From a virus, in IMG/VR virus record IMGVR_UViG_3300025327_000124, positions 1 through 28,984 of that record: a DNA stretch of 28,984 nt. One strand, 5' to 3'. Shown here piece after piece: positions 1-28,984 of this stretch. The stretch's first letter is position 1. The number at the start of each line of letters is the position of its first letter. The notes under the pieces were generated by a model. It ran no database searches, was not told the origin of the DNA, and saw only the letters and a list, made by a program, of their open reading frames with translations. A program made the position numbers and the translations under genes.

Positions 1-222
1 CCCGATCCGCGACTGTCGGTGGATGAAATATGCAGAGGCTCCATCGCCAGCGGGTGAGTCGGGAGACGAATTGCCCACGCGCGCCGCCGTCATTCACTGA
101 GTTGTGCGGACGCCCTTCAGCGCGTTAATTACGAATCGCTTTAACACCGATTGCGGCAGCCGCCGCCGGTCAGGGTCGAGCATCCTCCCTTGGCCGGCTT
201 TGCTATTCTATATCCCCCTACC
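1..222. other. Left edge, no confident gene
   Basis: This edge lies beyond the 3' end of the integrase. Forward frame 1 is open from the first base to a TGA at 55-57 and frame 2 to a TGA at 98-100, so a truncated C-terminus of a neighbouring gene cannot be excluded, but neither short peptide is recognisable. No tRNA fold and no convincing terminator is visible. Because it abuts the integrase, this stretch is a candidate location for an attachment site, but no core sequence can be named from one end alone. Confidence 0.4.
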
Positions 223-1149
223 CTACTCCTCCGGTAGCCACGACAACTGCCCATGCCGCTCGTGGATCTCCTCGTCTAAGTAGACCGCGTAGAATGTCGC
301 GGTCGTCGTGATGCTCTCATGCCCTAGAATCTCCGCCACTTCTTTCAGGCTCGCCCCGCGCTTGATCGCTTGCCGCGCCCAGGCATGGCGCATACTGTGC
401 GGATTGTATCGCCCGCGCACGCCGGCTTTCCCGGCCAGGCGCTTGAGGATTTGGTAGATGCCGCCGGTAGTGAGCGGCCCGCGCAGTCCGACGAAGATGC
501 GCGGACCGGAGCCGGCGGGACGCTCTTCGTCGAGGTAGCGGCGCAATGCGTGCTCAGTTCGCTCTTTGAAGTGCACGTAGCGCGAGCGGCTGCCCTTTTC
601 GACGACCTTCGCGCGGCGATCGGCGAGGTCCAGATCGGCCAGCGTCAGGCCGACCAGGCCGCCGACTCTGCACGCCGTATCCGCCAGAAAGCACACAATC
701 GCGTAGTCGCGTGCGCTTTCGGCTTCGGCGGCGAACAGAAGCCGATCGAGGTCGTCGGGCCGCATGTCCCTCGGCGGGTCTTGGGGCAGCCTGGGCCGGC
801 GAATCCGGCGCGCCGGATCGTGGTCTAGCGCGCCCTCGTCGACGAGCCAGTGGAAGAAGTGCTTCCACACCCGCACATGCTTATGCAGCGTGTAGATGGA
901 GAGGCCGTCGCTCACCTGCGGGCGCAGGGGATGGTCGGCATAGCGCGAAGTGCGATCGCGCAGGCGGGCGTAGGCCAGGCGCAGGTCGTCGATGGTTATT
1001 TCGCCGATGGGTTTATAGAGCGTGCGCAGGGGGCGCAGGCAGAGCGCGTAGCTCGTGACGGTCTCGGGCTTCACGTCGAGCGCGATGACAAGCAGGAACT
1101 TGTCGATGGCCTCGGAGACGTGCGTCTCGGCGACGAGCATCCCGATCAT
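223..1149 (-). CDS. int: Tyrosine recombinase / phage integrase
   Basis: A 308-aa tyrosine-family site-specific recombinase that would integrate and excise the element by strand exchange at att sites. Residues about 8-110 form the SAM-like core-binding domain, and the catalytic domain follows from about 128. The active-site set is visible: Arg161 in ACRVGG, Lys185 in VEKGS, His251 and Arg254 in HSMRH, His277 in LGHES, and nucleophile Tyr287 in TFYAVY. All catalytic residues are present and the length is normal, so the enzyme looks intact. The start at 1149 fits a promoter whose predicted start site falls almost on the ATG. A second ATG at 1140 is possible, and neither has a clear Shine-Dalgarno. 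The gene is divergent from the rest of the phage, typical of temperate phage control regions. Confidence 0.95.
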   Translation of the reverse strand: MIGMLVAETHVSEAIDKFLLVIALDVKPETVTSYALCLRPLRTLYKPIGEITIDDLRLAYARLRDRTSRYADHPLRPQVSDGLSIYTLHKHVRVWKHFFHWLVDEGALDHDPARRIRRPRLPQDPPRDMRPDDLDRLLFAAEAESARDYAIVCFLADTACRVGGLVGLTLADLDLADRRAKVVEKGSRSRYVHFKERTEHALRRYLDEERPAGSGPRIFVGLRGPLTTGGIYQILKRLAGKAGVRGRYNPHSMRHAWARQAIKRGASLKEVAEILGHESITTTATFYAVYLDEEIHERHGQLSWLPEE

Positions 1150-1155
1150 ATTGGC

Positions 1156-1184
1156 GTTCTATCAAAGTCCGGTCGTGCTGTCAA
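1156..1184 (-). promoter_or_regulatory. Integrase promoter, probably leaderless
   Basis: Read on the minus strand, TTGACA (1184-1179) is a perfect -35 box. A 17-bp spacer separates it from TAGAAC (1161-1156), a 4/6 match to the -10 consensus. The expected transcription start is near 1149, the A of the integrase ATG, which would give a leaderless mRNA. Box identity is read directly; leaderless initiation is inference. Confidence 0.55.
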
Positions 1185-1293
1185 TCACGCTTATCTCCAA
1201 GCTCGCCCTGCCGAATCGACTCAAAGCAGTTCAAGCACCGCCTGGCGAGGTATGCGGATGGTATGAATCTCATAACAAAATCGTCATAGGTGC

Positions 1294-1322
1294 TTGACAG
1301 GGACAAGTGTATTTCATACACT
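1294..1322 (+). promoter_or_regulatory. Rightward promoter with operator over the -10
   Basis: A perfect -35 TTGACA (1294-1299) is followed by a 17-bp spacer and TACACT (1317-1322) as the -10. It points away from the integrase promoter, so the two are back to back. It would drive the small ORF at 1345. The -10 box lies inside a palindrome, so the promoter is likely repressible. Confidence 0.6.
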
Positions 1323-1323
1323 T
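1305..1323. promoter_or_regulatory. Palindromic operator candidate
   Basis: A perfect inverted repeat, AAGTGTAT-TTC-ATACACTT, with 8-bp arms and a 3-bp centre. It covers the second half of the spacer and the whole -10 box of the rightward promoter, so a bound dimer would block RNA polymerase. The right half-site ATACACTT recurs at 1550-1557 over the -10 of the next promoter. The cognate repressor is not identified in this window. Confidence 0.6.
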
Positions 1324-1344
1324 TCCGGCAGGAGCCGATCGGCA

Positions 1345-1530
1345 TTGAATGACGATCTGAGAACCATCAAGGTCAGCCACGAAGAAGAACAATTGATGCT
1401 GCGCATTCGACAGCTCAGGTCGAGCAAGCTAATCCGCTTCGTGACACTCGACCTGATCGAGTGGGGCATCGTCAAGAAATGGTCAGATGCCGTCGAGCGG
1501 TTTGCTCCAGGCAAGATGTCGCCGTCTTGA
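1345..1530 (+). CDS. Small 61-aa protein of the control region
   Basis: A charged, largely helical 61-aa ORF that I do not recognise. TTG at 1345 is chosen as start because GGAG (1331-1334) lies 10 bases upstream and the gene sits directly behind the operator-controlled promoter. Upstream in-frame starts would fall inside the promoter itself. The N-terminal half is rich in Glu, Arg and Leu and the C-terminal half contains a Trp/Val/Lys-rich helix. Its stop codon overlaps the -35 of the next promoter. Position between integrase and late genes suggests a small regulatory protein, but no helix-turn-helix can be asserted. Confidence 0.45.
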   Translation: MNDDLRTIKVSHEEEQLMLRIRQLRSSKLIRFVTLDLIEWGIVKKWSDAVERFAPGKMSPS

Positions 1531-1556
1531 CTTTTTACCGCGACTGGTGATACACT
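1527..1556 (+). promoter_or_regulatory. Promoter of the putative small RNA
   Basis: TTGACT (1527-1532, 5/6 to consensus) and TACACT (1551-1556) are separated by 18 bp. The -35 overlaps the stop codon of the upstream small ORF. The -10 is identical to that of the promoter at 1294-1322, and the 8 bases ATACACTT match its operator half-site. The predicted start is near 1561-1564, just before a strong hairpin. Confidence 0.55.
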
Positions 1557-1561
1557 TCGAG

Positions 1562-1654
1562 CAATTGAATAGCGCGGCGCCGGAGGCCCCGGCGCGCAGG
1601 GACGTGAAACACAGACACACGGCCAGACCCGATAGGGGGTCTGGCCGTTTTTTT
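1562..1654 (+). ncRNA. Putative small RNA of about 90 nt
   Basis: A compact transcription unit: a sigma70-type promoter ending at 1556, a GC-rich hairpin (arms 1577-1583 and 1589-1595, 7 bp, 5-nt loop), a single-stranded AC-rich linker (1597-1618), and a 12-bp terminator stem with T-run ending at 1654. The terminator lies well upstream of the next gene start at 1731, so the default product is a short untranslated RNA. It could act as an antisense regulator, as a leader that controls read-through into the lysis genes, or as a nascent-RNA antiterminator. I see no match to a named RNA family, and the function is unknown. Confidence 0.45.
1619..1654 (+). terminator. Strong intrinsic terminator
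   Basis: A perfect 12-bp stem (1619-1630 paired with 1637-1648) with a 6-base loop, followed by seven Ts (1648-1654). It separates the control region from the lysis genes, so late expression needs either read-through or another promoter. Confidence 0.9.
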
Positions 1655-1730
1655 ATCCGAGGCGTTTCGGCTCGACGGTCTGCTATCGCCCGGCGAGCCG
1701 AGACCAATCCACACCGAAAGGGGTATCCTC

Positions 1731-2165
1731 ATGAACAAGCTCGTCGTCCGTTTCGCCGTCCTCTTCATTGTGCTCGCATTCGTCGTTCCCACGGTCGCCG
1801 CCTCCGCCATCTTCGCCCAGTTCCCCGATCTGCCGCCCATCTCGCCCGAACTGCTGGCCGCCCTTTACGCGACCATTCTGTCGCTTCTGCTCAGCTACGT
1901 TCCGGGCCTCAACACCAAATGGGCGGCGCTGCCCGAAGATGTCAAGAAAACGATCATGGCGATTGGCCTGATTGCGATCAGTATTGGCGTTTTCGTGGCA
2001 GGCTGCGCGCCAGCGCTGGGCCTCGTGTTCGTCGAATGCTCGACCGGCGGCGCGCTGAAGCTGCTCTCGATTCTGGTTGCGGCCCTGGTGGCGAATCAAT
2101 CTCTACATCAAATCGCGCCTGAGACGAAAGCGGTCAAGGCTGTGAAAGCGGCGCCGAAAGGGTAA
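1731..2165 (+). CDS. Hydrophobic membrane protein, holin candidate
   Basis: A 144-aa protein with a hydrophobic N-terminal segment (about 4-29), further hydrophobic stretches at about 40-58, 73-95 and 106-122, and a Lys/Ala-rich basic tail. The size, several membrane passes, basic C-terminus and position just upstream of a cell-wall peptidase fit a phage holin, which opens the inner membrane at lysis. I cannot assign a named holin family. The start is set by an AAAGGGG ribosome-binding site 9-10 bases upstream of the ATG. A large hairpin overlaps its stop codon. Confidence 0.6.
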   Translation: MNKLVVRFAVLFIVLAFVVPTVAASAIFAQFPDLPPISPELLAALYATILSLLLSYVPGLNTKWAALPEDVKKTIMAIGLIAISIGVFVAGCAPALGLVFVECSTGGALKLLSILVAALVANQSLHQIAPETKAVKAVKAAPKG

Positions 2166-2198
2166 CGCGCGGGAAGGGCTGCGCGTTGCGCGTTACCC
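2160..2198 (+). repeat. Inverted repeat over the holin stop codon
   Basis: GGGTAACGCGC (2160-2170) and its exact reverse complement GCGCGTTACCC (2188-2198) flank a 17-nt loop. The left arm contains the TAA stop. No T-run follows, so it is not a classical terminator; it may stabilise the mRNA or tune coupling between the holin-like gene and the next gene. Confidence 0.5.
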
Positions 2199-2268
2199 GG
2201 CCCGGTAGAGCAAGACGCCGGCCTATCTCCTCCTGCGCGCGGCCCCCCTCACGTTCGGGACATACGAT

Positions 2269-2727
2269 TTGGATGAATCGATACGTATTCTGGAATTGCT
2301 GCTTGCCGGCGGCGTGGCGGTTCTGATGCGTGAAGCGGTAGCGGCTTTGCGGGTGCGTTCTGCGTCGCAACGGGCCGATCGGCGCGAGGGCGTCGATGCG
2401 GCTGAGCGCCTGTCGAAAGTATCGGCGCGTTTCGCGGAGAGCATTGAGGAACGTCTCACGAAAATTGAGGCCGAAAACCAGGTTCTCGAAGAGCGCTTGT
2501 CGGCGCTGCTCAGCGAAAACAGCGTCTTGCATGAGCGTCTCAATAATTCAGACCGGTCATATGCCGAGTTGGGACAGCGTCTGCAGGGCGAAATCGCGCT
2601 GCGCACACATCTGCAACACGAGAATGAGGAGTTGCGCACGCGCGTGCGCAGCCTGGAGCAAGAGGTCGCGGTTCTGCGGAGCGAGTTGAGTGAGCGATCT
2701 GTACCGAGCGGCCCTGAATCTACGTGA
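2269..2727 (+). CDS. Membrane-anchored coiled-coil protein
   Basis: A 152-aa protein with a short hydrophobic N-terminal segment (about 7-21) followed by a long heptad-patterned Glu/Leu/Arg-rich coiled coil (about 45-145). The start TTG at 2269 is the only start codon that keeps the hydrophobic segment, but its ribosome-binding site is weak. The gene overlaps the downstream M23 peptidase by 38 nt. An N-terminal anchor plus coiled coil inside a lysis cassette recalls inner-membrane spanins (Rz-like), but it could equally be a structural or membrane-tether protein. The function is not assigned. Confidence 0.6.
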   Translation: MDESIRILELLLAGGVAVLMREAVAALRVRSASQRADRREGVDAAERLSKVSARFAESIEERLTKIEAENQVLEERLSALLSENSVLHERLNNSDRSYAELGQRLQGEIALRTHLQHENEELRTRVRSLEQEVAVLRSELSERSVPSGPEST

Positions 2728-3289
2728 GCGTCTGGCCGCGCATGCGGCCGGCCACGCCGACAGTGAACGCGATGCGCTGGAGTGCGTCGCGCTGGCCGAC
2801 GAGCTGATCCGCATGCTGGCCCCTGCGCAGACGCCCGCGCTGAAGCTGGTGTGGCCTACGGATTATAGGTTTATCACGCAGAAGTTCGGCGCGCGGCCAG
2901 AATATTACGCTCGGTTTGGGCTGGCCGGCCACGAGGGCGTAGACATCCGAGCGCCGAGCGGATCGAATGTGTATGCCTGCGCCGATGGTGTTGTGACGAT
3001 GGCCAGCTGGCATCCGACCATCAAAAACCACGCCTACGGCGTTCAGATTCGCGTCAGACACGACATAGCGGATGGCTCATTTGAAACGATGTACGCGCAT
3101 CTTCTCGAAGGCTCGCTCAAGGTGCGGGTCGGCCAGGAGGTCAAGGCCGGACAGTTGATCGCACTGGCAGACACCACCGGCAATGCCGGCGCGGCACATC
3201 TACATTTATCGCTGCGGAAGGTCGGGCTGACGAATGCCTACAAAGGCATGGTCAATCCCGAATCATTTTTCATTGACGGGCCGACATGA
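2690..3289 (+). CDS. M23-family peptidoglycan endopeptidase
   Basis: A 199-aa zinc metallopeptidase of the LytM/M23 type, which cuts peptide crosslinks in peptidoglycan. The metal ligands are visible: H81 and D85 in HEGVD and the second His of HLH (170-172), with the conserved YAH (135-137) between them. Residues 1-45 form an alpha-helical lead with no signal peptide, so export would depend on the upstream holin-like protein, consistent with an endolysin. Start is GTG at 2690, within the end of the coiled-coil gene. Its TGA overlaps the next ATG (ATGA), suggesting translational coupling. Confidence 0.85.
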   Translation: MSDLYRAALNLRERLAAHAAGHADSERDALECVALADELIRMLAPAQTPALKLVWPTDYRFITQKFGARPEYYARFGLAGHEGVDIRAPSGSNVYACADGVVTMASWHPTIKNHAYGVQIRVRHDIADGSFETMYAHLLEGSLKVRVGQEVKAGQLIALADTTGNAGAAHLHLSLRKVGLTNAYKGMVNPESFFIDGPT

Positions 3290-4299
3290 GCAAGATCGGC
3301 ATTCACTCCGTCATCGGCCCAAAAACCGGGGTCGGAAAATTCCTTCAGGACATCGCCGACGCCGGCCAGACGCTGGCTGTGGTGAAGTGCGTCGATGACA
3401 TGAGCCTGGCTCGGTTAGCGAAGCAATACAACCCGAACACGCTCACGGTCGGCAGGTTCAACAGCATCAGTGGATACGACATGCAGGCGTGGAAGCCGAG
3501 CGACTGGGGGACGGGGCGGAATGCGGCGCTGCACTATTTCTCTGTTGTTCTGCCGTACTGGATCGCCCACCCATACATCGACGTGTGGGAGACCTTCAAC
3601 GAGTTCTCCTCGGCTTGGGACTGGCAGGGCGAATTTTACGAGTGGATGATGGAGCACGCAGACCGCGAGGGATTCAAGCTGGCGAACTATGCTTTCAGCA
3701 CGGGCAACCCGCCGGAGTCGATTCGCCCGCAGCTCGTAGATTGCCTGCGCGAGACAAAGCGGCGCGGGCATTACCTATCCGTGCATGAATACGGCGGGGT
3801 GCCGCCGGCGAATGTGGCGAACTGGCCGGAGACGTTGAGAGGCACTGAGCCGTATCACGCGCTGCGGCATATCGACCTACTGAACTGGTTGGCGCAGCAC
3901 GACGCTGACCCGCAGACGATCATCAGCGAGTGCGGGCAGAGCGGTGGGTCTGTATTCATCGGCACGCAAGCCTTCATCGACGACTACACCTGGTACGACG
4001 CTTTTCTGATGCGCGACTCTCACGTCGTCGGCGCATGTGCCTGGACGCTGGGCAGCTGGGCGGGTGGCGCGTCGAACTTCCAGGCGGCGCTACCTGCGCT
4101 GGCTGACTATATCATCGCACACCCGCAGCCGGCGCCGGGCGATCTGCCCTATCGCACGTATCTGCCAATGGTCGGACGCGGCACTCTGCCGGCGGAATCC
4201 GTGTCGCCGGGCGCGGTCGCGGCGGCGCTGGCGTTGGGCGCGGGCGCGTGGCTGGTCGGGCGGCGTGTGGCAAGGCGGCGCGTGAGGAATGTCGGATGA
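3286..4299 (+). CDS. Glycoside hydrolase-like protein with C-terminal anchor
   Basis: A 337-aa protein whose first 280 residues look like a TIM-barrel glycoside hydrolase of clan GH-A style. Candidate catalytic acids are E106, in an N-E pair within WETFNEF, and E215 in IISECGQ, in strand-end positions typical of that clan. Residues 288-298 carry a YLPMVGR-type motif, followed by a hydrophobic helix (about 308-325) and an Arg-rich end, which gives a C-terminal membrane anchor. There is no N-terminal signal peptide. In this position it may help degrade wall or surface glycan during lysis. The exact GH family and substrate cannot be named, and a non-catalytic relative is possible. Confidence 0.65.
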   Translation: MSKIGIHSVIGPKTGVGKFLQDIADAGQTLAVVKCVDDMSLARLAKQYNPNTLTVGRFNSISGYDMQAWKPSDWGTGRNAALHYFSVVLPYWIAHPYIDVWETFNEFSSAWDWQGEFYEWMMEHADREGFKLANYAFSTGNPPESIRPQLVDCLRETKRRGHYLSVHEYGGVPPANVANWPETLRGTEPYHALRHIDLLNWLAQHDADPQTIISECGQSGGSVFIGTQAFIDDYTWYDAFLMRDSHVVGACAWTLGSWAGGASNFQAALPALADYIIAHPQPAPGDLPYRTYLPMVGRGTLPAESVSPGAVAAALALGAGAWLVGRRVARRRVRNVG

Positions 4300-4451
4300 A
4301 ACGCAATCTGATCGTTGCTCTTATCCTGTTCGCGCTGTGGTCCTGCACACCCACGCCGACCGTCACACCGACGCCTACCGCATCGTCGCCCGTCTCGCCG
4401 ATGGCGACGCCGGAACACTCCATCCTGCCCGCGCCGACGCGGGGGCCATGA
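4296..4451 (+). CDS. Small Thr/Pro-rich lipoprotein
   Basis: A 51-aa protein with a textbook lipoprotein signal: MKRN, a hydrophobic core, then a lipobox-like LWSC with the lipidated Cys at 17. The rest is a Thr/Pro/Ser-rich chain with no fold. The start ATG overlaps the stop of the hydrolase gene (ATGA), with GAGG upstream. Small Pro-rich lipoproteins in lysis cassettes are often outer-membrane spanins (Rz1-like). That reading is attractive given the upstream coiled-coil protein, but the two genes are not adjacent and a Chloroflexota host may lack a classical outer membrane. Confidence 0.7.
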   Translation: MKRNLIVALILFALWSCTPTPTVTPTPTASSPVSPMATPEHSILPAPTRGP

Positions 4452-4454
4452 GCC

Positions 4455-4691
4455 ATGTTCACAACGACAACATTTCCGACCATCTTTCAACACACGGCTG
4501 TGTCATCTACGCTGGCGCTGCACGTGCCGGCGACTGGCTATGGCCGGCCTGTCGCGTTGGTTCGCACGCTGCGCGATGGAACGGTCACGCGCGAGTACAT
4601 GCCGCGACACCTGGCCGAGTTGGTTGTCGCCATGATTCCATTTGGCGAGCCGCTGGCGGCCTCGGCGCGCATCGCGTATTCGGAAGTGTGA
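4455..4691 (+). CDS. Hypothetical protein, 78 aa
   Basis: A small protein of mixed beta and helix character with no recognised motif. It starts four bases after the lipoprotein stop and sits in line between the lysis cassette and the small terminase gene, so it is likely co-transcribed. No membrane segment or signal peptide is evident. Confidence 0.55.
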   Translation: MFTTTTFPTIFQHTAVSSTLALHVPATGYGRPVALVRTLRDGTVTREYMPRHLAELVVAMIPFGEPLAASARIAYSEV

Positions 4692-4716
4692 CTCTGTTTA
4701 GGGGACGGTTGCCGTG

Positions 4717-5226
4717 ATGGCTCGGAAGGCGAAAAAGGTGCGCGCGAAGAGCACGCCCGTTCCCGCTGAGAAGAGCGGAAAGAAAGGGCGGGGAAATCGC
4801 GGGAAAGCGCTGGGCAGTCGGGCGACGCAATTCGGACCGAGCAATCCGTGGAGGTTCGTGAAAGGCCAGTCGGGGAATCCTGGCGGCCGGCCCAAGCTGT
4901 TGAGCGATGGCTATCGCGAGTGGCTGGCGGCCATGGATGAGCACGGAATCACCAATGCGGCATACGTGACATTGGCGGTAGGCGACAAGGCGCTCGTTGG
5001 TGATGACAGGGCCGTGCGCGAGATCCGCCAAGCGACAGAAGGCGAGCGGATCAGGACGTGGCGGGACGACGTGGTCGATCTGCTGCGTGAAGGAAAGGTC
5101 ACACCGGACGATGTTATCTCAGAATTTGGAGCCGACGAAGCTCAGCCGCTTATTATCGCCGCAGGCGTCCGCCGAGATGAAGGCGGATCGGCTGAAGGCG
5201 AGGGCGGCGAAGCAGGCGGCAAGTAG
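4717..5226 (+). CDS. DUF5681 protein, probable small terminase subunit
   Basis: A protein of about 169 aa with a very basic N-terminus (about 1-35) followed by the DUF5681 signature KGQSGNPGGRPK near residues 49-60. DUF5681 proteins usually sit directly upstream of large terminase genes, as here, and are taken as DNA-recognising small terminase subunits. The C-terminal 30 residues are Gly/Glu-rich. ATG at 4717 is used; GTG at 4714 is equally possible, both behind GGGGAC. The end overlaps the large terminase start by 50 nt. Confidence 0.7.
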   Translation: MARKAKKVRAKSTPVPAEKSGKKGRGNRGKALGSRATQFGPSNPWRFVKGQSGNPGGRPKLLSDGYREWLAAMDEHGITNAAYVTLAVGDKALVGDDRAVREIRQATEGERIRTWRDDVVDLLREGKVTPDDVISEFGADEAQPLIIAAGVRRDEGGSAEGEGGEAGGK

Positions 5227-6580
5227 CGCATCATTGCCCAAAGCGCCCGACCTGGTCGCCTGGATCGAATCTGAGGTCACCATCGAAGACCCCCAGGCGA
5301 CGATGGGCATCGGCGCGATTATTCCCTTTGCCTTGTGGCCGACGCAGCGCGATGCGCTGGCGTCCATTGCCAGCGAGAATCAGATGATCATCCTCAAGGC
5401 TCGGCAGCTTGGCCTATCCTGGCTGGTCGTGTCTTATGCGCTATGGCTATGCCTGTTCCACCCTGGACGATCGGTATTGGTGTTCAGCCGCGATCTCGAC
5501 TCGGCGACCGAGATGGTGCGCCGGGCTGTTGGCGTCTACAAGCGCCTGCGTCGCAAGCCGCCGGCGCGCGCGACCATCGATAACACGAAGATGATCGCCT
5601 GGGACAATGGCAGCCGGATAAAATCATTCGCTGCGACCGAGGATGCCGGGTCGTCGTTCACCGCGTCGCTGACCATCCTGGATGAGTTCGCCAAGATGCA
5701 CTATGCCGAGTCGCTCTACACATCCGTCAAGCCAACGATCGACGACGGCGGGCGCATCGTGATTATCAGCACGGCCAAGGGCGAAGATAATCCATTTCAC
5801 CGCCTATGGAATGGCGCGGTGTCCGGCGCGAACCATCTCAAGCCGATCTTCCTGCCCTGGAGCGCGCGGCCCGACCGCAATGCGGCCTGGTACGCGCGGG
5901 TCGAGACTGACGCCATCAGCCCGGCCCATCACAAGCAGGAATACCCGGCATCGCCGGATGAAGCATTCACCACACTCGGAGAGGAAGCCTTCCTGCCCTC
6001 GGCCATGTGGTGGGACGCCTGCCGTGAAAGCCTGCTGCCGCTGGGCCGCGAGACGATCATGCTGGCTGCCGATGCCGCGACGGTCTCAGATTCGTTCGGG
6101 TTGGTGGGCGTGACCAGCCATCCGACGCGCGCAGGCGATTACGCGGTGCGCTACGCGCGCGAGTGGAAGCCGGCGGGCGGGATGATCGATTTCTACGCGG
6201 ACGATGGGCCTTACGCCGAAGTCGTGCGCCTGTGCCGTGAATACAACGTGGCGCAGTTGGTGTATGACCCGACCGAGATGCGTCAATTCGCCCTGCGCCT
6301 GTCCAACGAGGGTGTGGTCTACTGTCACGAGTTCAGCCAGCAGGCACAACGGTTAGAGTCAGACAAGAACCTGTACGACATGATCCTGGCACGCCGGTTG
6401 GCACATGATGGTAACGAAGCGTTGCGGGCGCACGTGCTGAATGCCAACCGTAAGCCGGAGCACGATGAGAAGAGCGATCTCCATCGGCTGCGCATTGTGA
6501 AGCGTGCAGCAGACAAAAAGATCGACCTTGCGGTAGCGTTGTCCATGGCACTGTACAGTGCGCAGGCGGTTGGGCTGTGA
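5177..6580 (+). CDS. terL: Terminase large subunit
   Basis: A 467-aa packaging motor that cuts and pumps DNA into proheads. The ATPase half shows a Walker A-like LKARQLGLS (about 73-81), Walker B LTILDEF (about 165-171) and the coupling motif STAKG (about 198-202), followed by EYPASPDEAF. The RNase H-fold nuclease half has an acidic residue in AADAA (about D299), a DPTEM segment, and a C-terminal KKIDLAVAL. ATG at 5177 is chosen because it limits overlap with the small subunit gene; the upstream ATG at 5111 would add 22 residues. Both halves look complete. The stop overlaps the GTG of a tiny membrane protein. Confidence 0.93.
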   Translation: MKADRLKARAAKQAASSASLPKAPDLVAWIESEVTIEDPQATMGIGAIIPFALWPTQRDALASIASENQMIILKARQLGLSWLVVSYALWLCLFHPGRSVLVFSRDLDSATEMVRRAVGVYKRLRRKPPARATIDNTKMIAWDNGSRIKSFAATEDAGSSFTASLTILDEFAKMHYAESLYTSVKPTIDDGGRIVIISTAKGEDNPFHRLWNGAVSGANHLKPIFLPWSARPDRNAAWYARVETDAISPAHHKQEYPASPDEAFTTLGEEAFLPSAMWWDACRESLLPLGRETIMLAADAATVSDSFGLVGVTSHPTRAGDYAVRYAREWKPAGGMIDFYADDGPYAEVVRLCREYNVAQLVYDPTEMRQFALRLSNEGVVYCHEFSQQAQRLESDKNLYDMILARRLAHDGNEALRAHVLNANRKPEHDEKSDLHRLRIVKRAADKKIDLAVALSMALYSAQAVGL

Positions 6581-6690
6581 GCAACGGTGACAACCGACTC
6601 ACTCCTGTGCAGGTGCTACTACTCGTGCTCACCTTGGTGCTGGCTATTGTGCTGGCAGGGATTGTTATACTGATACCCTCCATTCCATGA
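6577..6690 (+). CDS. Tiny single-pass membrane protein, 37 aa
   Basis: GTG at 6577 overlaps the terminase stop (GTGA). The 37-aa product has a polar N-terminus of about ten residues and then an unbroken Leu/Val/Ile-rich transmembrane helix (about 11-34). The overlap and clean membrane helix argue for a real gene. The function is unknown; small membrane proteins of this kind in phages include holin-like or superinfection proteins, but nothing here decides between them. Confidence 0.5.
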   Translation: MSNGDNRLTPVQVLLLVLTLVLAIVLAGIVILIPSIP

Positions 6691-6743
6691 GTGGGCTGTG
6701 CGGGCCTAGTGCAGTCTATGGACAGTAGGGACTAGTTATAGTT

Positions 6744-6998
6744 ATGATGCGACAACAGTTCACCAATAACCCATCCAATCCGTTGTACCTGGCGTGCCAG
6801 GTGATGAAGCGTGCGCTGCTGCATTACCGTGCATTGCATGCCAATGATGGTTATGGTACTCGCTCTATCGCAGATGAGGCTATACGCAAGGCAGAATCTG
6901 TCGCTGGTGTTAAGTTCGACGTATCACCACTTTGGCTGGACGAGTGGATCGGGTTGAAAGCCTCAGACGCAGTCGAAGTGGAAGAAGGTAGCGCGTGA
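6744..6998 (+). CDS. Hypothetical protein, 84 aa
   Basis: An unrecognised small protein, mostly helical, with a C-terminal module WLDEWIGLK. It sits in a lower-G+C accessory patch between the terminase and portal genes. Two ATG codons are adjacent (6744 and 6747) with no convincing Shine-Dalgarno. The last third of the gene is repeated, frame-shifted, immediately downstream at 6997-7109. Confidence 0.5.
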   Translation: MMRQQFTNNPSNPLYLACQVMKRALLHYRALHANDGYGTRSIADEAIRKAESVAGVKFDVSPLWLDEWIGLKASDAVEVEEGSA

Positions 6999-7109
6999 GG
7001 CTATACGCAAGGCCGAGGTGGTGGCCGGTACGAAGTTTGCCATCGGCATGCCCTGGCTGGATGAGTGGATCGGGTTGAGTGAGCCTGGTGCTGATAGAGG
7101 TGGTGTATG
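6997..7109 (+). pseudogene. Degenerate tandem copy of the 84-aa gene 3' end
   Basis: The bases from 6997 repeat those from 6876, starting with the identical run GAGGCTATACGCAAGGC. In its own frame the copy encodes EAIRKAE, then VAG.KF, WLDEWIGL and a TGA at 7107-7109. The copy has no start codon in that frame and an upstream TGA, so it looks like a remnant of a 121-bp tandem duplication. The first copy ends in a different frame because the repeat length is not a multiple of three. Confidence 0.55.
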
Positions 7110-7364
7110 ACCACTGACATCCCCGTACCAACAACTAATCTAGCTGACGAGCTAAGAACGATTGCCCCCGTGATTGTTGAGATCATCGAGCGTTGGCATG
7201 GGTTTAGCTTAACTTACGTCATTGACTCCAGTGACTTCAAGCACTGGAGAGCCAGCATTGGAAATTGCGAGCATAGGGGATTCACACCAAGCGAGGCGGT
7301 TCGCAAGCTATGGAGTGAATGGGACAAAGCCGAGCAGTTGCTAGGCAGCAGGAGTAGTGAGTGA
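7107..7364 (+). CDS. Hypothetical protein, 85 aa
   Basis: A small soluble protein with several Trp residues and no recognised domain. Its ATG overlaps the stop of the degenerate copy, and its TGA overlaps the portal GTG. It opens with the same residues (MTTDIP) and nearly the same bases as the portal gene, which suggests that it was inserted at, or duplicated from, the portal start. Confidence 0.55.
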   Translation: MTTDIPVPTTNLADELRTIAPVIVEIIERWHGFSLTYVIDSSDFKHWRASIGNCEHRGFTPSEAVRKLWSEWDKAEQLLGSRSSE

Positions 7365-8854
7365 CCACTGACATCCCTGACCTGTTGCGCCAGAGCGTGA
7401 CCGCCGCCGACCTGCCCGTAATGGCCGGCGAGACGCCCCAACCTGTCGCGTCGATCTTCTTCCTGCCGACTATATTCAGCGCGGCATATCACCTGCCCCT
7501 GCCGCGCGATCTTCCTCCCTACTGGTCGATCAGCCTCGGACTCGCGACGTACTGGGGCCGCGACACGATCCTGCGCAGCACCATCATGCACGAGGAGTTC
7601 TGGGCCGACGCGGTGGGCATCGCGGCGACGAAGGCTGCCGCGCAGTCGTGGGACGTGAAAGGCACGCGCGCCGGGCGGTGGCAGGAAATGCTTGTAGATT
7701 GGGGCGGCGATGGATATGTGCCATCTCAGATGCGCGGCGTGCAAGACTACTGCTGCACGAACAACGGGGAATTCTGGGAGGTCGTGCGCGTCTCCGGCGC
7801 CGCCGGCAGCCGGGTGCTCGGTCTGGTGCACCTCGATTCCTTGAGGTGCGTCAGGACTGGCGATCCAGATCGCCCGGTCATCTTCCAGGACTTGCATGGC
7901 GCGTATCATGTGCTGCGCGATTGGCAAGTAATCCAGCTGTGCGACTTGCCCGATCCGTCACTGGCCTCGCTCGGCATCGGACACTGCGCCGGTGAGAAGT
8001 CTTACGGCAAGATATACGACCTGGCGGCGATGGAGCTTTTCTTCAAGGAAAAGATCACTGGTGCTGGCGCGAACAAGCTCGTGGTGATCCAGGGCATGCC
8101 GACCGCGCAGATCGAGGGTATCCTCGCCAGCGCGGAGGCGGGGAAACAGCAGAAAGGGTTGACATACTACCAGGGCAATATCCTGGCCGGCACGACCACG
8201 CAGGGCCAGCTCACCAGTATCGAGATCGCGTTGCGCGGAATGCCGGACGGCTTCATTCGGCGCGAAGAGATCGAGATCGCGCAGTTGGCCTACGCCTCGG
8301 CGCTCGGTCTTGACCCGCAAGAGCTTAATCCGCAACTCGTCGGCCGAGGCGCGCTGGGTATCGGCGCACAATCGGTGGTGCTGTCCGAGAAGCAGTCGGC
8401 GAAGGGTCTTGCCGCACGAGACAAGCAGTTGGTGCATTTGCTGAATACGCGCGTTGTGTCGGCCTCAGTGACCTTTGCCTTCTCCGAGCGTGACCTGCGC
8501 GACGAGCAGACGCAGGCAAACATCGAGCAGACGCGAGCCACCACGCGCGCGGCGCAGATTGCCAGCACGGAGATCACACCGCAAGAGGCGCGGCAGCTTG
8601 CAGTAGACGCCGGCGACCTGCCTAAGGAGTTCCTGCCGCCGCAGGGCGACAAGACGCCGGAGGTGGCGATCTCGGACGAGGAGCAGCCGGAAGCGGCGGC
8701 TGCGGCGGTCGAGGAGAGCGCGCCGGAAGCAGATGCGGCGCGCCCGCTGGCTATCGCGGATTTGATCGCACCCGTGGCGCCGACCGCGAAAGAGGCCAAT
8801 CTAGTGCTAGCCTGGAGTCTCATGCGCGAGGCGCTAGATGAGGCGAAGCGATGA
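7361..8854 (+). CDS. Portal protein
   Basis: A 497-aa protein that should form the dodecameric ring at the capsid vertex through which DNA passes. The assignment rests on size, on position between large terminase and minor head protein, and on a portal-like layout: a mixed N-terminal region, a central segment with a DWQVIQLCDLPDPS loop followed by helices, and a helical C-terminal region (about 340-420) with a Q/A/T-rich barrel-like end. The last 70 residues are Ala/Glu/Pro-rich and likely flexible. Start is GTG at 7361 (GTGA overlap). No single catalytic motif exists to confirm it. Confidence 0.75.
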   Translation: MTTDIPDLLRQSVTAADLPVMAGETPQPVASIFFLPTIFSAAYHLPLPRDLPPYWSISLGLATYWGRDTILRSTIMHEEFWADAVGIAATKAAAQSWDVKGTRAGRWQEMLVDWGGDGYVPSQMRGVQDYCCTNNGEFWEVVRVSGAAGSRVLGLVHLDSLRCVRTGDPDRPVIFQDLHGAYHVLRDWQVIQLCDLPDPSLASLGIGHCAGEKSYGKIYDLAAMELFFKEKITGAGANKLVVIQGMPTAQIEGILASAEAGKQQKGLTYYQGNILAGTTTQGQLTSIEIALRGMPDGFIRREEIEIAQLAYASALGLDPQELNPQLVGRGALGIGAQSVVLSEKQSAKGLAARDKQLVHLLNTRVVSASVTFAFSERDLRDEQTQANIEQTRATTRAAQIASTEITPQEARQLAVDAGDLPKEFLPPQGDKTPEVAISDEEQPEAAAAAVEESAPEADAARPLAIADLIAPVAPTAKEANLVLAWSLMREALDEAKR

Positions 8855-9639
8855 CGGGCGCGCAGTCGCAGACGATGGAGCCGGCCCGCGTCCTGGCACA
8901 GAAGTATTGCGACCTGGTCGGTGCGACCTATGGATTGGTGGAGCCGTATATGATCGCCTCGTTTCTGGCCGGCGTGGTCGAGCAGGCCGAGCCGAGTGTT
9001 CAAGTTCCGCTGCGATTCAAGCTCGGCCTTGACCTGAGCAGCAAGGCCGCCGGCTACAAGACCATCCGCGCCGAATATGTTCGCGCCGTCCGCAACATCC
9101 TGGATGACTACCTGACATCGCGCGATCCAGTCGCGGTCTACCGCAATCTGCACCGGCGCGCCGCTACCGAGGCGTTCTTCGACGCCTTCAACGTCGGCTA
9201 TAAGGACGGCGGCGGCGGTGAGATGGACGACCAGGACGACGAGGATCGGGAATGGCTAGCCGTGCGCACGGATGCTGAACTGGGCTACGTCGGTGAGCTA
9301 TTCCAATCGCTCAAGCAACTGCGCGACGGCTTCCACGCCGAGGAAATCACGGCGGGCGAATTGCGCGATGAGGTAGCTCGGCGCTCGCAAGGATATGTGG
9401 ACGGCCTGGATATGGTGTATGCCGAGGGCAAGCTGCGCGGCGCAAAGAATATCATGCTGACGATGGTCGGGCAGGACGGGATCATGTCCTGCCGTGACTG
9501 CCAGCGCAATAAGGGCAAGCGATACAGCGCGCGCAAGTGGTTGCGGATCGGTTATCCGCCGAGCCGGGACTACGAGTGTAAGGGCTATCAATGCCAGCAT
9601 TACCTTGAGAACGATGACGGGAACAGGTTCACGCCATAA
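8851..9639 (+). CDS. Mu F-like minor head protein
   Basis: A 262-aa protein whose C-terminus carries the cysteine pattern seen at the end of Mu F / SPP1 gp7-type minor head proteins: C214-x2-C217, an NKGKRY segment, W230, then C243 and C248-x-H250. These residues could bind a metal. The N-terminal 110 residues are helical, and a short acidic linker (about 120-134) divides the halves. Such proteins bind the portal and take part in head assembly or DNA ejection, which matches its place right after the portal gene (ATGA overlap). Confidence 0.65.
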   Translation: MTGAQSQTMEPARVLAQKYCDLVGATYGLVEPYMIASFLAGVVEQAEPSVQVPLRFKLGLDLSSKAAGYKTIRAEYVRAVRNILDDYLTSRDPVAVYRNLHRRAATEAFFDAFNVGYKDGGGGEMDDQDDEDREWLAVRTDAELGYVGELFQSLKQLRDGFHAEEITAGELRDEVARRSQGYVDGLDMVYAEGKLRGAKNIMLTMVGQDGIMSCRDCQRNKGKRYSARKWLRIGYPPSRDYECKGYQCQHYLENDDGNRFTP

Positions 9640-10121
9640 TGCCGGCGCACATCACTTTCACCTCGAATAGCACGAAGGTCGCGCGGCACTGGCGCAACAT
9701 GGCGCGCCGGTACGCCGACTCGTTGGACGCGACCGTGAACCAGATCGCGCTCGATGCCGAAGTTGAGTACCATAAGGTCACACGCACCTGGGTGCACCAA
9801 CCCAAGTTCGTTATCGGGCAGGTGCGGCGTGGGCAGTACACCGTGAGCACAGATGATCCGGTGTTCCACTACCTCGACAAGGGCACACGGGTGCGGCGGG
9901 CGCTCATGTCGCGCGATTGGGTGAGCAAGACTAAGCCACGTGTGATCGCCTCATTCGCTGGGCGCGGGCGTGTGCTGTTCATCAGTCGCAAGCTAAATCT
10001 GCCCGGCATCCAGGCGCGGCAGTGGTCGGGCATCATCCATGATCGGTTGCAGCCCGGTGCGGCCAATCGGTTGCGCCGTACATTGGCAGCGCTGGCGGCG
10101 GGAGAAGCACCGGGGATATGA
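9639..10121 (+). CDS. HK97 gp10-like neck or tail-completion protein
   Basis: A 160-aa basic protein. The N-terminal helix, the Tyr/His-rich middle and the segment HYLDKGTRVRRALMS resemble HK97 gp10-type proteins, which often show a (Y/F)-x-(E/D)-x-GT motif. These act at the head-tail joint. The start overlaps the upstream stop (TAATG). The position among head genes rather than beside the tail terminator is a little unusual. The assignment is by pattern and is moderate. Confidence 0.5.
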   Translation: MPAHITFTSNSTKVARHWRNMARRYADSLDATVNQIALDAEVEYHKVTRTWVHQPKFVIGQVRRGQYTVSTDDPVFHYLDKGTRVRRALMSRDWVSKTKPRVIASFAGRGRVLFISRKLNLPGIQARQWSGIIHDRLQPGAANRLRRTLAALAAGEAPGI

Positions 10122-10128
10122 ATCTGTC

Positions 10129-10341
10129 ATGATAGAATCACAAACCTGCGTCGTCTCAGACATTCCGCAAACTGATGGGGTGCGCTTGACGCCCGCTGAG
10201 CGTCAGGTCATTGTGTCCATGCGGCTATTGCAATCCAAGAAGAGATGGTGTAGGATTGGTCTTGAGTTTGATGGGGAGTGTTGGGCGCTATGGGAGATGG
10301 CCAGCAACCCCAGCAATCCGCGCCGGCTGAGGAACCGCTGA
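10129..10341 (+). CDS. Hypothetical protein, 70 aa
   Basis: A small basic protein with three Cys and several Trp residues, not recognised. ATG at 10129 lies seven bases after the previous stop. Its stop overlaps the next ATG (TGATG), which supports both as genes. It sits in a short accessory island between the neck and protease genes that differs in base composition from them. Confidence 0.45.
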   Translation: MIESQTCVVSDIPQTDGVRLTPAERQVIVSMRLLQSKKRWCRIGLEFDGECWALWEMASNPSNPRRLRNR

Positions 10342-10598
10342 TGTTGTCGCCGCGCATCACATTTGACCTGAGTAATTTCCATAGTCCAGACTGTGGCACA
10401 CGCTATCGTGGCTGTGCACCGGATTGTCCAAAGGATTTGCATGAGCGCGGGGAAGAACTCTTGGCTTTATCTGTTGCACGTCGCCTAACTGCCTCTGCGT
10501 GGATTGCATCAGGCAAATCGCGCAATAGGGCGCGCGCAAGTTCTTGGCGCGGCGCAACAAATAGGACGAAACGTCGTCGCGTCGGGTGGTATATCTGA
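10341..10598 (+). CDS. Hypothetical protein with Cys cluster, 85 aa
   Basis: The N-terminal third contains C18, C25 and C29 with nearby His residues, a possible small metal site. The C-terminal half is Arg/Ser-rich and strongly basic, compatible with nucleic-acid binding. ATG at 10341 is preferred because of the TGATG overlap and a GAGGA ribosome-binding site seven bases upstream; an upstream ATG at 10290 would overlap the previous gene extensively. No family is recognised. Confidence 0.45.
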   Translation: MLSPRITFDLSNFHSPDCGTRYRGCAPDCPKDLHERGEELLALSVARRLTASAWIASGKSRNRARASSWRGATNRTKRRRVGWYI

Positions 10599-10639
10599 CG
10601 TCCTGATCGCCTGACAATCGAACACCACGCATTAAGGGT

Positions 10640-10675
10640 AGCGCCTACATCCGCAAGGGATGGGGGCGCTTTTTG
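10640..10675 (+). terminator. Intrinsic terminator before the protease gene
   Basis: AGCGCC (10640-10645) pairs with GGCGCT (10665-10670), and CATCC pairs with GGATG inside, closed by a GCAAG loop. A 2x2 internal loop separates the two stems. TTTTT follows and then GTTTT. It should end transcripts of the small accessory genes, so the protease and capsid genes may use another promoter or antitermination. Confidence 0.75.
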
Positions 10676-10693
10676 TTTTGGAAGGGAGGCGCG

Positions 10694-12718
10694 ATGCCAT
10701 ACAGCAATATCGACGAAAGTCTCTGGGGCAAAATGGACAGCTGCGTCGAGAAGGTCATGGCGAAGCAGCCCGATCTGGAGAAGTCAAACGCGATCGCCAT
10801 CTGCCACGAATCGATCGTGAAAGAGGCGAAGACGGGCAAGGAAGCTCCTTGCGCCGGATTCCCGGATGGCGCGCGGATGACCTCGAAAGAATCATGGCGG
10901 GTCGGCGCGGCGCGCGACCTGCCCATCGCCGAGCGCGACACAGCCTGGAACGCAGACGCGGCCAAGGCGCGCATCTTCTCCTGGGCCGGCTGGCCGGACG
11001 ACCCCAACCCCTCAAAGGCCCGGCGCGCGTTCCTCGTCTACGACTCGGAGAACGAGGAGAACCAGGGCGCATACAAAGACCCGATCGCCGACGTGGTCGG
11101 CGGCACGCTCAAGGTAGTGAGCGCCGCGCTTGGCCCAGCGGCCTCGCGCCTGCCGCAGACCGACGCGCCGCAAGACGTGCTCGACCGAGCCCGTGCTGTG
11201 CTGGATGGTTATTACGACAAGCTGCGCGAGTCGGAGAAGGAGGCGCGCTTACTTGACCGCTTCACCGCCGCGCTCAAGCAGACTTTCCCCTGGCTGGAGC
11301 GCCGCAAACAGGAATCCCTCGAAGCGCTGCGCGAGCGCGTCTGGCGTGCATTTGACACGCAATACAACCGCAACCTGCCCGGGCCTGTGCCCATCTCCAA
11401 CAACTGGATCACGGATACTTATCCCGACCATGTGATCGTGTCCAGCGGCGACAAGTACTACCGGGTGCCGTACACCGATGATGGCGGAACGGTAACCCTC
11501 GCGCCCGTGATCGAGTGGGTGGAAGTGGAGCGCAAGCAGGAGTGGGTGGAGAAGGTCACGGCGCTCAAGGCACGCGCAAAGGCCGGCGCCCGCCACAGCA
11601 GGGCCGACAACGACGAGATACAGGCCATCCATGACAAAGCGGTGATGCTCGGCGCGGAATGCCCGATGGTGATGAAGCAATCCGATGGCGCGTGGCGCTG
11701 GGTGACGCTGTCGTCCAACGCCTATGAGGATACGGACGGCGAGATCGTGTCGCGCAAGGCGCTGGCGCAGGACATCGAGTTCGGCGAGGCGCTGGGGGGC
11801 TACGGCACGCTCGATTGGTGGCACGTGCCGGCGCTGGCTCTAGGTACATGCGACTTCCGCGCGCTGCACGGGGATGTGCTGGTGGAGAGCGGCACATTCC
11901 ACAACAACCAGGTGGGCGAGGCGGTCTCCCGCAAGGCCAACGATCTACAGGTTTCACTCACGTTCTACCATCCACGCGACGAGCCGGATGCGCAGGGCGT
12001 GTTCAGTAACATCCGTACATCTGCACGGGCACTGCTGCCGCATGGCCGTGCAGCCAACCTCTTGACGGCCGTTCCAGCCGTCACCGAAAAGGAGTCCGAC
12101 ATGGCAAGCGTGGATTTGAAGGATAAGTACAAGGAGTTCACGGACTTGCTCGGCGGCGAGGCGCTGGCGAAGAGTGTGATCGAGAGCGCCGAGGCCGTCG
12201 AGAAGAAGGCACGTGAGATGGGCCTGCGCCGAAAGCAGGCGAACGCAACTTCTGCGCCGGCGGAGACGGGTGCGCAGACAACGGCCGCCAAGCCTGCCGA
12301 TAAGGGAGGCGGTGAAGCCGAACCGCAGGATGGCGACACGCAGACGGCATTCGCTACCGCACTCAAAGAGGCCCTGTCCCCGTTCGTGGCGCGCATGCAG
12401 GCGATCGAGGACAAGCTCGACAAGCAGGCAGCCAAGGAGTCTGGCGCGAGCGAAGCCAACGCGGTCAAGGTGGTCGAGGCCAACAAGGCGATCGCCGAGC
12501 ACCAGAAGGCCATTGAGGCTTTGGCGCTGACCGTGAAGGAATTGACCGGCGAGCAGCCGCGTGGTGTCAAGGGCTACCAGGCCAGCGCCGATCCCAACAC
12601 TGTGCTGAATGCGCTCAAGGAAGGCGACACCGCTGCGCCCCAGTCCGACCCGATGGGCGACTTCATGAATGCGCTGGGCATCGGCAAGCCCGGCGCGCAA
12701 CCCGGAGCAGTGCAGTAA
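10694..12718 (+). CDS. Prohead protease-scaffold fusion
   Basis: A 674-aa protein built from several parts. Residues 1-50 are a small helical domain. Residues about 65-180 are a phage-specific domain with the PIAERDTAWNADAAKARI motif and a GAYKDPIADV segment. A further region spans about 185-290. The prohead protease-like part is about 300-460, with GEIVSRKAL, the WWHVP and GTCDFRALHGD elements and VESGTF. Residues about 470-674 form a Lys/Glu/Ala-rich coiled-coil scaffold. It should shape the prohead and then cleave itself and possibly the capsid protein. I cannot name the catalytic residues. ATG at 10694 has AGGGAGG four bases upstream. An internal start at 12101 would give the scaffold alone. 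Confidence 0.7.
   Translation: MPYSNIDESLWGKMDSCVEKVMAKQPDLEKSNAIAICHESIVKEAKTGKEAPCAGFPDGARMTSKESWRVGAARDLPIAERDTAWNADAAKARIFSWAGWPDDPNPSKARRAFLVYDSENEENQGAYKDPIADVVGGTLKVVSAALGPAASRLPQTDAPQDVLDRARAVLDGYYDKLRESEKEARLLDRFTAALKQTFPWLERRKQESLEALRERVWRAFDTQYNRNLPGPVPISNNWITDTYPDHVIVSSGDKYYRVPYTDDGGTVTLAPVIEWVEVERKQEWVEKVTALKARAKAGARHSRADNDEIQAIHDKAVMLGAECPMVMKQSDGAWRWVTLSSNAYEDTDGEIVSRKALAQDIEFGEALGGYGTLDWWHVPALALGTCDFRALHGDVLVESGTFHNNQVGEAVSRKANDLQVSLTFYHPRDEPDAQGVFSNIRTSARALLPHGRAANLLTAVPAVTEKESDMASVDLKDKYKEFTDLLGGEALAKSVIESAEAVEKKAREMGLRRKQANATSAPAETGAQTTAAKPADKGGGEAEPQDGDTQTAFATALKEALSPFVARMQAIEDKLDKQAAKESGASEANAVKVVEANKAIAEHQKAIEALALTVKELTGEQPRGVKGYQASADPNTVLNALKEGDTAAPQSDPMGDFMNALGIGKPGAQPGAVQ
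12087..12103 (+). promoter_or_regulatory. Internal ribosome-binding site and start for the scaffold
   Basis: AAAAGGAG (12087-12094) lies six bases before an in-frame ATG (12101) in the middle of the protease-scaffold gene. It is as strong as the best start signals in the window and falls exactly at the protease/scaffold boundary, so it is unlikely to be chance. Confidence 0.65.
12101..12718 (+). CDS. Nested scaffolding protein
   Basis: A 205-aa in-frame product of the 3' end of the protease gene, starting at ATG 12101 behind AAAAGGAG. The sequence is Lys/Glu/Ala/Gln-rich, without cysteine, with predicted coiled-coil stretches in about the first 50 residues and around residues 80-150, and an Ala/Pro/Gly-rich end. 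This matches the lambda C/Nu3 arrangement, where the scaffold is made in excess from an internal start. It lies immediately upstream of the major capsid gene. The internal signal is read directly; that it is used in vivo is inference. Confidence 0.6.
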   Translation: MASVDLKDKYKEFTDLLGGEALAKSVIESAEAVEKKAREMGLRRKQANATSAPAETGAQTTAAKPADKGGGEAEPQDGDTQTAFATALKEALSPFVARMQAIEDKLDKQAAKESGASEANAVKVVEANKAIAEHQKAIEALALTVKELTGEQPRGVKGYQASADPNTVLNALKEGDTAAPQSDPMGDFMNALGIGKPGAQPGAVQ

Positions 12719-12768
12719 CACGCACCGGCTACGTGAAACCTAACGTCTAGCGATGGAGGAATGGAAAC

Positions 12769-14235
12769 ATGCAACCACAGATTGATTATCAGACGCTTGC
12801 CGGCGCACTGCTTGCACAGTTCACAGGTAAGCGAGAAAAGACCGTGCCGAGCAGCACGCCCACCACATTCTATGGTCACGGGCCGGGTGGGCTGTTCTCC
12901 GGCGCAGGTCTGTCGCAGCAGATGTTCAGCGCGATGGTGCTGCCGGGGCTGGGCTTGCAGTCCATGCTGCCGGCCCGCCCTTCGCGCGACGCCAATCCGC
13001 AGTACGGCCTCCTCACTGGGGTAACAGCCTCCAGCGGCAGCGAGCCAACGGGTGTGTGTGACGACCCGCCCAGTTCAGGTCTTGCCAAGCTGTGCACGCA
13101 CTCGTTCGTGTTTGGGCGGCAGTCGCGGCAGTCCCGCGTGTTCGAGCTGGACCGCATGGGCCTGCTCACAAACCGGGGCGAGTTCACCGACTTTGTGCTG
13201 GCGGGCGACCCGTTCAACAACCAGCTAAGTGGGGCGGCTGTGCCGACCATGCCCGGCATGAACATGCAGCAGGTGGCGCGCAACGAGATGGCGAAGGCGA
13301 TCTTCGAGATGGGTGTGGGGTGGTCGCGCGACTTCGCGCAAGAGTTGTACACCGGCAACCCAACCAACAACACTGCGCAGGGCGGCCGCAAGTACTTCTA
13401 CGGTCTGGACGTCTTGATCAACACCGGTTATCGTGACGCGGTCACGGGGCAGGCTTGCCCGGCGGCAGACAGCACCGTGCGCTCGTTTGGCGGACTCAAC
13501 GTGGCAGACAACGGCGCCACTCTGGTGCGCACAATGAGCAACATCTACCGCAACCTGCGCTTCCTGGCAAGCAAGGCTGGGCTGGAGCCGGCCTCCTGGG
13601 TGCTGGCGATGCCGTGGTCGCTGTTCTACGAGATCACGGAAGTGTGGCCCTGCGCGTACCACTCGTACCGCTGCATCGTGTCCACCGGAAGCACCAACAT
13701 GATCATGTCAGCCAGCGATCAGCTGAAGCTGCGTGACGACATGCGCGGCGACATCTTTAACCGTACCGGGCAGTACTTGATGATCGATGGCCAGATGGTG
13801 CCTGTAGTGATCGACGACGCCATCGCCGAGACGGACAACGGCGGCGGTGGGTTCACCAGCTCGATCTACTTCATCCCGCTCAAGGTTGTGGGCAACACAC
13901 TCGTTACGTTCTTCGAGTACATGCCCTACGATGTGCCAGGTGGCGCGATGGACGCGGCGGCGTACTTCGCCCCGCCCGGCACCTACTACGTGAGCGATGG
14001 TGGACGGTTCTTGTGGCACCGCAAGCCGCCGACCAACTTCTGCGTGCAGCTGCTCGCCAAGACCGAGCCGCGACTGTTGCTGCTCACGCCTTACCTGGCG
14101 GCGCGGCTGACCAACCTGTTCTATGTGCCGGTGCAGCACGAACGCAGCGGGTTCACCGATAGCAGCTACTTCGCGGATGGCGGGCGCACGGACTACCTGG
14201 GCTACGGGCCGAGCTTTTACTCACCGACTTCGTAG
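12769..14235 (+). CDS. Major capsid protein
   Basis: A 488-aa protein following the protease-scaffold gene with a strong GGAGGAA ribosome-binding site seven bases before the ATG, as expected for the most abundant virion protein. It is rich in Gly, Asn, Phe and Tyr with no transmembrane helix. The N-terminal 70 residues are the likely delta-like or flexible arm, and the remainder has the mixed alpha/beta character of HK97-fold capsid proteins. I do not recognise a specific family. The gene is followed by a long perfect hairpin that may limit or protect the transcript. Confidence 0.75.
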   Translation: MQPQIDYQTLAGALLAQFTGKREKTVPSSTPTTFYGHGPGGLFSGAGLSQQMFSAMVLPGLGLQSMLPARPSRDANPQYGLLTGVTASSGSEPTGVCDDPPSSGLAKLCTHSFVFGRQSRQSRVFELDRMGLLTNRGEFTDFVLAGDPFNNQLSGAAVPTMPGMNMQQVARNEMAKAIFEMGVGWSRDFAQELYTGNPTNNTAQGGRKYFYGLDVLINTGYRDAVTGQACPAADSTVRSFGGLNVADNGATLVRTMSNIYRNLRFLASKAGLEPASWVLAMPWSLFYEITEVWPCAYHSYRCIVSTGSTNMIMSASDQLKLRDDMRGDIFNRTGQYLMIDGQMVPVVIDDAIAETDNGGGGFTSSIYFIPLKVVGNTLVTFFEYMPYDVPGGAMDAAAYFAPPGTYYVSDGGRFLWHRKPPTNFCVQLLAKTEPRLLLLTPYLAARLTNLFYVPVQHERSGFTDSSYFADGGRTDYLGYGPSFYSPTS

Positions 14236-14278
14236 CGGTGAACGATCGGCAACACTAACGGTTGTTCTCCTCCTGTAT

Positions 14279-14317
14279 GCCGGGGTGGGTGGGCATGGGC
14301 ACCTGACCCACCCCGGC
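14279..14317 (+). repeat. Perfect 12-bp hairpin after the capsid gene
   Basis: GCCGGGGTGGGT (14279-14290) and ACCCACCCCGGC (14306-14317) pair perfectly around a 15-nt loop. No T-run follows, and the next ribosome-binding site (GGGAG) begins 4 bases later. It probably dampens transcription or blocks exonucleases, so that capsid mRNA exceeds that of the glycosylation genes. Confidence 0.6.
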
Positions 14318-14330
14318 CCTGGGAGCCTAT

Positions 14331-15041
14331 ATGTTCGCCGATGGCATACCCAACCCTTACGCGGCGGTCACACCGCAGCCTGCTAACGGTCGCCCGTTCG
14401 TTGCAGTAATCATCCCTACACGTGATCGAGCGCAGATCATCCTCAATGCGATCGCCTCGCTCAAGGAGCATCTCAGCTATGCCGGCGAGATCCGTTACTT
14501 CGTGGGCTGTGATGGAGTGGACGATACTCCATCACGGTTGCGTTCTGAGTTCCCCGATGTGACAGTGCTCGAAGGGCCTAAGCGTGGCCTGGGTGCCAAC
14601 CTGAACACCCTCATCCGTGCCGCCGATGCAGACCTGGTCTATCAACAGGACGACGACTGCTACTTGCTCAAGACAGTGGATCTCACCCTCTACGCAGACA
14701 AGCTGTTGGCTGACGCAACAGTGGGCTGGATACGCTTCATGTGGAACGGTTGCCACCGTTTCACAGCTGACCTGGACGGGCAGTACTGGCGTGTGCGGTG
14801 GGATTCGCCGGAGCACTACTTGGCCAGCAACCGTATCCATCTGAAGCACCGGCGATTCCACGAGTGGTTTGGTTTGTACCCGGCAGACCTGAAAACTGGT
14901 GAGACTGAAGAGGCTTGGTGTCACCAGGTGAACGGTATCGCCCATGAACGGGGCGGGCCACAGATACTCATTCCACTGGAGTGTGACAGTGAGCATGGGT
15001 GGGATCATGTGGGCCACTCATTCCAGTTGCAAGGATTGTAG
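14331..15041 (+). CDS. Glycosyltransferase, GT2 / GT-A fold
   Basis: A 236-aa protein beginning, after a 20-residue lead, with FVAVIIPTRDRAQ (23-35), the standard first strand of GT2 enzymes. It has a DDD motif at 107-109 (the DxD that binds metal and nucleotide sugar) and an acidic/Trp-rich second half. It should transfer a sugar from a nucleotide donor. Start is supported by GGGAG five bases upstream. It opens the glycosylation block, and codon choice is less G+C-biased than in the neighbouring capsid gene. Confidence 0.8.
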   Translation: MFADGIPNPYAAVTPQPANGRPFVAVIIPTRDRAQIILNAIASLKEHLSYAGEIRYFVGCDGVDDTPSRLRSEFPDVTVLEGPKRGLGANLNTLIRAADADLVYQQDDDCYLLKTVDLTLYADKLLADATVGWIRFMWNGCHRFTADLDGQYWRVRWDSPEHYLASNRIHLKHRRFHEWFGLYPADLKTGETEEAWCHQVNGIAHERGGPQILIPLECDSEHGWDHVGHSFQLQGL

Positions 15042-15043
15042 CG

Positions 15044-15787
15044 ATGGACTTATCAGTCGTGGTGTGCACCTGGCGGCGTGATGCAGATATGTTGCTGCAT
15101 AGTGTGCATACATTAAGCAACCAGACTAACCCACCGCTGGAGATTATCGTGGTGGACACCAACACCGAAGCCTCATTCGTGCAGGCTAACTACAATGCCC
15201 TGCTGCCCTACCCGCTGGTGCGGCTGATCTGTAGACCACGCAGCCCATTCAACTTGGCGAAAGGCATGAATGTGGGTATCAAGGCAGCGCGTGGACAGTA
15301 CGTCATGGCAACTTGCATGGAAATGCTGTTCAGCCCTAACGTGGTTGAGGTGTTGGCTTCTAAGGTGCAACCCGGTTGCTGGATTGAATCTGCGTGCGCC
15401 GTGCTATCCAGGGATACCCCTATTGGCCCAATCGAGACTGTGCACTCGCGTTGGGCTGAGTTATGTGCCGCAGCAGACGCCTACTCCGCACCGCACCGCC
15501 CGGCCACCGGTGCGCTTATGGTAGCCGAGCGTGACTGGTGGCACTCCATCCTCGGCTACGACGAGGTGCGCTATCCGTATGAGAATCCCGACGTGGATAA
15601 CGCACGGCAAGCGGCGTTGTCTGAGCTGAGAACGATGTACCTGGGGTGGCCGGAATGCCAGTTGATCCACCCGGAGCATAGCCCACTCAATGCTGGCTAC
15701 GAGCAGGGTGGCGAGTGGTTTGCATCTGTTACGCTGGAGCAGATACGTGGACGTCCACGCAACCCGAACGGTTGGGGTGAGGGATGA
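15044..15787 (+). CDS. Glycosyltransferase-like protein (GT2), degenerate DxD
   Basis: A 247-aa protein with a clear GT2 N-terminus (LSVVVCTWRRDAD, then IIVVDTNTE with D at about 38). Where most relatives carry the DxD loop after the GQYV strand, this one reads ATCMEML, so the canonical metal-binding aspartates are missing. It may be inactive, use another acidic residue, or serve a binding role. ATG at 15044 lies two bases after the upstream stop with AAGGA before it. It is coupled to the next gene by an ATGATG overlap. Confidence 0.7.
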   Translation: MDLSVVVCTWRRDADMLLHSVHTLSNQTNPPLEIIVVDTNTEASFVQANYNALLPYPLVRLICRPRSPFNLAKGMNVGIKAARGQYVMATCMEMLFSPNVVEVLASKVQPGCWIESACAVLSRDTPIGPIETVHSRWAELCAAADAYSAPHRPATGALMVAERDWWHSILGYDEVRYPYENPDVDNARQAALSELRTMYLGWPECQLIHPEHSPLNAGYEQGGEWFASVTLEQIRGRPRNPNGWGEG

Positions 15788-16614
15788 TGCGAGTCGGGCT
15801 GCGTGATGGGTCGTTCACCACTGCCTCCATGTCGGGCGATCTGGATGTGCCAAAGTACTTCGAGTGGGATCGCCAAGGCATGCCGCGTTTCTTCACGGAC
15901 ATTTGCTTGAACCAGGTATTCGTGTATCCGCACCCACGCGTGGCAGTGCTAATTGAGGCCCCACCTTTCCGCACCGAGTTCTACGAGTACGTTCAGGCGC
16001 ACGAGGATGAGTTCGATTACATACTCACCTACATGCGTTCGCTGCTGGAGGCACACGATCCACACAAGTGGCTGTTCTACCCGCACTGTGGCACCCGTGT
16101 ACCCTTGGATGAGTGGGGTGTGTTCGGAGAGAAGAACAAGCAGGTGAGCATGATCGCCAGCAACAAGAACGAGGCCACGGGTCACCGTCTACGCCATGCT
16201 GTCGCCGCAAGGCATGGTGACCGATATGGTGACCGAGTGGAGGTGCTGGGCAGTATCAATGGGCATTACGTGAGCAAGCAGGAAGGGCATGCACCTTACC
16301 TGTACTCCATCGTGGTGGACGCCGAGTGCAACGACTGGTGCTTCTCCGACCACCTGCTCGACGCACTAGGGTTGTGCACTGTTCCAATTTATTGGGGTTG
16401 CCCGGATATTGGAAAGTTTTTCGACACCCAGGGTATCATCCCATTCTCTCACATCGATGAACTTGACGGTATCCTGGGTGGTCTTTCGCGCGACGACTAC
16501 ATCACGCGCTGGCCTGCGCTGGTGCGCAACATGCAGACTGCTCGACAATATCGCATCGCTGAGGATTGGATATTCGAGCACTACCCGTTCCTGTTCGAGG
16601 GGCTTGCCCCGTGA
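15784..16614 (+). CDS. GT10-like (fucosyltransferase-type) glycosyltransferase
   Basis: A 276-aa protein. The C-terminal half has the block YLYSIVVDAECNDW, then SDHLLDAL and VPIYWGCPDIGKFF. This is the arrangement of the donor-binding half of alpha-1,3-fucosyltransferases (GT10), which read F/Y-x-[IV]-x-[FV]-E...TEKLxDAL...PVYWG. The conserved Glu/Lys of the classic motif are partly replaced, so the donor may not be GDP-fucose. The N-terminal half contains YILTYMRSLLE, matching the usual 'D-x-V-x-T-[YH]' region. Start ATG 15784 overlaps the previous stop. Confidence 0.6.
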   Translation: MMRVGLRDGSFTTASMSGDLDVPKYFEWDRQGMPRFFTDICLNQVFVYPHPRVAVLIEAPPFRTEFYEYVQAHEDEFDYILTYMRSLLEAHDPHKWLFYPHCGTRVPLDEWGVFGEKNKQVSMIASNKNEATGHRLRHAVAARHGDRYGDRVEVLGSINGHYVSKQEGHAPYLYSIVVDAECNDWCFSDHLLDALGLCTVPIYWGCPDIGKFFDTQGIIPFSHIDELDGILGGLSRDDYITRWPALVRNMQTARQYRIAEDWIFEHYPFLFEGLAP

Positions 16615-17519
16615 ACGTGCTGATTGTTGGCGGCGCGGGCTATCTCGGATCACACGTCGTGCGTGCCCTGGCTGCAATCGGGGAGCAAGTCACGGTGCTG
16701 GACAACCTGACCTACCAGGACGAATATCGCGGGCCGGCGGACTTCGTGTTCGGTGACGTGACCGATTCGGAACTCGTCGACCGCCAGGTCAGGCGGCACG
16801 ATGGTGTCGTATGGCTGGCGGCCATTGTAGGCGACGCTGCCTGCGCCGCAGATCCAGCGCGCGCTATCGCCGTCAACCAGGAATCGGTCAAGGCCCTGAT
16901 TGGCTGCGGCAAGCCGATCGTATTCACCTCGTCCTGTTCGGTCTACGGGGTGAATGGCGGTGAAGCTCACGAAGATGCGCCGCTCAAGCCGCTATCAGTG
17001 TATGCCGAGACGAAGATCAAGGCCGAGGGTTATCTGCGCGACGAGCGCGCGGCCATCCTGCGGCTGGGAACGCTGCATGGCGCGAGCGAGCGGATGCGCT
17101 TCGACCTGGTGGTCAACGCCATGACGCGCGACGCGGTCGAGCAGGGTTTGGTTCAGGTGTATGGCGGACACCAACGCCGCCCGCTGTTGGCGGTCGGGGA
17201 TGCAGCCGACTTCATCGCGCTGCAGATTATGTCCGAAGTCGGCCAGACGGGCGTATGCAACGTCTCCGAAGAGAACCTGACCATTGCGCAAGTCGGCGAG
17301 CGAGTCTCACGGCTGACGGGCGCGGACTTGAACCTCATCGCCGCTGAGTCGGAAGACCGGCGCGATTACGAGGTGTCCACGCGCAAGGCGCGCGCGTACG
17401 GATTCGATCCGGCGCGCTCCGTCGATGACTCGATCCGGGACATCTCCGGCCTGCTCAGATCGGGACGTATCAAGGATCCCTACGCGCCGCGCTACACGAA
17501 CGTTTCGAGGTTCGCATGA
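16611..17519 (+). CDS. NAD-dependent sugar-nucleotide epimerase/dehydratase
   Basis: A 302-aa extended short-chain dehydrogenase/reductase acting on nucleotide sugars in the cytoplasm. The Rossmann motif GGAGYLG occupies 7-13, the TSS triplet is at about 106-108, and the catalytic pair is Y131-x3-K135 (YAETK). An LAAIVGD segment after strand 4 is typical of GalE-like and dehydratase-like members. Start is GTG at 16611, overlapping the previous TGA. It could make the keto or epimerised sugar used by the next genes; the exact substrate cannot be told. Its G+C-rich codon use contrasts with the three transferase genes before it. Confidence 0.85.
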   Translation: MNVLIVGGAGYLGSHVVRALAAIGEQVTVLDNLTYQDEYRGPADFVFGDVTDSELVDRQVRRHDGVVWLAAIVGDAACAADPARAIAVNQESVKALIGCGKPIVFTSSCSVYGVNGGEAHEDAPLKPLSVYAETKIKAEGYLRDERAAILRLGTLHGASERMRFDLVVNAMTRDAVEQGLVQVYGGHQRRPLLAVGDAADFIALQIMSEVGQTGVCNVSEENLTIAQVGERVSRLTGADLNLIAAESEDRRDYEVSTRKARAYGFDPARSVDDSIRDISGLLRSGRIKDPYAPRYTNVSRFA

Positions 17520-17971
17520 ATGGTAACTCGGTGCCGCACCTGCTGGTAGGCGGGGCCGCAAATGACACCCGTGGGTCAGTGGGGTTCGTCAACTCGTTTC
17601 ACTTCACTGACGTGAAGCGCTTCTACACTATCGAGAATGCGCAGGTGGGGCTGCCGCGTGCATGGCATGGACATCGCCGTGAGGGGAAATACGTGTTCGT
17701 TGCCGCAGGGAGAGCGGTGATCTGCGCTGCAGACATGAACACCGGGCGCGTGCTGCGGTACGAGCTGGACGGGAGTGAGCCGGCCGTCTTACATATACCG
17801 GCCGGCTGGGCCAACGGCTCGATGTCGCTGGAGCCGGGAACGAAGATTCTTCACTTCTCGACCTCGACTCTGGAGGAGTCCGAGAACGACGACGAGCGAT
17901 TCCCGTTGGAGGCGTTTGCGGACGTGTGGCACGACGGGCACAGCCTGGAACACATGAGGGAGCACGGATGA
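17516..17971 (+). CDS. WxcM/RmlC-like cupin, sugar-nucleotide isomerase or epimerase
   Basis: A 151-aa single-domain cupin. Diagnostic parts are a DTRGSVGFVN opening, KRFYTIENAQ, then RAWHGHRREGKYVFV (the RmlC-like R-x-W-x-x-H block), an IPAGWANGS segment and a terminal NDDERF...W. This pattern is common to the WxcM-like enzymes that isomerise or epimerise dTDP-4-keto-6-deoxy sugars. It lies between an epimerase and a DegT aminotransferase gene with ATGA overlaps on both sides, which fits a 3-ketoisomerase (FdtA/QdtA role) feeding the aminotransferase. Confidence 0.7.
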   Translation: MNGNSVPHLLVGGAANDTRGSVGFVNSFHFTDVKRFYTIENAQVGLPRAWHGHRREGKYVFVAAGRAVICAADMNTGRVLRYELDGSEPAVLHIPAGWANGSMSLEPGTKILHFSTSTLEESENDDERFPLEAFADVWHDGHSLEHMREHG

Positions 17972-19027
17972 TTCCACTATTCAAGCCCTACGTCGCTCCG
18001 CGCGAGGTGTTGCTGCCGGCATTGGAAGCGACGCTCTATTCCGGCCGCCTGGCCGAAGGCGAGCGGGTCGAGGAGTTCGAGACGGAATTTGCGCGCTTCA
18101 TCGGCGCAGAACATTGCGCTGCGCTCGGATCGTGCACCGCCGCGCTGCACGTGGCGCTGCTGGTGAGCGGGTCGGTCGCCGGGACGGAAGTCATTAGCAC
18201 CCCGATGACGGCGGAGCCGACCAATCTGGCGATCTACCACGCCGGCGCCAGCATCGTGTGGGCGGATGTGCTGCGGAACGGCAACATCGATCCTGACAGC
18301 GTGGCGGAGCATGTCACGCCGAACACGCGCGCGATCGTGGTGGTGCACTACGGCGGCGTGCCTGCGCCGATGGACGCCATCATGAGCATCGCCCGCAACC
18401 ATCACCTATACGTGATCGAGGACTGCGCCCATGCACTCGGCGCGCGCTGGCAAGGCGCTCACGTTGGGACGCTCGGCGACTTCGGCGCGTTCTCATTCCA
18501 GGCCATCAAGCACATGACCACCGCCGATGGCGGGATGCTGGCGATCGACGACGATAGACACATGCCAGAGGTGCGCGTGCTGCGCTGGTTTGGCATCGAC
18601 CGCAAGAGACCGCGCGCCGAGGTCGACGTCGAGGTGGCGGGCTATAAGTACAACATGAACGACGCTATCTCGCGCACAGTCCGTGATCGACCTGCACGTC
18701 CACAACGGGCGCTGGTTCACCGCCAACCTGTACGGCCTCCATGACCTTGAGGTCGCGCCGGTTGAGGGCGAGCCGTCGTACTGGTTCTACACCATCCTGA
18801 CGCCCCGGCGCGATGAGGTGATGGCGAAGCTGCTCGACGCGGGGATCGCGTGCGGGCTGGTGCACAGGCGCAACGATTATCATTCGGTGTTCGCGCGTAG
18901 CAACCATGTCCGCCTGCCCGGGCTGGATGGGTTCTGGCGCACCGCCCTGCATATCCCCTGCGGTTGGTGGTTGACGGATTCTGATCGTGATTGCATCGCG
19001 CAGACGATCAAGGACGCGCTGAAATGA
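17968..19027 (+). pseudogene. DegT/DnrJ/EryC1 aminotransferase, frameshifted
   Basis: A PLP-dependent sugar-nucleotide aminotransferase split over two frames. The first frame (17968-18744) carries YSGRLAEGE, GSCTAALH, EDCAHALG (D152, H155) and the PLP lysine K181 in SFQAIKH. It loses homology after KYNMNDAIS near 18670. The second frame (+1) picks up at about 18671 and runs to 19027 with VIDLHVHNGRWF, SYWFYTI and a normal C-terminal ...HIPCGWWLT. Compared with relatives, only about four residues seem to be missing at the junction, so a small out-of-frame deletion explains it. A sequencing error or recoding cannot be excluded. ATG 17968 has GGGAG upstream and overlaps the cupin stop. Confidence 0.75.
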
Positions 19028-19034
19028 AGGAACC

Positions 19035-19967
19035 ATGGTACTGATCGCTGCTTTCCATCAGGACATCCCCATTGAGGGTGACCGCCCATCAGCCTGGACG
19101 ACAAACACGATTCATTCCACCGCCCGAATCGGCGCCGACGTCGACATGGGCCGCTACAACGAGATCGGCGAGCGCGTGATTATCGATGGCCGCGTGACCC
19201 TCGGAGACTGCAACCGGATCGAGGATGACGCACGAATCCTCGCAGGCAAGGGTCACATCGTTATCGGCGACTGGGCGGTGATGCACAACCACTGCTTCCT
19301 GGGGCCGGGTGATATCGAGATCGGGCACAACCTGTGGCTCGGACAAGGTGTGTGGCTGGATGGCACAGGCGGATTGAGGCTCGGCAACGGTGTGCGTATC
19401 GGGACAGAGAGTCATGTGTGGACGCATGCAGCCGCCGCCGAACAGTTTGAGGGTGGGCTGTACCACACTGCATCCACTGTGCTTGAGGATGATGTGTGGT
19501 TGGTAGGTGACACGGTGACAGTCAACCCCGGTGTGATAATGGCCGGGCGTTCGGTGGCATTGGCGCACTCTGTGGTTACCAAACATACCCTGCCGGGCAA
19601 GACCTATGCCGGCATCCCTGCACGCGAGGTGGATATGCCATTCTGGCGAGAGGTTTCTCGTGCCCAGAGGTGGCAGATGATGCTGCATTGGGTGGCCGGA
19701 TTCTGCGAAGAGTCGGGTGATCACTTTCGTGTTATGAGTAGGGAGTACGATCAGATCGAGATACATCGCGGTTCGGAATTGCTGGCTATTGGGTTCAATG
19801 TGGTACGCCCGGAGCAAGTTATTTCTGCTTCTGCACATGACCTTGAACAAGTTACATTGTTTGACCTGACTACCAAGCGATACACTAAACGTTTGACTGC
19901 ACTGGAGCGCGAGTTCTACCGCTTCGTCTACGGTAACAAGATACGCTTCGTGCCGGAGACATCGTGA
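19035..19967 (+). CDS. Hexapeptide-repeat acyltransferase
   Basis: A 310-aa protein. Residues about 20-200 form a left-handed beta helix with hexapeptide repeats (for example IGADVDMGRYNEIGERVIID and LEDDVWLVGDTVTVNPGV), ending in the usual VVTKHTLPGKTYAGIPAR. This is the O/N-acetyltransferase fold, typically using acetyl-CoA. Residues about 205-310 form an extra C-terminal domain I do not recognise. It follows the aminotransferase by seven bases with AAGGA before ATG, fitting N-acetylation of the new amino sugar (FdtC/QdtC role). It has lower G+C than both neighbours. Confidence 0.75.
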   Translation: MVLIAAFHQDIPIEGDRPSAWTTNTIHSTARIGADVDMGRYNEIGERVIIDGRVTLGDCNRIEDDARILAGKGHIVIGDWAVMHNHCFLGPGDIEIGHNLWLGQGVWLDGTGGLRLGNGVRIGTESHVWTHAAAAEQFEGGLYHTASTVLEDDVWLVGDTVTVNPGVIMAGRSVALAHSVVTKHTLPGKTYAGIPAREVDMPFWREVSRAQRWQMMLHWVAGFCEESGDHFRVMSREYDQIEIHRGSELLAIGFNVVRPEQVISASAHDLEQVTLFDLTTKRYTKRLTALEREFYRFVYGNKIRFVPETS

Positions 19968-22705
19968 AAGTCTGCATCCGACCGCAACTCAAGAGCGATG
20001 CGCCCCTGCCGCCGGCGGGCATTGACCGGGTGCTATCGGCGCAGATCAAGCACTTGCCTGCCTTCGGCATCGAGCTGACCGACGACCCGCTGCAGGCCGA
20101 GGTGTGGGCCGGGCACACGCGCCGCTTCGACATGCCAGCGCTGGATGTTCTCCATTCCCACGGCGCGTATTTCACCGGGGACGCCGGCTCTGGAACATAC
20201 ACCGATTGGCACTACCGCGTGAACGATGGCCTGGTCGAGGCGTTCCGCGAGGCGCGCATGATCAGCGTTCCGTCGCGATGGGTGGCGCGCATGTTCCAGC
20301 GCGACATGCGCATCGATCCAGTTGTGATCGGGCATGGAATCGACTTCGCGGATTGGGAGCCGGGCGAGTCGAAGGGCTATGTGTTGTGGAACAAGAACCG
20401 CAGCGGGGATGTGTGCAGCCCGCAGCCGGCGCACGAGCTGGCCGCACGCGGTGCGCCGGTCGTGAGCACTTTCGCTTGGAGGGGCGAGCAACCCAGGAGC
20501 CTGACCATAATCGGCTCGATGCAGCACGCGCAGATGCGCAAGCTGATCGCCGAATGCAGCGTGTACCTGGCGACGACGAAGGAGACCTTCGGCATCGGGA
20601 CGCTGGAGGCGATGGCCTGCGCCAAGCCGGTTCTTGGCTTCGATTGGGGCGGCACGGCGGACATCGTGACGCACGGCGTGGACGGCTGGCTGGTCAAGCC
20701 GGGCGACTTCGACGCGCTGATGGCCGGCTACGTCAAGGTCATGGCGCGCCGCACTGAGATGGGCGCGGCGGCGCGCGAGAAGGCGCGCGGGTACGACTGG
20801 ACGAGTGTCATCGGGCGGTACGCGCAGCTCTACGCTGAGGTCCTGGAGGGCAAGCACGCCGAACGCGCGGGCGTGGCGGTCGTCATCACCTGTCACAATT
20901 ACGCGCGGTATGTGGGCGAGGCTATCGAGAGCGTGCTAAACCAGACACGCCCGCCCGACGAAGTGATCGTCGTGGACGATGGATCGACCGATGAGAGCCT
21001 GGAAATCATCGGGAAATACGCCGACCGGGTGCATGTTATCGCCCAGGCGAACCAAGGCGTGGCGCACGCGCGCAATGCGGGCGTCGCCTCGACCCGGCAG
21101 CCGTTTATCGTGTGCCTGGACGCGGATGATAAGCTCGACCCGCGCTTCGTAGAGGCTACCCTCGAGGAGATCCGCTACGAGCGCCCGCTCGGCATCGCCT
21201 ATACCGGCCTGGGCCTTTTGCGCGATGGGGGACAGCCAGAATCGCATCCCTGGCCGCCCGACTTCTCCTGGTCGATCCAGGCACGCGGAGGCGTGCCACC
21301 GGCCAACTGCATTCCTTCGGCCTGCATGTTCCGGCGCGAGATGTGGGAGCGTGCCGGGGGCTTCCGGCAGGAGTACGCGCCGGGCGAGGACGCCGAATTC
21401 TGGGTGCGCGGCCTGTCAGTCGGATTCACCGCGCGCAAGGTGTCGTCCGCGCCGCTGTTCATTTACCGGCTGCATGATGGCAGCGTTTCGCGCACGCGGG
21501 AATATGTCCGCATCGACGACCGCCTGCCTTGGCTGCGCGACGGCGAATACCCGATGGCGGCGCCGGCGCGCCACGCGCCGCGCATCCGTTCCTATACCCG
21601 CCCGCGCGTGAGCGTGATCGTCCCGGTTGGGCCAGGACACGCTGAGTATCTGCCCGATGCGATCGAATCCTTGCTCGGCCAGACGATGCGCGATTGGGAA
21701 ATCATCTGCGTGCCAGACGGTGAGCGCATCCCGGACGACCTGCGGCGGCGTTACCCGTTCATTGAGTGGGTCGAAGGCAAGGATAGCAAGCGCCGGGGGC
21801 CGGCCCATGCGCGCAACTTGGGCGCGAAGCGGGCCACCGCATTATTGCTGCTGTTCTTGGATGCTGACGATTTGCTCGACCCGAACGCGCTGGAGATGAT
21901 GTGCCGATCGCACGTCGAGTCTGGCGGGCGCTATGTGTACTGCGACGCGCTGATGTGGGAGCGCGACGGCTCAACGCGCACGCAGCCGGCGCGCATCTAC
22001 GAGCAGGTCGTGTGGCGCGGCGACAAGCCCGAGGCTTGGCCGCACTCGGTCACCGCGCTCGTGCCGCGCGCCTGGTTCGAGGCGGTTGGCGGGTTCGACG
22101 AGAAAGCGGCGGGCTGGGAGGAGGGCGACCTCTACACGCGCCTGGCCATCGCGGGCTATTGCGGCGTGCGTCTGCCCAAGCCACTCCTGATCTATCGAAC
22201 CTATAGCGGCGTGATGCGCAAGTTGAGCCACGCGCAACGCGGGAAGATTCTGGCCGATGTGGATCGCAAGTACGGGGAGGCGAGCATGTCATCCTGCTGC
22301 GGTGGCAACTCCGACGCGCTACTGGCCGCCAAACGCGCGCTGGCGGGCATGGCGCAGGCGGCTGAGGAGAGCCTTGTGCCGGAGGACAAGACGCGCCTGA
22401 TGTACGTTGGTGAGAACGTGGGCAGTATTTCGTTCTTTGGCAAGGAGGGCCGGGTGTACCGGGGTGGGCACAACGAGGTGGATGGTCTAACCCTGGTGCA
22501 CAACGATGACGTGGATCGGTTGCTCGGCACGGGCAAGTGGGAGCGCGCTCCGGCGCAGCCGAGAGCTGTGCAAGAGCCAGCGGTGCTGGTGCTGCCCCAC
22601 CGCCCTACCCTATCGAAGCAAGACAAGCCCGCTGGGGACACACCGCCAGCCGCTGTTCCCGCGCCGGTCCCAGCCGAGGCGGGAGCGGAGATCGAATGGG
22701 CCTGA
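19964..22705 (+). CDS. Trimodular glycosyltransferase with phage-type C-terminal domain
   Basis: A 913-aa protein with three transferase domains. Residues 1-297 are GT-B fold, GT4-like, with the E-x7-E motif at E207/E215 in KETFGIGTLEAM. Residues about 304-520 are a GT2 domain (VAVVITCHNYARY, VVDDGSTD, LDADD at 385-389). Residues about 548-760 are a second GT2 domain (VSVIVPVGPG, LDADD at 632-636) whose first acidic loop reads CVPDGE. Residues about 805-865 are a small domain (MYVGENVG, VYRGGHNE, DVDRLL) of a kind found in phage structural proteins, followed by a Pro/Ala tail. Start GTG overlaps the previous stop. It could build a short oligosaccharide, with the last domain perhaps docking on the virion. 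Confidence 0.85.
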   Translation: MKVCIRPQLKSDAPLPPAGIDRVLSAQIKHLPAFGIELTDDPLQAEVWAGHTRRFDMPALDVLHSHGAYFTGDAGSGTYTDWHYRVNDGLVEAFREARMISVPSRWVARMFQRDMRIDPVVIGHGIDFADWEPGESKGYVLWNKNRSGDVCSPQPAHELAARGAPVVSTFAWRGEQPRSLTIIGSMQHAQMRKLIAECSVYLATTKETFGIGTLEAMACAKPVLGFDWGGTADIVTHGVDGWLVKPGDFDALMAGYVKVMARRTEMGAAAREKARGYDWTSVIGRYAQLYAEVLEGKHAERAGVAVVITCHNYARYVGEAIESVLNQTRPPDEVIVVDDGSTDESLEIIGKYADRVHVIAQANQGVAHARNAGVASTRQPFIVCLDADDKLDPRFVEATLEEIRYERPLGIAYTGLGLLRDGGQPESHPWPPDFSWSIQARGGVPPANCIPSACMFRREMWERAGGFRQEYAPGEDAEFWVRGLSVGFTARKVSSAPLFIYRLHDGSVSRTREYVRIDDRLPWLRDGEYPMAAPARHAPRIRSYTRPRVSVIVPVGPGHAEYLPDAIESLLGQTMRDWEIICVPDGERIPDDLRRRYPFIEWVEGKDSKRRGPAHARNLGAKRATALLLLFLDADDLLDPNALEMMCRSHVESGGRYVYCDALMWERDGSTRTQPARIYEQVVWRGDKPEAWPHSVTALVPRAWFEAVGGFDEKAAGWEEGDLYTRLAIAGYCGVRLPKPLLIYRTYSGVMRKLSHAQRGKILADVDRKYGEASMSSCCGGNSDALLAAKRALAGMAQAAEESLVPEDKTRLMYVGENVGSISFFGKEGRVYRGGHNEVDGLTLVHNDDVDRLLGTGKWERAPAQPRAVQEPAVLVLPHRPTLSKQDKPAGDTPPAAVPAPVPAEAGAEIEWA

Positions 22706-22971
22706 CGCTGGACGCTGATACGATTCTCGTGCTTGGGCTGGCCACTTACCGCCTGGCCTGGCTGATTGCCCGTGATGAGGGGCCGTTCGGAGTGTGCGCC
22801 TGGCTGCGCGGACATATCGATCCACACCAACGCACCTGGGTGGGCCGTGGGCTGAACTGTGCCGGGTGCGTTTCATTCTGGTTGGCGCTGGTTGCAACCT
22901 TACTGTTGCGCGGTTCCTGGCTGGATTGGCTGGCAATGTCTGGTCTGGCTGCATGGTTAGCGAGGTTCTGA
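22696..22971 (+). CDS. DUF1360-like small membrane protein
   Basis: A 91-aa protein with an N-terminal hydrophobic helix (about 7-26, LATYRLAWLIARDEGPF), a conserved CAGC near 56-59, and two further hydrophobic stretches to the C-terminus. The LATYRLxxLIxxDxGPF and C-x-x-C-x-S-x-W features are those of DUF1360, a common phage and Firmicutes membrane family of unknown role. ATG 22696 has GGAG six bases upstream and overlaps the transferase stop by 10 nt. Confidence 0.65.
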   Translation: MGLTLDADTILVLGLATYRLAWLIARDEGPFGVCAWLRGHIDPHQRTWVGRGLNCAGCVSFWLALVATLLLRGSWLDWLAMSGLAAWLARF

Positions 22972-23784
22972 GTGGCACCCAATTTTCAAGCGGCTGGAAC
23001 TGTTGTTGCCAACACGGCTGGTGCGAATGTGGCATGGCCTACCCACATCGCCGACGATGTAGGTGCGCTGATTATTGAGTACGATTCAAATGGTGGAATT
23101 GATCCTTCTGGACTTACGGGGTTTACTCAGTTTACGGGGTCTCCCATAAAGACCGGAACCACACCCGCAACAGCCACGGCGCTCTCAGTGTGGTGGCGCA
23201 GGGCGACAGGTAGTACAGAATCTGATGTGGCTGTCCCGGACTGTGGAAACCACTTTGTTGCCCGAATTGCAACTATCAGAGGGTGTATAGCCAGTGGTGA
23301 CCCGTTCAACGTTGTTTCCTCTGGTGCTTTCAGTGACACAGAGAACACGAGCCAATCCATACCGGGTGCGACGACAACTTTAGAAGATTGCCTGGTTCTC
23401 CTCCTATGCGTTAACGGTGGCAACTTCACAACAAATGCTTGGTCGAGCCTTGCCAATGCAGACTTATCTAGTCTGACCGATCAGGCCAGTTTCCACGACA
23501 CCATAGGCAGTGGGGGTGGATCGTTGGTTGCCACAGGCGTAAAGGCCAGCAGTGGCACTTACGGAACAACGACAGTCACGTCACAGCGCACGTCGGCGGA
23601 GGCATCAATCTCGATTGCGTTTAAGCCACCGGTGTCTGTGGGGCAACCGACACTCGTCCGCACGCAGGGTGTGCCAACGGGTGCAGGTCACAAGGACAGG
23701 CCAGGCCGGTGGAACTTCAAGTGCTGGCCGGGTTGGAGTCGCAGGAAGTCCGGGTTATTGGTTCCGGCAGGAGTGTACGCATAA
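22972..23784 (+). CDS. Fibre or decoration-like virion protein
   Basis: A 270-aa Ser/Thr/Gly/Ala-rich, beta-strand-rich protein starting with GTG directly after the previous stop. Its style (small residues, a GSGGGSLVATG turn, SAEASISIAFKPP near the end) is that of phage fibre, lectin-like or capsid-decoration proteins. The last 45 residues contain GQPTLVRTQGVPTG...DRPGRWN, a motif repeated in the 77-aa protein at 25875. The base composition is distinctly lower in G+C than the glycosyltransferase gene upstream. The exact role is unknown. Confidence 0.55.
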   Translation: MAPNFQAAGTVVANTAGANVAWPTHIADDVGALIIEYDSNGGIDPSGLTGFTQFTGSPIKTGTTPATATALSVWWRRATGSTESDVAVPDCGNHFVARIATIRGCIASGDPFNVVSSGAFSDTENTSQSIPGATTTLEDCLVLLLCVNGGNFTTNAWSSLANADLSSLTDQASFHDTIGSGGGSLVATGVKASSGTYGTTTVTSQRTSAEASISIAFKPPVSVGQPTLVRTQGVPTGAGHKDRPGRWNFKCWPGWSRRKSGLLVPAGVYA

Positions 23785-24155
23785 TGGAAACCACCAAACA
23801 ACTCAAGGTTGGCAGTGTGTACCGTATCCATCACAGCAGCAAAGGCGCTTTCGTGGCGCAACTCATCGACATCGTTAAGGCTGACGAGGGTGATGAGTAC
23901 GACGACGTGTTGCTCAGGGTGAAATACGATGTACGCGCAGGCACCGATCAGATCGGTTTGTCTGTCATCCCTGGCAAGCAGGAGGTCAGGGTGTCCCGGC
24001 TACGACCCTCCAAGATCATCAGCATCGAGGAGTTGGAGGGCGAGGATTGGCTGCGGCAGATCAAGGTGCGGGAGGAGGAGCAGCCCGTGCTGGCTGCAAC
24101 CGTGGTAGAGCACAGCTTGGTTGACAAGCTGAAGTCCCTGTTCAAGAGGAGTTGA
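23784..24155 (+). CDS. Hypothetical protein, 123 aa
   Basis: A small protein with an N-terminal beta-rich part (KVGSVYRIHHSSKGAF...AQLIDIV, reminiscent of a small barrel) and a charged Glu/Lys-rich C-terminal helix ending in LVDKLKSLFKRS. Start ATG 23784 overlaps the previous stop (TAATG) with AGGAG upstream. The function is unknown. It lies among fibre genes and immediately before the intron-containing gene. Confidence 0.6.
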   Translation: METTKQLKVGSVYRIHHSSKGAFVAQLIDIVKADEGDEYDDVLLRVKYDVRAGTDQIGLSVIPGKQEVRVSRLRPSKIISIEELEGEDWLRQIKVREEEQPVLAATVVEHSLVDKLKSLFKRS

Positions 24156-24159
24156 TCAC

Positions 24160-25874
24160 ATGGCAGATTGGCCGCCACTCAAGAATGCAGCGTTCACCGT
24201 CACGTTTCCCATCGACTAGGTGGCCTTGCCAGGAAACTGGCAAGTGAGAATCCCTTCTGATTACTGGGAACGCCTGAGATGGCTACCCGAGGCAAGCAGC
24301 GTAAGCGTGCAGCCGCAACGACTGAGTGAAGGGACACCCTACAGGGTGATGCGACAGTCTGAACACTGGTGAAATGAAGCCAGTGAGGGAGACCCGAAGC
24401 GGACTCCCCGCCTGAGTAATCAGGTCATCAAGTAACAGAATGCTACGACGCAGATGGTGATCTGGTAACAGCTGCAAGCGCACTTGACTCCGAAGTCTCC
24501 AAAGACGGTGGTGACTTCACAGATGTTACACCAGGTGAGGCCACCGAGATCAACACATCGTCCGGTGTGTACAAGCTGGCACTCAGTGCAACCGAGATGA
24601 ATGCCGATATCGTGGCAACCATCACGAAGACCGGCACGGCGGGTGCAAAGACATCGGTCAACGTGATGTACACGGTCACCCGTCAGTTGAAAGACCTGAC
24701 CTTCCCGAATGTTAGTGGGCGTGGCATAGACATCGATGCGTCGGGTGGTGCGGAGGTGGGCACCTTCCAGGCCGGCGCCATCACCGCTGCTGCGTTCACA
24801 GCCGGCGCCATCGACGCTGCGGCCATTGCCACAGGTGCATTCGATGCGGATGCCCTGGCGGCCGATGCGGTGACCGAGATCCGCTCACTCGTGAGCGGCA
24901 CGGCGGACAGTGGTAGCACGACGACGATGGTGGATACAGCCCGCACCGAAGCCGACACCGACTACTGGAAGGGTGCGTGGATACTGTTCACCAGTGGCAA
25001 CATTTCAGGACAATGCCGTCTGATCACCGCGTTCGATGTTGCACTTGACCAGATCACCTTCACACCGGCCACTACGCAGGCGGTGTCTACACAGACCTAC
25101 GAAATTCTTCCTGCGGCGCGTGGTGACGCGGCGCTCTGGCTTGGCGTAGCAGTCAACGCGCTCCAGTCCGGGCGTGTGGATGCCTCTGTGGGTGCGATGG
25201 CAGCAGACACGCTCACGGCGGCGGCCATTGCGGCCGATGCTGCACCCGAACTGCGCGGTGCGCTGGTAGCCGGAACAGCCGATAGCGGCAGTACCACAAC
25301 GATGGTCGATGCGGCCCTGACACAGGCAGATACCGATTACTGGAAAGGCTGCCTAATCCTGTTCACCAGCGGCACGATCAGTGGTCAGGTGCGATTGATC
25401 ACCGCGTTTGATACAGCGCTCGACCAGATCACCTTCTCGCCGGCGACCACGCAGGCAGTCGGTGTGAACACCTACGAAATTCTTCCGGCTGGTCGTGCTG
25501 ACGTTGCGCTGTGGCTAGGTGCGGCAGTGAATGCACTGCAGTCTGGCCGTGTGGATGCGTTCGTTGGCGCGTTTGCGTCAGCGGTTATCGCGTCGGGTGC
25601 GTTCGCAGCCGATGCCCTTGACGCAGCCGCCCTGGCGACTGATGCCGTGAACGAGATTGCGGACGGCATCATGACCCGTGCATCAAGCAACTGGGAAACG
25701 ACTGCGCCAGTTAAGTCCCTGGGTGCGGCGGTGATGAAGGCAGTGCATCGTATCCGGGACAACGCGGGCACGCTCGAGATCTATCGCAGCAACGGCACCA
25801 CGGTGCACGCGTCGCAGACCATCACCACCGATGTGGCTAACCAGCCTATCGACGAGTTGACTGGAGCGGTGTAA
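24160..25874 (+). CDS. Fibre/baseplate-like protein, split by a group I intron
   Basis: Exons 24160-24212 and 24443-25874 join to a 494-aa protein. The first exon is behind a strong AGAGGAG site. Joining completes an Ile codon and yields FTVTFPIYDADGDLVTAA, then DSEVSKDGGDF and LALSATEMNAD, a continuous domain found at the N-terminus of many phage fibre-like proteins. The rest is Ala/Thr/Asp-rich and contains two copies (period 125 residues) of a beta module with GTADSGSTTTMVD, LFTSG.ISGQ and ATTQAV...YEILPA. Without splicing, translation stops after 19 residues at TAG 24217. The product is likely an adhesin or tail-tip component. Confidence 0.8.
24213..24442 (+). ncRNA. Group I self-splicing intron, 230 nt, ORF-less
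   Basis: Core helices can be drawn by eye. P1: 24209-24212 with 24220-24223, containing the U24212-G24220 wobble at the 5' splice site. P2: 24225-24232 with 24237-24244, GAAA loop. P3: 24251-24257 with 24328-24334. P7: 24320-24324 with 24355-24359. P8: 24335-24339 with 24344-24348. P9: 24364-24369 with 24380-24385. A P9 extension pairs 24411-24415 with 24420-24424 around GUAA. The last intron base is G24442, and the first three exon bases (CTA) pair with 24217-24219 as P10. Splicing restores the reading frame exactly. P4-P6 lie within about 24262-24316. No homing endonuclease is encoded. The compact form with a GAAA-capped P2 recalls small bacterial introns; the subgroup is not assigned. Confidence 0.9.
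24897..25568 (+). repeat. Two tandem copies of a 375-bp coding module
   Basis: The coding modules beginning at 24897 and 25272 are 375 bp (125 codons) apart and share most residues, including TADSGSTTTMVD, ADTDYWKG, RLITAFD, NALQSGRVD. Many synonymous changes separate them, so the duplication is old and protein-level selection has kept the module. Confidence 0.8.
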
Positions 25875-26108
25875 ATGGCACGTGGTCGCACGGTCTCCAG
25901 CGCAGGTCAACTATTCGGCGAGTTTCAGATCGGGCACGGCTTCTCCGCTCCTGTCGGCCAACCGGTCATGATACGCATGCAAGGTATTCCTACCATGCCG
26001 GGCTACCGTGACCGGCCGGGCAAGTGGAATATGATTGATCCCCGCAAGGTGCGCGAATGGTTGCGGCGGGTGATCCAACGCTGGAGGCCGGCCAGCAGCG
26101 GGGTGTAG
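25875..26108 (+). CDS. Hypothetical small protein with RPGxWN motif, 77 aa
   Basis: A basic 77-aa protein that begins straight after the fibre-like gene (TAAATG). Its middle, GQPVMIRMQGIPT...RDRPGKWN, matches the C-terminus of the 270-aa protein at 22972-23784. The C-terminal part is Arg/Trp-rich and helical. It may be an assembly or attachment peptide shared by two virion proteins; no named family is recognised. Confidence 0.6.
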   Translation: MARGRTVSSAGQLFGEFQIGHGFSAPVGQPVMIRMQGIPTMPGYRDRPGKWNMIDPRKVREWLRRVIQRWRPASSGV

Positions 26109-26109
26109 C

Positions 26110-26316
26110 GTGGCTGCTGTGCGTGGCAGGGGTATCACGAGCTTCGGTGCATTCCTGGACCCGCTATCGATCAGCGGTGGGGTGACGTTCGTGGTCACCC
26201 CCGCGCGGCGGATACTCAAACCGCTGCGCGAGGATCGTCTACTAGAGGTTGACCTGGATGATCGATATATGGATATCGGTCGCGACCAACGTAGTTTCAC
26301 ACCAGAGGGTGATTAG
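26110..26316 (+). CDS. Hypothetical protein, 68 aa
   Basis: A small beta-rich protein starting with GTG one base after the previous stop. The segment GGVTFVVTPARR followed by EDRLLEVDLDDRYMDIGRD suggests a small barrel-like fold with an acidic end. No family is recognised. Gene order implies a fibre accessory or structural role. Confidence 0.5.
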   Translation: MAAVRGRGITSFGAFLDPLSISGGVTFVVTPARRILKPLREDRLLEVDLDDRYMDIGRDQRSFTPEGD

Positions 26317-26319
26317 TAC

Positions 26320-26649
26320 ATGAGCAGCGACATCTTCGTTGTGCAGAAGGCACCTACCTCGGTGCTGGACTACGTGATGGATTGGGCTGCACAGACCAGT
26401 GGTGCGGGTGACGAGGACTGGTTGGCAACCGGTGACACCGTTAGTGCCAGCACCTGGGCTGCGCAGAACGGTATCGTGATAGGCGATGGCAACAATGGTG
26501 CGGCTGCACCTAGTAAGACGGCTACCACGACCACTGTATGGCTCATGAGTGGTATGAACGGGGTGGACTATCTGGTCACCAACCGCATCGTCACAGTGGG
26601 TGGGCGCACGCATGAGCGCAGTGTGCTCGTGCAAGTGAGAACGCGATAA
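26320..26649 (+). CDS. Ig-like phage fibre protein
   Basis: A 109-aa protein of a recognisable phage pattern: KAPTSVLDYVMDWA at the start, then DTVSASTW, a TTTTVWLMSGMNGVDYLVTN core and a VGGRTHERSVLVQVR end. This W...TATTTTVWLSGG...Y.VTNRI.T..GRT layout is common in short fibre or neck-associated proteins with an immunoglobulin-like beta sandwich. It is complete and starts at ATG 26320 with GAGGGTG upstream. Confidence 0.7.
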   Translation: MSSDIFVVQKAPTSVLDYVMDWAAQTSGAGDEDWLATGDTVSASTWAAQNGIVIGDGNNGAAAPSKTATTTTVWLMSGMNGVDYLVTNRIVTVGGRTHERSVLVQVRTR

Positions 26650-26660
26650 GGGAGAAGAGC

Positions 26661-26942
26661 ATGAGACGCTTAATTCTCGGTGTTCTGATTGCTGTCGTGT
26701 CCGTCATCTTACTCGTGCCGGGGGCGATCAACGCAACCGAATCACCTCTGTACACCAAGGGGATGGATAGACCCTGTGAACCGGGTGAACTCAGTGTGCT
26801 GTGCAGCCCGGTCAGCACGCCCGTTACATCGAGACCACCCATTACAACCGTTCGGGATGAACCCTCTGCCCTTGCAAGGAGCCTGGCCTATCAAAAGTTC
26901 TGCCGTATCCTGTGGATCACCTGGCATGTGAAATGTCCATGA
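26661..26942 (+). CDS. Secreted hypothetical protein, 93 aa
   Basis: MRR followed by a strong hydrophobic stretch (about 4-20) and a plausible signal-peptidase site near NATES makes this a secreted or anchored small protein. The mature part is Pro/Ser/Thr-rich with four Cys residues that could form disulphides. The ribosome-binding site AAGGGAGAAG is strong. Its end overlaps the adaptor gene start (ATGA). An exported protein among tail genes is unusual and could act on the host surface during lysogeny or infection. Confidence 0.6.
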   Translation: MRRLILGVLIAVVSVILLVPGAINATESPLYTKGMDRPCEPGELSVLCSPVSTPVTSRPPITTVRDEPSALARSLAYQKFCRILWITWHVKCP

Positions 26943-28243
26943 TGCCGCTCACCCCACTCGACGCGTTCAGGCAGTATATGCAGCTTAACCCCTACTGGTT
27001 CTGGGGCCTGGCGAACAAGGACGTACCGTTACTGCCTGACTGCGATACACTGGTCCGCGAGTACGGCTGGCAGGCTGGCGGGGCAGCCGGGCGCGATGAC
27101 ATCCGCGCTATGCTGGAGCAGGCTGAGTCCATGCTGCGTGAACAGTTGGGGTACTCCATTGCGCCGCATTACGTGACGGAAACATTGCCCTTTCCGCGTC
27201 ACCACGACATGGGCCAGAACCGAATCGGATACGCCGGGTCTGATGGGCGCTGGCTGGCGCTCCAGTTGGGTGAGGCGCGCACGCTCGCCGCCGGCGTCGA
27301 GGCACTCGCCCTGATTGGACAGGCCACCGCTCTCGGCGGCGACCTGGCCTTCTCGGACGCGGACGGCGACGGGCTGGACGACACCTTCACGATCGTGATG
27401 GCGACTACCGTCACCGACCCAAACGAGATCGCGGTGTACTTCACCATCGATGATCGGCTGGATGGTGAGCCGGTGGGTGAGCGCTGGCGCGTGCAGCCGG
27501 TCAAGGTCAGCATCAGCGCAGGCACGGCGACTATCCGGGGGCGCTATTGGACGCTGGTCAAGCCGATCAAGCACCAGCGTGTCGGGCTGGGCGCGCTCGA
27601 CCCGATGGAGGTGATTGGCGGCGTGTCGGCCTCGTTCCGCGAGAACGTGGCAACCGAGCTCGACGTGTACCGGCGCCATTGCGACCCAACCGGGATCACG
27701 ACGGCGACGGCGCAGGCAATGCTCGTCTGGGAGACCTCACCCTGGCCAGAGATCGCCACCGCTGTGAACGGCGCGACATTCGCCGGCGACGTGTTCGATC
27801 CGGCGGCGCAAGCCTACGCTATCGCGCGCGCGACGATGCGGGACGCGCGGCGGGGCATCGTTGGCCTGGGCGAGGCAACCTGGGACGCGACCAACTCCAA
27901 GTGGGTGCTGGCGCCGATGTCTTTCACGCGCCCGCCCGATCGAGTGGTCGTGCGCTACCTGGCCGGCGATGCGCTGGTCGGAGGTCAGGTCAACCCCCAC
28001 TGGGCGCGGGTCGTCTCGCGCTTCGCGGCGGCACTGGTCGGGCGGCGCATCTGCGGCTGCGAGGGTATATCGCGCGAGTTCAGCGACGCGCAAATTGACC
28101 TGGCCTTCAGCGGCAACGCGAACACAGAGAAGTTCCTGATCGACCCAGGCGAGTTGAAGAACCCCTTCGGCACCCGGCGCGGGATGATCGAGGCGTGGCG
28201 TGCGGTGCAGGATATGGCGGAGATTCGCGCAGTGTTGGCGTAA
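26939..28243 (+). CDS. Head-tail adaptor-like protein
   Basis: A 434-aa protein. The first 90 residues (DDIRAMLEQAESMLREQLGYSIAP near the middle) resemble the helical bundle of HK97 gp6 / SPP1 gp15-type adaptors. A Ca-binding-like loop DADGDGLDD sits at about residues 140-148 within a beta-rich insert, and the C-terminal third is mixed, with RRICGCEG. The gene lies just before the tail terminator-like gene. ATG 26939 overlaps the upstream stop; ATGs at 26933 and 26942 are alternatives. It is much longer than classic adaptors, so it may be a fusion. Confidence 0.55.
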   Translation: MMPLTPLDAFRQYMQLNPYWFWGLANKDVPLLPDCDTLVREYGWQAGGAAGRDDIRAMLEQAESMLREQLGYSIAPHYVTETLPFPRHHDMGQNRIGYAGSDGRWLALQLGEARTLAAGVEALALIGQATALGGDLAFSDADGDGLDDTFTIVMATTVTDPNEIAVYFTIDDRLDGEPVGERWRVQPVKVSISAGTATIRGRYWTLVKPIKHQRVGLGALDPMEVIGGVSASFRENVATELDVYRRHCDPTGITTATAQAMLVWETSPWPEIATAVNGATFAGDVFDPAAQAYAIARATMRDARRGIVGLGEATWDATNSKWVLAPMSFTRPPDRVVVRYLAGDALVGGQVNPHWARVVSRFAAALVGRRICGCEGISREFSDAQIDLAFSGNANTEKFLIDPGELKNPFGTRRGMIEAWRAVQDMAEIRAVLA

Positions 28244-28271
28244 GGCGAACGCGAGGCTTTTGTGAGGCGGC

Positions 28272-28781
28272 ATGGCTGACGAATTCGTGTGGAATGTGGT
28301 GATGGACAAGATCGCCGCTCTGGAGAACCAGGGTGTGCTGATGGGCACGGGTATCAGGATGCGTGCAGCCTGGCCTACTCCTACCGAGGAATGCCAAACG
28401 CCAATTATATTCCCGGCGCGCGATCCAACGATCGGGGGGCTGAGCATTAGCCTCAACACATTCAGCGGCCACGCGCGCCCGACGGACCGGGGCAGCCACA
28501 AGACCGCTGTCTATACGATCAATTGGGTTTACCTGCATGCTGAACTGACCCAGGCGGTCGTTGACAAAGGCACGCAGCAGCAGCACGAGCCGAAGTTGCT
28601 GTCGAACCTGTCCAGGCTATTCGACGAGATCGCGGCGCGCCACGCCAACCTGGGCGTGGTTGAGGTCTTGCCGGTCGAAGCGTCCATCGATGGGGACTTC
28701 GTGAGTCCGGTCACCGGCAAGAGTTACATGGGTGCGCGCATCGCTGTGCGCTGCACAGAGTACATTCATTTCAGGCACTAG
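28272..28781 (+). CDS. Tail terminator-like protein
   Basis: A 169-aa soluble protein with an N-terminal helix (VMDKIAALENQG), mixed beta strands and TYINW/VYLHAE-type edge strands, followed by an ordered C-terminus. Size, fold character and position between an adaptor-like gene and a tail-tube-like gene fit a tail terminator or minor tail protein. GAGG lies four bases before the ATG. There is no diagnostic motif. Confidence 0.5.
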   Translation: MADEFVWNVVMDKIAALENQGVLMGTGIRMRAAWPTPTEECQTPIIFPARDPTIGGLSISLNTFSGHARPTDRGSHKTAVYTINWVYLHAELTQAVVDKGTQQQHEPKLLSNLSRLFDEIAARHANLGVVEVLPVEASIDGDFVSPVTGKSYMGARIAVRCTEYIHFRH

Positions 28782-28790
28782 GAGGCAGAC

Positions 28791-28984
28791 ATGGCACAAA
28801 CTAACGAAGCCTTTCCGCTGCGCGAGGGCCAACTCTCGATCAGCCTCAATGGCTCGACCTGGACGGACTACAGTGGCTGGACAGCGATGGTCAGTCAGTC
28901 CGGGGGCGAGCGTGCGGTGGGTGGTGCGTACACCTTTGACGGTGATCTGGAGATCGTGACCACCGGGAAGCGAGCGCATTTCGT
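28791..28984 (+). CDS. Tail tube-like protein, 5' part only
   Basis: The window ends 64 codons into this gene. The visible part starts behind a strong AGGAGG site seven bases before the ATG and reads as a beta-rich protein (QLSISLNGSTWTDYSGW, then AYTFDGDLEIVTTGK). High initiation strength and position after a terminator-like gene suggest the major tail or tube protein. This is inference from order and style. Confidence 0.5.
   Translation, partial: MAQTNEAFPLREGQLSISLNGSTWTDYSGWTAMVSQSGGERAVGGAYTFDGDLEIVTTGKRAHF

Follow-up and report, generated by a model that had tools for sequence, protein, structure and literature searches.

A start site nested in a multi-glycosyltransferase gene downstream of the capsid gene in an uncultured tailed-phage lineage, and a possible role in virion glycosylation

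Results

A block of sugar genes behind the capsid gene

The window, by which we mean the whole stretch of DNA that was analyzed, is a 28,984-base fragment from an uncultured phage and carries a large terminase gene at 4997-6580. A block of open reading frames at 14331-22705 begins 95 bases 3' of the major capsid gene. Four of its genes encode transferases of sugars, namely two GT2 glycosyltransferases, a GT10-like protein and a GT4-GT2-GT2 protein; the others encode an epimerase/dehydratase, a DegT aminotransferase, a cupin and an acyltransferase. The features of this part of the window are listed below.

12769-14235, + strand: major capsid protein, HK97 fold (AF2 model matches; homologues in 51 viral contigs)
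14331-15041, + strand: GT2 glycosyltransferase (PF00535, 44.5 bits, cut-off 23.3)
14999-15787, + strand: GT2 glycosyltransferase (PF00535, 42.4 bits; ATG 15044 is a possible true start)
15784-16614, + strand: GT10-like (fucosyltransferase-like) protein (no Pfam match of its own; relatives in L003 and L057 match PF00852)
16566-17519, + strand: NAD-dependent sugar epimerase/dehydratase (PF01370, 106 bits; GTG 16611 is a possible true start)
17516-17971, + strand: cupin, FdtA/RmlC-like, probable keto-isomerase or epimerase (PF05523, 22.8 bits, cut-off 23)
17926-18744, + strand: DegT sugar aminotransferase, N-terminal part, broken frame (PF01041, 243 bits, positions 9-226 of 360)
18683-19027, + strand: DegT sugar aminotransferase, C-terminal part, other frame (81% identity to the C-terminal part of the L002 protein)
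19035-19967, + strand: left-handed beta-helix (hexapeptide) acyltransferase (phmmer match to hexapeptide acetyltransferases, 6.5e-10; NCBIfam WcaF-type)
19964-22705, + strand: 913-aa multi-glycosyltransferase (Pfam; conserved catalytic motifs; conserved place 3' of the capsid gene)
19964-20857, + strand: GT4 domain of the 913-aa protein (Pfam, over cut-off)
20861-21583, + strand: first GT2 domain of the 913-aa protein (Pfam, over cut-off)
21593-22279, + strand: second GT2 domain of the 913-aa protein (Pfam, over cut-off)
22286-22705, + strand: D4, the C-terminal domain of the 913-aa protein

The protein encoded at 12769-14235 had no match in Pfam or PHROG. Its AF2 model, of modest confidence (mean pLDDT 61.5), matches HK97-fold capsids and encapsulins with Foldseek E values down to 1.8e-6, and the best structural match has a Z of 18.2 over 286 residues at 4.1 A. 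Judged by this modelled fold, the gene is the major capsid gene, in agreement with the original prediction that the block directly follows it. The open reading frames of the block share a single strand, and most of them overlap. Nine genes had been counted; all of the frames are present, and they make up eight genes, as two of them are halves of one aminotransferase.

The proposed classes for the two GT2 proteins, the epimerase, the aminotransferase and the three-transferase protein all passed Pfam cut-offs, and the acyltransferase call was borne out by its phmmer and NCBIfam matches, the former including solved hexapeptide acetyltransferase relatives. For the cupin, an FdtA-type match was found just under its cut-off, along with a weak PDB match to RmlC-type epimerases. 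The GT10-like label holds only through relatives, as the L003 and L057 proteins match PF00852 weakly (1e-4, just below cut-off) and the window protein is 33% identical to that of L003.

A broken aminotransferase in a putative donor-sugar pathway

The frames at 17926-18744 and 18683-19027 encode the two halves of a single aminotransferase in different frames. This enzyme is intact as one 372-aa protein in L002, the nearest relative, whose capsid protein is 85% identical to that of the window; by comparison, the junction in the window is approximately 26 bases short. The frameshift would mean either that this step has been lost in the phage or that the assembly is wrong at the junction. A dTDP-3-acylamido-3,6-dideoxyhexose pathway of the FdtA/B/C or QdtA/B/C type would call for a cupin that acts as keto-isomerase, a DegT aminotransferase and an acyltransferase of the hexapeptide kind. 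Each of these classes is represented in the block, but the cupin falls just below its cut-off and the aminotransferase is broken. QdtB and QdtC were not the best PDB matches, and no NCBIfam equivalog was reached.

The 913-aa multi-glycosyltransferase

Membership of the core protein in the GT4 and GT2 families is supported by both profile cut-offs and catalytic motifs: EX7E in the GT4 domain, LDADD plus ED in one GT2 domain and LDADD plus E in the other. These motifs are kept in 15 aligned proteins, with the exceptions of one LDADN and one LDCDD. The best PDB match of the core family profile (5.8e-50) was the chondroitin synthase K4CP (PDB 2z86), which likewise has two GT2 domains per chain; compared to K4CP, the core protein adds a GT4 domain and D4, and it sits in a phage head operon. 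Among cultured phages, no record covers 80% of the GT4-GT2-GT2 protein, and no match to the capsid protein was found. A scan with the core protein identified 347 contigs encoding a relative, the best 80 of which were kept.

The transferase core keeps its place while the sugar genes vary

Scans based on the capsid protein yielded 51 viral contigs and 5 MAG contigs. The MAG hits were assigned to Chloroflexi, Methanothrix, Nitrosotalea, Altiarchaeales and Saccharibacteria; as these phyla disagree, binning noise is likely, and the naming of a host from them was dropped. Most of the relatives that offer sufficient sequence have the GT4-GT2-GT2 gene downstream of the capsid gene. The new records from the core-protein scan show the same order, with the capsid gene upstream of the core gene in all 27 in which a capsid gene was found and downstream in none. 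The GT4-GT2-GT2 gene is often followed by a DUF1360-like small protein and then by a conserved protein of about 430 amino acids, and a tape measure gene lies further downstream in L018 and L016.

The region between the capsid and core genes varies among relatives, while the core stays between capsid and tail genes. The 103 proteins scanned from this interval included 18 with matches to epimerase, 12 to GT2 and 5 to DegT, as well as methyltransferases, sulfotransferases and GT10-like proteins. As this content changes from one relative to another, the transferase core is the fixed part of the block and the sugar genes are the variable part. Homing endonucleases (GIY-YIG with NUMOD3; HNH) immediately follow the capsid gene at L006:11528-12487 and L004:11476-12498, and a family of 240-280 amino acids present in 16 loci (including L006:12725-13549), with no Pfam or PHROG match, often directly follows the capsid gene; its acidic MMEDFW motif was noted by eye, and it may be another glycosyltransferase. 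In L022:9980-11710 and L023:9989-11698, the capsid gene is in two pieces approximately 190-210 bases apart, possibly from an inserted element or an assembly fault.

This setting bears on whether the transferases might instead glycosylate modified bases of the phage DNA, as in T-even phages. Phage glycosyltransferases are capable of base glycosylation, according to a reference cited in PMC12619734. The block, however, sits among head genes and carries donor enzymes for unusual sugars, and a thymidylate-synthase-family base hydroxymethylase was found in none of 36 related virus records, many of which are fragments and thus offer weak evidence. We regard modification of DNA bases as very improbable.

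D4 occurs both fused and alone

D4 is predicted to form a small beta-barrel (core pLDDT above 90) with a Cys-rich N-terminus, MSSCCGG in the window. Its fusion partner is a single GT2 domain in L017, L049, L051 and L053; in the other fused forms it is the complete GT4-GT2-GT2 protein. In L027 and L052, relatives without the transferases, it is a stand-alone gene just after the capsid gene, and in L139 the transferase ends and D4 follows as a separate gene with the same kind of start. On an unrooted capsid tree, the full fusion is spread across most of the lineage, and the GT2-D4 and D4-only forms occur on several branches.

A sequence search with the stand-alone D4 of L027 yielded no match, and the D4 profile found no relative in the PDB. 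Fold searches gave weak, mixed matches, among them the gpFI C-terminal domain (Z 3.2), and comparison with the head-tail connector family phrog_748 was marginal, with 4 of 33 members matching at a best E of 0.003.

In three relatives, a TGA stands at a Cys position of the D4 motif within the transferase frame (L106:8356-8358, L121:8374-8376 and L154:8368-8370; contexts ARRG*GGN, PRRG*RGQ and PRRH*GGN, respectively). The frame stays open through a recognizable D4 in each, and a hairpin lies 3' of each TGA. This TGA may specify selenocysteine insertion or be an ordinary stop followed by a restart. A sub-threshold tRNA-Sec match in the L106 record was identified as tRNA-Leu by ARAGORN and rejected, and no phage tRNA-Sec was found for these relatives.

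A conserved start site nested within the transferase frame

An internal start codon at 22286, overlooked in the original prediction, marks the first residue of D4 within the transferase frame.

22276-22280, + strand: internal Shine-Dalgarno sequence GGAGG, 5 bases before ATG 22286
22286-22705, + strand: nested in-frame gene for a predicted free D4 of 139 aa starting MSSCCGG (conserved start plus Shine-Dalgarno sequence; stand-alone in L027 and L052)

Methionine is the first residue of D4 in each of the 32 discovery sites. A Shine-Dalgarno sequence of at least 5 bases precedes 26 of these 32 sites, compared to 7% of 511 in-frame ATGs elsewhere in these genes. In 300 synonymous redraws, such a sequence was seen at a mean of 8.9 and at most 15 of the 32 sites. 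The Shine-Dalgarno sequence before D4 falls in all three codon phases, and the amino acids upstream vary. In addition, seven of seven further records outside the discovery set have an ATG with a Shine-Dalgarno sequence of at least 4 bases.

A held-out set, made up of 52 distinct records that the core-protein scan had newly yielded, gave a similar result, as 48 have a start codon before Cys at the domain boundary, with a Shine-Dalgarno sequence of at least 4 bases at 47 of these sites and at least 5 at 41. The corresponding values in control windows from the same genes were 9.4% and 1.5%. This search took the best candidate within a 65-codon span and the control repeated the same choice; the records are related by descent, and the counts are therefore not fully independent. 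Judged by the in-frame, synonymous and held-out controls, neither chance nor conservation of the amino acids accounts for the internal start, and the start and its Shine-Dalgarno sequence are conserved beyond coding needs, as in a nested in-frame gene.

The start codon itself also varies. It is GTG in L092, L098, L101 and L110 and TTG in L147 and L024, and the starts picked in the held-out set include five GTG and three TTG. Given this interchange of ATG, GTG and TTG and the separate D4 start of L139, selection seems to act on the start site rather than on the residue. With a conserved start codon and Shine-Dalgarno sequence inside the fused frame, the gene at 19964-22705 probably yields both a transferase with a D4 tail and free D4. 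The internal start could instead be a mere relic of fusion, with D4 working solely within the transferase, for example in folding or substrate choice, and the unfused D4 of L027, L052 and L139 does make an origin by fusion plausible. A relic would be hard to reconcile with a start codon and Shine-Dalgarno sequence kept in approximately 85 divergent contigs beyond amino-acid need, or with start codons that interchange while the residue changes, and we consider it improbable. The nested start is a strong finding at the level of gene structure.

Downstream genes and the integrase

Two genes downstream of the block have relatives in the lineage.

22696-22971, + strand: DUF1360-like small protein (PF07098 at its cut-off; follows the transferase in many relatives)
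26912-28243, + strand: conserved 430-aa protein, possibly head-tail (relatives in 28 loci, after the transferase or D4)

The 430-aa protein has no family match. Between these two genes, most relatives are empty, while in the window 22972-25874 is occupied by two Ser/Thr-rich proteins. These had been called fibre genes and put forward as the acceptors of the sugar. The genes at 22972-23784 and 24567-25874 encode proteins with Ser plus Thr contents of 23% and 19%, respectively, and neither has a family match, which leaves the fibre label unproven. Nothing was found that supports fibres as the acceptor. An internal repeat (SGSTTTMVD...DYWKG...ILFTSG) was noted by eye in 24567-25874.

At the left end of the window, a tyrosine integrase gene is encoded on the minus strand at 223-1149 (PF00589, 110.6 bits at 286-765), opposite to the virion genes. 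The presence of this gene suggests that the phage may be temperate, and an integrase scored over cut-off in 3 of the 36 related virus records. This bears on an alteration of the host surface, the alternative already raised in the original prediction. Under this alternative, the transferases would modify a polysaccharide of the host in the course of infection or in the lysogenic state, for instance as a means of keeping out other phages. Bacterial surface polysaccharides rely on similar donor and transferase genes. The integrase, however, lies 13 kb away on the other strand, no clear membrane segment was found in any block protein, and the transferase is fused to a domain that elsewhere is a gene neighboring the capsid gene. 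A GtrA-type flippase was found in 0 of the 36 records, which is weak evidence given that many are fragments. Alteration of the host surface is judged unlikely, though less so than the fusion relic or DNA-base modification.

Discussion

In total, the block is best explained as a module for virion-directed glycosylation, whose core gene makes two proteins and in which D4 would act as a small protein of the head or as a docking domain, a reading that we hold to be somewhat probable. The transferases lie next to virion genes, with an HK97-fold capsid gene adjoining, which is the gene placement looked for in phage virion glycosylation. Several lines of evidence favor decoration of the virion over a change of the host surface: the multi-transferase gene holds its position 3' of the capsid gene in a diverse range of relatives, D4 is a stand-alone capsid neighbor where the transferases are missing, and neither GtrA nor thymidylate-synthase-type genes were found in the 36 records, with no clear membrane segment in the block. 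The idea that the virion is decorated, as originally predicted, is thereby strengthened, while its choice of fibres is not; the head appears at least as likely an acceptor.

Under virion-directed glycosylation, the donor enzymes would produce an acylated amino-deoxy nucleotide sugar; with its aminotransferase broken, this phage would skip the amination step or borrow an enzyme from the host. The two GT2 proteins, the GT10-like protein and the GT4-GT2-GT2 protein would then assemble a short cytoplasmic glycan. Translation from 19964 would give the transferase with D4, and translation from ATG 22286 would give D4 alone. As D4 keeps a start site of its own, follows the capsid gene in the relatives without transferases and sits between head and tail genes, its simplest role would be that of a small protein of the head or of a domain that docks onto the head. 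The fused copy of D4 would deliver the transferases to particles under assembly, while the original job of D4 would fall to the free copy. Alternatively, fusion to D4 could help the enzyme to fold or be regulated. More speculatively, the Cys-rich N-terminus of D4 might itself accept the sugar, or form a metal or redox site. This is a well-motivated proposal for the function of the block.

Phage virion glycosylation and nested head genes are both known, and what is new here is a transferase gene with a nested D4 start. In the literature covered, which takes in few of the subscription journals, we found no account of a glycosyltransferase gene that holds a nested start for a capsid-neighbor protein. 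In nested head genes of the lambda C/Nu3 type, an internal in-frame start yields a second product that shares the C-terminus of the first; in lambda the longer product is a protease, whereas here it is a glycosyltransferase. The O-antigen conversion genes (gtrABC) of temperate phages resemble the block in encoding GT2-type enzymes, and differ in that GtrA and a clear membrane protein were not found here and that the block adjoins the capsid gene.

Mycobacteriophages, by the accounts consulted (PMC12619734 and PMC11256854, citing Freeman et al. 2023, Cell Host Microbe), encode glycosyltransferases, and their capsid and tail tube subunits reportedly carry glycans. Phage-encoded glycosyltransferases are the common element, and the sole similarity found to the window was one GT2 domain at 29% identity. 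Unlike in mycobacteriophages, donor genes here lie between the capsid gene and the transferase, and the D4-fused multi-transferase with a nested start, present in the lineage of the window, was not seen in them. Chloroviruses and giant viruses are described as encoding donor enzymes and transferases for their own particle, in a cytoplasmic process rather than through the host Golgi (PMC5408694, PMC4691112, PMC9614988); their hosts are eukaryotic, and the likeness drawn here is one of described function.

Phage particles are customarily regarded as unmodified protein. We tentatively propose, at a confidence short of probable, that a large uncultured tailed-phage lineage glycosylates its own particles and that its transferase carries a small head protein with a nested start as a targeting domain. 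If true, decoration would be tied to head assembly. A fixed multi-transferase behind the capsid gene together with changing sugar genes, across a widespread lineage, suggests that virion glycans are under diversifying selection. The predicted free D4 is a conserved protein in approximately 85 contigs that gene callers missed, and the nested gene suggests a concrete, testable way in which a phage could direct glycosylation to the particle that it builds.
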